Source: Lachnospiraceae bacterium (GTDB taxonomy: Bacteria; Bacillota; Clostridia; Lachnospirales; Lachnospiraceae). From it: 64,000 nucleotides of DNA. The position numbers and the translations under genes were made by a program. Shown one piece after another: positions 1 to 64,000 of this stretch. Position 1 is the first letter of the stretch. Each line of letters opens with the position of its first letter. Under the pieces are notes generated by a model. That model made no database searches, had not been told where the DNA came from, and worked only from the letters and a program-made list of their open reading frames with translations. The stretch lies in assembly GCA_017503735.1 (NCBI GenBank), contig JAFVSN010000004.1, forward strand, positions 83,995-147,994, read 5' to 3'.

Positions 1-1855
<1,855 letters not shown>

Positions 1856-1943
1856 TCAAAACATGCACAAAATGATACAAATACTATTGCGTTCTTTTCC
1901 GTTATACGGCATAATAATAGTATCAATCTATGGAGGTTATGCC

Positions 1944-2819
1944 ATGTTTACCAATGCCGCTTACCTACACAATTCTTTCATGGATCGTATGGACTTAAGC
2001 AAACCGCTGATTGTTACCTGCTGCGGTTACTATCGCATCCACAGTATGCCTTTTTTTGAAACAGAACGTCCTACGGGCCGAAAAGATTATCAGCTGCTAT
2101 GTATCGCTTCCGGCAAAGCACACTTTGTTATTGAAGGAAAGGAATTGGTGGTAGGGGAAGGAACCATGATTTTATATCGTCCCGGAGTTCCTCAGCACTA
2201 TTTTTATCATAGCGAGGACAAAACCGAGGTTTACTGGATTCACTTTACCGGCTCCGAAGTAACGGCACTGTTAGACCAATATGAAATCCCTGCCGACAGT
2301 CCGGTCTTTTTCACCGGAACCTCTCCCGACATTCCGCAGCTCTATCAACAGATCATCAAAGAACTGCAGCTTTGCAGACCGGGGTACGAAGAACTGGTTT
2401 CCTACAAGCTGCGAAACTTGTTCCTGTTAATCTACCGTCTCTTAAAAGAAGGCAGAAAAAACGGCAGCGACCTTCAAAACGAAATTGAACGCGCTACCCA
2501 CTATTTCAACGAACACTATGCCGAAACCATCTGTATCGAGGACTACGCAAAAGCAAGACACTTAAGTCCTTGTTGGTTTATCCGTAGTTTCAGGGAAATC
2601 GTAAAAATTACCCCTTTACAATACATCCTGTCCCTTCGTATGATGAATGCCCAAAGTCTGTTAGAAAATACCGGCTATAACATCAGCGAGATTGCGGAGG
2701 CTGTAGGATACGATAACCCCTTATATTTCAGTCGACTGTTTCATCGTCACACCGGCATGTCTCCATCCGACTACCGCAAGAAACACGAAACTGCCGCCAC
2801 GCCGGATTCCCCGACGTAA
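1944..2819 (+). CDS. AraC-family transcriptional regulator
   Basis: A 291-residue regulator with an N-terminal cupin-type sensor domain (about residues 20-160, ending in the YRPGVPQHYFYHSEDKTEVYW stretch region) and two C-terminal AraC helix-turn-helix motifs (about 190-285; second motif SEIAEAVGYDNPLYFSRLF, close to the AraC consensus). The open frame extends 27 codons upstream, but ATG at 1944 follows TGGAGG by 7 bases and starts a typical N-terminus. It diverges from the beta-galactosidase gene across a 175-bp shared control region, so it probably activates that gene in response to a sugar. The ligand is unknown. Confidence 0.9.
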   Translation: MFTNAAYLHNSFMDRMDLSKPLIVTCCGYYRIHSMPFFETERPTGRKDYQLLCIASGKAHFVIEGKELVVGEGTMILYRPGVPQHYFYHSEDKTEVYWIHFTGSEVTALLDQYEIPADSPVFFTGTSPDIPQLYQQIIKELQLCRPGYEELVSYKLRNLFLLIYRLLKEGRKNGSDLQNEIERATHYFNEHYAETICIEDYAKARHLSPCWFIRSFREIVKITPLQYILSLRMMNAQSLLENTGYNISEIAEAVGYDNPLYFSRLFHRHTGMSPSDYRKKHETAATPDSPT

Positions 2820-2839
2820 TGCGACAGTTCTTGTTTGTC

Positions 2840-4021
2840 CTAATAGATTACACGCTTTGCGCTATGCGGTGTACGATAATTATATTGTGAAATAATAACC
2901 CCGGTATTATAGGTAGATGCATGAACCACTTTACCGTCACCGATGTACATCGCTACGTGATCAACCCGTCCGTCCGAAGCATAAAACACCAAGTCTCCGG
3001 CCTTTAGGTAGGTCTTATTCGGCGTAACGGAACGTAAGGAACTACTGGCTGCCATATCTCTGGATACTCTCGGAAGCGTATAGCCGTATTTTTTGTATGC
3101 CGCATAACAAAGCCCCGAACAATCTACGCCGGATTTCATATTGGTTCCGCCCCAGACATAAGCGGTACCTACCGCGGTTTTTGCATACTCCGCTACTTGT
3201 TTTGCTTTCTCTCTTTTTTCCTTTTCAATGGCAGCCTTTCTGTCTTCTTCCGCTTTTTTTGCCGCTTCTTCCGCCGCTTTCTTCTCTGCGGCAAGTCGTG
3301 CTTTCTCCTCTGCCAGCGTTTCTCCGCACTTCGGTTCTCCCACCACCTTTACATATTTTGCAAAAACATAACCTACTTGTTTCGTTCCGCCCACAGGCAC
3401 TCGGATTTTCATCCACTCTTGCCCCTTTTCTAAAAGCTCGGCTTCCTCTCCCTTCGTAAACTTGTCAATTACGCTATACCCGGTTCCCGCTCCGGACCGG
3501 ACATTCAATACATTTGCCGTCACCTGAATCTTCGGAGTATACTTTTTTGCAATTGCCTCTTCCGCATCCTCACCTAATAATAAATAATCCTTTATCACAT
3601 ATCCTGTTACATTTCCGGAGTTCACATAAACCCAATTTCCTTCTTCTTTGATTACAGTGGCTACGCAACCTCCGTAAAGCTTTCCTACAACATCTGAAGA
3701 AGTAGTCGCTTTTTTCCTCACATTCACATAATTATTTACATTGGCATAAACTCTGGTGCCTTCTAATCCTTTTGTCCTTGAAAACAAAACCAGCGATTCT
3801 TCCGGTGCTTCTTCACTTCCCAGAAGCGCCACCCTTGCTTTTGCCCGGTTTTGTAATACGCGCGTTTCGATTCCTTCCATCCCTTGTATGTATTTGTATG
3901 CTTCCGTAATAAGAGGATTCTCTTTTGTCACCGCCATTCCGGTTTTTCCGTTACTTAATACCCCTGCCAGTGCCACGACTCCCATACACAACACGATTCT
4001 GTTGCCTTTTCCGCTATTCAT
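2840..4021 (-). CDS. Secreted SH3/NlpC-P60 peptidoglycan endopeptidase
   Basis: Predicted exported cell-wall hydrolase of 393 residues. After a signal-peptide-like N-terminus (hydrophobic residues 9-22) come two bacterial SH3 repeats (about 90-148 and 164-226), a charged Ala/Glu/Lys coiled-coil linker (235-280), and a C-terminal NlpC/P60 domain (280-393). The catalytic Cys301 lies in GVDCSG, with His355 (VDHVAMYIG) and His367 (VVHAS) completing the usual triad region. NlpC/P60 enzymes of this layout cleave the D-Glu-meso-DAP bond in stem peptides; that exact bond is inferred from the family. AAAGGAGG lies upstream of the start. A consensus promoter for it is embedded in the trxB downstream hairpin. 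Confidence 0.93.
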   Translation of the reverse strand: MNSGKGNRIVLCMGVVALAGVLSNGKTGMAVTKENPLITEAYKYIQGMEGIETRVLQNRAKARVALLGSEEAPEESLVLFSRTKGLEGTRVYANVNNYVNVRKKATTSSDVVGKLYGGCVATVIKEEGNWVYVNSGNVTGYVIKDYLLLGEDAEEAIAKKYTPKIQVTANVLNVRSGAGTGYSVIDKFTKGEEAELLEKGQEWMKIRVPVGGTKQVGYVFAKYVKVVGEPKCGETLAEEKARLAAEKKAAEEAAKKAEEDRKAAIEKEKREKAKQVAEYAKTAVGTAYVWGGTNMKSGVDCSGLCYAAYKKYGYTLPRVSRDMAASSSLRSVTPNKTYLKAGDLVFYASDGRVDHVAMYIGDGKVVHASTYNTGVIISQYNYRTPHSAKRVIY

Positions 4022-4074
4022 ACAATCATTGCCTCCTTTGAATTGTTACAAATTTATTACAAACTTGTAACATG

Positions 4075-4103
4075 ATTATAACAAACCCCCGCACGTGTGT
4101 CAA
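4075..4103 (-). promoter_or_regulatory. Consensus sigma-A promoter of the NlpC/P60 gene
   Basis: On the minus strand TTGACA (4103-4098), a 17-bp spacer and TATAAT (4080-4075) match the vegetative consensus exactly. It lies 54 bp upstream of the ATG, and the -35 box falls inside the stem-loop that follows trxB. The leader contains two TTGTAA-type repeats (4045-4071) that could bind a regulator; that is inference. Confidence 0.85.
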
Positions 4104-4116
4104 CACGCCGGGGGTT
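4083..4116 (-). terminator. Hairpin downstream of trxB, overlapping the next promoter
   Basis: AACCCCCG pairs with CGGGGGTT, with an inner CGTGT/ACACG stem. On the minus strand it follows trxB and runs into GTTTGTTAT, a weak U-tract. The same bases carry the -35 box and spacer of the following gene, so termination and initiation share one element. Confidence 0.6.
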
Positions 4117-4167
4117 CCAAATTCTTCCTTTTTCTTTTTTTGTCGAAGCAATGCAGCTTTTGTGTCT

Positions 4168-5076
4168 CTACTGCTGATTCAAAAAAGCCTCGATTTCGTA
4201 GATTGCGGTTGCTCCGTCCGCCGCTGCCGTTACCACCTGTCGCAAATGCTTTGTGCGCAAATCTCCGGCCGCAAAAATCCCCGGAACATCCGTCTTACAA
4301 TCTTCCCCTGCAATAACATAGCCTGCCTCATTTAAAGAAACCAAGCCATTTAACAATTCGGTATTCGGCAACATTCCCACTGCTACAAACACACCGGAAA
4401 CTTCCAACGCACGTTCCTCCGTTTCCGACTTCACCACAAGGTGTTCCACCTTCCCTTGTCCTTCAATCCGTACCGGTGTCGCTTTTAGCACAAACTCAAC
4501 ATTCTCACAAGCACGCAAACGATTTACCAATGTCTTTGCCGCTCTGAACTCATCCCTACGGTGTACCAAATATACTTTTTTACAAATACGTGCAAGAAAC
4601 AACGCATCTTCAATTGCCACGTCTCCGCCGCCTACCACCGCAACTTCTTTTCCACGGAAAAATGCACCGTCACAGGTTGCACAATAAGAAACACCACCGC
4701 CTGCAAACTCTTCTTCTCCCGGAACCTCCAGTTTTCTGTGCTTTGCACCGGTCGCAAATAATACCGTTTTCGTAGAAACACTCTCCCCGTTTTCCAATTC
4801 CACCACAAATCCGTCTTCCGTCTTTTCTACCTTGGTTACCTTACCGTCCCGGAACTGTACATTACATTCATCGCAATGTTCCCTGAATTTCATAGCCAGT
4901 TCAAAACCGCCGATTCCTTTTAATCCGGGATAATTGTCCACTTCCGACGTATTAATAATCTGACCTCCGCTCATCAGTCCGCATTCCAATACCAAATGGG
5001 ACAGTTCTGCGCGAGCCGCATAAATCCCCGCTGCCATTCCTGCCGGTCCCGCTCCGATAATTACTGTATCTAACAT
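4168..5076 (-). CDS. trxB: Thioredoxin reductase
   Basis: FAD/NADPH-dependent cytoplasmic flavoenzyme (302 residues, normal family length) that reduces thioredoxin. Visible motifs are the FAD-binding GAGPAGMAAG at residues 8-17, the redox-active CATC at Cys132/Cys135, the NADPH-binding VVGGGDVAIEDA region around residue 150, and the C-terminal FAAGDLRTK motif that contacts FAD. The start is the first ATG after an AGAAAGAGG-like site. It stands alone, with a hairpin after its stop and the divergent yjfB-like gene upstream. Confidence 0.96.
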   Translation of the reverse strand: MLDTVIIGAGPAGMAAGIYAARAELSHLVLECGLMSGGQIINTSEVDNYPGLKGIGGFELAMKFREHCDECNVQFRDGKVTKVEKTEDGFVVELENGESVSTKTVLFATGAKHRKLEVPGEEEFAGGGVSYCATCDGAFFRGKEVAVVGGGDVAIEDALFLARICKKVYLVHRRDEFRAAKTLVNRLRACENVEFVLKATPVRIEGQGKVEHLVVKSETEERALEVSGVFVAVGMLPNTELLNGLVSLNEAGYVIAGEDCKTDVPGIFAAGDLRTKHLRQVVTAAADGATAIYEIEAFLNQQ

Positions 5077-5110
5077 AAAAACCTCTTTCTGCGCTCTAAA
5101 ACGCTTTTTC

Positions 5111-5139
5111 TTGCTTTTTTCTCCGTTCCGTGTTATACT
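5111..5139 (+). promoter_or_regulatory. Promoter of the YjfB-like gene
   Basis: TTGCTT (5111-5116), 17-bp spacer, TATACT (5134-5139), 64 bp upstream of the start codon. It resembles a vegetative sigma-A promoter; no sigma-28 motif was seen despite the motility link of the family. Confidence 0.6.
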
Positions 5140-5203
5140 ATAACTATAGAAGAACGATTTTCAATCCGTTTCTTTTACGGTTTGAACGAAAGGAGGATGC
5201 CTT

Positions 5204-5380
5204 ATGGATATTTCTGCACTTTCTATGCAGGCTTCTGCATTACAAGCTTCGGATATGCTGAGTGTTGCCGTTTTTAAGAAAACACTGGAAACCATCGAAG
5301 GCTCCGGCGAAAACATGATTAAAATGATGGAACAATCGGTCAATCCGAATCTCGGTCAGAACATCGACCTTCGTGTGTAA
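5204..5380 (+). CDS. YjfB-family putative motility peptide
   Basis: A 58-residue protein matching the small YjfB family (PF14070, 'putative motility protein') in its MDI-ALS start, the Leu-rich helix in the middle, the IKMMEQSVNPNLG segment and the NIDLRV end. Its function is not established; homologues in Bacillus and Clostridia occur in motile species. AAAGGAGG lies 7 bases before the ATG. The gene is a single unit bounded by its own promoter and by a terminator just after the stop. It is not beside the flagellar genes here but is about 3 kb from them. Confidence 0.85.
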   Translation: MDISALSMQASALQASDMLSVAVFKKTLETIEGSGENMIKMMEQSVNPNLGQNIDLRV

Positions 5381-5409
5381 AGCTCATGCGCCCGCATGGG
5401 CTTTCTTTT
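5381..5409 (+). terminator. Intrinsic terminator after the YjfB-like gene
   Basis: AGCTCATGCG pairs with CGCATGGGCT (one G-U pair) and is followed by TTCTTTTA. It separates two convergent genes and probably serves both. Confidence 0.8.
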
Positions 5410-5418
5410 ATTGTACTA

Positions 5419-6297
5419 TTATATCAACATAAATACAATACATAATCCGATTCCAAGGATAAGTTCCGGTGAAACAACCCCGGCAAAATTTCCTTTTTCT
5501 TTTTTTCTCTCCAGCTCTTGTACCTCTGTCCTTTTTTTCCCGCAACGGAATAAAAAGTAAAACAAAATCCCGGCTCCCGCAACCGCAACCAAAAAGACCG
5601 GAAGCAACCGGACACACTCTTCCTTAATACTATATTGTGCCTGCACCCCTTCCGCAGAATTTGCCATCAAAAACAAAAGTACCGTGGAACGACCGTTCAT
5701 ATACAAATGCAAGAAAAACGAAGGCAAGATAGAACCTGTCACTTCGTTCACCAGTGCAAATATGATTCCCACCGCAAACGCATAAAAAAACTGATTCAGA
5801 TTCATATGCATAATTCCGAATAAAAAAGCTGACAAAAAAACCGCAACCCACAGCCCGTTCTTACGATAGCCTCGATACAACACACCTCGGAACAACAACT
5901 CCTCGCAAACTGCGGGAGTCACTGCAATCACAAAAAACGCAATCGGAAACGGATATGCCAAAATCAGTTCCAACATATGTTCCCCGATTCGGTTTTCCGT
6001 AAACAATTGTGAAAGCACATTGATATATTGTGCAATTTTATCCACACAAACCGCAAAAGGAAGCAACAACAGCCAAGACTGCCAACCGATTGCGTTGATT
6101 TCCAGACTCCTTTTTATTTCTTGTTTTTTCATAACAAGATAATAAAGTCCCGGAACCGCTAAAACCACTTCGTTCATAAACTGAAGCGACATCTCATCCT
6201 GCAGTCCCGTATATGCCAACGCATATATCAGACACTGAGACACTATGATGCTAACTAAAAATACCCGGTTCGCATCCACCGCATGCATTCGTTTCAT
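5419..6297 (-). CDS. CPBP-family intramembrane glutamic endopeptidase
   Basis: A membrane protein of 292 residues with about eight hydrophobic segments. It has the CAAX-protease/bacteriocin-processing (CPBP, Abi) signature: E132 E133 with R137 (EELLFRG), His164 in motif 2 (FGIMHMNLNQF) and His197 in the last conserved helix. Family members cleave within membranes, and some give bacteriocin self-immunity; the substrate here is unknown. GGAGG precedes the ATG by 7 bases. It is transcribed away from the thioesterase gene. The family is certain, the role is not. Confidence 0.9.
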   Translation of the reverse strand: MKRMHAVDANRVFLVSIIVSQCLIYALAYTGLQDEMSLQFMNEVVLAVPGLYYLVMKKQEIKRSLEINAIGWQSWLLLLPFAVCVDKIAQYINVLSQLFTENRIGEHMLELILAYPFPIAFFVIAVTPAVCEELLFRGVLYRGYRKNGLWVAVFLSAFLFGIMHMNLNQFFYAFAVGIIFALVNEVTGSILPSFFLHLYMNGRSTVLLFLMANSAEGVQAQYSIKEECVRLLPVFLVAVAGAGILFYFLFRCGKKRTEVQELERKKEKGNFAGVVSPELILGIGLCIVFMLI

Positions 6298-6375
6298 ACA
6301 TTTCCTCCAAAGATACTCTCCCCTTATCAGTATACAATTTTTTCCTCTCTATTTCTAGCTTTTTTTCATAAAATA

Positions 6376-6384
6376 TGCTATACT
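6376..6384 (+). promoter_or_regulatory. Extended -10 promoter of the thioesterase gene
   Basis: TG-C-TATACT (extended -10) lies 60 bp upstream of the thioesterase ATG. No good -35 is visible, which is usual for extended -10 promoters. Confidence 0.5.
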
Positions 6385-6444
6385 TGTGTGCATACGGAAA
6401 AAAGAGACTGCCGCGGACCTTCCGACGGCTTATAAGGAGCGCAT

Positions 6445-7155
6445 ATGTATTCATTTTCAACAAGAGTCCGCTACAGTGAAGTCGATGCTTCTCTTCGCTT
6501 ATCTTTTCCGGCAATCATAAATTATTTTCAGGATTGCAGCATTTTTCATTCGGAAGATTTGGGAATCGGCATTGATTTTTTAAAAGAGAAACATCGTGTA
6601 TGGCTTATGAACGCCTGGCAAATCGAAGTACTTCGATTTCCCCGCTACGGAGAACAGTTACACGTAAACACATGGCCTTACGATTTTAAGTCCATGTTCG
6701 GCTATCGAAATTTTACATTAACCGATGAAGCAGGAGAACCTTTGGTTATTGCAAACTCCATCTGGGTCTTTGCGGATACGGACAGCGGTCGCCCGGTAAA
6801 ACCGGATTCTGCGTACGCCTCCCGCTACCCGTTAGAACCGCCTTATCCGATGGAATGTGCCCCGCGAAAAATCGAACTTCCCACAGAGGCAACCCCGTTA
6901 GCTCCGATACCGGTTACAGTCTCCCACTTAGACTCGAACCACCACGTAAATAACGGGCAGTATGTTTCCATGGCATCTGCGTTACTTCCGAATGCCGAAT
7001 ACACATCTTTGCGGGTAGAGTACAAAAAATCCGCACAACTGGGAGATATCATTTATCCTCATCTTTCCCTACAGGACAACCTGTGCACCATAGTACTTGC
7101 CGACGCTGCCGGTTCTCCTTATGCGATTGCGGAATTCAAAAACAAACAACAGTAA
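6445..7155 (+). CDS. Acyl-ACP thioesterase (FatA/FatB-like, double hotdog)
   Basis: Releases fatty acids from acyl carrier protein in the cytoplasm. The 236-residue protein has the bacterial acyl-ACP thioesterase layout of two hotdog folds. The first half contains the RYSEVDASLRLSFPAIINYFQD-type start and the second half carries the catalytic-region motif DSNHHVNNGQY (about residues 164-174), with the Asp/Asn/His of the family. AAGGAG lies 6 bases before the ATG. The next gene starts 34 bp downstream on the same strand, suggesting cotranscription. Chain-length preference cannot be inferred. Confidence 0.9.
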   Translation: MYSFSTRVRYSEVDASLRLSFPAIINYFQDCSIFHSEDLGIGIDFLKEKHRVWLMNAWQIEVLRFPRYGEQLHVNTWPYDFKSMFGYRNFTLTDEAGEPLVIANSIWVFADTDSGRPVKPDSAYASRYPLEPPYPMECAPRKIELPTEATPLAPIPVTVSHLDSNHHVNNGQYVSMASALLPNAEYTSLRVEYKKSAQLGDIIYPHLSLQDNLCTIVLADAAGSPYAIAEFKNKQQ

Positions 7156-7189
7156 TACATCAACCATTTTATCAAAGAGAGGTTTTTCT

Positions 7190-8059
7190 ATGATTATGCT
7201 TGGACAAATGCAGACTCTTACCGTCTGCAGGTCAACCGAAAACGGTGTCTATTTGGAGAGTAAAACCGAGACAACTCCATCCTTTTCTACCGACACCGCC
7301 GCCATTACAGAAACTCGTGTACTTCTTCCGCGCAATCAGGTTCCGGAAGGAATCAAACACGGAGATTCCCTTCGGGTCTTTGTCTATCGGGATTCTTTGG
7401 ACCGTGCCATTGCAACTACCACCGTTCCTCCCCTCACCTTAGGAGAAACGGCTGTCTTAACGGTCAAAGAAGTTTCTTCCATCGGTGCTTTTCTAGACTG
7501 GGGATTGGCAAAGGATTTGCTCCTTCCCTTCAAGGAACAAACCGTAAAAGTAAAAGAAGGGGAACAAATCCTTGTTGCCCTTTATATTGACAAAAGCGGC
7601 AGACTTTGCGCCACCATGCACGTATATGATTATCTGGATGACCACGCGCCGTATCAAAAAGACGACCGTGTTACCGGTATTGTCTATGAAAACATTGATG
7701 AGTTCGGTACCTATGTAGCCGTAGACAATATCTACTCCGCACTGATTCCGCGACGTGAAGTCATCGCACCGCTCCGTCCGGGAACCGTCATTCAGGCCCG
7801 TGTTACAAAGGTGCAGCCGGACGGTCGTTTGGAATTAAGTATTCGTGAAAAAGCCTATCTCCAGATGGATGATGATGCAGAACGAGTACTCACCATTCTA
7901 AAAGAAGCCGGCGGATTTCTTCCTTACCACGACAAATCTAATCCGGAAGCCATTAAAGCCAAGTTTCAATTAAGCAAGAACTCCTTCAAACGTGCCATCG
8001 GTCGTTTATACAAAGACAGCATCATCACTTTGGAAGAGGACGGCATCCGCTTAAAATGA
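7190..8059 (+). CDS. S1-like RNA-binding protein of the CvfB/YitL family
   Basis: A 289-residue protein with tandem S1-like OB folds (about residues 10-200; SSIGAFLDWGLAKDLLLPFKEQ and EFGTYVAVDNIYSALIP are typical) and a C-terminal winged-helix (about 230-289; LSKNSFKRAIGRLYKDSII). This is the arrangement of CvfB, an RNA-binding regulator of virulence and stress genes in Gram-positives. ATG at 7190 was chosen because AGAGAGG lies 6 bases upstream; the 31 upstream codons overlap the thioesterase gene in another frame. The cellular target is unknown. Confidence 0.85.
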   Translation: MIMLGQMQTLTVCRSTENGVYLESKTETTPSFSTDTAAITETRVLLPRNQVPEGIKHGDSLRVFVYRDSLDRAIATTTVPPLTLGETAVLTVKEVSSIGAFLDWGLAKDLLLPFKEQTVKVKEGEQILVALYIDKSGRLCATMHVYDYLDDHAPYQKDDRVTGIVYENIDEFGTYVAVDNIYSALIPRREVIAPLRPGTVIQARVTKVQPDGRLELSIREKAYLQMDDDAERVLTILKEAGGFLPYHDKSNPEAIKAKFQLSKNSFKRAIGRLYKDSIITLEEDGIRLK

Positions 8060-8121
8060 TCCGTCGTATCAGGCGACAACTTCCAATGCGCGCGAAGCGT
8101 TTTGTGCACTATAGGAAATAA

Positions 8122-8146
8122 AAAGGGACCTGTCGGTCCCTTTTTG
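8122..8146 (+). terminator. Bidirectional intrinsic terminator
   Basis: AAAGGGACC-TGTC-GGTCCCTTT with A- and T-tracts on both sides, between two convergent genes. Confidence 0.9.
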
Positions 8147-8150
8147 TTTC

Positions 8151-8558
8151 CTACTTACGGTCCAGGAAACGCATCTGCGGTCCCTGCCCCTTTACTACCT
8201 TCTTCTCCGGCTCCGGCTTCGGCTTCGTAAGCGCAGAAAAACCGTTGATGTATTTTGCTTTACACATCTCGCAAAAACGTCCGGTTCGAATCATTTTCCC
8301 GCACCCTTCGCATTCCAATCCCACCTGGGCATCATCACTGAATGCCAGACGTTCTTCACGAATCCACCGTTTAATCTGAGCAACCGACACATCATTCTCC
8401 TCTGCCACCTGCTGCATGCCGGCACGCGGATGATCGTAAACATAATCACGAACTTCATCAAACTTTACATCCAATGCCTTTATGCACTCCGGGCAAAGCG
8501 GTTGTCCGCCGATATAGTTAAACAAACGGCTACATCCTTTACAGTTTCTAACATCCAT
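8151..8558 (-). CDS. yvyF: YvyF-like flagellar operon protein (TIGR03826 type)
   Basis: A 135-residue protein with an N-terminal zinc-ribbon (Cys7/Cys10 and PLCPEC), a middle helix-turn-helix (VAEENDVSVAQIKRWIREERL, about residues 51-71) and a second zinc-ribbon (CEGCGK...CEMCK, about 84-101), ending in a basic tail. This matches the flagellar-operon protein family represented by Bacillus YvyF, which is found near flagellar and comF genes; its biochemical role is undefined. In Bacillus subtilis yvyF also follows comF, and here it lies 32 bp downstream of a comF homologue, so the order is conserved. Start chosen at the ATG after AGGAGG. Confidence 0.85.
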   Translation of the reverse strand: MDVRNCKGCSRLFNYIGGQPLCPECIKALDVKFDEVRDYVYDHPRAGMQQVAEENDVSVAQIKRWIREERLAFSDDAQVGLECEGCGKMIRTGRFCEMCKAKYINGFSALTKPKPEPEKKVVKGQGPQMRFLDRK

Positions 8559-8590
8559 TTTGTTATCCTCCTCGCATACTTCTTATTATC

Positions 8591-9283
8591 TTATCCTATA
8601 CCGATACTGATACAAATACCATACACCGACAAAATCCCATTTGCTTGTAACACCTTGGTACACAGTTCCATTGTCGTTCCGGTAGTAAAAATATCATCCA
8701 CAAGAGCAACCGTCTGCGGCAGTCTTGTCATGCTCTTTGCTTCTGCTTCATTCCATAGAAATGAATCTTTCAAATTTCTTTTCCGTTCTTCCGGAGACAA
8801 CCCGTTCTGTGGTAATGTATCACGTCCCCGATTCAATAATCTTACCGAAGGAATCCCCATTCGTTTTGCAAGACCGTCCGCCAAAAGTTCCGCCTGATTA
8901 TATCCGCGCCCGCGTCTTCTCTTATCGGAAATCGGAACCGGAACAAACGCCTCTATGCCATACCGTAACAAGTACGTTCCGAACAACTGTACCATATGCC
9001 TGATATAAAACTCCGCATATTCCTTTCTACCGTTATATTTAAAATCAGCAATGGATTTTTTCATCCATTTATCATATTCCCATACGGCAAAATTTCGCTG
9101 AAAGGACATTGGATGTAATCTGCATTGTACACAATACTCCTGTTGCTCATCCGTCAGTTCCCGACCGCAACACATGCAAACCGGTTCCTGTATCCTATGC
9201 AGTTTCCCAATACACTCTGTACAAGTACCGCTTTCCCACGGAATTCTTAATTCTCCGCATACCGGACACCGTGGCGGAAACAC
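8591..9283 (-). CDS. comF: ComF-family phosphoribosyltransferase-like competence protein
   Basis: A ComF homologue (230 residues from GTG at 9283): an N-terminal double zinc-ribbon (CPVC...CTEC and CMCCG...YCVQC), then a PRTase-like fold with the signature VALVDDIFTTGTT (about residues 190-202). ComF is needed for DNA uptake in transformable bacteria, though its exact activity remains unclear. The start is uncertain: the open frame continues upstream without ATG or GTG and resembles the usual ComF N-terminus, and a purine-rich GGGAGAAGGGGG site lies upstream of an in-frame CTG at 9322. The true start could be that CTG or the GTG used here. It sits between recD2 and yvyF. Confidence 0.88.
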   Translation of the reverse strand: MFPPRCPVCGELRIPWESGTCTECIGKLHRIQEPVCMCCGRELTDEQQEYCVQCRLHPMSFQRNFAVWEYDKWMKKSIADFKYNGRKEYAEFYIRHMVQLFGTYLLRYGIEAFVPVPISDKRRRGRGYNQAELLADGLAKRMGIPSVRLLNRGRDTLPQNGLSPEERKRNLKDSFLWNEAEAKSMTRLPQTVALVDDIFTTGTTMELCTKVLQANGILSVYGICISIGIG

Positions 9284-9399
9284 ACTTGCAACAAGTAAGT
9301 TTTCCCTATTTAAACGCTTCAGGCACGCTTCCCCCTTCTCCCTTTTCTTTATCTTACAATATTTTTGTTACAATTACAAGCATTTCTCAAAAGATTTCC

Positions 9400-11619
9400 T
9401 TACTGCGCCATTTCCTCCAAATGTCTTCCCAATCCCGAATAACGTTTCATCTCATCCGTATTTTCAATCATTGCAGTTACCGTAGCCGCATTTCCGATAA
9501 TGGTTACACATTGCTTTGCTCTGGTCACTGCCGTATAAAGCAGATTCCGGTTCATCAGAAGCCTCGGTCCCGTAAGCAACGGAATCACCACCGCCGGATA
9601 TTCACTGCCCTGAGACTTATGTATCGTAGCCGCATACGCAAGTTCCAACTCATCCAGCTGGGAAAACGGATATTCCGCCACACGGCCTTCCTCAAACTCA
9701 ACGCTTACCCGTTCGGAGAAGAAATTGATTTCCCGGATTCTTCCGCAATCTCCGTTAAACACACCGGTTCCCGATTCTACCGGGATCCCGTATCTGCTCC
9801 GAATCTCCCATTCCAGTTGATAGTTGTTTTTGATTTGCATTACTTTATCGCCTTCGCGGAATACCCCTTTGCTGTGCTCTTTTTCCTTCTTTCCTTCTTC
9901 TGCCGGATTTAAATGCTCCTGTAACAAAACATTTAACCGTTCCACACCCAATTCTCCCTTTCGCATCGGCGTCAGCACCTGCACTTCCTGCGGTTTCACA
10001 TGCAAATGCTTTGCCAACTTTTCCTTCACCAGATACAAAATCGACTGTTGGATTACCGAAAGGTCATCTCTTTGCAGGAAGAAAAAATCCTTACTTTTAT
10101 TATCCAGGCGTATTTCCTCTCCGGCATGTATCTTATGGGCATTGGTAATAATATCACTTTCCTGTGCCTGTCGAAAAATCTTATCTAACGTTACGACGGA
10201 AAAACAATGGGAGTCAATAATATCCCGCAACACATTTCCCGGTCCTACCGACGGTAACTGGTTTACATCCCCTACCAACACAAGACGGGTGCCGATAGGA
10301 ATCGCTTTTAGCAATGCATGCATCAAATAAATGTCCACCATAGACATCTCATCAATAATAATCAAGTCACATTCCAACGGATTTTCCTCATTCCGCTCAA
10401 AATGCATCCGATTTCCCATGGTTTCCGACACCTTCAACTCCAACAAACGATGAATGGTTCTCGCTTCTCTTCCGGTTGTCTCCGTCATACGTTTTGCCGC
10501 CCGTCCCGTAGGAGCCGCCAATAAAATATCCAGACCTTCCTTTTCAAAAAACTGTAACATGGTACGAATGGTTGTGGTTTTACCGGTTCCCGGTCCACCG
10601 GTTAAAACAAAAACACCGTGTCTTGCCGTCTCAAAAACCGCCCGTTTCTGTAACTCGTCCAGTTCGATTTCCTCGTGTCGTTCCAAGGACTGCAGTCTCG
10701 TTTCCAGTACAGAATCCGATAATTCATACGCTACATTTAAGTCCAACAGCATCCGGGCCGTATTTAACTCCGTATAATACGCCACAGAACTATACAAAAA
10801 GCGCTCTCCGTCCACCTCTTTTACAATCAGTTTCTTCTCCATTTGTAAAAAATCAATCTGACGCTTTATCGGTTCCCGTCCCAATTCCAGTAATTCACAA
10901 GTACTTTGCAAAATTTCCTCTTCCGGTAAATACACATGTCCGCTGCTTCCCGCCTGCGTCAAAACATAAAAAATAGCAGCACGAACCCTGTATTCGGAGT
11001 CCCCACGAAGCCCCACGCGGTTTGCAATCTCATCCGCAATACGAAACCCGACTCCGTCGATATCCTCTGCCAGACGGTATGGATTCTCTGTTAAAACCAA
11101 TTCCATCTGCCCCTTATACCGTTCATAAATTTTTACAGCAAGGGCATTGGATATCCCGTACTGTTGCAGGAACAGCATCGCATGCCGTAATTCACGTTTT
11201 TCTACAAACTGCTCGTAAATGGCATGGGCCGACTTCTCACTGATTCCCGAAACTTCCGCAAGACGTTCCGGCTCCTCCTCCATGATCCGAAAGGTATCCT
11301 CTTTAAAACGGCGCACAATTCTGGCTGCCAGCTTTGCTCCCACACCTTTGATTGCTCCCGAAGCCAGATAACGTTCCATTGCCACCGCATCTTCCGGTTC
11401 CTGTACTTCGTAGTGCTCTACCAGAAATTGTTCTCCGTACACATTATGTACCGTATAAGAACCGGAAACCGACAGGAGCTCCCCTTCACTAACCGCGGAA
11501 AAAATACCGACGCAGACTACATCGTCCTCCTCGGTTTCCAACGTAAGTATCGTATACCCGTTTTTCTCATTGCGATACTTAATATGGGTCACATACCCCT
11601 TGATTCTCTCCTGTTCCAT
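9400..11619 (-). CDS. recD2: RecD2-type ATP-dependent DNA helicase
   Basis: SF1 5'-3' helicase of 739 residues, acting in DNA repair independently of RecBC. It has the RecD2-specific N-terminal region with helix-hairpin-helix-like segments (GAIKGVGAKLAARIV, ISEKSAHAIYEQF), then Walker A GGPGTGKT (about residue 345), Walker B IIIDEMSMVD (about 420), VGDVNQLPSVGPG, and the C-terminal UvrD-like motifs YAATIHKSQGSEYP and LLYTAVTRAK. Length and motif order are normal. It starts at ATG after AAGGAGCG. A hairpin at 11641-11670 separates it from the flagellar operon upstream. Confidence 0.95.
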   Translation of the reverse strand: MEQERIKGYVTHIKYRNEKNGYTILTLETEEDDVVCVGIFSAVSEGELLSVSGSYTVHNVYGEQFLVEHYEVQEPEDAVAMERYLASGAIKGVGAKLAARIVRRFKEDTFRIMEEEPERLAEVSGISEKSAHAIYEQFVEKRELRHAMLFLQQYGISNALAVKIYERYKGQMELVLTENPYRLAEDIDGVGFRIADEIANRVGLRGDSEYRVRAAIFYVLTQAGSSGHVYLPEEEILQSTCELLELGREPIKRQIDFLQMEKKLIVKEVDGERFLYSSVAYYTELNTARMLLDLNVAYELSDSVLETRLQSLERHEEIELDELQKRAVFETARHGVFVLTGGPGTGKTTTIRTMLQFFEKEGLDILLAAPTGRAAKRMTETTGREARTIHRLLELKVSETMGNRMHFERNEENPLECDLIIIDEMSMVDIYLMHALLKAIPIGTRLVLVGDVNQLPSVGPGNVLRDIIDSHCFSVVTLDKIFRQAQESDIITNAHKIHAGEEIRLDNKSKDFFFLQRDDLSVIQQSILYLVKEKLAKHLHVKPQEVQVLTPMRKGELGVERLNVLLQEHLNPAEEGKKEKEHSKGVFREGDKVMQIKNNYQLEWEIRSRYGIPVESGTGVFNGDCGRIREINFFSERVSVEFEEGRVAEYPFSQLDELELAYAATIHKSQGSEYPAVVIPLLTGPRLLMNRNLLYTAVTRAKQCVTIIGNAATVTAMIENTDEMKRYSGLGRHLEEMAQ

Positions 11620-11640
11620 CTTCGCTCCTTATCATACAAA

Positions 11641-11670
11641 GGGCGCTACGGGATTCTGCCCGTAACGCCC
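11641..11670 (-). terminator. Hairpin after the flagellar rod operon
   Basis: GGGCGCTACGGG pairs with CCCGTAACGCCC (one wobble pair). On the minus strand it follows the rod-binding gene by 22 bp, but the U-tract is only TTTGTAT, so termination may be partial and recD2 may be partly read through. Confidence 0.55.
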
Positions 11671-11691
11671 GTAACATGTTTCGTTCCTATA

Positions 11692-12117
11692 TTAATTTTC
11701 CTCGTCATAAAACGATTTCGTTTCTTCCACGTTTTCTACCGTTTCACCGGAGTTTTGTAAACTCTCCTGTACCGGAGTCACCGTATTCCGTTTCATAGAC
11801 TCGTATAACTGCTGTGCAAGACCCAACTCACCGTTCTCCGTAATCTGCTTTGCATATTCCTGATACATCATATCTCCGAAATATGTAAGATAATCACTTT
11901 CTTCCTCTTCACTGTCCGTAAGGGCATCTTTCATACGGTCAAAAACCTTTTCCACCAAATATGCTTCAAACTCCTTGCAAACTTCCATAATCTCTTCGTC
12001 GGAACTTTCCCCGGTGTTTATACTTGTCAGCTTGTTTTGCAACCCAACGGCCTTGCTGTCATTTTTGCTCTTTTGCATCTGTGCATAGAGAAGATCACTG
12101 CTTAATCCGATACTCAT
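11692..12117 (-). CDS. flgJ: FlgJ-like rod-binding protein
   Basis: A 141-residue protein matching the rod-binding domain (N-terminal part of enterobacterial FlgJ): about residues 40-110, with CKEFEAYLVEKVFDRMKDAL and the LTYFGDMMYQEYAKQITENGELGLA segment. It lacks the C-terminal muramidase domain of proteobacterial FlgJ, as usual in Firmicutes. It probably caps the growing flagellar rod in the periplasm-equivalent wall space. It is the last gene of a four-gene minus-strand operon after the flgG-like gene (49-bp gap). Confidence 0.87.
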   Translation of the reverse strand: MSIGLSSDLLYAQMQKSKNDSKAVGLQNKLTSINTGESSDEEIMEVCKEFEAYLVEKVFDRMKDALTDSEEEESDYLTYFGDMMYQEYAKQITENGELGLAQQLYESMKRNTVTPVQESLQNSGETVENVEETKSFYDEEN

Positions 12118-12166
12118 TGCTTCCTCCTATCGTAAGGCTTCGCATTCCCTATCGTTATTTCAATAC

Positions 12167-13078
12167 CTATCCTCTTAAGTTATTTGCCTGTTGTAACATC
12201 TGGTCGGATGCCGTAATCACTTTCGAATTCATTTCATAGGCACGCTGAGCCACAATCAGATTTACAATTTCATCCACGGTCTGTACATTGGAAGCTTCTA
12301 AATAACCGGAACGAATCGTACTACGCTTTAATGCCGTATCTTCCACTTCCATACGCGGTTCACCGGAAGCAGCCGTCACCTGATACAAACTGCCGGAAAC
12401 CTTCTCAAGGCCGGAAGGATTATTAAACTGAACAATACCGAGCTGAGCCCGTTCCACAAACTCCGTCTTATACTTCTTCTCGGTATCCTGCACCGGAGTT
12501 TCCTGTTCTCCTTCCGTCTGCTCACCCTCTGCCGGCGGCGTAGTCACCGTAGTATCCTTTATCTCTACTCGTACCTCTTCAAAAATCCTTCCGTCTACGT
12601 CCACCGACAACTTGGTAACATCCGTCTGTGCCGGAAGAATAATCGCAGAGCCGTTCTTATCTAACAACGGGTAGCCTTCGGAATTGGTTAAAGCCAAACC
12701 ATCGGACGCAATCGCAAACAATAAGGAGCCGTTACGGGTATATGCAGTTTCACCGCTCGGCGTCTGTAATGCAAAGAACCCGTCTCCGTCAATCGCCAAA
12801 TCAAACGGATTATCCGTTTGGTTCAGATTTCCTTGGGTAAAGCGGGAAGTAATGGCACCGGTACGCACACCGGAACCCACCTGGCCGATGACCGGCTTCG
12901 GATCTCCGTTGTTGTCCGTTGTCTCTGTCTGAAGCTTCTGGTACAAAAGAGAGCGGAATTCCACCGTCTCTTTTTTATATCCGACTGTATTTACATTTGC
13001 AAGGTTATTGGAAATCGTATCTACACTGGTCTGCTGTGCAATCATTCCCGATGCACCGGTCCACAAAGATCTTAACAT
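12167..13078 (-). CDS. flgG: Flagellar basal-body rod protein FlgG/FlhP-like
   Basis: A 303-residue axial structural protein exported through the flagellar type III system. The N-terminal rod motif is intact (WTGASGMIAQQTSVDTISNN, followed by LANVNTVGYKK), as is the C-terminal D0 helix (QTVDEIVNLIVAQRAYEMNSKVI). The central part contains the FDLAIDGDGFFALQTPSGE motif of rod/hook proteins. An insertion rich in Glu/Thr/Pro (about residues 190-215) is not typical and looks like a flexible loop. By position after an mbl-like gene it corresponds to FlhP of Bacillus. AAAGAGGTGAC lies before the ATG. Confidence 0.93.
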   Translation of the reverse strand: MLRSLWTGASGMIAQQTSVDTISNNLANVNTVGYKKETVEFRSLLYQKLQTETTDNNGDPKPVIGQVGSGVRTGAITSRFTQGNLNQTDNPFDLAIDGDGFFALQTPSGETAYTRNGSLLFAIASDGLALTNSEGYPLLDKNGSAIILPAQTDVTKLSVDVDGRIFEEVRVEIKDTTVTTPPAEGEQTEGEQETPVQDTEKKYKTEFVERAQLGIVQFNNPSGLEKVSGSLYQVTAASGEPRMEVEDTALKRSTIRSGYLEASNVQTVDEIVNLIVAQRAYEMNSKVITASDQMLQQANNLRG

Positions 13079-13098
13079 AATGTCACCTCTTTCTTACG

Positions 13099-13875
13099 CT
13101 ATACACGTCCAATGGAATTTGCGGAATTCTCCAAAGTCTGGTCTACCGACTGAATTACCTTTTGGTTTGCTTCATAGGCTCTGGTAATCGCAATCATATT
13201 CACCATCTCGGTTACTACATTTACATTGGACTGCTCGGTATAGCCCTGACGAATCAGCCCTGTGGCATCCTTTTCCACAGCACCGTCCACCGGCTCATAC
13301 ATCACGTCTGCGTACTTTTTCAGATAATTATAATCTTCAAAGTCAAACAAATTAATCTTGTCCACATACTCACCGTCAGCATAAATACTACCGTCGATAT
13401 CCACTAAAATCTCGCCGGCATCAATCGGCACCAAAACATCCCCCGACTCGCCCTGCAAATGATTCCCTTCGGAATTCACTACATAGCCGTCGCTTGTCAT
13501 ATGGAAACTTCCCGCCCGGGTATACCTCATATGGGTATCACCGTTCCGATCCGTTACCGCCACCTGAAAAAATCCGGTACCGTCCAAAGCCAAATCAAAG
13601 GTATTCCCGGTTTCTCTTAAAGAGCCACCGGAATAATCCGTATAAACCTCACCGATTTTCACGCCGAGACTCATACTGCCGATCATACGGTCTCCCGTAA
13701 TCGGCTCGGATCTGTCCTTGATTTTAATGGTTAGCTGCTCGTCAAAAGACTGAGAGGTTACACCTTCCTTTTTGTAGCCTACTGTTGCCGAGTTCGCCAA
13801 GTTATTCGAGATAACATCCAGACGTTTCTGCTCGTTTGCCATACCTGTCCATGCTGTATATAATCCTCGAACCAC
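13099..13875 (-). CDS. flgF: Flagellar basal-body rod protein FlgF/FlhO-like
   Basis: A 258-residue axial protein with the same layout as its downstream neighbour: N-terminal WTGMANEQKRLDVISNNLAN, a core FDLALDGTGFFQVAV motif, and the C-terminal VNVVTEMVNMIAITRAYEANQKVIQ helix. It begins MVRGLYTAWTGM, typical of the FlhO/FlgF branch. The gap to the flgG-like gene is 20 bp and to the upstream mreB-like gene 68 bp. The order mbl-flhO-flhP is that of Bacillus. It probably forms part of the proximal rod. Confidence 0.92.
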   Translation of the reverse strand: MVRGLYTAWTGMANEQKRLDVISNNLANSATVGYKKEGVTSQSFDEQLTIKIKDRSEPITGDRMIGSMSLGVKIGEVYTDYSGGSLRETGNTFDLALDGTGFFQVAVTDRNGDTHMRYTRAGSFHMTSDGYVVNSEGNHLQGESGDVLVPIDAGEILVDIDGSIYADGEYVDKINLFDFEDYNYLKKYADVMYEPVDGAVEKDATGLIRQGYTEQSNVNVVTEMVNMIAITRAYEANQKVIQSVDQTLENSANSIGRV

Positions 13876-13943
13876 TTTTTTCTCCTTTCTGTAAAAAGCT
13901 CTATCTCGCCTCCATGCAGGTTACGGACAGCTTCATTGCTGTC

Positions 13944-14933
13944 TTAATCACGTTTTCCGCTTAAAAACTCAACATACTTTCCGGTACCGATTGCCACAGC
14001 GGTCATCGGATCTTCCGCCGTCATGGTCGGAATACCGGTCTTTTCTTCAATCAACTCTTCCAAACCGTATAACAAGCTTCCGCCACCGGTTAATACAATA
14101 CCACGCTCTGCGATATCCGCAGCCAGTTCCGGCGGAGTCTTCTCAAGTACGGAGTGTACCGCTTCCACAATCTGGGAAGTGGTTTCCCGAAGAGCTTCTT
14201 CCGTTTCCTCTGAAGTTACGGAAATGGTCTTCGGAAGGCCGGAAACTAAGTTACGTCCCTTTACGTCGATGGAGATAGACTCCGGACGACGATACGCGGA
14301 ACCGATACGAATCTTAATGTCTTCTGCGGTTCTTTCACCGATTAAAAGACTGTTCTTCTTCTTCATGTAACGAACGATGGCTTCGTCAAAATCATCGCCC
14401 GCAATCTTAATGGAGGTACTTACTACCGTACCGCCGAGAGAAATTACGGCAATATCCGTAGTACCGCCGCCGATATCCACTACCATGTTACCGCACGGTC
14501 TGGCAATATCAATCCCTGCACCGATGGCCGCCGCAATCGGTTCTTCAATAATCGCCACTTCCTTTGCTCCCGCCTGTAAGGTAGCGTCTTCTACTGCCTT
14601 CTTCTCAACTTCGGTAACACCGCTCGGCACACAAACGCTGACACGTCTTCCGCGGAAACGACGCTTACCTACCGCCTTCTGTAAGAAATACTTTAACATC
14701 TTCTCCGTTACGGTATAGTCGGAAATAACACCGGCACGAAGCGGACGTACCGCAACAATATTCCCCGGTGTACGACCAAGCATAAGTCTTGCTTCTTCAC
14801 CGATTGCCTTAATCTTATTCAAATCACGGTCAAACGCCACTACGGACGGCTCTTTTAATACCACACCCTTGCCTTTTATATATACAAGAACACTTGCGGT
14901 TCCGAGATCAATTCCGATATCACTGCTTAACAT
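13944..14933 (-). CDS. MreB-family actin-like protein (Mbl/MreBH type)
   Basis: A cytoplasmic actin homologue (329 residues) that forms membrane-associated filaments guiding cell-wall synthesis. Nucleotide-binding motifs are complete: phosphate 1 GIDLGTASV (residues 7-15), connect 1 EEPIAAAIGAG, phosphate 2 DIGGGTTDIAV and the adenosine motif GIVLTGGGSLLYGLEELI near the C-terminus. It heads the operon with the rod proteins, matching Bacillus mbl-flhO-flhP, so Mbl is the likeliest paralogue; MreB or MreBH cannot be excluded from one sequence. Start after GAAAGGAGAA. Confidence 0.93.
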   Translation of the reverse strand: MLSSDIGIDLGTASVLVYIKGKGVVLKEPSVVAFDRDLNKIKAIGEEARLMLGRTPGNIVAVRPLRAGVISDYTVTEKMLKYFLQKAVGKRRFRGRRVSVCVPSGVTEVEKKAVEDATLQAGAKEVAIIEEPIAAAIGAGIDIARPCGNMVVDIGGGTTDIAVISLGGTVVSTSIKIAGDDFDEAIVRYMKKKNSLLIGERTAEDIKIRIGSAYRRPESISIDVKGRNLVSGLPKTISVTSEETEEALRETTSQIVEAVHSVLEKTPPELAADIAERGIVLTGGGSLLYGLEELIEEKTGIPTMTAEDPMTAVAIGTGKYVEFLSGKRD

Positions 14934-14983
14934 CTTCCCATTCTCCTTTCACATAACCGGAGTGCATCTATGCCTCCGTTTCT

Positions 14984-15012
14984 ATTATATACATATTTGG
15001 GAGATTTTTCAA
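14984..15012 (-). promoter_or_regulatory. Promoter of the mbl-rod operon
   Basis: Minus strand TTGAAA (15012-15007), 17-bp spacer, TATAAT (14989-14984), 51 bp before the mreB-like ATG. A sigma-A rather than flagellar sigma-28 promoter. Confidence 0.75.
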
Positions 15013-15131
15013 AGCCTTTTTTCAATAATATGATTTTTTTTTACGTTATTTATTATATCGGTCAAAAAAGCCGATTTCTTCATAGTTTTTTCGACATTTT
15101 TCCTGTCCGTCTCAGGCTTTTTGCTTCCGTT

Positions 15132-15161
15132 TTGACAAGACCTCCCGTTCTGTGTTACACT
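15132..15161 (+). promoter_or_regulatory. Promoter of the four-TM protein gene
   Basis: TTGACA (15132-15137), 18-bp spacer, TACACT (15156-15161), 28 bp before the ATG at 15189. Confidence 0.7.
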
Positions 15162-15188
15162 AAGGATATTCCGACCGGGAGGTGCATT

Positions 15189-15680
15189 ATGAAAACACGG
15201 CAATCATCTCAATCATCCTGTAACGAGCGACAGATACTTTTTACTCTCTGCCGCTTTCTTTCCGCGCGTTTTCTTTATCGTTTTATGCTCCTTTTGTTGT
15301 CCGGAATCGGTATTCTTTTATCCATACTCGGACGCACACAGTTTGCTCCTTACGGTATCTGTGTGGTTTGTCTGTTACTCCCGTCTTTTTTACACGATTC
15401 CTTAGAAAAAAAACAAAAAAAGGAGAATAGCGATTCTCCTCTTTTTTACCTGTATAAACAGTATCGTTATTCCCCTGTTTTGTTCGCCGAATATCGTATT
15501 TCCCTTACCATTTGCGCCGTTATGTTATTCATATGGTACCTTTTGCAACCGTCTGCGCTCCGGCTTTTCGGACTCTCGGTTCCTCTTTTGTGTACCCTTT
15601 TATGCCTCGCTCTCTATCCCCTCGTCAGCCGAATTCTGTTCTTTCGGTTCCACCACAGGATGATGAACGGTATTTTGTAA
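15189..15680 (+). CDS. Uncharacterised four-TM membrane protein
   Basis: I do not recognise the family. The 163-residue product has two hydrophobic pairs (about residues 33-50 and 53-68; 104-122 and 128-150) separated by a Lys-rich loop (KKQKKEN), so it should span the membrane four times. ATG at 15189 has GGGAGG 8 bases upstream and a good promoter; the 73 codons upstream in frame lack both. Two oddities: a terminator-like hairpin lies inside the gene (15421-15447), and its last 81 bp overlap the 3' end of the GGDEF/EAL gene on the other strand. Expression of the full protein is therefore uncertain. Confidence 0.6.
   Translation: MKTRQSSQSSCNERQILFTLCRFLSARFLYRFMLLLLSGIGILLSILGRTQFAPYGICVVCLLLPSFLHDSLEKKQKKENSDSPLFYLYKQYRYSPVLFAEYRISLTICAVMLFIWYLLQPSALRLFGLSVPLLCTLLCLALYPLVSRILFFRFHHRMMNGIL
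15414..15447 (-). terminator. Bidirectional terminator inside the four-TM gene
   Basis: AGGAGAAT-AGCG-ATTCTCCT flanked by an A-tract on the left and CTTTTTT on the right. On the minus strand it lies 153 bp past the GGDEF/EAL stop codon and is probably that gene's terminator. On the plus strand it would stop transcription within the four-TM gene. Confidence 0.7.
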
Positions 15681-17936
15681 ACAACTCTGGCCCTTATATA
15701 AAACCTCAAACTCCTTTAACGGCATCGGCCTTGCATAATAATATCCCTGAATCATATCACAGCGGGCATTTTGTAAAAACTCTTTTTGTCCCTTTGTTTC
15801 AACACCCTCTGCCAACACTTCCATTTTTAAATCCTTTGCCATGGAAATCACATGCATCACAATTCTCTTTCCGCGGGTTTCGTCCGCATCCCCATCGCAA
15901 TCTTCCAAAAATACCTTATCTAATTTTAACACATCCACCGGAAGTCGGCGAAGTAAGTTAAGAGAAGAATAACCGGAACCGAAATCATCCATGGACAAAC
16001 GAAATCCTGCTTGTTTGATCTCCGCCATCACTCGAAGGAGACTCTCCGTTTCTTCATAAAAAGCCGACTCTGTCAATTCAAATTCGATATACTCCGGTGA
16101 CACATTATGCTTATGTACCACTTCCAATAAACGCTCTGTCAGATTCTGCTCATGCAGATGAACCCTTGACAGATTTACGGAAATACAAATCGGACAAAGT
16201 CCTTCTTTCAACCAGTTTTCTATCAATCCGCATACCTGATCCAGTACAAACAAATCCAATTCAACCACAAATCCGTTAAATTCAAATACCGGAATAAAGG
16301 AATTCGGGGAAAGCACTCCGCGAACCGGATGATTCCATCTGACCAAAGCCTCCGCACCGATGATTTTTTCATTTTCCACATCGTATTTCGGCTGGAAATA
16401 TACTAAAAATTCATGATTTTTTAAGGCTTCCTTTGCTTCATATTCCAGCTCTTTTTCTTCTACCCGGCGCTGTTTCATTTCTTCGTCATAATATACCACA
16501 TCTTCCAGCACTCTCTTTTTACATTCGGTACGTGCCAGATTTGCATTTGCACGAATCATGTTGATATCGGTAATATCATCAACCCGATAAACTCCGCAGG
16601 AAAACTTAAGTTCGCAAACCGTAAGCGTTTCCTCCGGCTCCCGGTATTGAATAATTTGCTGAAACAACTCCCGGATTCGGGCGGTAAGCTCGTTCTTTGT
16701 TCCGGTATCTTCCCATAACATGGCAAAATTATCTGCGGAAATACGCGCGTATAATTCATCCTTCTTGGTAAAATGCCGGAGTACCTTACCGATATGAATC
16801 AAAATCTGATTTCCGTATTCATAATCAAACATTTCATTAATGTACTTAAAGTTATCCACATCAAAGGTCACATAAGCGTAACGGGTTTCCTTCCTGTAAA
16901 TCAACTCCTGCGCATCCATCTTATGCTTTGTCTTTGACGGAATTCCGGTCAATGCATCCACATAAGCCGCATTGTAAACTTCTTTACGGTTTTTCAAATA
17001 CGAAATTACGGCATACAGCACAATACATACCATAAATACCGCCATAAGTGCCATCAACAAATACGTCCGGACCATCTCGTCCCGAATCTCTTTTTCAACC
17101 ACTTCGGAGCTGGTGAGCCGTACCACAAAAAAGTCTTTGTGACTGTCCACCTGTGCGGCCGCAAAATAAATTTCCTTACCGAATCTGTTTGTAGCTGCGG
17201 CTACAGCGCATCCCTTGACTTTCATATCCTCATCAAAAGCGGATTTTCCCTTCCATTCTTCTCCGGCTTGTAAAAAATCTTCCCAGGATATTTCCTCTAA
17301 ATAGTTCCCTAAATCATCCCCCATAAGAACCATCCGACCGGCACTGTCCACTACAATCTCCGTCCCGTCCTGCGGCTTAACACTTAACTCTGCCAGTAAC
17401 TTCTCCCTCTCATACTTCGCATAGAGAATGCCTACAACCTCATCCTTTTCTAAATACGGAAGAAAAAACACAACCCCGTCTCCTAATACATCGTCTTGAG
17501 AACGGGCAACTACATAATTTCCCTCCATTGCCAAATCAATATTCTTCGTCCTGGTATTCGGTACGACATCCCCTTCGTTGTCATAATAAGTATAGTCACG
17601 GTCAATAATCCCAAGCGCACCCATATTATATCTGTTTTTTGATGTTTCCAATACCGTTACCGCCTCCGGGCCGAATCCGTAAGAAAGGCTTACCATCTCT
17701 TGTATGGTTTCCAATGCAGTAAACTTAGTCTCTATACTTTCCGAAATCTCCTTTGCACTCAACTGCACTTCCCAAAGCAGATTGTTTTCACACTCCACTA
17801 TCATTTCTTTCCGCAATTCGTTTAATCCAAAAAATGCCATTCCGCATAACACAAGCAAAAGAACGCACAAAAACAAGAACCCTTTTGTGCGTCTTTTCTG
17901 TATCCCTTTATTTGCACTTTTTGAGTGTTTCCCCAT
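15600..17936 (-). CDS. Membrane cyclic-di-GMP phosphodiesterase (sensor-degenerate GGDEF-EAL)
   Basis: A 778-residue signalling protein: N-terminal TM (about residues 18-38), extracytoplasmic dCache-like sensor (40-270, a PAS-type ligand domain by its spacing), second TM (about 290-312), GGDEF-like domain and EAL domain. The GGDEF catalytic site is degenerate (SADNF in its place), so cyclase activity is unlikely. The EAL domain keeps GAEALVRW, NLS, ELTES, DDFGSGYSSL, LKLDK and EGVET, so c-di-GMP hydrolysis is expected. A promoter (18004-18033) overlaps the first 28 codons of the longest frame, which makes ATG 17936 the better start, although its AGAGG site is weak. It could link an outside signal to motility. 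Confidence 0.88.
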   Translation of the reverse strand: MGKHSKSANKGIQKRRTKGFLFLCVLLLVLCGMAFFGLNELRKEMIVECENNLLWEVQLSAKEISESIETKFTALETIQEMVSLSYGFGPEAVTVLETSKNRYNMGALGIIDRDYTYYDNEGDVVPNTRTKNIDLAMEGNYVVARSQDDVLGDGVVFFLPYLEKDEVVGILYAKYEREKLLAELSVKPQDGTEIVVDSAGRMVLMGDDLGNYLEEISWEDFLQAGEEWKGKSAFDEDMKVKGCAVAAATNRFGKEIYFAAAQVDSHKDFFVVRLTSSEVVEKEIRDEMVRTYLLMALMAVFMVCIVLYAVISYLKNRKEVYNAAYVDALTGIPSKTKHKMDAQELIYRKETRYAYVTFDVDNFKYINEMFDYEYGNQILIHIGKVLRHFTKKDELYARISADNFAMLWEDTGTKNELTARIRELFQQIIQYREPEETLTVCELKFSCGVYRVDDITDINMIRANANLARTECKKRVLEDVVYYDEEMKQRRVEEKELEYEAKEALKNHEFLVYFQPKYDVENEKIIGAEALVRWNHPVRGVLSPNSFIPVFEFNGFVVELDLFVLDQVCGLIENWLKEGLCPICISVNLSRVHLHEQNLTERLLEVVHKHNVSPEYIEFELTESAFYEETESLLRVMAEIKQAGFRLSMDDFGSGYSSLNLLRRLPVDVLKLDKVFLEDCDGDADETRGKRIVMHVISMAKDLKMEVLAEGVETKGQKEFLQNARCDMIQGYYYARPMPLKEFEVLYKGQSCLQNTVHHPVVEPKEQNSADEGIESEA

Positions 17937-18003
17937 GTTTTTATCCTCTGCTTTCCTGCTTTTCAAGCCATGTCTTTGGTGCCAAAAACCATTTCTCCCC
18001 ATT

Positions 18004-18033
18004 TTTATATATTCTATCACATTTTTTTGACAA
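18004..18033 (-). promoter_or_regulatory. Promoter of the GGDEF-EAL gene
   Basis: Minus strand TTGTCA (18033-18028), 18-bp spacer, TATAAA (18009-18004), about 68 bp before the preferred ATG. Confidence 0.55.
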
Positions 18034-18060
18034 TTACAAGATTAGCTATCGTTTTTTTAC

Positions 18061-18100
18061 AAAAAAAGCAAGAAAAAGCAAATTCTGCTGTTTTCTTGCT
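18061..18100 (-). terminator. Terminator of the XRE gene
   Basis: Minus strand: AGCAAGAAAA..AGCA pairs with TGCT..TTTTCTTGCT (one bulge), followed by seven Ts. It follows the XRE gene by about 35 bp. Confidence 0.8.
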
Positions 18101-18134
18101 CATCTGTCTGAACCATCTTATTTCGACCATAGAT

Positions 18135-18506
18135 TCACCGGTCCTCACCTTTTTGGAGCATTGCACCTTCCTTTTGTGCTTCCGATACCATCTCATTTAC
18201 TGCCTGCAACACCCGTGCATATTGCACGGTATAATCTCCCGGCATATCCCGTAAAATGTGGTCCAACGGATTCTTTAACTTATCGTTTTTTAATTCTCCC
18301 AATACAAGATAATCTGCGGACATATCACTGTTACTGCAAATTTTATAAATACTTTCGGCAGACAATCCTTTCTTTCCGTTCTCTGCTTCTGCCAGAAACT
18401 GCGGAGACAATCCGACTTGTTCCGAAAAGGATTCTCTGTTCATTCCGAGGCTTTCCCTATAGGCGCGGATTCGCTTTCCGATTGTTATATTCAACTCTTT
18501 TGACAT
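18135..18506 (-). CDS. XRE-family helix-turn-helix regulator
   Basis: A 123-residue DNA-binding protein: Cro/CI-type HTH at about residues 8-65 (IRAYRESLGMNRESFSEQVGLS...FLAEAENGKKGLS), then a short helical tail with a hydrophobic heptad pattern (VQYARVLQAVNEMVSEAQ) suited to dimerisation. It is a single gene with its own terminator. The target and signal are unknown. It lies between the GGDEF-EAL gene and aroC without an obvious link to either. GGAGCGGAGG precedes the ATG. Confidence 0.87.
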   Translation of the reverse strand: MSKELNITIGKRIRAYRESLGMNRESFSEQVGLSPQFLAEAENGKKGLSAESIYKICSNSDMSADYLVLGELKNDKLKNPLDHILRDMPGDYTVQYARVLQAVNEMVSEAQKEGAMLQKGEDR

Positions 18507-18718
18507 CCTCCGCTCCTTCCCGAACCGAACTTCGTTCTTTTTCTGAATTCCTTTTTATTATAACGATTCTGCATTTATTTCAACATAGTCTATAGGAGAT
18601 TTTTTCTGCTATAGCAACAGAATTTATAAAAAAAGCAAAAAAGCCCGTCATGCTTTTACTTGCATTTTCACCTTGTTTGAATTACAATATTTTTAGTATG
18701 CATTTCGGAGGTTTTTTT

Positions 18719-19858
18719 ATGAACGGATCATCTTTCGGAACTTATTTTAAAATTACAACATTCGGTGAATCCCACGGTGCGGCATTGGGCGTTGTTGTGG
18801 ACGGATGTCCGGCAGGGATTCCGCTTTCCGTTGACTATATTCAAGGGTTTTTGGACCGTAGAAAGCCGGGGCAGAATATCTACTCCACCCCGCGCCAAGA
18901 AAACGATTCGGTAGAAATATTATCCGGTGTGTTCGAAGGAAAAACAACCGGCACTCCCATTGCCCTTCTCATCCGCAATGAATCCCAGCGTTCCGGGGAC
19001 TATTCCGAAATCGCCTCCTATTATCGTCCGGGACATGCGGACTTTACCTTTGACCAAAAATACGGCTTCCGTGACTATCGGGGAGGCGGTCGGTCCTCCG
19101 GTCGGGAAACCGCAGCCAGAGTGGCTGCCGGTGCCGTTGCCTGTGCGTTACTTGATACATGCAACATCAAAGTTTGTGCTTATGCAAAATCCATAAATGA
19201 ATACGTTTGTTTTGATACCAAAGAGTATTTAGCAGAACGTTTCTCCGCAGAAGAACTTGCATCCCTCCGGAATAAGAGCCCGCTCAACATGCCGGATGCC
19301 GATGTTTCCGCAAAAGCAGAAGCGTTCTTAGCACAATTAAAAGAAGAACATAATTCTGCCGGTGGCACCATCGAATGTGTTCTCACCGGACTTCCGGCAG
19401 GCTTAGGCGACCCGGTATTTGAAAAATTCGATGCCCGCCTTGCCCATGCCATGCTTTCCATCGGTGCCGTGAAAGGATTCGAACTGGGCTCCGGCTTTGA
19501 AGCTGCCTTTCTTACCGGTACGGAACAAAACGATCCGTTTTATACCGACGAAGCAGGTAATATCAGAAAACGTACCAATCACGCCGGCGGTGTTCTGGGC
19601 GGCATGACCGACGGTTCTGATGTATTGTTCCGCGTAGCGGTAAAACCGACGCCGTCTGTCTACGCACCGCAAGAAACCGTGAAAAAAGACGGTTCTACCT
19701 ATACCTGTCAGATTACCGGCCGCCATGACCCGATTATCGTGGCCCGTGCCGTTGTGGTGGTGGAATGTATGGCTGCTCTCACCGCTGCGGATGCTTTGCT
19801 TGGTAATCTAGGAAGCAAGTTGGAGCACTTAAAATCGGTTTATGGCTTTGAAGGCTAA
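18719..19858 (+). CDS. aroC: Chorismate synthase
   Basis: Last common step of aromatic amino acid biosynthesis: converts 5-enolpyruvylshikimate 3-phosphate to chorismate with reduced FMN in the cytoplasm. 379 residues, normal length. Signatures are GESHGAALGVVVDGCPAGI near the N-terminus (residues 16-34), the basic RPGHADF...YRGGGRSSGRETAARVA block (about 104-140) and the C-terminal RHDPIIVARAVVVVECM motif. ATG at 18719 follows CGGAGG by 6 bases; the 23 upstream codons lack a ribosome site. The LytTR regulator gene starts 57 bp downstream on the same strand, so some readthrough is possible. Confidence 0.96.
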   Translation: MNGSSFGTYFKITTFGESHGAALGVVVDGCPAGIPLSVDYIQGFLDRRKPGQNIYSTPRQENDSVEILSGVFEGKTTGTPIALLIRNESQRSGDYSEIASYYRPGHADFTFDQKYGFRDYRGGGRSSGRETAARVAAGAVACALLDTCNIKVCAYAKSINEYVCFDTKEYLAERFSAEELASLRNKSPLNMPDADVSAKAEAFLAQLKEEHNSAGGTIECVLTGLPAGLGDPVFEKFDARLAHAMLSIGAVKGFELGSGFEAAFLTGTEQNDPFYTDEAGNIRKRTNHAGGVLGGMTDGSDVLFRVAVKPTPSVYAPQETVKKDGSTYTCQITGRHDPIIVARAVVVVECMAALTAADALLGNLGSKLEHLKSVYGFEG

Positions 19859-19915
19859 CCATTGTTGCTTCAAAATTTACAATATCACTTACACCTTTTA
19901 GGGAGGGACCTTCCC

Positions 19916-20617
19916 ATGAAGCTGAAACTGGCCATTTGTGATGATGATGCCAAACAGCGGGACTATCTGACCGATATCGTCACCGCCTGGGGAAAGAAAA
20001 ACAGACATCTTATTGAACTAAAACAATACATCAGTGCCGATTCCTTTCTCTTCGACTATGAAGAAGAAAAAGACTTCGACATTTTACTCCTTGACGTGGA
20101 AATGCCGGGACGTAGCGGTGTGGAGCTGGCAAAAGAGGTCCGAAAGGACAATCAGGCCGTACAACTGATTTTCATCACCGGCTTTTACGAATACTTCAGT
20201 GATGGATTTGATGTATCTGCCCTGCACTATTTAATTAAGCCGGCAGATGCCGGTAAACTCACTCCGGTGCTTGATAAGGCAGTAGGAAATCTGACCAACC
20301 GGATGCGCTCTGTTCTTCTCTCTACCTCGGAAGGAGATATAAAGCTTTCTCTTGCGGACATTATTTATGTGGAAGCGGAAAATGTATACCTTAACATTCA
20401 CGCCATCCACGGAGATTACCGCACACGCATGACCTTAGGAAAGTTTTTTGAGGAGCTGGACGATACCTTTTTCAAGGCACATCGTTCCTTTCTTGTGAAT
20501 TTGAAATATGTAAAACTGATTACCCGCACCGACGTTACCATGACAAACGGTGCCGTTGTTCCTTTAAGCCGCGGCGTTTATCATGACATTCACGCTGCTT
20601 TGGTTAAATACTTATAA
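19916..20617 (+). CDS. LytTR-family response regulator
   Basis: A 233-residue AgrA/VirR-type regulator. The receiver domain (1-120) has the acidic pocket DDD at residues 9-11 and the phosphoacceptor Asp60 in LLDVEMPGRSG. The C-terminal LytTR DNA-binding domain (about 135-233) has FFKAHRSFLVNLKYV and NGAVVPLSRG. GGGAGGGACC lies before ATG 19916; the earlier in-frame ATG lacks one. The kinase gene starts 9 bp downstream, making a two-component pair. LytTR regulators often control peptide or bacteriocin exporters, and an ABC exporter pair follows the kinase here. Confidence 0.92.
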   Translation: MKLKLAICDDDAKQRDYLTDIVTAWGKKNRHLIELKQYISADSFLFDYEEEKDFDILLLDVEMPGRSGVELAKEVRKDNQAVQLIFITGFYEYFSDGFDVSALHYLIKPADAGKLTPVLDKAVGNLTNRMRSVLLSTSEGDIKLSLADIIYVEAENVYLNIHAIHGDYRTRMTLGKFFEELDDTFFKAHRSFLVNLKYVKLITRTDVTMTNGAVVPLSRGVYHDIHAALVKYL

Positions 20618-20626
20618 GAGGTTACC

Positions 20627-21271
20627 ATGTTATTTGAAAAACTCATCGCAAAAAAAGTTGCCGCCTTTGAAACGGAACTGATTCAAAAATATTATCTGGA
20701 AGTAGAAAACATGTACCAAAAGATGCGGGGCTGGCGTCACGACTACCGTCATCACATCCAGACCATGAAGGTACATATGGCAAACGGTGAAATCAAAGAA
20801 ATCGGCACATATCTGGACATGCTGGATGACGATTTAACCAACGTAGAAACCGTAATTAAAACAGGAAACCGTATGGCAGATGCCATCTTAAACAGCAAAC
20901 TATCTCTGGCAGCCCAAAAGGAAATCAAGGTAAAAGCAGAGGCAAATATCCCGGTAGCCCTTACCATTTCGGAACTGGACCTTTGCACCGTCATCGGCAA
21001 TCTGTTGGACAACGCCATGGATGCCTGCATGGAACTCCCGGTATCGGAACGCCTCATTCGAATTTATATGGAAATGAAAGGCAACTACTTATACATTTCC
21101 GTCATCAATACCGCAGGTGGCAAGAAAAAGACAAACTACCGTACCACAAAAGGTGAGGGACACGGGTTCGGGCTGAAACGAATTGACATGATTGTTAAGA
21201 AATACGGCGGGTATATTACAAGAGCTTCGGAAGATGAAGCTTTTTCCACAGAAGTACTGTTACCGCAGTAA
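20627..21271 (+). CDS. GHKL-family histidine kinase without a membrane sensor
   Basis: A 214-residue AgrC/HPK10-type kinase core. The dimerisation helix carries the phosphoacceptor region RHDYRHH (His38 the likeliest site), then the ATPase domain has the N box LLDNAMDACMELPVSE (about residues 125-140) and the G-rich GEGHGFGLKRIDMIVKKYGG (about 180-199). Family members normally have five to seven TM segments upstream of this core; here there are none and the frame starts 9 bp after the regulator. Either it senses a cytoplasmic cue or partner, or the sensor was lost. GAGG lies 5 bases before the ATG. Confidence 0.88.
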   Translation: MLFEKLIAKKVAAFETELIQKYYLEVENMYQKMRGWRHDYRHHIQTMKVHMANGEIKEIGTYLDMLDDDLTNVETVIKTGNRMADAILNSKLSLAAQKEIKVKAEANIPVALTISELDLCTVIGNLLDNAMDACMELPVSERLIRIYMEMKGNYLYISVINTAGGKKKTNYRTTKGEGHGFGLKRIDMIVKKYGGYITRASEDEAFSTEVLLPQ

Positions 21272-21274
21272 AAC

Positions 21275-21527
21275 TTGCGTGCAAAATGCACCATACACCT
21301 TCTATACACGACAACCGGTCCGCATATAAAATCAGCAAACCATTTAAACTGCGCTTTTAGCGACTTGCGAAATCCACATGTTACGCAGACTTTGCCGTGA
21401 GGACGCTACCGAAACGGCAAAATAGTCGGAGTTACATATTAGTTTGCAAGCGCGTTGCAGTCGTTTGCGGTTTTATATGCGGACCGGTTGTCGATTGTAC
21501 ATTAACATGGTGCATTTTGTCACGCAA
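21275..21527. repeat. 253-bp imperfect palindrome (giant hairpin)
   Basis: Outer arms: about 20 bp at 21275-21294 pairs with 21507-21527 (TTGCGTG..ATGCACCAT with one bulge). Middle arms: 23 bp at 21309-21331 are the perfect reverse complement of 21471-21493. Inner arms: TTTGCCGT (21391-21398) with ACGGCAAA (21414-21421) around a 15-base loop. The bases between are also partly complementary, so the whole stretch folds back on itself. It begins 4 bp after the kinase stop codon and contains no convincing gene. It could be a MITE-like element or a large RNA structure in the kinase-ABC intergenic region. Confidence 0.85.
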
Positions 21528-21528
21528 C

Positions 21529-21589
21529 AAAAAAGTGCATTTGGCATCAAATTTTTGCATTTGACAACAAATCGCACTTTTTCTTTTTT
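21529..21589 (+). terminator. Hairpin with T-tract before the ABC operon
   Basis: AAAAAGTGC-ATTTG pairs with CAAAT-GCACTTTTT (one extra base), followed by CTTTTTTC. It probably ends transcripts from the aroC/two-component side. A TATAGT at 21597-21602 just after it may be the -10 of the ABC operon. Confidence 0.65.
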
Positions 21590-21688
21590 CATTTGGTATA
21601 GTAAAGTCAAGCAAAGGGCAAACGCCTGAAGCAAATACATACCGGCAGAACGAAACACACACTTCTGTCGACTTAACGGAGGGGAATT

Positions 21689-23524
21689 ATGAGACAAAAC
21701 AACAAGGAAACAAAGAAGGAGAAGAAAAAGTATTCCAAAATCGGAAGTCTTGTCTGGGCATTAAAAAAGCTCTGGCGACTGGATAAGATGTTTGTATTTT
21801 TCATGTTTGCGGTGGTGCCGATTGCAGTGGTACAGCCGTTGCTAAACTCCTTCTTTTCCAAAGAACTGATTGACCGCATCGGAGGTGGAGCAACCTTTTC
21901 GGAACTGACCCGGTTCACTGTAAGTTTCCTGCTGCCACTGGTGCTCCTGGAACTGTTACGAGGTTTTATCAACTCTCGTTGCAGAGCCAGACAATACTAT
22001 CCGACCGGCATCTACCAGATGGAAATGGGACACATCTACCATTACGAAACCGACTTTGAAAACACGGAAAAGCAGGAATATCGGAAAATACACGAATATG
22101 CCTCCGGTGACTCCTGTCAGGGTAACTGTGCTTTAGAATTTCTTTGGCTGGATTTAAGTGATGCATTGATTAATTTCCTCGGTATTTTCACCTACGCTTC
22201 ACTCCTCATTGTACTGAATCCGATTATCTTCGCCGTGGTTGCCGTGGTATCCGTCCTGTCCTACTTTACCACCCGCTGGCAACCGACCTACTTTGAAAAG
22301 AACAAGCACCATTGGGAGAAGGAAGTCCGAAAGAGAAATTACTTACGGAGTCTTTCCGAAAACTTCTCCATGGCAAAAGATATTAAGCTGTACAACTTAG
22401 AGGGCTGGCTTGACAAAATGATGCGGGATTATCAAAGCTACCTTCTCATGTGGAATAAGCGCTGCACCCTTAGAGGACTGTTTGCTTCTATTCTTGCGGG
22501 ACTGATGACCTTTGTACAAAACGGTGTGGCATACGTTGTGTTAATCGGACTGCTCCTTGCCGGAAAACTAACCGTGGGTGAATTTGTGTTTTACTTCGGT
22601 CTCACCGGCAGCATTGCAGGCTTTTTGCAGGGCATCATCGGCAGTGTGGCAAAGTTAAACACAAGAGCCGAAAAAATTGCTTACTACCGCGACTTTTACA
22701 ACTATCCGAACACCTTTAACCACGGAGAAGGCTGTCCTCTCCCGACGGGTCCGGTGACCATCGAGTTAAAGGATGTACACTACCGCTACGACGGTGCGGA
22801 AAAGGATACCATCAACGGACTGAACCTTACGATTTCCGCCGGAGAAAGTCTTGCCCTTGTGGGAATGAACGGTGCCGGAAAGACCACTTTAATCAAGCTG
22901 ATTTGCGGTTTGTACGCACCGACCTCCGGTGAAATTTTGGTAAACGGAAAGCATATCAGCGAATATAACATTGAGGAATACTACTCCATGATTTCCGCGG
23001 TATTTCAGGACATTAAAACCATTGCTTTCTCCATGTTTGAATTTGTGGCAAGTGTGGACCTTACCCGTCCTACCGCAAGAGAAGATGCCGTTGCTGCCAT
23101 GAAGCTTGCCGGGATTTACGAAAAAATCGAAAAGCTTCCAAACGGCATCGATACCCATTTAATGAAAGGCATTCACGATGACAGTGTGGATTTATCCGGC
23201 GGTGAAATGCAAAAGCTGGTGTTGGCTCGTGCCATTTACAAAAACGGTTCCATATTAATTCTTGACGAACCGACCGCAGCCTTAGACCCGATTGCGGAAA
23301 ATAACTTATATTTACGTTACAGAGAATTAACCGAAGGAAAAACTTCTATCTATATTTCCCACCGTTTTGCCTCCACCCGCTTCTGTGACCGCATCATTTT
23401 ACTGGAAGACGGTGTAATTTCAGAATCCGGAACTCATGAAGAACTGATGGCTACCGGTGGCAAATACGCAGAAATGTTCAATGTACAAAGCAAATACTAT
23501 AAGGAGGGCGAAGTTCATGCATAA
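21689..23524 (+). CDS. ABC exporter half-transporter (permease-ATPase), first of pair
   Basis: A 611-residue type IV (ABCB-like) exporter half: a six-TM domain (about residues 30-330) fused to an ATPase. Walker A is GMNGAGKTTL (about 390), the signature LSGGEMQK (about 500) and Walker B ILILDEPTAALDP (about 522), all intact. It overlaps the next gene by 8 bp, so the two very likely form a heterodimer. The adjacent LytTR/GHKL pair suggests export of, or defence against, a peptide or small antimicrobial; the substrate cannot be read. GGAGGGG lies 7 bases before the ATG. Confidence 0.92.
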   Translation: MRQNNKETKKEKKKYSKIGSLVWALKKLWRLDKMFVFFMFAVVPIAVVQPLLNSFFSKELIDRIGGGATFSELTRFTVSFLLPLVLLELLRGFINSRCRARQYYPTGIYQMEMGHIYHYETDFENTEKQEYRKIHEYASGDSCQGNCALEFLWLDLSDALINFLGIFTYASLLIVLNPIIFAVVAVVSVLSYFTTRWQPTYFEKNKHHWEKEVRKRNYLRSLSENFSMAKDIKLYNLEGWLDKMMRDYQSYLLMWNKRCTLRGLFASILAGLMTFVQNGVAYVVLIGLLLAGKLTVGEFVFYFGLTGSIAGFLQGIIGSVAKLNTRAEKIAYYRDFYNYPNTFNHGEGCPLPTGPVTIELKDVHYRYDGAEKDTINGLNLTISAGESLALVGMNGAGKTTLIKLICGLYAPTSGEILVNGKHISEYNIEEYYSMISAVFQDIKTIAFSMFEFVASVDLTRPTAREDAVAAMKLAGIYEKIEKLPNGIDTHLMKGIHDDSVDLSGGEMQKLVLARAIYKNGSILILDEPTAALDPIAENNLYLRYRELTEGKTSIYISHRFASTRFCDRIILLEDGVISESGTHEELMATGGKYAEMFNVQSKYYKEGEVHA

Positions 23525-25319
23525 TTACAAAACCACACGACGGGCGTTTAAGCTGTATCATTCCTACAATCCGCATTACTTTCCGCTTCGCCTGTTTCAG
23601 ATTATTTTTACAAACCTGACTCCGTTTTTTACTCTTTGGATGTCTGCGGAAATCGTTACCGCATTATACGAAAAGAAAACCAAGGAAGAACTGTTCCTGT
23701 TGGTAGCCATCACCTTATGCGGAGCTCTGTTTATTCACATCATGGGTGCTCTTTTGGGAAGATGTGTGGACAATGCACAGAAACAACTGGAAAACAACGA
23801 AGCCGCAGCTTTTAACAAAAAAACGTTATCCTTAGACTACGACAAGCTGGAGAATCCGGAGATTCGGCATCTGCGACGTAAAATTGTGGAAAACAGTTGG
23901 ATTAACTACTACGGTGTCAAAAACATGTGCATGTGTATAGAAAACATTGCAACCTACTTGGTCAACATCCTCTATTGCATTATACTATTTGCGGAGATGG
24001 TATCCTTAATCCTGAAACTGTCCTTTGACCTGCGCGGTATTCTGCTTTTGGTTGCCATTATTGTCTGTGTTATTCTCACGATTATCATTCAGTCCCGTTG
24101 TGGCAAGAAACAGGCAGAAACCTGGAATCTCGGCGGCGACTTAATGCTCCGTGAAAACCGCCTTAGCGGAGGTTACAGCCAGTCCGGCATGGACAGCCGT
24201 TTCTACAAGCAGCAGGCAATTGTAGAAGAAATCGACAAAAGTCTTGCAAAAGAACACAAAGCACTTTACAGCAAAATCAACCACATTGACTTTTTGCTTC
24301 GTATTCCGATTTTTCTGTCTACAAAAGCCTCTGAGCTTTGCTCCTATCTCCTAATCGGATTGTATTGTACACTTGGCGCGTTTCCGGTGGGCAGTGTCAT
24401 TAAATACGTGGGATATCTTAGCATCCTGACCCAAAACATTGCCGGCTTATTTTATAACTTGGGTGCATTAAAAACCAATGAGCAATTCCTTGAGACTTAC
24501 TTAGAGTACTTTGATATCCAAAACGATATGTACCAGGGCAGCCTGACCGTGGAAAAGCGCAGTGACAAACAGTTTGACATCGAATTTAAGAATGTCAGCT
24601 TCCGCTATACCGGTTCCGAGGACTTTGCCTTAAAGGACATTAACCTGAATCTTAAAGTCGGAGAACGTCTTGCGGTAGTGGGACAAAACGGTAGCGGAAA
24701 AACCACCTTTATCAAGCTTCTTTGCCGTCTCTACGATCCGACGGAAGGCGAAATCCACATGAATGATTTCAACATCCGCAAGTATGATTACAGACAATAC
24801 CTGGATTTATTCTCTGTGGTATTTCAGGACTACAATCTCCTTGCCATGCCGTTAGGCAACAACGTGGCTTCCGCCGCCAATTGGGACGCAGTAAAAGCCG
24901 AGCAAATGTTAGATGAGGTAGGATTTGGGGAACGCTACAAGGAAATGCCAAAGAAACTGGAAACCTCCCTTTATAAAAACTTCGACGAAGAAGGAGTCAA
25001 CGTCTCCGGTGGTGAAGCCCAAAAAATCGCCTTGGCAAGAGCACTTTACAAAGACGCGCCTTTCATCATCTTAGATGAACCGACCGCCGCCCTGGACCCG
25101 ATTGCGGAAGCGGAAATCTACTCCAAATTCGATGAAATCGTAGGAGACAAAACCGCCATCTACATCAGCCACCGTCTTTCCTCCTGTCGTTTCTGCGACA
25201 AGATTGCGGTATTCGACAAAGGCCGGATTGTACAGGTGGGAACCCACGAGGAACTTCTTCAAAACGAACAGGGCAAATACTACGAACTCTGGAACGCACA
25301 AGCGTGTTACTACTCGTGA
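23517..25319 (+). CDS. ABC exporter half-transporter (permease-ATPase), second of pair
   Basis: A 600-residue partner of the preceding half-transporter with the same layout: six TM segments (about residues 25-320) and an ATPase with Walker A GQNGSGKTTF (about 386), signature VSGGEAQK (about 495) and Walker B FIILDEPTAALDP (about 516). Start ATG 23517 follows AAGGAGGG by 8 bases inside the end of the first gene (ATG and TAA share ATGCATAA). Both halves have complete catalytic motifs, so neither site is obviously degenerate. A terminator follows, then a repeat array. Confidence 0.92.
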   Translation: MHNYKTTRRAFKLYHSYNPHYFPLRLFQIIFTNLTPFFTLWMSAEIVTALYEKKTKEELFLLVAITLCGALFIHIMGALLGRCVDNAQKQLENNEAAAFNKKTLSLDYDKLENPEIRHLRRKIVENSWINYYGVKNMCMCIENIATYLVNILYCIILFAEMVSLILKLSFDLRGILLLVAIIVCVILTIIIQSRCGKKQAETWNLGGDLMLRENRLSGGYSQSGMDSRFYKQQAIVEEIDKSLAKEHKALYSKINHIDFLLRIPIFLSTKASELCSYLLIGLYCTLGAFPVGSVIKYVGYLSILTQNIAGLFYNLGALKTNEQFLETYLEYFDIQNDMYQGSLTVEKRSDKQFDIEFKNVSFRYTGSEDFALKDINLNLKVGERLAVVGQNGSGKTTFIKLLCRLYDPTEGEIHMNDFNIRKYDYRQYLDLFSVVFQDYNLLAMPLGNNVASAANWDAVKAEQMLDEVGFGERYKEMPKKLETSLYKNFDEEGVNVSGGEAQKIALARALYKDAPFIILDEPTAALDPIAEAEIYSKFDEIVGDKTAIYISHRLSSCRFCDKIAVFDKGRIVQVGTHEELLQNEQGKYYELWNAQACYYS

Positions 25320-25347
25320 TGCAACGAGCTAGATAGAACATAAAAAA

Positions 25348-25385
25348 GGCCGACGAGAACCGCAGGTTCTTAGTCGGTCTTCTTT
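25348..25385 (+). terminator. Terminator of the ABC exporter operon
   Basis: GGCCGAC-GAGAACC pairs with GGTTCTTAGTCGGTC around GCA, followed by TTCTTTT. Confidence 0.8.
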
Positions 25386-25399
25386 TGTGTTCTTATCGC

Positions 25400-25669
25400 G
25401 GCGACTGCCGCGGGCTAACGGTTACGCAGGAACCGTTAGACTCAGCTCGTTGCACACCTTGCCCTCTTATCGGCGACTGCCGCGGGCTAACGGTTACGCA
25501 GGAACCGTTAGACTCAGCTCGTTGCATACCCTGCCCTCTTATCGGCGACTGCCGCGGGCTAACGGTTACGCAGGAACCGTTAGACTCAGCTCGTTGCATT
25601 TTTGCCCTCTTATCGGCGACTGCCGCGGGCTAACGGTTACGCAGGAACCGTTAGACTCAGCTCGTTGCA
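25400..25669. repeat. Four tandem copies of a 55-bp palindromic unit (period 72/72/71)
   Basis: The unit starts GGCGACTGCC, carries a perfect 9-bp stem CTAACGGTT/AACCGTTAG around ACGCAGG, and ends AGCTCGTTGCA. Copies begin at 25400, 25472, 25544 and 25615, separated by about 17 variable bases ending CCCTCTTATC. An inverted 11-bp fragment (TGCAACGAGCT) sits just after the ABC stop codon at 25320-25330. The fourth copy supplies the last three codons and the stop of the neighbouring XRE gene. It looks like a REP/BIME-type intergenic repeat; two phases stay open because 72 is divisible by 3, which I do not take as coding. Confidence 0.9.
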
Positions 25670-26337
25670 ACTCTCACCTTTATTTCTGCCACTTCTTCTG
25701 TATTAATTTCCTTTCCGGCCATAATCACAACTCTCTCTGCGGAAAACTCCAACACCGGCACATCAATAAATTCCTTTTCCCGGAAGGAAAAATCAATCAG
25801 CTTCTCATCTATAAGCCATATACTTCCGATCTTTCCCACAAAAAAATTGCGATCTATGAACGGCCAACTCTCCTTTGACACCGGCTTACGTTCCTTCTCT
25901 TCCTTAACCGCCACAACGGTTGTTTTCCGTACCGCCCCTATTTCAGCCGTTTTCTTTTTCGGAATCACATAGAATAAATAATCTCTGTCTTCTCCTACAA
26001 TATAACCGTCCACAAACCCGTTATTCCAACCGGAAAGCTCCACCGAACATTTTTTCAGATAGTACGGCTCCAAGGTTCGTTCCTCCGGTATCACTTTGTA
26101 TCCCACAGAATCGCTCGTTTCCCCCTGCTGTTCATCTTCCCTCTTCTCTACACCCAGCAGTTCATCTATAGATATCTGAAATACACTTGCCAATGCTTTG
26201 ATGTTCTCAACATCCGGCGTACCTTTTCCCGTCTCCCATTTTGCAATTGCCGACCGGGATACACACAACATTCCGGCAAGCTGCTCCTGCGATAAGGAAA
26301 GCTCTGCCCTCTTTTTTGTAATCATTTCACCTATCAT
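25657..26337 (-). CDS. XRE-family regulator with PRC-barrel-like C-terminal half
   Basis: A 226-residue protein: a clear Cro/CI helix-turn-helix at residues 5-60 (LSLSQEQLAGMLCVSRSAIAKWETGKGTPD), a linker, then a beta-rich C-terminal half I do not recognise with certainty; its GYIVGEDRDYLFYVIP and KIGSIWLIDEKLI pieces look like repeated small barrels. ATG 26337 was chosen because CGGAGG lies 8 bases upstream; the longer frame lacks a site. Its last codons lie in the repeat array, so the C-terminus may have been altered when the repeats arrived. It diverges from the LysR gene across 360 bp. Confidence 0.8.
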   Translation of the reverse strand: MIGEMITKKRAELSLSQEQLAGMLCVSRSAIAKWETGKGTPDVENIKALASVFQISIDELLGVEKREDEQQGETSDSVGYKVIPEERTLEPYYLKKCSVELSGWNNGFVDGYIVGEDRDYLFYVIPKKKTAEIGAVRKTTVVAVKEEKERKPVSKESWPFIDRNFFVGKIGSIWLIDEKLIDFSFREKEFIDVPVLEFSAERVVIMAGKEINTEEVAEIKVRVATS

Positions 26338-26697
26338 AAGAAAATCCTCCGATTTTATACTCGTGATCACACTATTACCATACCTCAATCTGTCGAAGAA
26401 CACAAGTTACTTTTTGTTACGCTTCGTAACATCCACGATTTATAACCTCTTACTATAACTTCCCGTTATATCCTTTCTCCGAAGGTTTTCCGATACTTTC
26501 TCCGACAACCATACGCCACTCCCCAGATTTCTATAATTTTTTCCATTTTCCCCTTGCTTTCTTATAATTCCTCTGCTATAATCAAAATATATATTATGTT
26601 TTCATATTATAACTTTTGGTTATATTTCAAAAGTATATTTCTCGTCCCCTTTTTTCTGTTTTTTCAAATACGGGGACTTACAAATGAAGGAGGGAAC
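26338..26697. other. Divergent control region between XRE and LysR genes
   Basis: This 360-bp AT-rich stretch holds no gene. It contains the LysR promoter (26554-26582), a palindrome GTTACG-CTT-CGTAAC at 26416-26430 close to the XRE start that could be an XRE operator, and TATAAC..GGTTATA at 26608-26624 that fits a LysR-type site. Confidence 0.55.
26554..26582 (+). promoter_or_regulatory. Promoter of the LysR gene
   Basis: TTGCTT (26554-26559), 17-bp spacer, TATAAT (26577-26582). The dyad TATAAC-N4-GGTTATA (26608-26624) lies downstream of it and may be an autoregulatory site. Confidence 0.65.
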
Positions 26698-27618
26698 ATG
26701 GAAGTCGAATCTACCCTGTCCTCCTACCGCATTTTTAATGCAGTCGCAGAAGCGGGCAATCTTTCCAAAGCCGCGAAGGAACTCTTCATCAGCCAACCGG
26801 CCATCAGTAAAGCCGTCAGCAAATTGGAGCAGAACCTTTCGGTAAAGCTTTTTACCCGTAATTCCAGAGGCGTTAAATTAACGGAGGAGGGTGCCCTGCT
26901 GTACGAGTACACCTGCTCTGCTTTCGAATCTTTGCGTCGGGGTGAGGAGAGTATCCGCAAGATACATACACTCGGCATCGGGCATATTAAAATCGGAGTC
27001 AGCACCACGCTCTGTAAGCATCTGCTACTCCCTTATTTACAGAATTTCATTGAAGCTTATCCACATATAAAGGTTAGTATTGAATGTCGTTCCACATTTG
27101 AAACATTAGCACTGTTGGAAGACGGAAAACTTGACATCGGTTTAATCGGAAAACCGTCCGGTTCCCGAAGTATCGATTTTTTCCCGATAGGAACCGTTCA
27201 GGACACCTTCGTTGCAGCTCCTGCTTATCTTTCAAATCTGCGCGAACGGGAATCCGGAATTTCCGACAGATTTGAGGATTTACTAAAACAATCAAACCTG
27301 ATGATGCTGGACGAAAAAAATGTAACCAGACAGTATATGGATCAGTTCTTTTTAAAGCATGAGATTCTTACCGGTCAAGTCCAAACGGTCAGCAATATGG
27401 ACTTACTGATTGATTTTTCAAAAATCGGAATGGGAATCGGATGCGTCATCCGGGACTTCGTAGAACAAGAAATAGCAGACGGTACCTTAACCGAATTAGT
27501 ACCACCCTATTCTCTTCCGAAACGAACCGTAGGATTTGCCTACAATAAGATTGCTGCTCAAAATGATTCTATAAAATGCTTTATAGACTTTTACAAAGGA
27601 GAAAAACACCTATGCTAA
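26698..27618 (+). CDS. LysR-family transcriptional regulator
   Basis: A 306-residue regulator: N-terminal winged HTH (about residues 5-65; FNAVAEAGNLSKAAKELFISQPAIS matches the LysR consensus) and a C-terminal periplasmic-binding-like effector domain (about 95-300). AAGGAGGG lies 6 bases before ATG 26698. The next gene starts 7 bp before its stop, so the two are translationally coupled, and the regulator may respond to a substrate of that membrane protein. The effector is unknown. Confidence 0.9.
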   Translation: MEVESTLSSYRIFNAVAEAGNLSKAAKELFISQPAISKAVSKLEQNLSVKLFTRNSRGVKLTEEGALLYEYTCSAFESLRRGEESIRKIHTLGIGHIKIGVSTTLCKHLLLPYLQNFIEAYPHIKVSIECRSTFETLALLEDGKLDIGLIGKPSGSRSIDFFPIGTVQDTFVAAPAYLSNLRERESGISDRFEDLLKQSNLMMLDEKNVTRQYMDQFFLKHEILTGQVQTVSNMDLLIDFSKIGMGIGCVIRDFVEQEIADGTLTELVPPYSLPKRTVGFAYNKIAAQNDSIKCFIDFYKGEKHLC

Positions 27619-28634
27619 AACGAATTTCTCATATAATTCGGTTATACAAAAAAAAGGTCCGACGAAAAATAAAGCAATGGATTTACCGTTTTTTGGTTGC
27701 ATTGCACGAAGGTGAGATTCGCATTTCCTTCTTTTTCATTGTTTGCACCTTATTTGTCGGATTTTTATGCGTCGGATTCTTCTTCCGTTCCGACATCAAT
27801 AAAGAAACGCCTACTACTCCTTCCGTTTTCGGAAGTGAATTAACCCATGCATTGCGTCATACGGCAGCACAAAACCGGCGGGCGGATTTAAATGCCGATC
27901 TCACCTTGTTTTTACTTCCGGATATCGAAGATGACAATGCACTATCCTCTTTTCTTGATACCCCGCTTTACGGATTTTACCTTACCGGAAAGGAAGTCTC
28001 CTATTTACCGGAGTTTACTGCTTCTCTTTCCGACTCATTCGTAGCGGGTACGCCATATGTCGGTGGATTGTCGTTTTCCTACAATCCAAAACGATTTTTA
28101 TATAACCGTGCTACCGATATTACCGTTTTCACAGAGGAAGGAACTTATCTTCCGGTTACCGATACTACTTTGTACTATGTTGTCGGCACCGAATCCGTAT
28201 TCCGTATGTTCGAATACTTGTCAGAGCGTACCTTCCATCTGATTCACATCCGGCCGAAGGATGCAACAGGACTTCCGATTTCACAGCCTTCCGACGTTGT
28301 TTTGCGCGGTGCCGACGGAGCTTATACATTTTCTGATATTTACGGAAACTACTTATCCTCTTCGGCTTCCGAACAAAAAAGAGAAAATGCAGGAGAAGTC
28401 TTTCTTTGTACTTCGATCAATACTGCACAGTTGTTTTCCCAATTGAATATTGCGGGATATTTTCTGGTGGGATGCACGTTCCTTTTCCTTGTACTGGCCG
28501 CCTCCGTCAGAGCCCCGCTCCGGCGTACCTTTATTTGGTTCCGAATTTTCCTGTTTCATCAAAAAAAGCGTGGAAAAGCTTCTTTACGAAGACGAATCTA
28601 TACCGCTCGGACCGCACGGCGCCACGCCGCATAA
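27612..28634 (+). CDS. Membrane protein with a 5'-nucleotidase C-domain-like region
   Basis: A 340-residue protein, basic N-terminus, one TM at about residues 36-56 and another at about 288-308, with a basic cytoplasmic tail. The extracytoplasmic middle (about 70-280) resembles the C-terminal substrate-binding domain of UshA-type 5'-nucleotidases: FYLTGKEVSYLPEF, VGGLSFSYNPKRFLYNR, TTLYYVVGTESVFRMF. The metallophosphatase domain that normally precedes it is absent. The assignment is my pattern reading and is uncertain. Start ATG 27612 follows AAAGGAG by 8 bases and overlaps the LysR gene. Confidence 0.55.
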   Translation: MLKRISHIIRLYKKKVRRKIKQWIYRFLVALHEGEIRISFFFIVCTLFVGFLCVGFFFRSDINKETPTTPSVFGSELTHALRHTAAQNRRADLNADLTLFLLPDIEDDNALSSFLDTPLYGFYLTGKEVSYLPEFTASLSDSFVAGTPYVGGLSFSYNPKRFLYNRATDITVFTEEGTYLPVTDTTLYYVVGTESVFRMFEYLSERTFHLIHIRPKDATGLPISQPSDVVLRGADGAYTFSDIYGNYLSSSASEQKRENAGEVFLCTSINTAQLFSQLNIAGYFLVGCTFLFLVLAASVRAPLRRTFIWFRIFLFHQKKRGKASLRRRIYTARTARRHAA

Positions 28635-28648
28635 AAAAGCCTCCTCTG

Positions 28649-28698
28649 ACTGCCTTTCTGTTTTTTGTCCTCCAAAATACAGAAAGGCAGTTTTTTTT
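28649..28698 (+). terminator. Terminator after the nucleotidase-like gene
   Basis: ACTGCCTTTCTGT pairs with ACAGAAAGGCAGT, followed by eight Ts. Confidence 0.92.
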
Positions 28699-28707
28699 AA
28701 AAAGTAG

Positions 28708-28736
28708 TTGACAGAATCCATTTCATAGGTTATAAT
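28708..28736 (+). promoter_or_regulatory. Consensus promoter of tRNA-Gly
   Basis: TTGACA (28708-28713), exactly 17 bp, TATAAT (28731-28736), 30 bp before the mature tRNA 5' end. Confidence 0.92.
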
Positions 28737-28766
28737 GTTCCTTGCTTGAAGAAAGCAATACATCAT

Positions 28767-28838
28767 GCGCAAGTGGCTCAGTGGTGGAGTATCGCCTTGC
28801 CAAGGCGAGGGTCGCGGGTTCGAATCCCGTCTTGCGCT
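28767..28838 (+). tRNA. tRNA-Gly (anticodon GCC)
   Basis: A 7-bp acceptor stem GCGCAAG/CTTGCGC, D-arm with AGTGGTGGA loop, anticodon arm TCGCC-TTGCCAA-GGCGA (anticodon GCC) and T-arm GCGGG-TTCGAAT-CCCGT. Discriminator T; no CCA is encoded. It has a consensus promoter and a strong terminator just downstream. Part of its 3' end is duplicated 152 bp downstream. Confidence 0.97.
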
Positions 28839-28848
28839 CTAAGAAAAG

Positions 28849-28884
28849 AACAGGACAGTATCATCGATACTGTCCTGTTTTTTT
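28849..28884 (+). terminator. Terminator of tRNA-Gly
   Basis: AACAGGACAGTATC pairs perfectly with GATACTGTCCTGTT around a 3-base loop, followed by seven Ts. Confidence 0.92.
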
Positions 28885-28885
28885 C

Positions 28886-29046
28886 GTGAGCGCAAGCGCT
28901 CACGTCCCCGAGGTTCGAAGTCTCCGCTTCGCTCCGGTCCGCCCAAAACCGGCATCCACCGGATGCCGGTTTTGGGCCCCGTCTTGCGCCTTATTCTAGT
29001 CAAGTTTATAAAGCGCAAGCGCTCACGTCCCCGAAGGTTCGAAGTC
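28886..29046. repeat. Palindromes and 34-bp direct repeat with a tRNA-Gly 3'-end copy
   Basis: A 34-bp sequence starting AGCGCAAGCGCTCACG and ending GGTTCGAAGTC occurs at 28889-28922 and again at 29012-29046 (one extra A). Between the copies is a perfect 16-bp hairpin (28942-28976, CCCAAAACCGGCATCC arm) and a 12-bp exact copy of the tRNA 3' end (CCCGTCTTGCGC at 28978-28989, original 28826-28837). No gene is present. The pattern fits decayed tRNA-derived repeats or remnants of an integration site; which of these is inference. Confidence 0.75.
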
Positions 29047-29113
29047 GTCATTTATAATGCTTTTCTTTTTTAGGTCTTTGTATTATAATGGTGATTGCAT
29101 GGAGGTAAGTACA

Positions 29114-29683
29114 ATGGAGACTACGAGACGAATTCGTTTTGCAACCCCGGAGGATGCGGAAGCAATTCTTTCGATTTACAGCGAATATATTAAGAATACG
29201 GCAGTTACTTTTGAAATTGAAGTTCCTTCTCTTGCGTCCTTTCGCGACAGAATAGCACGGATTACGGAACATTTTCCATGGCTGGTTTGCGAAATTGACG
29301 GCGTGATTGCAGGATATGCCTTTGCGTCAAAGCACGGAGAACGGGCTGCCTACCGGTGGTCTGCGGATTTATCGGTGTACATTCACGAACGTTTTCACAG
29401 AAATCATATTGCTTCGGAGTTATACGAAGCGGTGATTGAGCTTCTTCGAACGCAAGGCTATTACACGGTATACGCCGGGGTTTCCACACCAAACCCGAAA
29501 AGTGAGGCCTTTCATCACGCCTATGGCTTCCGATGTCTGGGTGAGTTTAAAAATGTGGGCTACAAGCTGGGCGAATGGCGCGGAGTTGCCTGGTATGAAC
29601 TACCGATTGCGGAATACGGCAAGGCCCCATCGGAGCCAAAATCCATCAGAGACATTACAAAAAACATCTCAACACATTTTTAA
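29114..29683 (+). CDS. GNAT acetyltransferase, phosphinothricin/methionine-sulfone type
   Basis: A 189-residue cytoplasmic N-acetyltransferase close to the PAT/MnaT (YncA) group: residues 5-50 hold FATPEDAEAILSIYSEYI and TAVTFEIEVPS, the acetyl-CoA site is around 90-110 (VYIHERFHRNHIASELYEA; the usual R/Q-x-x-G-x-G/A appears as RFHRNHIA, which is loose), and GVSTPNPKSEAFHHAYGF follows. Members acetylate phosphinothricin, methionine sulfone or related amino acid analogues; the true substrate is unknown. ATG 29114 follows GGAGG by 8 bases. Confidence 0.88.
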   Translation: METTRRIRFATPEDAEAILSIYSEYIKNTAVTFEIEVPSLASFRDRIARITEHFPWLVCEIDGVIAGYAFASKHGERAAYRWSADLSVYIHERFHRNHIASELYEAVIELLRTQGYYTVYAGVSTPNPKSEAFHHAYGFRCLGEFKNVGYKLGEWRGVAWYELPIAEYGKAPSEPKSIRDITKNISTHF

Positions 29684-29744
29684 CACATTTACCTGCTATG
29701 CTATAGTTACTTTGTGCGGTTACGCACTTATTTAGGAGGATTTT

Positions 29745-30458
29745 ATGAAAAAGAAATTGTTATCGCTTGTTTTTATTACCGCTTGCGTTTTATGTGTCTG
29801 CGCTTGCGGTAAAAAGGAAGACAAAAAGGGAGATACGGATGTCAAGGACGGCACATTCACCTCTACCGACTCCACTTCCGATGCTTCCGGAGATGCTTCC
29901 GTCGAGATTCCTTCTCTTTCGGAAGAAGGCTTACTGACCCGGGAATCGGAAAATCTTTTATCCGGAAAACACAACATTGAAATTGAAATCGAAAATTACG
30001 GTACCATTGCTCTTACATTAGATGCCGATCTGGCACCGGTTACCGTTACCAATTATTTGGATTTGGTAAAGGACGGCTTTTACAACGGTCTTACCTTCCA
30101 TCGTATTATCAACGGCTTTATGATCCAGGGTGGTTGTCCGTTAGGTCTCGGTTATGGAGATTCCGGCAGAAATATTGAGGGTGAATTTTCCTCCAACGGA
30201 ATTAAGAATGATTTAGCTCATACCCGCGGTGTTATTTCTATGGCTCGTTCCGGTGACCCGAACAGTGCCAGCTGTCAGTTTTTCATTATGCACGAAGATG
30301 CACCGCACCTTGACGGAGACTATGCTGCTTTCGGTCAGGTAACAAGCGGAATCGAAGTGGTAGATGCTATTTGTAAAAACACTCCGGTGGTAGATATGAA
30401 CGGCACCGTATTGGCTCCAAACCAGCCGAAAATCAAAGAGATTCGTATTGTAAAATAG
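29745..30458 (+). CDS. Cyclophilin-type peptidyl-prolyl isomerase lipoprotein
   Basis: A 237-residue surface lipoprotein: signal peptide with a lipobox ending VCAC (predicted lipidated Cys21), a Lys/Asp/Ser-rich linker to about residue 75, then a compact bacterial cyclophilin domain (about 78-237) with GLTFHRIINGFMIQGG, ISMARSGDPNSASCQFFI and AFGQVTSGIEVVD. These cover the catalytic Arg and Gln/Phe residues. It probably assists folding of secreted proteins outside the membrane. AGGAGG lies 7 bases before the ATG, and a strong terminator follows. Confidence 0.94.
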   Translation: MKKKLLSLVFITACVLCVCACGKKEDKKGDTDVKDGTFTSTDSTSDASGDASVEIPSLSEEGLLTRESENLLSGKHNIEIEIENYGTIALTLDADLAPVTVTNYLDLVKDGFYNGLTFHRIINGFMIQGGCPLGLGYGDSGRNIEGEFSSNGIKNDLAHTRGVISMARSGDPNSASCQFFIMHEDAPHLDGDYAAFGQVTSGIEVVDAICKNTPVVDMNGTVLAPNQPKIKEIRIVK

Positions 30459-30475
30459 TTTTGTAACTCATTACA

Positions 30476-30545
30476 GCCCTGAGACTTATTGTGTCCATGC
30501 TACATTTTGTAGGTTCCACCATAAGTCTCAGGGCTTCTTTTTTCC
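30476..30545 (+). terminator. Terminator of the cyclophilin gene
   Basis: GCCCTGAGACTTAT pairs with ATAAGTCTCAGGGC across a 40-base loop, followed by TTCTTTTTT. Confidence 0.85.
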
Positions 30546-30651
30546 TTTTTTTACTCAAAACCAATATTTTCCAACTTTCTTCTAAACTAAATGTATGAGA
30601 AAAATGCAACTTCACATACTATGAAAAACAGAAATGAAAGGTGATGAACTT

Positions 30652-30948
30652 ATGTCTCATATAGAAGACAGTACGCAAACTCACAGCGCACCGCAAAAAC
30701 TCAAAAGTGCGCGCCAAAAACAACGGGATAATGTTAACCGCACCGTGGAGGTATTCGAGGCATCCACGCCTATGGAGGATGATTTTCCGGATATTGACAC
30801 CATGAATGTCAGCTCTGCCACAGAACTCACCGGTATGATGTACCGCCCACCGATGAACACCGCGGAACTGGAATCCTACCATGACTTGTATGATATTGAA
30901 TACGAACCGGCAGCAGCCAAAAGAAGCACTAAGACAGAAGTCAAGTAA
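30652..30948 (+). CDS. Hypothetical small acidic protein
   Basis: I do not recognise this 98-residue protein. It has no TM or signal peptide, is acidic in the middle (EDDFPDIDTM), is basic near the N-terminus (KLKSARQKQRDNVNR), and ends in Lys-rich residues, so it looks cytoplasmic and partly disordered. ATG 30652 has AAAGGTGATG about 8 bases upstream. A possible hairpin lies after the stop, and the gene converges on purC. The ribosome site and lack of competing frame support it as real. Confidence 0.65.
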   Translation: MSHIEDSTQTHSAPQKLKSARQKQRDNVNRTVEVFEASTPMEDDFPDIDTMNVSSATELTGMMYRPPMNTAELESYHDLYDIEYEPAAAKRSTKTEVK

Positions 30949-30994
30949 CCTTCGTACAAGCCACGTGCTCCATGACTGATTTTCGTACACGCAC

Positions 30995-31028
30995 AAGGAG
31001 CCTCCTGCTTGTCCACAGAAGGCTCCTT
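30995..31028. terminator. Hairpin between convergent genes
   Basis: AAGGAGCC pairs with GGCTCCTT across 18 bases. No T-tract follows on the plus strand, so it is only a weak terminator candidate for either gene. Confidence 0.45.
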
Positions 31029-31049
31029 AAAAATTACTTTATTCTCTTA

Positions 31050-31733
31050 TTATCTGTTTAAGATAAGCTTGGTCAACTCAACCGGCTCTACAATCTTGCC
31101 GTCCTTGTAAACACGCATGTTACCGGAAGCGATTTCATCGATCAAGATAACTTCGTTGTTGTTGTAACCGAACTCAAACTTAATGTCCCAAAGATCAAGA
31201 CCGATGGACTTTAAGTCATCAGCAACAATCTTGGTAATCTTTAAGGTCTGCTCCTTCATGCTTGCAAACATCTCCGGAGTCATAACGCCGAGAGCTGCAA
31301 GACCCTCACCGGTTACAAGCGGATCACCTAAAGCATCGTTCTTAAAAGTACACTCAACATAACCACCCTCTAAAACGGTACCGTCAGCCATGTACTCACC
31401 GTATCTGCGAATAAAGCTGCCGGTAGCAACCAGACGGCAAATAACCTCAAGACCATGACCGAATACAGTAGCAGGAAGAACTTCCATGGTAGCGTTCTCT
31501 ACATCAGCGCTTACATAATGAGTCTTGATGCCGGCCTTCTTTAACAATTCAAAATAGTGAATGGAAGTCTGAAGATTAGCCTTACCGATACCCTCGATGG
31601 TCAAACCTACGGTATTCTCGCCCGGATCAAAAACGCCGTCCTTACCGGTACAGTCGTCCTTGAACTTTAACATTACATTGCCGTTGTCGAGAGCATAAAC
31701 ATCTTTTGTCTTACCTTCATAAACCTTTTTCAT
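31050..31733 (-). CDS. purC: SAICAR synthetase (phosphoribosylaminoimidazole-succinocarboxamide synthase)
   Basis: Joins CAIR and aspartate with ATP in de novo purine synthesis; cytoplasmic, 227 residues. Signatures are the N-terminal [11 protein letters not shown], the [12 protein letters not shown] region, [19 protein letters not shown] and the C-terminal [12 protein letters not shown] and [16 protein letters not shown]. The start at ATG 31733 has AGGAGG 8 bases upstream; earlier in-frame ATGs are too close to that site or lack one. It is a single gene with its own promoter, near purH/purO-type genes 4 kb away but not in one operon. Confidence 0.96.
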
Positions 31734-31783
31734 TTTCATATCCTCCTGCGTTGGGAATAAAGATTGTTTCAAATAACATAGAT

Positions 31784-31812
31784 ACTATATCACACTTTTT
31801 TCGGCTTGACAA
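31784..31812 (-). promoter_or_regulatory. Promoter of purC
   Basis: Minus strand TTGTCA (31812-31807), 17-bp spacer, TATAGT (31789-31784). The same bases on the plus strand (TTGACA 31806-31811, 19-bp spacer, TATAAT 31831-31836) may drive the MATE gene, so two divergent promoters may share -35 positions. Confidence 0.65.
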
Positions 31813-31912
31813 TTTATTTTTTTACAGAAATATAATTTTTTTTAAGATAGACAGTTCTTCCCCCTTATGATACAATATTTCTTGTGCAAAATTACAAGAA
31901 GAAGGTTTTATT

Positions 31913-33289
31913 ATGAAGAAAGAATGGAAATTAAAAGAGTATCTGGGTGACAAAGAACTCTATTTGAAAATGGTAAAAATCGCAATTCCGATTTCACTGC
32001 AATCCTTAATTACCGTCGGTATCAATCTGATGGATACTATCATGCTGAGTAAAATGGGAGATGCACAGATTTCTGCCTCTTCTCTGGCAGGCCAGTTTAT
32101 TAATTTGTTTATGATATGTTGTATGGGGATCGGAATGGGTGCTTCCGTACTGACCTCCCGGTTCTGGGGAATGCAGGATAAACATTCCTTAAAGAAAACA
32201 ATTACCATTATGCTACGCTTCGTGGTAGTGTTCTCCTCTATTTTTACCGCCATTACCATTATTTCGCCGGAATGGATTATGCGGATTTATTCCGAAGAAA
32301 CAGCAATTATCACCCACGGAATTACCTATTTAAAGTGGATGATTCCGTCCTATATCTGTACTGGTCTTTCCCTGACCTGCACCATTGTATTGCGTACCGT
32401 AGGACAGGTGCGGATTCCGCTGTACTGTTCCATCTCGGCGTTTTTCGTCAATGTATTTTTTAACTGGGTATTTATTTTCGGTAATCTCGGCGCACCGCGT
32501 ATGGAAATCGGCGGAGCCGCACTGGGAACTTTGATTGCCCGTGTATTTGAACTTTGCTTCATCTGCGGCTACTTCTTCTTTATTGATAAGCGTATCCGCT
32601 ATCGTCTGAAGGATATTTTCATGAAGTGTCGGGACCTTTTAGGCGAATACATACGTATCAGTATTCCGGTTTTAATCAGCGACGGCCTTTTGGCCTTCGG
32701 TAATAACACAGTAGCCATGATTATGGGGCGCATCGGTGAAACCTTTGTAGCGGCCAACTCCGTTACCATGGTAGTACAACAGTTAAGCTCCGTCCTTACT
32801 ACCGGCGTCTGTAACGCCAGCGGTATCATTACCGGTCATACCATGGGAGAAGGCGATATTGACAAAGCGCAAAGACAAGGCTATACATTCCTGTTCATAG
32901 GCTTTATCATCGGATGTTTCTCCGCACTTCTCATCTTCCTGTTACGTGGTCCGATCATAAATTATTACGATGTATCACCGGAAGCAAAAGCAATTGCATG
33001 GGATTTGATGAATGCGATTATTATCATCAACATCTTCCAGTCCATGAACTCCATTTTAACCAAAGGCGTACTCCGGGCCGGTGGCGACACCACCTTCCTG
33101 ATGGCCGGCGACATCCTCTTTTTGTGGGTAGCCTCCATTCCGTTAGGTTACCTTGCCGGTCTGAAATGGGGCTTACCGTCCTTCTGGATTTATACGTTCT
33201 TAAAGATCGATCAAATTATCAAATGTATCTGGTGTTACTTCCGCCTACGAAGCGGCAAATGGTTAAAGAAAATCAAAGGACAGGCGTAA
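31913..33289 (+). CDS. MATE-family efflux transporter
   Basis: A 458-residue multidrug/toxin extrusion protein (cation-coupled antiporter) with about 12 TM helices arranged as two six-helix halves. The helix pattern starts at AIPISLQSLITVGINLMDTIML and the second half at IPVLISDGLLAFGNNTVAM. The PSYICTGLSLTCTIVLRTVGQ and SMNSILTKGVLRAGGDT segments are typical MATE features. The substrate is unknown. AGAAGG lies 7 bases before the ATG, and a terminator overlaps the stop codon. Confidence 0.93.
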   Translation: MKKEWKLKEYLGDKELYLKMVKIAIPISLQSLITVGINLMDTIMLSKMGDAQISASSLAGQFINLFMICCMGIGMGASVLTSRFWGMQDKHSLKKTITIMLRFVVVFSSIFTAITIISPEWIMRIYSEETAIITHGITYLKWMIPSYICTGLSLTCTIVLRTVGQVRIPLYCSISAFFVNVFFNWVFIFGNLGAPRMEIGGAALGTLIARVFELCFICGYFFFIDKRIRYRLKDIFMKCRDLLGEYIRISIPVLISDGLLAFGNNTVAMIMGRIGETFVAANSVTMVVQQLSSVLTTGVCNASGIITGHTMGEGDIDKAQRQGYTFLFIGFIIGCFSALLIFLLRGPIINYYDVSPEAKAIAWDLMNAIIIINIFQSMNSILTKGVLRAGGDTTFLMAGDILFLWVASIPLGYLAGLKWGLPSFWIYTFLKIDQIIKCIWCYFRLRSGKWLKKIKGQA

Positions 33290-33300
33290 GCCTGTCCTTT
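33275..33300 (+). terminator. Terminator overlapping the MATE stop codon
   Basis: AAAGGACAGGC-GTAA-GCCTGTCCTTT; the loop contains the TAA stop codon, so the stem starts inside the coding sequence. The A/T flanks allow use in both directions. Confidence 0.85.
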
Positions 33301-33314
33301 CGCTTTAAATTCAC

Positions 33315-33788
33315 TTATACTCCGTAACAGGAAAAAGATCCGGATGTGGTCGGAGTGATACGGAAGTCAATGGCATAGCGCCAGGTATACGCCTCATCAT
33401 AAATCACAACCCGGTCTCCCGTAGTATAACTTAAACTGCCGTCCGTATTTACAATACTGCCATAAGTCCGATATGAGGTATAATTTGCAGTGCCTATAGT
33501 ACTGATCGTACGATTATACAAATGTACCTTCCCATCCGAATAATGCCATACCTCACATTCCGCCGTAGCAGTGGCAATTACAACTCCGTCCATTTTAAAT
33601 GTAAAGGTCTGGCTGTACTCATACGGTGTATAAGACACTTTGGAATCAGACTGCGTCCGAGGCAATTCCACCACCGTCAATTTTCCTTGTTCCACTGTCA
33701 ATGTCGGTTGTGCTGCCTTCACAGTAACTCCTTGGGTCAACGTTGTCATCATTATTATCATCGAAAAAAAAGCCAGTACTTTTTTCAT
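33315..33788 (-). CDS. Secreted hypothetical protein downstream of M56 gene
   Basis: I do not recognise this 157-residue protein. It starts with a signal peptide (MKKVLAFFSMIIMMTTLTQG, predicted cleavage after VKA about residue 25) and the mature part is beta-strand-like with many Tyr/Thr/Ser (TFTFKMDGVVIATATAECEVW, TANYTSYRTYGS, SYTTGD). It ends in SCYGV, and the two Cys (one in SAEC-type region, one near the end) could form a disulfide. GAAAGGAGAAGG precedes the ATG. It follows the M56 gene by 28 bp in the same direction, so it is probably cotranscribed and controlled by BlaI. It may be a signal target or effector of that system. Confidence 0.75.
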   Translation of the reverse strand: MKKVLAFFSMIIMMTTLTQGVTVKAAQPTLTVEQGKLTVVELPRTQSDSKVSYTPYEYSQTFTFKMDGVVIATATAECEVWHYSDGKVHLYNRTISTIGTANYTSYRTYGSIVNTDGSLSYTTGDRVVIYDEAYTWRYAIDFRITPTTSGSFSCYGV

Positions 33789-33816
33789 AAAACCTTCTCC
33801 TTTCGCATCAATCTTC

Positions 33817-34767
33817 TTATTTTACCACTTCGGTACCGATTTTTATTTTGATTTTGCTTTGCTCTACTATCACAGAAGGACTTCCGTCCAAAGAGAATTC
33901 CTTTTTCACAACCTGCGGAACACTCCAAGATAGCGGGATCATCAATGCCACAAACAACACAAAGCACAAGAAAGTAGCCACATAAACACCAAATCTTGCC
34001 CGTTTATACCGTAATACATTCTTTACCCTGTTTTTCACTTCTCCGCCACCGTAACCGACAGCAACTCCTTTTAGCTTCCCTGCCTGATAAGAAACCTCTA
34101 CCAGAACTTTGGCATACTCAGAGGAATACTCCTCTCCCTTTTCCTTTAACACCGCTTCGTCACAGGCTTCTTCCATATCGTTTACAAACAACCGATAAGC
34201 AAGCCAAAGCAAAGGTTGAAACCAAAACAACGCCAGAAAGAGAAGTGCGAAATTTTTCATCCAAATATCTTTTCTCCGGATATGTACCTGCTCATGAAGA
34301 ATCACTGCTTCGTGATATTCCTGCTTTACAGAGGTCGGCAAATAGATTTTCGGCCATAACAAGCCTATCGTAAAAGGGGTTGTTATCCGGCTGGCAAGGT
34401 AAATATTCTTTCTCAAACGAATACTGCCCACCAACCACCGCCGAAACTGTAAATGCGTTAAGAGAAGCGTGATTAAAAATGTAACCAGGCCAAGTAACCA
34501 AATTAATTTCACAACCGCAAGGAAATTCTTACTCATTTCTAACGGCGACGATAACGAAAGGTATATAAGTCTTTGAACAGAAAAATTTGACACCATTCGC
34601 AATAGAAAATTACACAACACTGTCACCGGCAACGTACACCAAAGCAGATAAGAAAACAACCTTGGCGCAGTTCTCCGCAGTATTACGCGGAGAAGTATCA
34701 GACAAAGAGTAACTAATCCTAATTCTATCCCTTGGTTCACCATCCATAGAAACGCAGCATTCGACAT
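33817..34767 (-). CDS. BlaR1/MecR1-type M56 membrane metallopeptidase
   Basis: A 316-residue M56 peptidase with three TM segments before the zinc motif H158-E159-Q-V-H162 and one near the C-terminus (about 265-290). EACDEAV after it supplies the third metal ligand region. In BlaR1 the peptidase is followed by a beta-lactam-binding domain; here only about 25 residues follow the last TM, so sensing of beta-lactam by that domain is ruled out. It probably relays an unknown signal by cleaving the BlaI-type repressor encoded upstream. The start is the ATG preceded by GAGGTG. Confidence 0.85.
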   Translation of the reverse strand: MSNAAFLWMVNQGIELGLVTLCLILLRVILRRTAPRLFSYLLWCTLPVTVLCNFLLRMVSNFSVQRLIYLSLSSPLEMSKNFLAVVKLIWLLGLVTFLITLLLTHLQFRRWLVGSIRLRKNIYLASRITTPFTIGLLWPKIYLPTSVKQEYHEAVILHEQVHIRRKDIWMKNFALLFLALFWFQPLLWLAYRLFVNDMEEACDEAVLKEKGEEYSSEYAKVLVEVSYQAGKLKGVAVGYGGGEVKNRVKNVLRYKRARFGVYVATFLCFVLFVALMIPLSWSVPQVVKKEFSLDGSPSVIVEQSKIKIKIGTEVVK

Positions 34768-34957
34768 ATCGGCACCTCATTTGTACTTTTTAATTTCTCC
34801 GGCTTTTACTCCTTCGTCGGATACTCCATCGTTCTTACGTAAAAACGTATTGCATGCAACTAAAGTTTAACACATTTCAAAGATTCCGTCAATCTTCCAT
34901 AGTTTGGTTTATCTGCCATCGCTTGCAATTTCCCATAAAAAGACAAAGAATATGGCG

Positions 34958-34990
34958 TAAAAATCCCCGGTTACAAAACTGCAACCGGGG
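34958..34990 (-). terminator. Terminator of the BlaI-type gene
   Basis: Minus strand CCCCGGTT pairs with AACCGGGG, followed by ATTTTTA. It separates the repressor gene from the M56 gene (234-bp gap), so the latter likely has its own promoter. Confidence 0.8.
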
Positions 34991-35001
34991 TCTTGCACAT
35001 C

Positions 35002-35361
35002 TTACTTATCAGCCTTATCGATAATCGCCAATAACTCATCTCTATCCTTCTTGGACAGCTTGTTCTTTCTCGTAAATGCAGCCACAAACATCGGAAGGGA
35101 ACCGCCAAACTTATCGTTTACCAACTCCGTACCAACCTTTGCCTTATAGTCATCTTCGCTCATTACAGAAGTAACCACGCTGTTTACATTCTGAAACAAA
35201 CCGTGCTCACAAAGTCTGCGAAGCATCGTATAGGTAGTAGACTTCTTCCAACCGAACTCCTCCGCACACAACTTAACCACTGCACCGGAACCGATTCCTT
35301 CTCTATCCCAAAGCAGCTTTGCCATCTTCATTTCCATTTCACCAATTCCAAAACGTTGCAT
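35002..35361 (-). CDS. BlaI/MecI/CopY-family repressor
   Basis: A 119-residue winged-helix repressor: GIGEMEMKMAKLLWDREGIGS at residues 5-25, the recognition region KKSTTYTMLRRLCEHGL (about 39-55), then a helical dimerisation domain. In the BlaI family, cleavage by an M56 peptidase inactivates the repressor; the M56 gene follows on the same strand. ATG 35361 has AGGAGG 6 bases upstream; the longer 22-codon extension lacks a site and overlaps the promoter. A CopY-like metal-responsive role is less likely without a Cys-rich C-terminus. Confidence 0.9.
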   Translation of the reverse strand: MQRFGIGEMEMKMAKLLWDREGIGSGAVVKLCAEEFGWKKSTTYTMLRRLCEHGLFQNVNSVVTSVMSEDDYKAKVGTELVNDKFGGSLPMFVAAFTRKNKLSKKDRDELLAIIDKADK

Positions 35362-35398
35362 AATATCCTCCTTTAGAAAACAACTTCCCACTACATTA

Positions 35399-35427
35399 AC
35401 AGTAACACAATTTACTTTTTTCGTCAA
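35399..35427 (-). promoter_or_regulatory. Promoter of the BlaI-type gene
   Basis: Minus strand TTGACG (35427-35422), 17-bp spacer, TACTGT (35404-35399), 38 bp before the ATG. TTACTGTTAATGTA around the -10 may be an operator, but I see no clear BlaI dyad. Confidence 0.6.
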
Positions 35428-35458
35428 TCCTCTATGGCGTATTTTTACAACCGAAATT

Positions 35459-36637
35459 TTAGTGGTGGAACAAACGAATTCCGGTGAAGCACATTACCAT
35501 GTTATGCTTGTCCGCTGCTTCGATCACAAGATCGTCTCTAACGGAACCGCCCGGCTCTGCAATATACTTAACGCCACTGCGGAATGCACGCTCAATGTTG
35601 TCGGAGAACGGGAAGAATGCGTCGGAACCGAGAGCTACGTCGGTCATGGTATCAAGCCAAGCACGCTTTTCTTCTCTGGTAAATACTTCCGGCTTCTCCT
35701 TAAAGATACGCTCCCAAGCACCGTCAGCCAATACATCCATGTAATCCTCACCGATGTAAAGATCAATTGCATTGTCGCGGTCTGCTCTGCCGATTTTATC
35801 TAAGAACGGAAGGTTCAATACCTTCGGGTTCTGGCGAAGATACCAGTTATCTGCCTTGCTGCCTGCAAGTCTGGTACAGTGAATTCTGGACTGCTGTCCC
35901 GCACCGATACCGATTGCCTGACCACCCTTTACATAGCACACGGAGTTGGACTGGGTGTACTTTAAGGTAATAAGGGAAATGATAAGGTCAATACGAGCAG
36001 ACTCCGGTAAATCCTTGTTTGCGGTAACGAAGTTGGAAAGGAGCTCATCGTCTACCTTTAACTCATTTCTGCCCTGCTCGAAGGTAATTCCGTAAACTTC
36101 CTTGCGCTCAAGCGGCTTCGGAACATAATTCGGGTCAATCTGAATTACGTTGTATCCGCCCTTCTTCTTCTCCTTTAAGATAGCGAGAGCCTCCGGAGTA
36201 TAGCCCGGAGCGATAACGCCGTCGGAAACCTCACGCTTAATGATGCGTGCGGTGCATTCGTCACAAACATCGGAAAGAGAAATAAAATCACCGAAGGAAG
36301 ACATACGGTCAGCACCTCTTGCTCTTGCATAAGCACTTGCCATCGGGGTAAGCTCTCCCATGTCATCTACCCAGTAAATCTTTCTCTCCACTTCGGTAAG
36401 CGGAAGACCTACTGCTGCACCGGCCGGGGAAACATGTTTAAAGGAAGTTGCAGCCGGAAGACCGGTTGCCTTCTTTAACTCGTTTACCAACTGCCAGCCG
36501 TTAAATGCATCTAAGAAATTGATATAGCCCGGTCTGCCGTTTAATACGGTAATCGGGAGTTCACTGCCGTCTTCCATGAAAATTCTGGACGGCTTCTGAT
36601 TCGGGTTACATCCGTACTTTAATTCGAATTCGTTCAT
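35459..36637 (-). CDS. purH: AICAR transformylase (stand-alone PurH transformylase domain)
   Basis: Formylates AICAR using 10-formyltetrahydrofolate in the next-to-last purine step. 392 residues containing only the transformylase part; the N-terminal IMP cyclohydrolase domain of usual bifunctional PurH is absent. Visible signatures are [11 protein letters not shown] near the start, [12 protein letters not shown] (Lys-His catalytic region, about residues 66-77), [22 protein letters not shown] (about 232-253) and the end [19 protein letters not shown]. The missing cyclohydrolase function is encoded 58 bp upstream. It starts at ATG with GGAGG upstream. Confidence 0.94.
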
Positions 36638-36695
36638 AATGTGCCTCCTGTCAATCTCTGCTTTCTTAAACTTTCTATCCTGTATTCGGAACGTC

Positions 36696-37409
36696 TTACT
36701 TGTTCTTATTTACAATTCTGGTTTCGGTAGTACCGGTTACGATATCAATGTAGCGAACAAACAAGGAAACCTTATTCTCTTCGTTTAAGTTCGTCCACAA
36801 AAGCTCGGTGTAAGCATCGATATCATCTACAGTATCCACAAGCTTCGGCTCACCCTCAAAGCTCGGAAGCGGATTACCGTCTCCCATGTAAGTATGGATA
36901 AAATGTCCCTCGCCCGCCTTCGGATCATTGTATGCAAAGTTGTAACGATGGCAGCTGCTCGGATCACCGTTGTTGCTCTTTAAGATAGACATTGCATAGT
37001 TATATGCACCGGCTCCCGTATGTAAAATACCGGAAATACGAGGAGTGTAGTTCGGAGCATCCGGCTCGAACTCTCTGGTACGAAGCGCCTGCTCAAAGGT
37101 CTGCTGCTTATCCATCAATTCATAGATGGTGTCGGTCTGGTCACCGTTGGTAACGATGGTCTTGTTGCCAAGAACGCGTACCGGAGCATAGATAATTAAG
37201 CTCGGATCACTTAATTTGCTCGGATCAAAGGCTTCCGTACGGATGCCGTCACCTTCGGTAACAAACACACGATTTCTGCTGTTCTCACTTCTACCCATGA
37301 TAAAATACGCGGTCACTGCATACTTTCCGTTCGGAGACTTACCGATAATAATACCTCTGCCCGGATAAGAATTGCTGCTCAGTTCCTTTTGAATGGATTT
37401 CATTTCCAT
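36696..37409 (-). CDS. PurO-type IMP cyclohydrolase
   Basis: A 237-residue homologue of the archaeal-type IMP cyclohydrolase family (PF07826): residues 11-45 [29 protein letters not shown], the central [19 protein letters not shown] region and the later [25 protein letters not shown]. It should close FAICAR to IMP, the last step of purine synthesis. Together with the downstream transformylase it replaces bifunctional PurH. The gap of 58 bp and shared strand indicate an operon. AGAGG precedes the ATG. The match is by recognition of the family's sequence pattern. Confidence 0.88.
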
Positions 37410-37526
37410 AACGTTACCTCTTTCCCCGCCTTCCGGCGTTATGTTATCAAAAAACTACTCTTATCATACCATTTCTTTTTCGTTTCGGCAATGTCCCTTT
37501 TCCAATTTTCTTAAAAATTTTGCATG

Positions 37527-37578
37527 AAAAAAACTTGCACAGCTTATTAGTATCACTAATAAATCATGCAAGTTTTTA
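37527..37578 (-). terminator. Terminator of the pfl operon
   Basis: AAAAACTTGCA pairs with TGCAAGTTTTT, with an inner TTATTAG/CTAATAA stem. The minus strand ends in seven Ts. It lies just after pflA. Confidence 0.88.
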
Positions 37579-37586
37579 ATGAATCT

Positions 37587-38408
37587 TTATTTTTTCATTT
37601 CGCGGCTGCGATAATTTCGTATTCCCTGTAAAATCAATTGCCGCTTTTGTTTTGCAAGCTCCACATCCATTTCCGGTACCCCTTCCAACCGGTAGTGAAT
37701 TCCCAGTTCCTTGTATTTGGAAGATCCCATCGTATGATACGGCAATACTTCTACTGCCTGCAAATTGGAAAACCTGCCGATGTATTCTCCCAGACGAATC
37801 AACTCTTCTTCCTCGTCGGTATATCCCGGAACCGCCACTCTGCGAACCCAGACCGGAACATTTCTTTCCTCTAAAAACTCCAAGAACGCAAACACCGCTT
37901 CATTGGAATGGCCGGTCAGACTACGATGGACTTCCGTATCCATGTGCTTGATATCCAGCAACACCAAATCCGTCACAGCCAAAAGATCTTCAAACTCCTT
38001 TAGCGACATTCCTGCACCGTAGTTTCTGATTTCTTCATGGATTCCGTTCTGCGCTTTTTCCCATCCGTTTGAATTTTTCCGAAAAGAAAACAAAATACCG
38101 GAGGTATCCAGGCAGGTAGAAATACCCTTCTTCTTTGCCTTTTGAAACAATTCCGTTACAAAATCCGACTGAGAAAGCGGTTCTCCTCCGGAGACCGTAA
38201 TTCCGCCGTTTCTGTAATAGGTTTGATTCCGAAGAAACTTCTCAATCAGCTCTTCGGAAGACATCAAAGTCCCCCGTTTCTCTGCCCAGGTATCCGGGTT
38301 ATGACAGTAAGCACACCGCATCGGACACCCTTGCAGAAAAATAACCATCCGGAGCCCCGGACCGTCTACCGTTCCGAAACTTTCCACAGAATGAATCCAT
38401 CCCTGCAT
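37587..38408 (-). CDS. pflA: Pyruvate formate-lyase activating enzyme
   Basis: Radical-SAM glycyl-radical activase of 273 residues that abstracts the glycyl hydrogen of pyruvate formate-lyase. The 4Fe-4S motif CxxxCxxC is GCPMRCAYCHNPDTW (Cys near residues 29-36), followed by TVSGGEPLSQ. Its ATG overlaps the stop of the glycyl-radical gene (TAATG), so translation is coupled. A stretch of about 35 residues in the middle (around SFRKNSNGWEKAQNGIHEEI) looks longer than in typical PflA. Conserved order pflB, glycyl-radical gene, pflA on one strand. Confidence 0.94.
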   Translation of the reverse strand: MQGWIHSVESFGTVDGPGLRMVIFLQGCPMRCAYCHNPDTWAEKRGTLMSSEELIEKFLRNQTYYRNGGITVSGGEPLSQSDFVTELFQKAKKKGISTCLDTSGILFSFRKNSNGWEKAQNGIHEEIRNYGAGMSLKEFEDLLAVTDLVLLDIKHMDTEVHRSLTGHSNEAVFAFLEFLEERNVPVWVRRVAVPGYTDEEEELIRLGEYIGRFSNLQAVEVLPYHTMGSSKYKELGIHYRLEGVPEMDVELAKQKRQLILQGIRNYRSREMKK

Positions 38409-38650
38409 TAAATCACCTCATGGAAGGTACGAGAAATCACCTCGTCCTGCTGTTCTTTTGTAAGCTTATTAAAGTTTACCGCATAGCCGGACACACGTAC
38501 CGTAAGCTGTGGGTACTGTTCCGGATGCTTCTGTGCATCCAAAAGCATTTCGCGGTTTAACACATTCACATTTAAATGATGACCGCCTTGCTCTACGTAT
38601 CCGTCCAATAACGCTACCAAATTATCGATTTGATTCAAATCTGCTGCCAT
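38408..38650 (-). CDS. grcA: Free-standing glycyl-radical domain of pyruvate formate-lyase (GrcA-like)
   Basis: An 80-residue protein that equals the C-terminal end of pyruvate formate-lyase: [20 protein letters not shown] then [12 protein letters not shown], with Gly55 as the expected radical site. Its start, ATG 38650, has GAAAGGGGC about 7 bases upstream and lies 14 bp after the stop of the large subunit gene. E. coli GrcA is a comparable free subunit, but there it repairs a full-length enzyme; here the large subunit lacks this domain, so the small protein is presumably essential. It overlaps pflA by one base. Confidence 0.88.
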
Positions 38651-38664
38651 AGGTCTGCCCCTTT

Positions 38665-40761
38665 CTATTCTGAGGTGCCGTAGTCCGGTTCTGCCGGCTG
38701 ACACGCCGGACCGCAACACCCCTCACCAAGTTCCAGTGCCAAATCACCGGAAAGCACAACACTTTCTTTACCAAGTGCTCCCGGAATTACCGTAAAGGTA
38801 TTGGAAATGCCGTCCTGCGCATCCCGGAACGGAAGCTTAGATACAGACGCCAAAGATGCAATCGCACCGAGCTTGTCTCTTCCGTGCATCGGATTTGCTC
38901 CCGGTGCAAACGGTTCTCCTGCTTTTCTTCCGTCCGGTGTAGAACCGGTATTCTTACCGTACACTACATTAGACGTAATGGTAAGAATGGAAGTGGTCGG
39001 AATACCACCGCGATAAGTGTGGTTTCCCTTAATATACTGCATAAACGTGTGAACTACTTCTCTTGCGATTTCATCCACGCGGTCATCATCGTTTCCGTAC
39101 TTCGGGAAATCACCTTCCACTTCATAATCCACCGCAATACCGTCGGCATCACGGATTACCTTTACTTTTGCATACTTAATTGCAGAGAGGGAGTCTGCCA
39201 CAACGGAAAGTCCCGCAATACCGGTAGCAAACCAACGGGTCACTTTCTTATCATGAAGCGCCATCTGCAATTTTTCATAACAATACTTGTCATGCATAAA
39301 GTGAATAATATTTAAGGTGTTCACATATACACGGGCAAGCCATTTCATCATCTCGTTGTACTTATGCATTACCTCGTCGTAATCCAAATACTCGGAAGTA
39401 ATCGGTCGATATTCCGGTGCTACCTGCTTTTTCGTAATCTCGTCCACACCACCGTTGATGGCATAAAGCAGACACTTTGCAAGGTTTGCTCTTGCTCCGA
39501 AGAACTGCATTTCCTTTCCGACACGCATGGAGGACACACAACATGCAATCGCGTAATCGTCGCCGTGGGTTACACGCATCAAATCGTCATTCTCGTACTG
39601 AACCGAAGAAGACTCAATGGAAACCTTTGCGCAGAACCGCTTAAATGCCTGCGGAAGTCTGGTGGACCAAAGCACGGTCATATTCGGTTCCGGTGCCGCC
39701 CCCAGATTCTGTAACGTATGCAGATAACGGAAAGACATCTTTGTTACAAGCGGTCTTCCGTCGATTCCGATACCGCCGATGGACTCCGTCACCCAGGTCG
39801 GGTCGCCGGAGAACAATGCATTGTATTCCGGTGTTCTTGCAAACTTCACCAGACGAAGTTTCATAATGAAATGGTCTACCATTTCCTGTATTTCATCTTC
39901 TGTAAAGGTTCCTTCCGCAAGGTCACGCTGTGCATAGATATCAAGAAACGTGGAGGTTCTTCCGAGAGACATCGCCGCACCGTTCTGTTCCTTTACCGCA
40001 GCAAGATAGCCGAAATACAACCACTGGATTGCCTCCTGTACATTCTTTGCCGGTCTTCCGATATCAAAACCGTAAATCTCACCAAGTTTTTTCAAATCCT
40101 TTAGGGCACGAATCTGCTCGGACAGTTCTTCACGGTCACGAATTACGTCGGAATACATAATCGTACGGGTGGAATTCTTCTGATCTTCCTTATCTTCAAT
40201 CAAACGATCTACACCGTAAAGTGCCACACGTCTGTAATCGCCGATGATCCGTCCTCTGCCGTAAGCATCCGGAAGTCCCGTGATAATATGACTGGAACGG
40301 CATGCACGCATCTCCGGGGTATACGCATCAAATACACCCGCATTATGGGTTTTACGATGTATGGTAAAAAACTCTTCCACCTGCGGGTCAAGGGTATAAC
40401 CGTTGTCGCTGCAAGCCTTTGCCGCCATACGGATTCCGCCGTACGGTTGCAAAGAACGCTTAAACGGCTTGTCCGTCTGAAATCCTACAATTTTTTCTTT
40501 CTCTTTATCTAAATAGCCCGGACCATGGGAAGTAATGGTTGAAATCACGCTGGTGTCCATCTCCAGCACACCACCGGCTTCCAGCTCTTTCTTCGACAAC
40601 TCCAGTACCTGTTCCCAAAGTGCCTTTGTCGCCTCCGTCGGCCCTGCCAGAAAGGATTCATCACCTTCGTAAGAATCGTAATTTTTTTGAATGAAGTCTC
40701 TTGTGTTTATTTCCCGTTCCCAAACACCTGATTTAAAACTTCTCCATTCTTCGCGCATCAT
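38665..40761 (-). CDS. pflB: Pyruvate formate-lyase catalytic subunit lacking the glycyl-radical domain
   Basis: Converts pyruvate and CoA to acetyl-CoA and formate under anaerobic conditions. The 698 residues carry the catalytic Cys407-Cys408 (IACCVSSM) and the usual large barrel, but the family normally continues about 60 residues further to a glycyl radical. Here the sequence leaves the PFL pattern after [12 protein letters not shown] and ends in a Cys-rich tail (GCCGPAC at about residues 681-687). The glycyl-radical domain is encoded next as a separate gene. The frame is different and about 34 residues longer, so a simple frameshift does not explain it. AAAGGAGAG precedes the ATG. Confidence 0.92.
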
Positions 40762-40814
40762 TCTGCTCTCCTTTCCTGTGCTTTGCCTGCGTTATCACTT
40801 CTTAACGCGACTCT

Positions 40815-40843
40815 ACTATACACCATTTCCAAACAAAAAGCAA
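40815..40843 (-). promoter_or_regulatory. Promoter of the pfl operon
   Basis: Minus strand TTGCTT (40843-40838), 17-bp spacer, TATAGT (40820-40815), about 55 bp before the pflB ATG. Confidence 0.65.
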
Positions 40844-40875
40844 TCATTCTGATTGAAAAAAACATCGAATTTTGC

Positions 40876-40893
40876 TGGTTAAAATGTTAACAT
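40876..40893. promoter_or_regulatory. Candidate Rex redox operator upstream of pflB
   Basis: TGGTTAA-AATG-TTAACAT, a 7+4+7 palindrome (perfect inner GTTAA/TTAAC) close to the clostridial Rex pattern TTGTTAA-N4-TTAACAA. It lies 32 bp upstream of the pflB -35 box and overlaps the end of the gene behind it. NADH-responsive control of fermentation is the expected role if it is real. Confidence 0.5.
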
Positions 40894-41444
40894 TATCTTC
40901 TCTTTCCAAGCAGTTCCATACGGATGTAGGAAAAGGTTGCTTCTTCCCCTTCCTCTGCCAACATGACCAAAAGTTTTTCCAACAACGCCACGGTTTCCGG
41001 ATGCATGAGATACTTTCCTTCTCCTCTCCTATAATAAGCCAACGGATCTTTTTGTGTATACCTTTCTTTGTTGTACACTTTACTGGCTGCTACCCGGTCA
41101 CAAAACATTTCCAACACATAGGGGAGAGGCATTTTCATACCTGCAAGTTCACATTCCGCATCCTTCTTATAATCAATCCAGTACTCGTAGTGATGTTTGT
41201 TGCGCCCCTTGTGATGCATCCAGGCCGTTGCCACTCCTTCTACCTCACGTTGAATATTATTGGGACTCACATTCCCACGGAAATATTTTACACCCACAAA
41301 AAACTCAGCCGGAGAATACTTTGACAAATCATGAAGCAGTCCTCGTTTATACAATCCCAACTTAAAACAGTGTTTCATCACCATACGCTTATGTTTATTG
41401 ATGGTATGAAGATGTCCGAAAAAACGCTGCATCACGTTTGCCAT
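40893..41444 (-). CDS. DUF5662-family protein (HD-like)
   Basis: A 183-residue cytoplasmic protein I place in the DUF5662 family: GLLHDLSKYSPAEFF at about residues 34-48, then ATAWMHHKGRNKHHYEYWIDY (73-93). The spaced His/Asp residues look like a metal-binding HD-type site, but no activity is established. The ATG has GAGG about 9 bases upstream. It is a single gene, and its 3' end carries a candidate Rex operator for the divergent side of the pfl operon. Confidence 0.8.
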   Translation of the reverse strand: MANVMQRFFGHLHTINKHKRMVMKHCFKLGLYKRGLLHDLSKYSPAEFFVGVKYFRGNVSPNNIQREVEGVATAWMHHKGRNKHHYEYWIDYKKDAECELAGMKMPLPYVLEMFCDRVAASKVYNKERYTQKDPLAYYRRGEGKYLMHPETVALLEKLLVMLAEEGEEATFSYIRMELLGKRR

Positions 41445-41648
41445 GGTAGTATCCTCTCATTTCCGAAAAAAATTCTGTTCTTATCTTAAGTTTATGAGTT
41501 TCCGTATCACTTGTCAATCACAGAAAAAAAAGATGGCAAATTCCACAAAGTATGATATACTATTCCCTGTGGCAATTTGCCTTTTGCACAAGACACTCCG
41601 CTTCCGGAGGTCTGCCTATATTTTGTTTTTCAATCCAAGGAGGATATT

Positions 41649-41834
41649 ATGAGTACACAATACAGTTGCGATACCTGCAGCAATTTCCGTTACGATGACG
41701 ATTACGAAGAATATGTATGCATGGCAGGCGGCATGGACGAGGATGATTATTCCCGTTTAATGTCCGGCACCGTAAGAGAGTGCCCGTACTACCACTTTGA
41801 CAATGAATACGATATCGTAAAGAAACAGATGTAA
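41649..41834 (+). CDS. DUF6472-family small Cys-rich protein
   Basis: A 61-residue protein, common in Lachnospiraceae, with four Cys as CDTC near the N-terminus, C in YVCMAGG, and C in ECPYYHF, then IVKKQM at the end. The spacing suggests a small metal-binding knot. Its function is unknown. ATG 41649 has AAGGAGG 6 bases upstream; the 24 in-frame codons above it are not expected to be translated. Confidence 0.85.
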   Translation: MSTQYSCDTCSNFRYDDDYEEYVCMAGGMDEDDYSRLMSGTVRECPYYHFDNEYDIVKKQM

Positions 41835-41866
41835 AACTTGCCACGCAGTAAAAAAAATGACACTTT

Positions 41867-42427
41867 CTATTTATACTCTCTATTTATCAGCGCACTGCAT
41901 ATCTCCGTCTGTATCACAGGAACCGTCAATCCTCTGATTATTTTACTTATCATTTTCTCTTTTCTTTGCAAATTTCCTTTTGCCAAACGATAGTCCCGCA
42001 CGATTTTCATCAGTTCGTTTCGCCAAAGAAGATACAACTTTTCTTCCGTGTTATCTTTTAATGCCATAGATGCACCGCGGACCAGTTCCATCACGTAGGT
42101 TCCGTCCTCGTTTTCATAGACTTCATAGATACCCCAATGTGCCGGTACGGTACGCAGAGCTTCTTCCACATGGTAAGTTCCTACCACAAGGTAGTTGGTA
42201 TCAAAGAATTTTTCGTAATCCCGTATCTGTCGTTCCAAGCGCACAAAGGAATCCCGGTCACTTTTGATTTCCAATCCGATGAGTTTTGTTTTTGTTACCA
42301 AAAGCATGTCGGCACGGCTGTCTCCCATGGAAAATTCTTCTAATATACGGTTTTCATCTTTACTACGGGAGAAACTTTCGTAGATTATTTTCCGAATATC
42401 TTTGTCGTTTAGTTTATAGTCTTCCAT
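41867..42427 (-). CDS. Sce7726-like PD-(D/E)XK family protein
   Basis: A 186-residue protein resembling the sce7726 group: GDSRADMLLVTKTKLIGLEIKSDRDSF (about residues 35-61) has the D...ExK core of PD-(D/E)XK nucleases, and QIRDYEKFFDTNYLVVGTYH follows. Proteins of this group occur in mobile or defence-like contexts, but the function is unproven. Nothing of that kind surrounds it except a toxin-antitoxin pair just upstream on the same strand. GAGGCGGTGA precedes the ATG. Confidence 0.72.
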   Translation of the reverse strand: MEDYKLNDKDIRKIIYESFSRSKDENRILEEFSMGDSRADMLLVTKTKLIGLEIKSDRDSFVRLERQIRDYEKFFDTNYLVVGTYHVEEALRTVPAHWGIYEVYENEDGTYVMELVRGASMALKDNTEEKLYLLWRNELMKIVRDYRLAKGNLQRKEKMISKIIRGLTVPVIQTEICSALINREYK

Positions 42428-42500
42428 AGTGCGCCGTCACCGCCTCTCTCTTGTAAATAATATTTCTCCCATGTTTTCAATATATCAATCTACACAAGAA

Positions 42501-42532
42501 AAGTCAAAAGCCCCGGTATAAACGCCGAGGCT
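42501..42532 (-). terminator. Terminator of the BrnT/antitoxin pair
   Basis: AGCCCCGG pairs with CCGAGGCT (one wobble on the minus strand), followed by TTTGACTTTTC. Weak U-tract. Confidence 0.5.
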
Positions 42533-42554
42533 CACTGGACCCTTAATAAAACTA

Positions 42555-42737
42555 TTAGGCATTAATCTTCTTTCGATTTCTCTTCACAACAGCACACTGA
42601 AAGGCTTTTACCATTGCATCGGAAAGTTCCTCGCAATCCTCATCAAAAACAATCGGTACTTTCTTTGCTTCTTCTACTTCTCTAAGCTGTTCTTCCGTAG
42701 GTTTTTGGCCCCTTTTAATAGTAAAGGTCTTGATCAT
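42555..42737 (-). CDS. BrnT-associated antitoxin (BrnA-like position)
   Basis: A 60-residue protein starting MIKTFTIKRGQKPTEEQLREVEEAKK, with a charged helix and a basic C-terminus (VKRNRKKINA). Its start lies inside the end of the BrnT-type gene (23-bp overlap), after AAAGGAGG. The position and size fit the antitoxin that usually follows brnT, but it lacks an evident ribbon-helix-helix motif, so the BrnA label is by context. The overlap suggests tight coupling of the two products. Confidence 0.72.
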   Translation of the reverse strand: MIKTFTIKRGQKPTEEQLREVEEAKKVPIVFDEDCEELSDAMVKAFQCAVVKRNRKKINA

Positions 42738-42993
42738 AATAAAGCCTCCTTTCCTTCTCTGTTGCAAGTCTTGCGGATATTAAACGTATTACTTCACGTC
42801 TTTCAGTAAATACCACAAACAAAATATCTCCTACTTTCCCAATTGCTATATATCGATCTTCTTCCGTACTATGCTCAAAATCAAACATCTCAATATAATC
42901 CGGGTCATCAAAAACATGTGCCGCCGTTTCAAAAGAAATCCGATGCTTTACTTTGTTAATACTATTTTTCTCTTCATCCCACTCAAATATCAC
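42715..42993 (-). CDS. brnT: BrnT-family ribonuclease toxin
   Basis: A 92-residue protein matching the BrnT family throughout: FEWDEEKNSINKVKHRISFETAAHVFDD at residues 3-30, then EEDRYIAIGKVGDILFVVFTERREVIRLISAR. BrnT is a RelE-like ribonuclease kept in check by a cognate antitoxin that also represses the operon. The antitoxin gene overlaps its 3' end. The ATG has AGGGAGGTATAG 6-7 bases upstream. Confidence 0.92.
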   Translation of the reverse strand: MIFEWDEEKNSINKVKHRISFETAAHVFDDPDYIEMFDFEHSTEEDRYIAIGKVGDILFVVFTERREVIRLISARLATEKERRLYYDQDLYY

Positions 42994-43067
42994 ATTCTAT
43001 ACCTCCCTTTTTCGCATACAAAGCTTTCCCTATCATTATTATACCTTACATTTCTTCTTTTGGAAAG

Positions 43068-44177
43068 CTAATTTTTTTGATTCTTCCGATACTCTGCCAG
43101 CAATAAATCCACGACTCTGCCGTAGCTTTTTACCCCGTCTTCCTGTTCATTGGCTTTCAAGTACACATCGTTTACCTTGTCAGCGGTCTCGCTGATAACC
43201 GTGTCCTTATATTGTTCCCAATAGGCACTGTTATCCGCAAAGTCCCGTACCATACCTTCGTGATACTTTCCCCAAAGTTCACCGTAAAGCTCCATATCCT
43301 GTCCCGCAAGGGCATTTCCGCAATAAACCAAGGCAAGCATGGTTCCGCTGTAACGTACCAACGGTTCCTCCGAAGCCATACAAGCCAGATAAGCCAAGTA
43401 ATTTGCTTCGTCTTCCCGCATAAATCCGTGAAGATGTGCCAGTTCATGGCCCATAATATACGCTCTGTAATAATCCGTAACATCTACGTTTACATTGGCT
43501 TCCATGGTCCAACAGGTAAATACCCCTGTGATTTCCATGGCAGAAAACACCTTAGAACTCGTAATACACTTCGGTGCCGGATAAAATCCTTTTAATACAG
43601 GAAGTTCCTCCGAAAGATTTTTATAAGCATCCCGGGTCATCTTTCCCAGTTCCCGGTTCGACACCGGCAAACGAAGCACTCCGTCTTCGTCCTCATACTC
43701 CGTAAGTTCCTCCCGTAATTCGTAAGCCTGCTCCGCCAGTTCGGTACACAGTCCGTACAACTCCTCCTTAGAGGAATCTCTTACCGTAATCCCCCGATAG
43801 TCCGCTATGGAAACCCGGTGATAGTTGACACCGCACCCGATCACATAAACAAACAGTATCACCGCTGCCACACAGGCTACATTAATCATTCCGAGCAAAC
43901 ATCTTGCAAACCGGTTTTCCTTGTCCTTTCCCATATGTACAATAAAACGAATCAAAAGTACAAGGCACACCACCGGTCCCACAACCACAATAAACTCTGC
44001 CACCGAAAAGGGAATCCACCCGGTAAGCGCCGATACCACAATAGAATGTACCTTATAAATCCGTTTTGCAAACACCTCTTCCGCAAAAAACACACTTCGT
44101 TTGGCAAGTGCCGAAATCAAAAAAGTAAGCGGATATAAAAGTAACAACCAAAGTCTTTTTTTCTTTAAAACCTTCAA
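43068..44177 (-). CDS. DUF3810-type membrane zinc metallopeptidase
   Basis: A 369-residue membrane protein: three TM segments in the first 115 residues (about 8-25, 60-80, 95-115), then a large extracytoplasmic domain with a zinc motif H244-E245-L-A-H248 and a third ligand E257 in EANYLAYLAC. DUF3810 members have this layout; no substrate is known. TTG 44177 was chosen because AAGGAGG lies exactly 8 bases upstream; the ATG-started longer frame has no ribosome site. The domain around the motif resembles minimal gluzincins. Confidence 0.82.
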   Translation of the reverse strand: MKVLKKKRLWLLLLYPLTFLISALAKRSVFFAEEVFAKRIYKVHSIVVSALTGWIPFSVAEFIVVVGPVVCLVLLIRFIVHMGKDKENRFARCLLGMINVACVAAVILFVYVIGCGVNYHRVSIADYRGITVRDSSKEELYGLCTELAEQAYELREELTEYEDEDGVLRLPVSNRELGKMTRDAYKNLSEELPVLKGFYPAPKCITSSKVFSAMEITGVFTCWTMEANVNVDVTDYYRAYIMGHELAHLHGFMREDEANYLAYLACMASEEPLVRYSGTMLALVYCGNALAGQDMELYGELWGKYHEGMVRDFADNSAYWEQYKDTVISETADKVNDVYLKANEQEDGVKSYGRVVDLLLAEYRKNQKN

Positions 44178-44324
44178 AGCCCCATCCTCCTTCGTATTCT
44201 CCTTTTTCAACATACCATAAGGCTGTGTCCATTCGGTGTCAGAAAACAAGTTTTTGCCTTTTCTTTTTAGGTCTTTTGTGCTAAGATAATCCCAGAGGCT
44301 ATTCCACCGAAAGGAGTTTACTAT

Positions 44325-46175
44325 ATGAACTTATATGCAGCACGTATCGAAGCTCTGCGCAGCTTCATGAAACAGAACAGCATTGATGTCTATTATGTAC
44401 CTACCGCGGACTACCACGGCTCCGAATATCTGGACGACCATTTTAAGCTTCGGGCTTATTTATCCGGCTTTACCGGCTCTGCGGGCACCCTGTTTGTGAC
44501 CCTGACCGAAGCGGGACTGTTTACCGACGGACGTTACTTTATTCAGGCAGAACAGGAACTTTTAGGAAGCGGCATCACCCTGTATCGCAGCGGGATGGAA
44601 AACGTGCCGACACCGGAAGACAAATTAAAAGAATTACTGGCTCAAGGCGGAACCTTAGGCTTTGACGGCCGCCTGCTCTCCTATGCCTTTTTGATGCAGT
44701 TACGGGAGCGTTTTCCGGATACCGTGACCGTTCGTCATGATGTACCGTTTCCGGATAAGCTATGGCCGGACCGCCCGGCACTTTCCGCAAAACCGGCTTA
44801 CCGTCTTGCCGAATGCTATACCGGCAAATCCACCATTACCAAACTTTCCGAAGTACGGGAATCCATGAAAAAGATTCGCCCGGAGGCTGTTTATAAAAAC
44901 GGAGCATCGGAACGTTTTGCGAAAAACACCGACCATACCGCAGAGGTATACTTGCTGACCTCTTTGGATGAAATCGCATGGCTCTTTAACCTTCGGGGAA
45001 ACGATGTGGAAAACAATCCTGTTTTTCTCTCCTACGCTATGGTCACTGATACAAAAGCATTTTTATATGTAAACGAAACGGCTTTGGATGATACTACGAA
45101 AAAGCTTTTGGAAGAGGAAGGCGTGATTGTCCGCCCTTATGATGCCGTCTATGAAGATGTTACCAAACTTCGCGCCTGTCCGGTACTCCTTGATGCCAAG
45201 CGCGTTAACTGTGCTCTTGTACAGGCACTGCCGAAAGAATGCACCGTTCTCGACGCACCGGGACCGATTCTTCTTGCCAAAGCAATCAAAAACGAAACCG
45301 AGCAAAAAAATCTTGCTCTCGGTCACATCAAAGATGGCGTGGCCGTGACAAAGTTTATGTATTGGTTAAAGAAAAACATCGGCAAGGAAACCATCACCGA
45401 GTATTCCGCTGCCGAGTACCTGCTCTCTCTTCGCAAGGAACAGGAAGGCTTTTTAGAACCGAGCTTTGAAACCATTTCCGCCTATAACGCAAACGCGGCT
45501 ATGATGCACTATTCCGCAGACGAGAAGTCCGCTGCTACTTTAGCACCGCAGGGCTTCCTTTTGGTGGACTCCGGCGGTCAGTATTACGAAGGAACCACCG
45601 ACATTACAAGAACCTATGTCTTAGGTGATTTACCGCTTGAATGGAAGCAGCACTACACCGCCGTTCTTCGGGGTATGCTTTCCCTCTCCGATGCAAAATT
45701 CTTACACGGTTGCCGCGGTATTAATCTTGACATCCTTGCCCGTGGCCCGTTGTGGCAGATGGGTCTGGATTACCGTTGCGGTACCGGTCACGGCGTAGGA
45801 TATCTTCTAAATGTACACGAAGCACCGAACGGGTTCCGTTGGCGCATTGTGCCGGAACGTAACGACAGCTGTATTTTGGAAGAAGGCATGGTGACCACCA
45901 ACGAACCGGGTGTTTACGTGGAAAACAGCCACGGCATCCGTATCGAAAATGAACTGCTCTGCAAAAAGGGTGAGAAAAACGAGTACGGCCAGTACATGTA
46001 CTTCGAAACCCTGACCATGGCTCCGATTGATTTAGATGCGGTACTTCCGGAAGAAATGACCGCAAGAGAACGGCAGATTTTAAACTACTACCATCAAAAG
46101 GTGTACGAGACCCTGCTTCCGTATATGAATAAGGAAGAGGGCGAGTGGCTTAGGGAAGTAACACGGGAGATTTAG
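44325..46175 (+). CDS. pepP: Aminopeptidase P family protein (M24B Xaa-Pro aminopeptidase)
   Basis: Removes N-terminal residues preceding proline in the cytoplasm. 616 residues, the long three-domain form: two creatinase-like N-terminal domains (1-310) and a pita-bread catalytic domain. Metal ligands appear as LVDSGGQYYEGTTDITRTY (both Asp), GTGHGVGYLLNVHE (His) and EEGMVTTNEPG...RIENEL (two Glu). The C-terminal extension EEGEWLREVTREI is usual for this length class. GAAAGGAG lies 8 bases before the ATG. It is likely a single gene. Confidence 0.94.
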   Translation: MNLYAARIEALRSFMKQNSIDVYYVPTADYHGSEYLDDHFKLRAYLSGFTGSAGTLFVTLTEAGLFTDGRYFIQAEQELLGSGITLYRSGMENVPTPEDKLKELLAQGGTLGFDGRLLSYAFLMQLRERFPDTVTVRHDVPFPDKLWPDRPALSAKPAYRLAECYTGKSTITKLSEVRESMKKIRPEAVYKNGASERFAKNTDHTAEVYLLTSLDEIAWLFNLRGNDVENNPVFLSYAMVTDTKAFLYVNETALDDTTKKLLEEEGVIVRPYDAVYEDVTKLRACPVLLDAKRVNCALVQALPKECTVLDAPGPILLAKAIKNETEQKNLALGHIKDGVAVTKFMYWLKKNIGKETITEYSAAEYLLSLRKEQEGFLEPSFETISAYNANAAMMHYSADEKSAATLAPQGFLLVDSGGQYYEGTTDITRTYVLGDLPLEWKQHYTAVLRGMLSLSDAKFLHGCRGINLDILARGPLWQMGLDYRCGTGHGVGYLLNVHEAPNGFRWRIVPERNDSCILEEGMVTTNEPGVYVENSHGIRIENELLCKKGEKNEYGQYMYFETLTMAPIDLDAVLPEEMTARERQILNYYHQKVYETLLPYMNKEEGEWLREVTREI

Positions 46176-46251
46176 AGGCTTGCCGTCGACTAACAGCCGG
46201 TAAGGAGATGCCCTGCACCGGGCACAGCCTTAGACAACAGACCAAAAATGA

Positions 46252-46300
46252 GGGTGTTAAACGTATCGAACCGGATACCTTAACACCCCGTTTTCTTTTC
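46252..46300 (+). terminator. Terminator after aminopeptidase P
   Basis: GGGTGTTAA pairs with TTAACACCC, with an inner GTATC/GATAC stem, followed by CGTTTTCTTTTC. Confidence 0.8.
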
Positions 46301-46416
46301 TCTACTTTTTTCATCACGACAGCGTCAAATAATTTTGGATTGTAAACAAAAATTTTACATATCCCGAAAAAAACACCCTCCTCATTCGTCATAGTAGGTG
46401 AAAGGAGTTTTGCGCC

Positions 46417-46935
46417 ATGGACAAAACACAACAAAACGAATTATTCGCACGAATACAACGCGGTGATAAGGAAGCCTTCACCCAACTTTATCACGATCTA
46501 AAACAACCGGTGTTTACCATTATCTACCGCATTGTACAGAACCGGACCACCGCCGAGGATTTGACACAGGACCTCTTTGTGAAGCTTTTCGTGTCTCCTC
46601 CGGATACTACCGTTAAAAATCCGAGAGCATGGCTTTTTCAAGTGGCACATAATCTGGCCATTGATGCTCTTCGGAAAGCACAGCCCGCAAACATCGATGA
46701 TATAACACTTGCTTCCCCGGAACACATGGATAGCATTGTTGTAAAAACGGATTTGGAACGCGGGATTGCTGCCCTGTCCTGTACGGAACGGGAAATCCTT
46801 TCCTTGCGGTTAAATGCCGAACTGGGTTTTCAGGACATTGCCCGCATCACGGGACAATCTCTGTCCGCAGTTTACCGTAACTACCGCAAAACGCTGAAAA
46901 CCTTGCAAGCCTTATTAAACGGAGGTACATTATGA
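46417..46935 (+). CDS. ECF-type RNA polymerase sigma factor
   Basis: A 172-residue extracytoplasmic-function sigma factor: region 2 (about 10-75; FTIIYRIVQNRTTAEDLTQDLFVKLF) and region 4 (about 110-165; LSCTEREILSLRLNAELGFQDIARITGQSLSAVYRNYRKTL). It lacks an obvious anti-sigma motif of its own. Its stop codon overlaps the start of the next gene (ATGA), so that membrane protein is the likely partner. CGTC at 46387-46390 could be the -10 of an autoregulated promoter, but I could not find a good -35. GAAAGGAG precedes the ATG. Confidence 0.9.
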   Translation: MDKTQQNELFARIQRGDKEAFTQLYHDLKQPVFTIIYRIVQNRTTAEDLTQDLFVKLFVSPPDTTVKNPRAWLFQVAHNLAIDALRKAQPANIDDITLASPEHMDSIVVKTDLERGIAALSCTEREILSLRLNAELGFQDIARITGQSLSAVYRNYRKTLKTLQALLNGGTL

Positions 46936-47696
46936 ACGAAATAACAACAAATCAAACCACCTATCCTACCCTTTTTGATTTATTCCAAAAATGGTGTAAT
47001 GACGGCTATCCGGACTATGTGACCGGCATCTGGTCCACCGATGGAAGTTCCTATAATTTGACCTTGGGCGTTACAAACGATGCGGCCGGAGAAACCGGAA
47101 AACAGGAGATTTTAGACCAAATAGAAGACGACGCTTCCGTAACCTTTGTGACCCAAACCCACCCCCACAACTATCTGATGCAGATTCAGGACGAATTGCT
47201 TCCGTATTTCAAGAAAGAAGGGCTTGGCATGGTTTCCAGTGGCCTGGATGACCGTGAAAACCATATCGAAATCGAGTTTCTTGCGGAGAAAGCCAATAAC
47301 GAGGCAACCCTTGACTTCATTGCCGACCTTTATAAAACTTACGGCGATGCAATTTCTGTTTCCTACACAGACGGTTACTGCTTCACCGATGAACTGCTAC
47401 ACACTACAACAATCGGTATAGAAAATCCGCTCTACCCACCCGTTCCCGGGAAGTCTTCCTTCTCTCCGCTGTTGGTAGCGGGACTCATCGGGATTCCGCT
47501 TGTGGTATTCGGACTTTATTTTGTCCTGCGAAAACGTTTTGTTCCGGTAGTGCAGAGAAATAACGGAGGAACTGTTGCGCAAACCGATAGACTTTCCGTG
47601 AAAGAGGTAGAGGAGCTGGTGAAAGAGAGCTCTTTGACCGTGTCCAGAGAAGTGGATGAGAAGGTGATGGAGGGGATTGGTAAGATAAGAAAGTAA
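46932..47696 (+). CDS. Unrecognised single-TM protein coupled to an ECF sigma factor
   Basis: I do not recognise this 254-residue protein. Residues 1-183 are soluble and mixed alpha/beta; one TM lies at about 183-204 (PLLVAGLIGIPLVVFGLYFVL) and is followed by a basic RKRF, so the positive-inside rule places the C-terminus in the cytoplasm and the N-domain outside, although no signal peptide is visible. The cytoplasmic tail (about 205-254) ends in a Lys/Glu-rich helix. It overlaps the sigma gene by 4 bp and is probably its anti-sigma or sensor partner; that is inference from position. It has no homology I can name. Confidence 0.7.
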   Translation: MNEITTNQTTYPTLFDLFQKWCNDGYPDYVTGIWSTDGSSYNLTLGVTNDAAGETGKQEILDQIEDDASVTFVTQTHPHNYLMQIQDELLPYFKKEGLGMVSSGLDDRENHIEIEFLAEKANNEATLDFIADLYKTYGDAISVSYTDGYCFTDELLHTTTIGIENPLYPPVPGKSSFSPLLVAGLIGIPLVVFGLYFVLRKRFVPVVQRNNGGTVAQTDRLSVKEVEELVKESSLTVSREVDEKVMEGIGKIRK

Positions 47697-47701
47697 CTCC
47701 C

Positions 47702-47750
47702 AAAAAAGAGCGATATGTCAATCAAATCATCTTGATATATCGCTCTTTTA
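47702..47750 (+). terminator. Terminator after the sigma factor pair
   Basis: AAAAGAGCGATAT pairs with ATATCGCTCTTTT, with an inner TCAA/TTGA. Flanks suit both directions, between convergent genes. Confidence 0.85.
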
Positions 47751-47754
47751 TCAT

Positions 47755-48228
47755 CTACTTCCTCTTCGGTACAAACTCAATCACAATCTCCATATCCATC
47801 CCGTCAGCCAATCGCTGTAACGTAAGCAAGGAAGGATTGGCAAGTCCCCGCTCTATCTTACTGATATCTGCTTGATAGATACCGGTTTCTTCCGCCAGAC
47901 GGCATTGGGTCATTCCTACACTGTCTCTTGCAGAAACCAGACGTTCTGCCACCATATTGGCAAGACCAACTTCCTTTTTACCTACTGTAATTCCACACTC
48001 CCAGATTTCATCCGCAGCCAAATCCAGCTCATCATTCCATGAAATTCCGTAGCCTCCCACATCCACTTTTACCTGTGCAAACAATTCCGGATTCTTCTCC
48101 AACTCCTTGAACTGTGGGAAAATCGAATCCAGTGCCCTTACATTGTATTCCTTCTCCGTTCCATCTTGAAACACTGCTAAAAGCTTCAGATTATCCAGTG
48201 CCTTTATTGTTTTTATTTTATGATACAT
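47755..48228 (-). CDS. DUF2442-XRE fusion protein
   Basis: A 157-residue protein: residues 1-80 match DUF2442 (KALDNLKLLAVFQDGTEKEY and DVGGYGISWNDELDLAADEIW), and residues 85-150 are a Cro/CI helix-turn-helix (GMTQCRLAEETGIYQADISKIERGLANPSLLTLQRLA). DUF2442 often pairs with DUF4160 in two-gene modules of unknown function that look like toxin-antitoxin pairs. The DUF4160-type gene lies immediately upstream on the same strand but is interrupted. ATG 48228 has GAAAGGGCG about 7 bases upstream; an earlier ATG is too close to that site. Confidence 0.85.
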   Translation of the reverse strand: MYHKIKTIKALDNLKLLAVFQDGTEKEYNVRALDSIFPQFKELEKNPELFAQVKVDVGGYGISWNDELDLAADEIWECGITVGKKEVGLANMVAERLVSARDSVGMTQCRLAEETGIYQADISKIERGLANPSLLTLQRLADGMDMEIVIEFVPKRK

Positions 48229-48245
48229 CTGCATCGCCCTTTCTG

Positions 48246-48500
48246 TTACCGAATTGCCGGAAGCACTTCAAACTCCTGTGTTTCCCACATCTGAATCAGT
48301 CTATCCCGATAATGCTCAATAAATTCTTTTACATAAGCCTGTCCCTTTACCGGCACATCTCCTTCAAACATCTCTCCATTATCCAACGAAAACATTCCTA
48401 CACATTCTCCGCAGATTGCATGGATATGCGGTGGGTTGTGTTCCTTTTGTCTTAAGTACATTTTAATTACAATTCCCTGAAATCATGAAATCACCGGCAT
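48246..48500 (-). pseudogene. DUF4160-family gene interrupted by an in-frame TGA
   Basis: From ATG 48500 (AGGGGG upstream) the frame reads MPVIS, then TGA at 48485-48483, then FQGIVIKMYLRQKEHNPPHIHAICGE and on to the stop at 48246. The DUF4160 family begins MPxIS-x-F-x-GIVIKMY, so TGA sits where the sixth residue, often Arg, is expected; CGA to TGA is a single change. The remainder (about 84 codons) is intact, with no frameshift. A restart at ATG 48461 would give 71 residues but has no ribosome site. Real mutation, sequencing error or readthrough remain open. Confidence 0.72.
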
Positions 48501-48560
48501 ATATTATCCCCCTATTACTTTCTTATCTTTATTATATAGGTTATATCCTATATTGTCAAG

Positions 48561-48591
48561 AAGAAAAAGAGACGACCTTTTGCCGTCTCTT
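48561..48591 (-). terminator. Terminator after the cytidylate-kinase-like gene
   Basis: AGAGACG pairs with CGTCTCT, followed on the minus strand by TTTTTCTT. Confidence 0.82.
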
Positions 48592-48604
48592 CTGTCTGCT
48601 CTAA

Positions 48605-49231
48605 TTATACTCTCTCCGGAATAATCTCCAAAAACGACTTTGTAATCTTTACACAAGTCTCGTAATCCAGATGATTGGTGTTCAGGCACAAATCATAGTT
48701 GCCTGCATCGGTCCATTCATTACCGGTATAATATTTATAATATGCCGCACGACGCTTGTCAATAGCAAGAATCTGCTTTTCCCGTTCCTTCGCATCTCCC
48801 GGAAGTTTCCCCTCGGTACGAGCCACACAATCCGCAAGCGGAGCATGTATGTAGAGACGTACCGCATGGGGCAAATCTCTTAAAATATAGTCAGCACAAC
48901 GTCCCACGATGACACACGGACCTTCCGCGGCCAAGTCCTTAATCACCTTTGCCTGATATGCAAACAGGTTATCATTGGAAACAAATTCTTCCTTGTCCGG
49001 CGGAATCAGTTCCCCGTTATATTCTTTTCTTGCAATCTTAAACAAAAGACTCTGCTTTACTTTCTCATCCGCCTTTGCAAACAGCTCCTCATTGATACCG
49101 CTCTCATCGGAAGCCAGACGCATCAACTCTCTGTCGTAATACGGAATATTTAACTCCTTTGCTAACATCTGGCCGATGGTACGTCCGCCGCTGCCGTAGC
49201 CTCTTGCAATCGTAATCACATAATTTTTCAT
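48605..49231 (-). CDS. Cytidylate kinase-like family protein
   Basis: A 208-residue P-loop nucleotide-kinase-like protein: residues 8-22 IARGYGSGGRTIGQM (a GxGSGG variant of the P-loop), DRELMRLASDES, GPCVIVGRCADYILRD and REKQILAIDKRRAAYY. This group is related to cytidylate kinase but its substrate is unproven. It starts 18 bp after livF on the same strand with AAAGGAG upstream, so it is probably the last gene of the branched-chain amino acid operon; a functional link is not obvious. Confidence 0.85.
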   Translation of the reverse strand: MKNYVITIARGYGSGGRTIGQMLAKELNIPYYDRELMRLASDESGINEELFAKADEKVKQSLLFKIARKEYNGELIPPDKEEFVSNDNLFAYQAKVIKDLAAEGPCVIVGRCADYILRDLPHAVRLYIHAPLADCVARTEGKLPGDAKEREKQILAIDKRRAAYYKYYTGNEWTDAGNYDLCLNTNHLDYETCVKITKSFLEIIPERV

Positions 49232-49249
49232 GGTCTTCTCCTTTCCGGA

Positions 49250-49957
49250 TTATGCTCCCAAATATGCCTTTCTTACGGAATCATCGTTTAACAAATCCTT
49301 GGCATCCGCCGTCATAACCACCTTACCGGTTTCCAGTACATAACCGCGGTTTGCAACGGAAAGTGCCATCTGTGCATTCTGCTCTACGAGAAGAATGGTA
49401 ACACCCGCTTTATTCAAATCCTCAATAATCTTAAAGATCTCATCAACTAAAATCGGTGCCAGACCCATGGACGGCTCATCAAGCATAAGAAGCGTCGGGT
49501 TCGACATCATGGCACGTCCCATGGCAAGCATCTGCTGCTCACCGCCGGATAAAGTCCCTGCCACCTGGGTTCTGCGTTCCTTAAGACGCGGGAAATGTTC
49601 AAAAACAATTTCAAGATTGTGTTCAATGGTATTCTTCGGTTGTGTGTAAGCACCCAGTTCCAAATTCTCCATAACGGACATCTGAAGGAATACACGACGT
49701 CCTTCCGGTACCTGTGCCAATCCGTGTCCAACAATCTTATGGGCCGGAATGTGCATCAAATCCTGATCGTTAAACACGATGGAACCGGTGGTACTCTTTA
49801 AAAGACCGGACACCGTCTGCAAAATCGTAGTCTTACCGGCACCGTTGGCACCGATCAGGGAAATAATTTCTCCCATTTCTACTTTAAAGCTGATATCCTT
49901 TACTGCGTGGATACTGCCGTAATATACATTGATATTATTCACTTCAAGCATTGCCAT
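49250..49957 (-). CDS. livF: Branched-chain amino acid ABC transporter ATPase LivF
   Basis: ATPase subunit of a high-affinity leucine/isoleucine/valine importer. 235 residues with Walker A GANGAGKTT (about residues 36-44), signature LSGGEQQM, Walker B LLMLDEPSMGL and the switch His region. It is the shorter of the two ATPases, typical for LivF. The livG gene ends 3 bp upstream. Coupled operon order livJ-H-M-G-F. Confidence 0.95.
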   Translation of the reverse strand: MAMLEVNNINVYYGSIHAVKDISFKVEMGEIISLIGANGAGKTTILQTVSGLLKSTTGSIVFNDQDLMHIPAHKIVGHGLAQVPEGRRVFLQMSVMENLELGAYTQPKNTIEHNLEIVFEHFPRLKERRTQVAGTLSGGEQQMLAMGRAMMSNPTLLMLDEPSMGLAPILVDEIFKIIEDLNKAGVTILLVEQNAQMALSVANRGYVLETGKVVMTADAKDLLNDDSVRKAYLGA

Positions 49958-49960
49958 GGC

Positions 49961-50797
49961 CTAGTCCTCCTTCTTCTTACCGAGATATGCCTCGATTACC
50001 GTCGGATTTGCCTGAATCTCCTCCGGAGAGCCTTTGGCAATAATACGACCGAAATTAAGCACCGCAATTCCTTCACAAATACCCATAACCAGATTCATAT
50101 CGTGCTCAATTAAAAGAATCGCAATCTGGAAGGTATCGCGAATCTTACGGATATTTTCCATCAACTCCGCAGTCTCGGACGGATTCATACCCGCTGCCGG
50201 CTCGTCAAGGAGCAACAGCTTCGGATTGGTAGCAAGGGCACGTACAATCTCCAAACGACGCTGTGCACCGTACGGAAGGCTTCCTGCTTTATAATCTGCC
50301 ATATCCTGCATATCAAAAATAGAAAGTAACTCCAAGGCCTTTTCGTGAGCTTCCTTTTCGGTCTTCCAATAAGCCGGAAGACGAAGAATACTGTTTATGG
50401 TGGAACACTTTATCTGGTTGTGGAGACCGATTTTTACGTTCTCCTCTACCGTCAATTTATCAAAGAGACGAATATTCTGGAAAGTCCGGGCAATCCCGGC
50501 TTTGTTTACCTGCATGGTACTCATGCCTCTCGTGTCCTGTCCGTCTAACAAAATCGTACCGTGAGTCGGTTGATATACCTTGGTTAACAAATTAAATACC
50601 GTAGTTTTTCCGGCACCGTTCGGTCCGATGAGTCCCGCAATCTCCGTAGCACCCACCGTGAGATTAAAATCATCTACCGCCACAAGTCCGCCGAAGGTAA
50701 TTCCCAAATGGCTGCATTCCAACACCGGACGCTTATCTTTGTCTCTGTCCGGGATAATGCTCTCACTGATGACTTCATGAATTTTTCCCTTATCCAT
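49961..50797 (-). CDS. livG: Branched-chain amino acid ABC transporter ATPase LivG
   Basis: Second ATPase subunit, 278 residues. Walker A is GPNGAGKTT (about residues 57-65), signature LPYGAQRRLEIVRALA (the LivG-type variant), Walker B LLLLDEPAAGMNP. ATG 50797 was preferred because AAAGGAGG lies 8 bases upstream; it overlaps the livM stop by 8 bp. The longest frame begins 16 codons earlier without a site. The N-terminal extension before the first strand (about 20 residues) is longer than usual. Confidence 0.94.
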   Translation of the reverse strand: MDKGKIHEVISESIIPDRDKDKRPVLECSHLGITFGGLVAVDDFNLTVGATEIAGLIGPNGAGKTTVFNLLTKVYQPTHGTILLDGQDTRGMSTMQVNKAGIARTFQNIRLFDKLTVEENVKIGLHNQIKCSTINSILRLPAYWKTEKEAHEKALELLSIFDMQDMADYKAGSLPYGAQRRLEIVRALATNPKLLLLDEPAAGMNPSETAELMENIRKIRDTFQIAILLIEHDMNLVMGICEGIAVLNFGRIIAKGSPEEIQANPTVIEAYLGKKKED

Positions 50798-51851
50798 TTG
50801 CGTTTTCCTCCTTTGCCGTCTTTTTACGAGCGAACATCTTTGCAAAGAAGTCGCGAATCTTCGGGTTGTTGGTACCGAGCATTACGAGAATCAATACGAT
50901 TGCGTACACTAACATACGGTAATCGGAGAACTCACGCAAAAGCTCCGGAAGCAAGGTCAGAAGTGCTGCAGCAATCAAGGAACCACGCATACTTCCTAAG
51001 CCTCCCAAAACAACAAATACCAGCACCAGAATCGAAGTGTTAAAGTCAAACTTCGTCGGAGATACGGTGGAATAGTTAAAGGCAAATATCGTACCTGCCA
51101 TACCCGCCATTGCTGCGGAAATGGAAAATACCAACAGCTTATACTTCGTAACATTGATACCTACCGACTCGGCAGCAATACGATTGTCGCGCAGTGCCAT
51201 AATCGCACGACCGGTACGGCTCTGAATCAGATTGTAAATTACAATAAGACAAAGCATCAAAACAATGAATGCAAAGGTAAAGGTGGAAAGCTTGCGATTT
51301 CCTACAACACCCATGGAACCGCTGATAATCATCTTTCCGTCATCCAGAATTTCCGGCTTGTTAATAAACGCTACGTGCAATCCTTCCGAATCCAAACCGA
51401 TATACAAAATATTTACAATACTCTTAATAATCTGTCCGAATGCAAGAGTTACAATCGCCAGATAGTCACCCCGGAGACGAAGTACCGGAATACCGATTAA
51501 CAGTCCCGCGAGAGCTGCCATCAAACCACCGGCAATTACCGCCACCAAAAGACACAGCGTTTTGGAATCGGATACCTGTTGCATCAACGAACCGATAAAC
51601 ACGCCGCCGAAAGCTCCGACGCTCATAAAGCCCGCATGACCGAGGCTCAACTCTCCTAAGATACCTACGGTCAGATTCAAAGAAATCGCCATAATCATAT
51701 AGGCACAAATCGGAACCAGCTGGCCGTTAATTAAGTTGGTGGTAATTCCACCCTCTTTTAAAATCAAAACAATCACATAAACGAGAAGCAGGCCACCCAT
51801 GGTAATGAAATTGTTCTTTGACGTTTTGTTTAAAGTCTTTTTCCCTTTCAT
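50790..51851 (-). CDS. livM: Branched-chain amino acid ABC transporter permease LivM
   Basis: A 353-residue inner-membrane permease with about ten TM helices. Characteristic segments are SLNLTVGILGELSLGHAGF near the second TM and the coupling-helix region around SVGINVTKYKLLVFSISAAMAGMAG. It pairs with LivH to form the channel. The ATG at 51851 has AGGTGAG 7 bases upstream; the GTG three codons earlier has a poorer site. It starts just after the livH stop codon. Confidence 0.94.
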   Translation of the reverse strand: MKGKKTLNKTSKNNFITMGGLLLVYVIVLILKEGGITTNLINGQLVPICAYMIMAISLNLTVGILGELSLGHAGFMSVGAFGGVFIGSLMQQVSDSKTLCLLVAVIAGGLMAALAGLLIGIPVLRLRGDYLAIVTLAFGQIIKSIVNILYIGLDSEGLHVAFINKPEILDDGKMIISGSMGVVGNRKLSTFTFAFIVLMLCLIVIYNLIQSRTGRAIMALRDNRIAAESVGINVTKYKLLVFSISAAMAGMAGTIFAFNYSTVSPTKFDFNTSILVLVFVVLGGLGSMRGSLIAAALLTLLPELLREFSDYRMLVYAIVLILVMLGTNNPKIRDFFAKMFARKKTAKEENANG

Positions 51852-51861
51852 CCCGCTCACC

Positions 51862-52740
51862 TCACACTTTCTCGCTAATCTTCTTACCCAGAAGACCCGT
51901 AGGCTTTACAAGCAATACCACAATCAGTACTCCGAACACAATAGCATCGGAGATTTCCGTAGAGATGTATGCCTTTGCAAAAATCTCAATAATACCCAGT
52001 AACACACCACCGATTAAAGCTCCCGGAATGGAACCGATACCGCCGAATACCGCCGCGGTAAACGCTTTAATACCCGGCATGGAACCGGTGGTCGGTACCA
52101 GATTCGGATATGCGGAACAAAGAAGCACGCCCGCAATCGCCGCCAGTGCGGAACCGATGGCAAAGGTAATGGAAATCGTGGTATTTACATTGATACCCAT
52201 CAGCTGTGCCGCACCCTTATCTTCGGAGCAGGCACGCATGGCCTTACCCATCTTCGTCTTGCCGGTAAATACAGTCAATGCAATCATAATAATCACGCAG
52301 GCCGCAATCGTAACTAAGGTAACGTAAGATACATATAATCCTTCCGTAAGCTGGATACCGCCGTCTCCCACAACGGACTTAAACACCTTCGGATTGGAAG
52401 TCCAAAGAAGCTGTGCCGCATTCTGTAAAAAGTAGCTCATACCGATTGCCGTAATCAACACCGCAAGAGAAGTAGCTTGTCTGAGTGGCTTATACGCCAG
52501 ACGTTCAATCATAATACCAAGCACCGTACAAACAAACATCGATAACAGTATGCCGACAATGGCAGGCATATTGTAACGACTGGTCATAAAGAAGCATACA
52601 TAGGCACCTACCATGATAACATCACCGTGTGCAAAATTTAACATTTTTGCAATACCGTATACCATGGTGTACCCCAGCGCGATAATCGCGTAGATACTTC
52701 CCAAACTGATTCCGTTAATCACATTTGAAAGGAAATCCAT
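51862..52740 (-). CDS. livH: Branched-chain amino acid ABC transporter permease LivH
   Basis: A 292-residue permease with about eight TM segments. MDFLSNVINGISLGSIYAIIAL at the start and GYTMVYGIAKMLNFAHGDVIMVGAY (about 22-46) are LivH signatures; MGINVNTTISITFAIGSALAAIAG lies in the coupling region. ATG 52740 has GAGGTGCAG upstream. A terminator-like hairpin lies between livJ and this gene and probably lowers expression of the membrane subunits relative to the binding protein. Confidence 0.95.
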   Translation of the reverse strand: MDFLSNVINGISLGSIYAIIALGYTMVYGIAKMLNFAHGDVIMVGAYVCFFMTSRYNMPAIVGILLSMFVCTVLGIMIERLAYKPLRQATSLAVLITAIGMSYFLQNAAQLLWTSNPKVFKSVVGDGGIQLTEGLYVSYVTLVTIAACVIIMIALTVFTGKTKMGKAMRACSEDKGAAQLMGINVNTTISITFAIGSALAAIAGVLLCSAYPNLVPTTGSMPGIKAFTAAVFGGIGSIPGALIGGVLLGIIEIFAKAYISTEISDAIVFGVLIVVLLVKPTGLLGKKISEKV

Positions 52741-52845
52741 ATACTGCACCTCAATTTCTAAAAAGTAAATAACAATACATTTTATTCTATCACAAAAAGA
52801 CAAAAATGGCAATGTTTTTTCCGTTAAAGCGGTAAAGAGTTTACA

Positions 52846-52888
52846 TAAAAAAAGGCCACGCTTGCAACGATAAATCACAAGCGTGGCA
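52846..52888 (-). terminator. Intercistronic terminator between livJ and livH
   Basis: Minus strand GCCACGCTTG pairs with CAAGCGTGGC across 13 bases, followed by seven Ts. It sits 36 bp past the livJ stop and 106 bp before livH, and would partly uncouple livJ from the rest. Confidence 0.85.
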
Positions 52889-52923
52889 ACTCTTACTTCG
52901 TATGATTCTGTATGCCGACCGAA

Positions 52924-54072
52924 TTAGTCAAGACCTACATATACACCATTTTCGATTACCATACCCTTCGGGCTCTTGGTAACCTCACCATTCTTGCCCC
53001 AGGTCATTCCTGCACCGGTCAAACCGTCGAACTTCAAGGTGGTAAACTGCTCAATCATAATGTCACAAACTTCCTCAGCGGTCATATCAGAGGTAACCTT
53101 ACCCTTCTGACAAGCCTCGTAGATCGCATATACACAGTCATAAGCATCTGCCGCGAACTGATTCGGGGTTTCACCGAACTTTTCGTTGTACTTCTTTACG
53201 AAGTTCACGGTCTTCTCATCGGTAGCATCTGCGGAGAACGGAGTTAAGAGCATAACACCCTCTGCCAAAGAAGTATCAAAGCCCTCAAGAGTAAGAATAC
53301 CGTCCATACCGTCTACACCGAAGAACTTCGGAGCATAGTTCATCTTCTTTGCCTGGTCAAGAATTAAAGCTGCTGCTTCATAGTACATCGGAAGGAATAC
53401 AAGATCCGCACCGGCCTTCTGTGCCTCACCTAACTGAACGCTGAAATCATTCTGGCTGTCGGTGTTGAAGGTTGTCTTGGAAACAACATTGATACCAAGC
53501 TCATCAGCTTTATCCATAAAGGTCTCGAAAATACCGGTGGAATATACATCATCGTTCTTATAGATAATAGCAACTTTCGTACCAAGCTTCTTCTCGCTGA
53601 TATACTGTGCGGAAGCGGAACCCTGGTTCGGGTCGGAGAAGCACATCTGGAACATGTTATCCTTGCCCTTGGTAACATCCGTAGCGGAAGCAGACGGAGT
53701 CAAAGCAAAGATACGATCTGCATAGGTCTCTGCCGCAGTTGCAACACACGGCTGGGAAGTAACGGAACCGAGGGAAATCTGTACATTCCAGTCCTTTAAA
53801 ATGTTATACGCATTCACTGCCTTCTCAGCGTCATGAGTATCATCCTCATAACGTAACTCAAACTGCATACCGCCTAATGCATTAATCTCCTCCACTGCGA
53901 TTTCAGCACCACGTTTTGCAGCCATACCGTACACTGCCGCACCACCGGTAAGCGGACCGGTACCGCCGATTCTGATTGCACCGGAATCGGACTTCTTGCC
54001 ACATCCTGCAAATGCAGAAAGCATCATAGCAGAAATAAGTCCGAAACATACTACCTTTTTCATCTTTTTCAT
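52924..54072 (-). CDS. livJ: Branched-chain amino acid ABC transporter substrate-binding lipoprotein LivJ
   Basis: A 382-residue extracellular binding protein anchored by lipid: the signal peptide ends LSAFAGC (predicted lipidated Cys about 24), followed by Lys/Ser/Gly and the bilobal periplasmic-binding fold (IRIGGTGPLTGGAAVYGMAAKRGAEIAVEEIN...). It captures branched-chain or related amino acids for LivHMGF. GGAGAG lies before the ATG, and its own promoter lies 83-112 bp upstream. As first gene before a terminator, it should be the most abundant subunit. Confidence 0.95.
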   Translation of the reverse strand: MKKMKKVVCFGLISAMMLSAFAGCGKKSDSGAIRIGGTGPLTGGAAVYGMAAKRGAEIAVEEINALGGMQFELRYEDDTHDAEKAVNAYNILKDWNVQISLGSVTSQPCVATAAETYADRIFALTPSASATDVTKGKDNMFQMCFSDPNQGSASAQYISEKKLGTKVAIIYKNDDVYSTGIFETFMDKADELGINVVSKTTFNTDSQNDFSVQLGEAQKAGADLVFLPMYYEAAALILDQAKKMNYAPKFFGVDGMDGILTLEGFDTSLAEGVMLLTPFSADATDEKTVNFVKKYNEKFGETPNQFAADAYDCVYAIYEACQKGKVTSDMTAEEVCDIMIEQFTTLKFDGLTGAGMTWGKNGEVTKSPKGMVIENGVYVGLD

Positions 54073-54130
54073 AATCTCTCTCCTTTATGTAACTACTACA
54101 TAGTTTCGGTTGCAAATGCAACTTGAAATA

Positions 54131-54160
54131 ATACTACTACCTTTCTCCCCAATTTGTCAA
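54131..54160 (-). promoter_or_regulatory. Promoter of the liv operon
   Basis: Minus strand TTGACA (54160-54155), 18-bp spacer, TAGTAT (54136-54131). Confidence 0.6.
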
Positions 54161-54187
54161 CCGAAAGTTTTTTTCTGTTCAAAACGG

Positions 54188-54216
54188 TTGTTAGCCTTTT
54201 CGCAATATAGTATAAT
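54188..54216 (+). promoter_or_regulatory. Promoter of the capA-like gene
   Basis: TTGTTA (54188-54193), 17-bp spacer, TATAAT (54211-54216), 28 bp before the ATG. Confidence 0.75.
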
Positions 54217-54243
54217 ACAATTAATAAAAGGAGGATTTTACCA

Positions 54244-55542
54244 ATGAAAAAGAAACTACTGTCTGTTCTGATCATAACGATTCTTCTCGCCTTAGGCGTT
54301 ATCCTTTGGCTCTTCATAAAAAAGCCGGAAAATTCGAATAAAGAAGCTACCCCCGCAGCAACCGGTGTCCCGACTGCCGCGCCGCAAGAAACGGCTACTC
54401 CCCTTCCGGCTCCCACCGCCACACCGGAACCCACTCCTACTCCGGTTCCGACATCCACTCCTGCACCTACGCCGACTCCGACTCCGACTCCGACACCGGG
54501 GCCGGTCACCGTTTGTCTCGGAGGAGATTTAATGTGTCTCGGTGTTCAGCAAAGCTTTGCAAAACAGCCGGACGGCTCCTTTTATTTTAACGAAAGTTTT
54601 TCCATCATAAAGGAGCATTTAAAGAATTGCGATTTTGCCATTGCAAATCTGGAAACCCTTATTTCCGAAAGTGCTCCTCTTACGTTGAATTATAAAACCG
54701 GAAAAACCGGAAAGCCTCACTGCAACGGTCCGGAAGAATACCTGGCAGCAGTAAAAGATGCCGGTTTTACCGTTTTATGTACCAGTAATAATCATTCCGT
54801 TGACAACGGCATCGTAGGAATCAACGAAACCATAGAGAAGTTAAATGCCTACGGTTTTCTTCATATAGGAATGTATGAGAAGGAACTAGCCACCGACGAT
54901 TCCGCCGCAGCTACAGAACCTCGGGAGCGTTTCCTCATCCTTGAGAAAAACGGAATAAAAATCGGACTGGTTGCGTTTACGGAACTGATCAATTTAAGAA
55001 GCCTCATGGAACACGAAGAATTGGAACAGGTGGTAAACTACTACAGCAAGGAATTTGCGGAGGAACTGATTTCCCAAGCAAAAGCCGCCGGTGCGGATTA
55101 TATTATTGCTTATAATCACTGGGGCAATGAAAATACACACACAGTTACCGACAGTCAGCGAAAACATGCGGTTGAACTGGCTGAAGCCGGAGCCGACTTA
55201 ATCATCGGTACCCATTCCCACTGTCTGCAGGGTTCGGAAGTACTTCTTGCCTCCGACGGGCGGGAAGTTCCTTGCTACTATTCCTTAGGAAACCTTGTTT
55301 CCAGTATGGCAAGGGATATCAACAACGATACCGCACTGATTACCGTCACCCTGCATTATACGGAGGACGGGGTCCGCCTAAAAGAAACCGACATTATGCC
55401 GTGTCATGTTTTCGCCCGGTTAGACGGAAAACCTCACGTTATTGTACCCCTTGACTATCCGTTGGAGAGTAAAACTTATTTGTCGGAGTTAAAGAAAGCC
55501 GGAGACCGAATTCGTCCGGTGCTTCCGTGGGAGACGGAATAA
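54244..55542 (+). CDS. CapA-family metallophosphatase-like protein
   Basis: A 432-residue protein anchored by an N-terminal TM (about 6-25), a Pro/Thr/Ala-rich linker (about 33-88; many PTPTP repeats) and a CapA-type domain (about 90-425): CLGGDLMCLGVQQSF, IANLETLISES, LCTSNNHSVDNGI, YNHWGNENTHTVTDSQ and IIGTHSHCLQGSEV give the Asp/Asn/His metal-binding pattern of the calcineurin-like fold. CapA homologues act in poly-gamma-glutamate or capsule production, but many members have unknown roles. No capBC neighbours are present. AGGAGG lies 8 bases before the ATG, and it has its own promoter. Confidence 0.9.
   Translation: MKKKLLSVLIITILLALGVILWLFIKKPENSNKEATPAATGVPTAAPQETATPLPAPTATPEPTPTPVPTSTPAPTPTPTPTPTPGPVTVCLGGDLMCLGVQQSFAKQPDGSFYFNESFSIIKEHLKNCDFAIANLETLISESAPLTLNYKTGKTGKPHCNGPEEYLAAVKDAGFTVLCTSNNHSVDNGIVGINETIEKLNAYGFLHIGMYEKELATDDSAAATEPRERFLILEKNGIKIGLVAFTELINLRSLMEHEELEQVVNYYSKEFAEELISQAKAAGADYIIAYNHWGNENTHTVTDSQRKHAVELAEAGADLIIGTHSHCLQGSEVLLASDGREVPCYYSLGNLVSSMARDINNDTALITVTLHYTEDGVRLKETDIMPCHVFARLDGKPHVIVPLDYPLESKTYLSELKKAGDRIRPVLPWETE
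54419..54500 (+). repeat. Minisatellite encoding the Pro/Thr linker of the CapA-like protein
   Basis: Short repeats of ACTCCG/ACACCG/CCGACT encode the PTPTP linker. The tract is likely to vary in length between strains. Confidence 0.75.
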
Positions 55543-55559
55543 TATCCGCATAAAAAGCA

Positions 55560-55815
55560 CTCTCGCGTTGGCTTTTAAGCCGTGAATCTAGGCGGCTAGC
55601 TTTCGTAGCCGCCTAGACCACGGGCTCCGCCATCGAACGAAAAAGAAAAGAAAGCTCGCTTCCACGTAGGCTTTTAAGCCGCGAATCTAGGCGGCTAGCT
55701 TTCGTAGCCGCCTAGACCACGGGCTCCGCCATCGAACGAAAAAGAAAAGAACCGGAATTTCAAGCAAGCTTGATTCCGGTTCTTTTCTTTTTCGTTCGCG
55801 GCTTAAAAGCCAACG
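55560..55815. repeat. Palindromic repeat cluster beside tRNA-Thr (two 99-bp units inside inverted flanks)
   Basis: Two direct copies begin GGCTTTTAAGCC at 55570 and 55669. Each has the perfect hairpin TCTAGGCGGCTA/TAGCCGCCTAGA and ends GAACGAAAAAGAAAAGAA. The flanks form a further inverted pair: GCGTTGGCTTTTAAGCCG at the left and CGGCTTAAAAGCCAACG at about 55799-55815 at the right. The right-hand part includes the tRNA-Thr terminator. No gene lies inside. It looks like a locally amplified intergenic palindromic element. Confidence 0.85.
55741..55792 (-). terminator. Terminator of tRNA-Thr
   Basis: AAAAGAACCGGAAT pairs with ATTCCGGTTCTTTT around CAAGCAAGCTTG-type bases, followed on the minus strand by CTTTTTCG. 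Both strands have T-tracts. It lies inside the repeat cluster. Confidence 0.85.
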
Positions 55816-55819
55816 TGAG

Positions 55820-55892
55820 AGCTGCTGACGGGAATCGGACCCGTGACCTCCGCACTACCAATGCGACGCTCTACCGACTGAGCCACAGCAGC
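55820..55892 (-). tRNA. tRNA-Thr (anticodon GGT)
   Basis: On the minus strand the acceptor stem is GCTGCTG/CAGCAGC, the D-arm GCTC-AGTCGGTA-GAGC, the anticodon arm TCGCA-TTGGTAG-TGCGG (anticodon GGT, one wobble pair) and the T-arm ACGGG-TCCGATT-CCCGT. Discriminator T; no encoded CCA. Confidence 0.97.
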
Positions 55893-56224
55893 ACTCGCTA
55901 ATTTGTGTTTTCGCTATCAGCGACGTTTGTTAGTATACAATATTTTGTATGGCTTGTCAACTACTTTTTTAAATTTTTCAAATTATTTTTTTATCCAAGC
56001 CACTCCTCCCCTTTTTTCTTCCGCTTTTCTCCTATTCTTCTTCTGACCCAAATCGCACACTCTTTCAATATTTTCACAGCACTCCATTTTCATATATCTT
56101 CTATACCTTTGGTAAAAACCTCAATTTCATCCTAAAATATACGATAAATTGATACGACATTTTATTGATATTTTCGCATATCAACATTATAATTGAATTA
56201 TAAGAAAACATAGGAGGATACTCT
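55893..56224. other. AT-rich intergenic region before the glycosidase-like gene
   Basis: This 332-bp region has no gene I can support. Its last 60 bp hold the promoter and palindromic operator of the next gene; I see nothing further in the rest beyond low-complexity T/C runs. Confidence 0.6.
56165..56193 (+). promoter_or_regulatory. Promoter with palindromic operator of the glycosidase-like gene
   Basis: TTGATA (56165-56170), 17-bp spacer, TATAAT (56188-56193). A perfect palindrome TTGATAT-TTTCGC-ATATCAA (56165-56184) covers the -35 box and spacer, so a repressor bound there would block RNA polymerase. Confidence 0.75.
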
Positions 56225-57976
56225 ATGGGAAATTACAGAAATTTTGATTTGGTTGTTTATTTTATTGCGCAAGGTGTTGTACATGCCACCAAAGAACAGC
56301 TTCAAAAGGACATTGATTTTTTTAAGCACCATATGCGATTGGACAAGGTTTATCTGGAACCCTACCGGGACGGTACTTTTGCCACGGAAGAACAACTCCG
56401 TCTCTGTAAAGAGGTTTTCAATGCAAACGGAATCAAAACGGAGGGCGGTATTACCACCAGTATGCCGGACCCGGCAGGCAGAGAGAAAAAGCAGCGTATG
56501 TTCAATACCTTCTGCTATAACGACGATTATATGTTAACTACCTTGCAACAAGTTTGCGAGTTAAATGCCAAAGTATTTGATGCGTTTATTCTGGACGATT
56601 TTTATTTTACCAATTGTACCTGTGATGCATGTCGCAGGGAGCGGGACCTTTACAATGCCACACACGGTATCACCGACGGCAGCTGGCAAGCCTACCGCAC
56701 CCATCGCATGTACGAGGTTTCGGAACAGTACGTTATCGCTCCGGCAAAGAAAATCAATCCGGACTGTAAGATTACCATTAAGTTCCCGAACTGGATGGAA
56801 TCTTATCAAGAAACCGGCTACGACCCGCTTTCCCAAAAGGAGATTTTCGACCTGATTTACACCGGCACGGAAACAAGAGACCCGGTCAACACCGACCAAC
56901 ACTTACCGCGCTATCTTTCCTTCTCCCTGATGCGTTACCTGGAGGCTATGGCACCGGATAGAAACGGTGGCGGCTGGTTTGACCCGTTTGATTGTAAGAG
57001 TCTTGATTATTATCTGGAGCAGGCTTATCTGACCGCTTTTGCAAAACCGCGGGAGATGATGATGTTCTGCTTCCAGGCTCTGGTAAATACGGTAAATGTT
57101 CCGGCATTGGGCTTTATGCTTGACAAATTGGATGGTCTTTTAGACAACCTGGAAACTCCGGTCGGCATTCCATGTTATATTCCGAATGCTTCTCAGGGCG
57201 AAGATAATGTGCAGGATTATTTGGGTATGCATGGTTTCCCGGTAACACCGACCCCATGGTTCCCGGAGCATGCCAATGCCTTGCTTTTGACGCAGTCTTC
57301 TTCCTACGACCCGGATATTGTGGATAAGTTGGAAGCCTACCTTACAAACGGTGGCAAAGCCATTGTTACAAGCGGCTTTGTAAAGGCTACACTGGATCGC
57401 GGGCTGATGCGTATTACTTCCATCAGAGACAGAGGTCGGGTTGCCACCGTAAAGGACTTTGCTGCGGAATCCTCCCTGTTCTGGAATCGTTGGGAACGGG
57501 ATTACGGCGAGAAGCCGGTAACGGTTCCCGTTCTGGAATTCCGTAACAATGCCACCTGGGGCGCTATCTGCAAGGGTATTGCCGAAGAAGAAGCCTATAC
57601 CTTACTTGCACGGGATACCTACGGAAAAGGTCAAATGTATACTCTGGTAGTACCGGAAGCCTTCTCCGATTTAAAGCATTATCCGAATCTGATTTTGAAC
57701 CGCATGCGAAAAGAGTTTGCCGTAAACGGCATTTATCTGGAAGGGGACCCGATGATCGGTCTGTTTGTTTATGACAACGATACCTTTGTCCTTTACCCAT
57801 ATGTGGATGCGGACACCCGGGACAGCGATATTTTCGTTCATATCGAAGGAGGAAAAGCACTTACGATACCGGGCAGTGAAAGAACCATCGAACCTCTCTA
57901 TACAAGAAACGGCGAGGCGGTGTTCTGCCTGAGAGCATCGGTAGGTAAGTTTGCATGTTATCAGGTGGAGCGGTAA
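56225..57976 (+). CDS. Unassigned glycosidase-like protein (predicted TIM barrel plus amidotransferase-like domain)
   Basis: I do not recognise a named family. The 583-residue protein appears to have a barrel (about 1-320) with DAFILDDFYFTNCTCDACRRE (about 117-137), whose Asp-Asp-Phe resembles active-site strands of retaining glycosidases, and YLEPYRDGTFATEE. A middle part (about 325-450) looks like the Rossmann/amidotransferase-like domain that follows the barrel in some GH families (GIPCYIPNASQGEDNVQDYLGM; YLTNGGKAIVTSGFVKATLD). A beta-rich C-terminus follows. No signal peptide, so cytoplasmic. GGAGG lies 7 bases before the ATG. It stands alone with its own operator and terminators. Confidence 0.6.
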   Translation: MGNYRNFDLVVYFIAQGVVHATKEQLQKDIDFFKHHMRLDKVYLEPYRDGTFATEEQLRLCKEVFNANGIKTEGGITTSMPDPAGREKKQRMFNTFCYNDDYMLTTLQQVCELNAKVFDAFILDDFYFTNCTCDACRRERDLYNATHGITDGSWQAYRTHRMYEVSEQYVIAPAKKINPDCKITIKFPNWMESYQETGYDPLSQKEIFDLIYTGTETRDPVNTDQHLPRYLSFSLMRYLEAMAPDRNGGGWFDPFDCKSLDYYLEQAYLTAFAKPREMMMFCFQALVNTVNVPALGFMLDKLDGLLDNLETPVGIPCYIPNASQGEDNVQDYLGMHGFPVTPTPWFPEHANALLLTQSSSYDPDIVDKLEAYLTNGGKAIVTSGFVKATLDRGLMRITSIRDRGRVATVKDFAAESSLFWNRWERDYGEKPVTVPVLEFRNNATWGAICKGIAEEEAYTLLARDTYGKGQMYTLVVPEAFSDLKHYPNLILNRMRKEFAVNGIYLEGDPMIGLFVYDNDTFVLYPYVDADTRDSDIFVHIEGGKALTIPGSERTIEPLYTRNGEAVFCLRASVGKFACYQVER

Positions 57977-57997
57977 CGTTTCCGCTCTCGTTTTTTA
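57967..57997 (+). terminator. Terminator overlapping the glycosidase-like stop codon
   Basis: GAGCGG pairs with CCGCTC around TAACGTTT (containing the TAA stop), then TCGTTTTTT. Confidence 0.7.
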
Positions 57998-58042
57998 CAA
58001 AACAAGCAAAAAAACGGACGTACCTTCCAATAGAAATTTCAC

Positions 58043-58080
58043 CAACTGCCGGATTCTTTCGAGACCCGGCAGTTGTTTTT
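58043..58080 (+). terminator. Second terminator before convergent argD
   Basis: CAACTGCCGG pairs with CCGGCAGTTG, followed by TTTTT. The minus strand lacks a T-tract, so it probably acts for the plus-strand gene. Confidence 0.75.
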
Positions 58081-58257
58081 GCTCTACAGGAAATCTCAGA
58101 TTCTTTTGGGTCAAATCATATAAAATCACGCTTTTTGAGAAACACCTATCCAGCCTTAGGCACTTTACATACCACCCATAAAGAAAAAGGACCATCGCAC
58201 CTACGATTTTCAATCGTAAATGCAACGGTTCCTCTCATCTTGTTATACTCTCGCTTC

Positions 58258-59442
58258 TTATAAATTTGCTTCTAAAATCTTTATCATCTCGTCCACATGC
58301 GCCTTTGTAATAACAAGCGGCGGAACAAAGCGGATGATATTGGTTCCCGCAGAAATCAGGATAAGACCTGCTTTCATGGCGCGGGTTACAACATCCTTTA
58401 CCGGCTCCTTAAACTCTAAGCCCTGCATGAGGCCGATACCTCTGTGAGCCACGATTTTATCCGTGTGACGCGCGGTCAATGCTTCTAACTGCTCATACAG
58501 GTATGCACCGACTTCCTTTACGTTCTCCAAAAGATTTAACTCTTCAAAGCGATCAAATACGGTGCTTACCGCATGGGTTACAAACGGATTACCGCCGTAG
58601 GTGGTGCCATGATCCCCCGGCTCATAAGCCGATGCCACTTCATCGGTAGCCGCAAAGGCACCTACCGGCACACCGCAACCGAGAGCTTTTGCAGTGGTCA
58701 TAATATCCGGCTTTACGCCGTACTGCTGGTACGCATACATGGTACCGGTTCTTCCCATACCACACTGAATTTCATCTAAAATAAGAAGAATGCCCTTTTC
58801 ATCACAAAGCTTTCTTACACCCTGAATGAATTCTTTCTCTGCAGGATAAATACCGCCTTCACCCTGTACGGTTTCCATAATAATAGCCGCTGTCTTATCG
58901 GTAATCTTAGCCTTAACGCTGTCTAAGTTATTATACTCCGCAAATACGGCACCGCCGATTAACGGTTCAAACGCCGCACGATACTTCGGCGTACCGGTTA
59001 CAGACAATGCGCCCATACTTCTGCCGTGGAAGGAATGTTCCATGGCAATGATTTCACTGTCAGCCACACCGTGCTTTTTATAGTAATACTTTCTGGCAAG
59101 CTTAATTGCTCCTTCTACCGCTTCCGTACCGCTGTTGGTAAAGAATACCCGGTCCATACCGGAAGCCTTTACAATCTTTTCAGCCGCAAAGGTGGTCGGC
59201 TCATTGTAATAATAGTTGGAAGTATGAAGAAGCTTATCTACCTGTGCCTTTACCGCTTCATTATACTTTTCATCACCGTACCCTAACGCAAACACCGCAA
59301 TACCTGCGGAAAAATCCAAATACTTTGTTCCGTCGGTTTCATATAAGTATACACCTTCGCCGTGATCAAGCACAACCTGATATCTTGCATAGGTATGCAT
59401 AAGTACTTTTTCGGCTCTTTCCATACATTCTGTTTTATTCAT
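58258..59442 (-). CDS. argD: Acetylornithine aminotransferase
   Basis: PLP-dependent transaminase (394 residues) making N-acetylornithine in arginine biosynthesis. Signatures: DFSAGIAVFALGYGD near the N-terminus, FTNSGTEAVEGAIKLARKY (about residues 97-115), the LILDEIQCGMGRTG motif and the Lys-containing TTAKALGCGVPVGAF (the PLP Schiff-base Lys). ATG 59442 has AAGGAG about 8 bases upstream; an ATG two codons earlier is too close to that site. It follows argB by 75 bp, and that gap holds a strong hairpin (59470-59492). Confidence 0.95.
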   Translation of the reverse strand: MNKTECMERAEKVLMHTYARYQVVLDHGEGVYLYETDGTKYLDFSAGIAVFALGYGDEKYNEAVKAQVDKLLHTSNYYYNEPTTFAAEKIVKASGMDRVFFTNSGTEAVEGAIKLARKYYYKKHGVADSEIIAMEHSFHGRSMGALSVTGTPKYRAAFEPLIGGAVFAEYNNLDSVKAKITDKTAAIIMETVQGEGGIYPAEKEFIQGVRKLCDEKGILLILDEIQCGMGRTGTMYAYQQYGVKPDIMTTAKALGCGVPVGAFAATDEVASAYEPGDHGTTYGGNPFVTHAVSTVFDRFEELNLLENVKEVGAYLYEQLEALTARHTDKIVAHRGIGLMQGLEFKEPVKDVVTRAMKAGLILISAGTNIIRFVPPLVITKAHVDEMIKILEANL

Positions 59443-59517
59443 AAACATCGCTCCTTCCTTATATGTAAGTGCCGGGACCCTCGCCCCGGCACCATTTTTC
59501 ATTTCAAAGTACGAAAC

Positions 59518-60380
59518 TTACTCACCCTTTACAATCGCAGTACCGATACCCTTATCGGTAAAGAACTCCAAGAGTAACGAATGTTGTACACGACCATCCA
59601 AAATATGTACGCCTGCCACGCCTTCCTTAACCGCATCGATACAGTTCTGAAGCTTCGGAAGCATACCTCCGCCGATAACACCGGAACCAAGAAGTTCATC
59701 CGCACCGTCTAAGGTCAATACGGAAATCAGGGAATTCTTGTCTTCAAAATCACGGTATACACCTTCAATGTCCGTAAGGAATGCCAGCTTCTCTGCACCC
59801 ATAGCCGTTGCAATAGCACAAGCCGCATCATCTGCGTTAATATTATAGGAAAGGAAATTGTCATCCATACCGATCGGAGCAATGACCGGAATATAGTCAT
59901 TGACCAAAAGGGTATCAATAAGTCCCGTATCTACATTTGTAACATTTCCTACGAATCCGATGTCTTCCCCATTGGCAAGCTTTTTCTCACACTTTAAGGT
60001 GCCGCCGTCCTTACCGCAGATTCCCGCAGCCTTTACTCCAAGCTGCTCTAACATCTGTACCAGACGCTTATTTACCTTGCTCAGAACCATCTCGGCAACT
60101 TCCATGGTCTCGGCATCTGTCACACGAAGACCCTGCACAAACTTTGCTTCCTTTCCGAGAAGTCCTACCCATTTGCTGATTTCCTTACCGCCACCGTGTA
60201 CGATAATCGGCTGCATACCAACCAACTTTAAAGAGCTACGTCCTTGATTACATTCTGCTGTAACTGCTCGTCAAGCATGGCACTTCCGCCGTACTTTACA
60301 ACAACAATCTTATCTTTAAACTTCTGAATATACGGCAGTGCCTCAATCAGCACATTTGCCTTTGCCATCAAACCTTCCAT
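59518..60380 (-). pseudogene. argB: Acetylglutamate kinase gene with a one-base frameshift
   Basis: ArgB phosphorylates N-acetylglutamate in arginine biosynthesis. Reading from ATG 60380 (GAGG upstream) the first part gives the normal start ([14 protein letters not shown], then [15 protein letters not shown]) and then VIKDVAL followed by TAA at 60230-60228. Restoring one T in the run (CTTTAAAG to CTTTTAAAG) gives [19 protein letters not shown] and continues intact to the stop at 59518; the total would be 287 residues, the normal length. The remaining reading frame begins at TTG 60225 (235 residues) and lacks the N-terminal phosphate loop. It may be a sequencing error, a fresh mutation or slippage-dependent. 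Confidence 0.85.
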
Positions 60381-60403
60381 TTTGGTATCCTCGCTTTCTT
60401 CTA

Positions 60404-61627
60404 TTAACTGCGGTAATCCGCATTAATCTTTACATAATCATAGGTCAAATCACAGCCCCATGCTGTTGCGGATGCATCGCCCTCATGCATGTCAACAAAA
60501 ATGGTTACTTCTTCTGCGCCGAGAATCTTTACTGCCATATCTTCATCAAAAACAATCGGTGTGCCCATATCAAATACCTGTAAACGGCCTTCCTTGCTTT
60601 CAAAGAAAAGTTCCACATCATTCTGGTCAAAATCTGCTCCGGAATACCCCATTGCACACAGGAAACGGCCGAAGTTGGCATCACATCCGTAGATTGCGGC
60701 TTTGGAAAGATTACTGGAAACAATTGCCCTTGATAAGGTTCTTGCATCCTCTTTGCTTTTAGCGTTTACTACCTTTGCTTCGAACAACTTGGTGGCACCT
60801 TCGCCGTCTGCCGCCATTTTCTTTGCCAAAAATTCGCATACGTAGAAAAGGGCCTTTAAGAAATTATCGTAGTCTTCTCCCTTTGCCGTAATCTTTTCAT
60901 TTCCGGCAAGTCCGTTTGCCATGATTATGAGTGAATCATTGGTAGAAGTATCCCCATCCACGGTAATCATGTTGAAGGTGTCTGTTACCACTTCGCTTAA
61001 TGCTTCCTGTAAAAGGCTCTTCTCAATGGCAAGGTCGGTTGTTAAAAAGCCGAGCATAGTACACATATTCGGATGAATCATTCCCGAACCCTTTGACATA
61101 CCGCCAAGAGTAACTGTTTTACCGCCTGCCGTAAAAGTAACCGCTATTTCCTTATGTACGGTATCGGTGGTCATAATTGCTTTTGCTGCCGCAGTGCCTG
61201 CCTCTATCGTCTCTGAAAGCTTCGGTGCCATTGCCTTAACACCGTTTGCCAGTTTTTCAACCGGTAACTGCATTCCGATAACACCCGTAGATGCCACAAG
61301 GCAGGTATCTGTTGCAACACCGAGCGCTTCCTTTACCGCTTCTGCCGTTGCTTCGCATGCGTCAAATCCCTGTTTTCCCGTACATGCATTGGCAATGCCG
61401 GAATTCACAACAACCGCATGAACCGCATCGGATTCTTTTACGATATTCATGTCCCACTGCACACAGGCTGCTTTTACCACATTGCTGGTAAACGTACCTG
61501 CAACCGTACATGGCTCCTTAGAAAATACCATTGCCATATCGGTTCTGTTCTTATATTTGATTCCTGCCTCCGCAGAAGCTGCACTAAATCCCTTTGCTGC
61601 GGTTACGCCGCCATTGATTACTTTCAT
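60404..61627 (-). CDS. argJ: Bifunctional ornithine acetyltransferase/N-acetylglutamate synthase
   Basis: Transfers the acetyl group from N-acetylornithine to glutamate, recycling it in arginine synthesis; 407 residues. Signatures: [12 protein letters not shown] and NGLAGN, and the self-cleavage site [16 protein letters not shown], in which the Thr after MC becomes the new N-terminus of the beta subunit (an M-A-T in most homologues). ATG 61627 has AAAGGATGG upstream; the frame also has an ATG three codons earlier. It precedes argB on the minus strand by 23 bp. Confidence 0.95.
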
Positions 61628-61676
61628 AAAAACCATCCTTTCTCATCTATTCTTTCTATGTAAGATAACTCTTTCT

Positions 61677-62150
61677 CTACTCAATGAATCTCGTAATATT
61701 CTCTTCATTTAAGGTAAAATCGTAATAATTCAAATCCTCACGGAAGGTCCAGCCAACCTTACGCCAGAACTTATTGCCGCCACGGTTACTCTTAAAGGCA
61801 ATTAAAGATACCTTGTTGATTCCTTCTTCCTGTAACTTCTGCATAGCAAACGCAGCCATCTTCTTTCCGATACCGTGTTTTCTGTGGGTAATCTTTACGC
61901 ACACATGATAGAAGCAACCCCGTCGGCCGTCGTGTCCGCACAAAATCGCACCGATAACTTCTCCGTTATCCATTGCAACCACACTGGTATTCGGATTCCT
62001 TTTCAAAAACTTCTCTACGCCTTCCTTCGAATCATCCATGCTTCGGATGCCGAAGCCCTTTATCCCACACCACAAACGGTATACCTGATCGTAATCCTCC
62101 GGTACCATGACACGTATCATGATATCGTTGACCTTTTCCTTCTGCTCCAT
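61677..62150 (-). CDS. GNAT-family N-acetyltransferase (YpeA/RimI-like)
   Basis: A 157-residue acetyltransferase: acetyl-CoA motif VKITHRKHGIGKKMAAFAM (about residues 90-108), DNGEVIGAILCGHDGRRG in the preceding strand and the end NYYDFTLNEENITRF. The group resembles YpeA and RimI-type enzymes; the substrate is unknown. It precedes argJ by 49 bp on the same strand, so it may belong to the arginine unit; a role in acetylglutamate formation is only a guess. ATG 62150 has AGGTGA upstream; an earlier GTG is possible. Confidence 0.87.
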   Translation of the reverse strand: MEQKEKVNDIMIRVMVPEDYDQVYRLWCGIKGFGIRSMDDSKEGVEKFLKRNPNTSVVAMDNGEVIGAILCGHDGRRGCFYHVCVKITHRKHGIGKKMAAFAMQKLQEEGINKVSLIAFKSNRGGNKFWRKVGWTFREDLNYYDFTLNEENITRFIE

Positions 62151-62237
62151 CTCATTCACCTAAGCTAACGGCCCCGCCTGTGCTTCCTTTCTGTGATTTT
62201 CATAATTATACATCACTTTTGTATATTATGCAATACC

Positions 62238-62843
62238 TTATTTATATTTTTCACCGGTCTTTAAATCAATTCCGATTTCATACAGTCTTTTGTATATACC
62301 GGCCACCGGAAGCCCTACTATATTAAAGTAGTCTCCGTTGATTCCTTTGATGTGTGCCTCAAAAATTCCTTGAACTGCGTAACTACCGGCTTTATCCTCC
62401 CCTTCGCCTGTATCCAGATATTCCTCTATCTGCCGGTCTGTCATAGTATCTACCGACACTTCCGAACACTCCGCAAAGGTAATAACGTTACATTCTCCCT
62501 TTTCTTCCTTTATTATAAGGGACACTCCGGTATACACCTGATGCGTAGCATCTGCCAACATGGAAATCATCCGCTTGGCATCCGTTCTGTCTTTCGGTTT
62601 CCCGAGAATATTGCCCTGATAAGCAACCACCGTATCCGCACCGATGACAATTACCGGTCCGGTAAGGTTCTTTGCCACTGCATCCGCTTTCCGGTAAGAA
62701 AGCTCTTTTACCAACTCTGCAGGTTCCGTAACGTTTGTACTTTCGTCACAATCACTGACGATCACCTCATAGATTGCACCGATTCCCGCAAGAATCTCTT
62801 TTCTTCTCGGCGACCCGGAGGCCAGCACAATGCGATACTTCAT
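62238..62843 (-). CDS. maf: Maf-family nucleoside triphosphate pyrophosphatase
   Basis: A 201-residue house-cleaning enzyme that hydrolyses modified or non-canonical nucleoside triphosphates. Family signatures are the N-terminal VLASGSPRRKEIL, then ELSYRKADAV, VIGADTVVAYQG, ILGKPKDRTDAKRMI and YAVQGIFEAHIKGINGDYFNIVGLPVA. ATG 62843 has GAAAGGAG about 8 bases upstream; a longer frame 11 codons upstream lacks a site. It lies on the minus strand, divergent from argG. Confidence 0.94.
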   Translation of the reverse strand: MKYRIVLASGSPRRKEILAGIGAIYEVIVSDCDESTNVTEPAELVKELSYRKADAVAKNLTGPVIVIGADTVVAYQGNILGKPKDRTDAKRMISMLADATHQVYTGVSLIIKEEKGECNVITFAECSEVSVDTMTDRQIEEYLDTGEGEDKAGSYAVQGIFEAHIKGINGDYFNIVGLPVAGIYKRLYEIGIDLKTGEKYK

Positions 62844-63051
62844 GGAAAATCTCCTTTCGGTTACGCTTTCTGACAATCACAGCAAAAAAATGTCCACGCA
62901 TCCCAATCATTATAAGTCACAAACTCAAGAAATACAAGCTATTTCTACTTATTATTATAAAAAGAATCCTATCTCACCGTATTTTCTTTTCGGATTTTCA
63001 CGTTTCATGCATACACTTTGCATATTTATACTACTTTTTTCATTTTTCCTC

Positions 63052-63080
63052 TTGACTTATTCTGATTACGGTTGTATCAT
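63052..63080 (+). promoter_or_regulatory. Promoter of argG
   Basis: TTGACT (63052-63057), 17-bp spacer, TATCAT (63075-63080). The start of transcription would leave a leader of about 135 bases before the ATG, long enough for a structured control element. Confidence 0.65.
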
Positions 63081-63142
63081 GTGTGATAGTAGCCATTTGC
63101 ATTCTTTTTTTGCAAATGTGCGGATTTCGAATGGCGGTAGAA

Positions 63143-63174
63143 GATTGCGAACGTTGCACCGCAACGAAGCAATC
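63143..63174 (+). promoter_or_regulatory. Nested hairpin in the argG leader
   Basis: GATTGC pairs with GCAATC and inside it CGTTGC pairs with GCAACG around ACC. No T-tract follows, so it is not a simple terminator. The 62844-63223 gap holds otherwise only the argG promoter and AT-rich sequence. Confidence 0.55.
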
Positions 63175-63223
63175 CGTGATATCACTTCGTATTAATATTA
63201 TGTACATAACAAGGAGGCACATT

Positions 63224-64000
63224 ATGAAAGAGAAAGTTATTTTAGCTTACTCCGGTGGTCTTGATACGACCGCTATCATCCCGTGGTTAAAGGAAAACTA
63301 CGATTACGACGTTGTTTGCTGCTGTATCGACGTTGGACAGGAAAGCGAGCTTGACGGTCTTGAGGAGCGCGCAAAGTACTCCGGCGCAGAGAAGCTTTAC
63401 ATTCTTGACGTTGTAGATGAATTCGTAGATGAATACGCAATTCCGTGCGTAAAGGCCGGTGCTGTTTATGAGAACAGATACTTACTGGGTACTTCCATGG
63501 CTCGTCCGATTATCGCAAAGAAGTTGGTTGAGATTGCAAAGAAGGAAGGCGCTGTTGCTATTTGTCACGGTGCTACCGGTAAGGGTAACGACCAGATTCG
63601 TTTTGAACTCGGTATCAAGGCTCTGGCTCCTGATATTAAGATTATCGCAGCTTGGAGAAACGATAAGTGGACCATGGATTCCCGCGAATCTGAAATCGAA
63701 TATTGCAAGGCTCACGGAATCGACCTCCCCTTCTCTGCAGATACTTCTTATAGTCGTGACCGCAACATTTGGCACATCAGCCATGAAGGTTTGGAATTGG
63801 AAGATCCTGCAAACGAGCCAAACTACGATCACTTATTAGTACTTGGCGTTACACCCGAAAAGGCTCCTGATGAAGGTGAATATGTAACCATGACCTTTGA
63901 AAAGGGTATTCCTACTGCTGTAAATGGTCAGAAAATGAAGTATTCTGATATTGTACGTACTTTGAATGAATTAGGTGGCAAGCATGGTATCGGTATCGTA
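63224..64000 (+). CDS. argG: Argininosuccinate synthase (5' part; truncated by window edge)
   Basis: Joins citrulline and aspartate with ATP in the penultimate step of arginine synthesis. 259 codons are visible; the C-terminus lies beyond the window. The P-loop-like AYSGGLDTT at residues 8-16 and [13 protein letters not shown] and [15 protein letters not shown] segments are the ArgG signatures. AAGGAGG lies 6 bases before ATG 63224. It is on the opposite strand to argJ, argB and argD and has its own promoter and leader, so its control may differ from theirs. Confidence 0.95.

Follow-up and report, generated by a model that had tools for sequence, protein, structure and literature searches.

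Mixed-acid fermentation depends centrally on pyruvate formate-lyase (PFL), an enzyme whose radical does not survive oxygen. In the window analysed here, a stretch of 64,000 nucleotides from a Lachnospiraceae bacterium (GCA_017503735.1), the enzyme is encoded in two pieces, the larger of which ends in a short tail bearing cysteines. The locus raises the question of whether the two proteins make up one working enzyme and what the tail contributes to it. Genes for the PFL core, a glycyl-radical protein and an activase lie in a row on the minus strand, from 40761 to 37587, with the following features:

38665..40761, minus strand: gene for the PFL large (core) subunit, without the glycyl-radical loop; 698 residues, PF02901 at 735 bits
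39538..39543, minus strand: catalytic cysteine pair C407-C408 (IACCVSS), invariant in 51 of 51 aligned large subunits
38668..38766, minus strand: 33-residue tail after the LGK of the large subunit; AF2 pLDDT <50 for residues 649-698
38701..38718, minus strand: Cys motif CCGPAC of the tail (C682, C683, C687), read from the sequence
38651..38664, minus strand: 14-nt gap with the ribosome-binding site AAAGGGG; 14 nt in 8 of 8 genus members
38408..38650, minus strand: gene for the glycyl-radical subunit (GrcA3), 80 residues; PF01228 profile positions 50-106
38486-38488, minus strand: glycine of RVSGY, G55 of the glycyl-radical subunit
37587..38408, minus strand: gene for the PFL-activating radical SAM enzyme; TIGR02493 at 287.5 bits, cut-off 231.75

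Organization of the locus

This arrangement of a 698-residue core, an 80-residue radical protein and an adjoining activase confirms the original prediction of a PFL divided into a catalytic and a glycyl-radical protein. The predicted junction was equally accurate: the large frame stops at TAG, and 14 nt further on, behind its own ribosome-binding site, the 80-residue frame begins with ATG in a different frame, while the activase start overlaps the radical-subunit stop by 1 nt (TAATG). The last PFL motif of the core is LGK (residues 663-665), after which we count 33 more residues, close to the offset of about 34 that had been claimed.

At the profile level the two proteins complement each other. 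The large subunit scores 1097.5 bits against TIGR01255 (above the cut-off of 994.2) over profile positions 2-667 of 744, and the small protein picks up the same profile at 665; the Pfam Gly_radical domain is likewise cut at position 49, with positions 1-49 in the large protein and 50-106 in the small one. The original prediction had the large chain diverge before the radical domain. This holds for the radical loop, which is absent from the large chain and present on a separate chain, making the enzyme a split variant and not a one-chain PFL; it does not hold for the domain as Pfam draws it, since the split point falls inside that domain, between the LGK motif and the helix NLVALLDGY. The small protein, scanned with an additional codon at its start, passes the cut-off of NCBIfam NF038360 (GrcA3; 162.3 bits, cut-off 158) and falls short of that of TIGR04365 (GrcA/YfiD; 98.4 bits, cut-off 170), covering only positions 66-124 of the latter model. 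RVSGY occurs in the small protein only, which would make this protein the target of the activase, as had been proposed. By alignment, C407-C408 of the large subunit correspond to C418/C419 of E. coli, given as the catalytic cysteine pair in one study (PMC12338860).

Inheritance and spread of the split

The split is common to 8 of the 10 genus genomes, the window's own included, and the search of relatives for split and tail together, which the original prediction had called for, found the 14-nt gap and the Cys-Cys pair in 8 of 8 split loci, with the third cysteine in the window only. A recent frameshift, a pseudogene or an assembly error as the source of the split, to which we give practically no chance, is refuted by these relatives, in which the ribosome site and the frames are kept, and by a junction that is kept across a clade with record names from several phyla; that a plain frameshift could not account for the junction had been foreseen. 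An intact homologue of this gene type was not found among the 10 genus genomes. In one of the two genomes without the split (G003), the sole domain match is a protein resembling anaerobic ribonucleotide reductase; the other (G009) has a PFL that is fused and belongs to a separate type (DGISNTQT), together with a fragment of this type at a contig edge. This second, fused type (DGISNTQT, PEKEEYANFTIRVSGY) was also seen in the same family at L136-L140, L194, L003 and L019, in some genomes alongside the split PFL.

Beyond the genus, the GrcA3 cut-off was passed in 101 of 299 genomes drawn as an even sample of the family. Of the matches listed above the cut-off, three are in reading frames some 750 residues long (G260, G105, G083), and the rest in frames of 80-198 residues. 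A first pass over the 80 named loci closest to the large protein gave 68 split, 5 fused and 7 unclassified loci; since these are the top matches to a split query, the split clade is over-represented among them. Their record titles include Lachnospiraceae, Oscillospiraceae, Erysipelotrichaceae, Spirochaetes, Collinsella and Melainabacteria among others, phylum names being taken from these titles and many of the loci being metagenome bins. In a sample of the phylum, 57 of 199 genomes passed the PFL cut-off, and among those 57 the window's own genome alone had the split form. On a quick tree of 143 PFL cores the fused and split states need two changes, a pattern that one ancient split and one later re-fusion would fit. 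Five fused loci (L073, L078, L091, L122, L125) are nested inside the split clade and are probably natural re-fusions of a split PFL.

A working subunit or a spare part

We judge it reasonably probable that the two proteins form a two-part working PFL whose Cys tail is one form of a module nearly always present in split PFLs. Both halves, the catalytic cysteine pair, the RVSGY loop and the activase are all intact and adjacent. Barrel, substrate site and Cys407-Cys408 would come from the large protein; the radical-carrying glycine would come from the 80-residue protein, which would slot into the large one; and the adjacent activase, if it acts as PFL biochemistry leads one to expect, would generate the radical on the small protein.

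The name of the small protein's family in NCBIfam, autonomous glycyl radical cofactor GrcA3, points to a different reading, that of a spare part which, like E. coli GrcA/YfiD, repairs an oxygen-cleaved PFL. E. coli GrcA/YfiD (TIGR04365, 6owr) is indeed similar in being a separate protein with a PFL-type radical loop that completes a PFL core; it differs in mending an intact but oxygen-cleaved enzyme and, according to one report, in having a disordered N-terminal half of 60 residues (PMC8683613). Against such a role in the window, the large gene stops ahead of the radical loop, the GrcA score lies under its cut-off and covers only the C-terminal half of the model, and a search of the window's own genome, which is 94.6% complete, found only split halves and no intact PFL. 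The spare-part reading is therefore very improbable. With no intact PFL found in this genome for it to mend, the small protein is expected to act as a working subunit, and the difference from E. coli GrcA claimed in the original prediction stands. Among 50 split-bearing genomes of the family, a full-length, one-frame PFL above the cut-off was found in five (G292, G140, G127, G273, G304) and in none of the other 45. The small protein belongs to GrcA3 by score; its gene context, and the failure to find an intact PFL beside it, indicate an obligate subunit, contrary to what the family name implies.

A third gene in the long gaps

In many split loci the core and radical-subunit genes are separated by long gaps, and these contain a third gene of about 50-100 residues. 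One copy is:

L062:5074-5307, plus strand: third gene of Lacrimispora amygdalina, also present in the gaps of 69 other loci

The protein has the form MxxxxxIDDLVxMLDxxMxxGxGHxNVxV...DCxxxxLACxVPTLxxGLD. Over 45 aligned rows, His26 and Cys55 are invariant and Cys62 nearly so. Its first 33 columns align to GrcA3 with an hhalign probability of 96% (E 2.7e-9), showing that the front of the third protein is a copy of the docking helix-strand of the radical domain; the consensus has no RVSGY loop. The C-terminal part bears a Cys motif (consensus LACxVPTLxxGLD) like that found in the tail of the large subunit at other loci. The gene is under purifying selection, with pN below pS in 40 of 40 equal-length pairs (median ratio 0.23).

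Full matches to the third protein (E under 1e-10) occur, among the matches listed, in 52 of 200 family genomes; the window's own genome gave none. No third protein was found in 56 genomes with a fused PFL, where ten weak matches to the model all fall on the fused enzyme's own helix-strand, and in the stretches examined at the five re-fused loci the fused enzyme itself was the sole notable match. With five examples of the protein, no Pfam family reached its cut-off and the NCBIfam match was limited to the GrcA3-like front; no PDB chain matched below E 0.2. A search confined to open-access papers in PMC found nothing on a split PFL or on the third protein. A protein of this kind, a copy of the radical domain's dock without the glycine, was not found described and is apparently new, which suggests that a small conserved gene is missing from Pfam and NCBIfam.

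Cys tail and third gene exclude each other

Classification of 163 loci gave 151 split, 5 fused and 7 that contig edges or pattern misses made unclassifiable and that were left out of the tally (L063, L080, L123, L126, L156, L207, L216). The split loci follow an either-or rule: 79 of the 151 have a Cys tail and no third gene, 70 have a third gene and a Cys-less tail, none has both and two have neither (L054, L121), so that exactly one form is present in 149. With repeats removed, the counts are 64 with a Cys tail, 66 with a third gene, none with both and two with neither. Twenty loci were fetched after the rule had been formed; all 18 that could be classified obey it, including 16 of 16 previously unseen ones, where L199, L204 and L207 are identical to L068, L060 and L156, L217 is close to L087, and some of the remaining loci were already known to give no third-gene match. 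Each of the 64 distinct Cys tails has at least two cysteines; none of the 132 distinct radical subunits has any. The two loci with neither form, L054 and L121 (Collinsella aerofaciens), have a split PFL all the same and are natural test cases for the role of the Cys module.

Among the 107 split pairs compared first, with 6 loci skipped, the tails had also sorted by gap length, with a gap of at most 115 bp behind 54 of 54 Cys tails and of at least 220 bp behind 51 of 53 Cys-less tails. We replaced this tally by that of the third gene because one locus (L212) breaks the gap rule and not the gene rule, its Cys tail being followed by a gap of 383 bp that lacks a third gene. We considered and rejected the idea that terminators within long gaps cause the correlation between gap and tail, the long gap containing the third gene instead; of 60 of the 62 long-gap loci, 7 had a hairpin-plus-T site, as did 1 of the 71 short-gap loci.

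The company that Cys tails mostly keep with short gaps (54 of 54) could be taken to mean that the cysteine codons act in cis, slowing the ribosome beside the small gene and so setting its translation. The third gene accounts for the gap effect, L212 keeps its Cys tail despite the 383-bp gap, and conservation extends to residues other than cysteine, all of which leaves this explanation scarcely credible. On the tree the two forms interchange often, with 15 changes for the cysteines and 13 for the gap. The starred branches provide four independent pairs of correlated change; over 200 pairings an average of 3.9 ran in the same sense and 0 in the opposite one, giving a sign test with a median p of 0.125, too few pairs for significance.

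Is the tail a form of the third protein?

Direct similarity between the two forms was found for part of the tails. A model of the third protein's C-terminal part matched 29 of 69 Cys tails at E<=0.01, compared with 1 of 69 shuffled tails, and none of 65 Cys-less tails at E<=0.1. The other side of this result is that 36 of the 69 Cys tails, the window's included, do not match the model even at E<=0.1; by its sequence alone the window's tail scores E 7.8 against the module of the third protein. Its assignment would follow from its position, its cysteine pair and phylogeny, not from its own sequence score, and the neighbouring tails of L048 and L164 join it on a weakly supported branch. With this qualification, there appears to be one conserved module that occurs in two forms, Cys tail and third protein; the fused form keeps the cysteines and is without the helix-strand. 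We found no description of this interchange between Cys tail and third protein, which is apparently new.

The number and spacing of cysteines vary among tails (CC, CxCC, CxxxxC, CTDCx6C); for a redox pair, a single unvarying motif would be the neater fit. In the genus, pN/pS is 0.40 in the tail and 0.034 in the core, so the tail is the looser part.

Possible roles of the Cys module

Any proposal for the module has to accommodate the finding that E. coli tPFL, which has no tail, is together with YfiD as active as the wild type once activated, as reported in PMC8683613; the module is therefore not needed for the chemistry itself. We propose, as a tentative reading with well under an even chance of being right, that it is a mobile thiol arm serving an open active site. 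A removable radical subunit would leave the active site open when it is absent or under activation; the arm's cysteine pair, by analogy, could keep or re-reduce the catalytic pair and yield when the radical subunit docks. As a protein of its own the module would dock through the copied helix-strand. A module fused to the core needs no dock, which fits the loss of the helix-strand; the fusion of the two genes is an argument that module and core are in contact. As at least two cysteines are found in every distinct Cys tail and none in the radical subunits, the simplest guess is that the module performs a thiol task on the side of the core.

The analogy is with class I ribonucleotide reductase, in which a C-terminal cysteine pair re-reduces the catalytic cysteines. 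Like the large PFL subunit, E. coli NrdA is an enzyme with catalytic cysteines and a cysteine pair at its C-terminus (CESGACKI); it has no homology to the split PFL, and the comparison is one of analogy only. Tails such as CNSGAC (L110) resemble the CESGAC of NrdA, a likeness so short that it may be convergence or chance.

A more elaborate and somewhat less likely version, which we regard as possible, makes the split PFL a three-part machine. The module would be a stand-in, derived from a duplicated docking helix and strand of the radical domain in which the radical glycine disappeared and a cysteine pair arose; it would hold the radical subunit's place on the barrel, guard or re-reduce the catalytic cysteine pair, and be swapped out on activation, having become a permanent arm in the window's lineage.

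Doubtful, in our estimate, is a role of the module as a tether recruiting the radical subunit or the activase in place of the E. coli recognition parts. For E. coli, PMC8683613 describes good binding of YfiD as relying on PFL residues 696-733 and on YfiD residues 1-60; with PFL cut at 695, YfiD binding was not measurable and the radical was 32-fold less. The natural split has neither of these recognition parts, so recognition must be arranged differently. A tether would also agree with the third protein copying exactly the helix-strand, and with an AF2 model of the large subunit plus the third protein whose aligned range extends into PFL's own helix-strand region. It sits poorly with a fused form that retains the cysteines yet loses the helix-strand, and with radical subunits that offer no cysteine to pair with (0 of 132).

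Structures were predicted with AF2. When the window's large subunit is modelled, its tail comes out disordered (pLDDT <50 for residues 649-698), as a mobile arm would. The large-plus-third model has a mean pLDDT of 68.6, with 57-79 for the helix and strand and less than 50 for the third protein's Cys part, which is unplaced. Aligned to E. coli PFL, the model ends at its residue 727 and at residue 714 of the 1cm5 chain, in line with the helix-strand of the third protein taking the usual place on the barrel; this is weak evidence, as the alignment gives range ends only and AF2 has learned PFL. The AF2 models gave no support for the tail or the third protein's Cys part lying near the active site.

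The original prediction had the tail either hold the small protein, which a tether would do, or bind metal. We consider it unlikely that the module binds a metal (Zn or Fe) in a structural or sensing site. The invariant His26 and Cys55 and near-invariant Cys62 of the third protein would suit such a site, as would the two or three cysteines in tails of the 107-pair set. The histidine is not found in the fused form, the spacing varies, and many tails have two cysteines only.

Relation to known systems and significance

The window's enzyme shares with PflB (TIGR01255; E. coli 1h16) the barrel, the vicinal catalytic cysteine pair, the RVSGY radical loop and a dedicated activase; it differs from the single E. 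coli chain in that its large chain ends after LGK and a Cys tail, the radical domain being separate. The best matches of the large subunit were the PDB entries 38la and 38lb ('Formate acetyltransferase'), for which we found no paper; the small protein matches neither chain. The chain of 38lb continues beyond LGK into GECDMCEMK and looks like another split large subunit. On these grounds the original prediction is not supported where it calls the arrangement new. The chain of 38lb carries cysteines in its tail and gives no match to the radical domain; the split is widespread in the family and, taken by itself, already known from 38lb and from the small protein's place in NCBIfam as GrcA3.

Taken as a two-part enzyme, the locus suggests that in many gut anaerobes the spare-part principle seen in E. 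coli GrcA has turned into the enzyme's working form, and it presents the radical-bearing part as a cheap, exchangeable subunit in a natural enzyme. GrcA3, on this view, would be better annotated as a subunit of PFL. The Cys module, which was not found where PFL is fused, gives a way to study how a glycyl-radical active site stays safe while it is open.

Neighbouring genes

Directly after the activase, at 35459-37409 on the minus strand of the window, lie genes for an IMP cyclohydrolase-like protein (PF07826) and, separately, for an AICARFT protein (PF01808), which places purine steps that use formyl groups next to an enzyme that makes formate. On the other side of the locus, a gene for a BrnT-type ribonuclease toxin (PF04365) is found at 42715-42993 on the minus strand, with a small open reading frame downstream of it (42555-42767) that is possibly its antitoxin.
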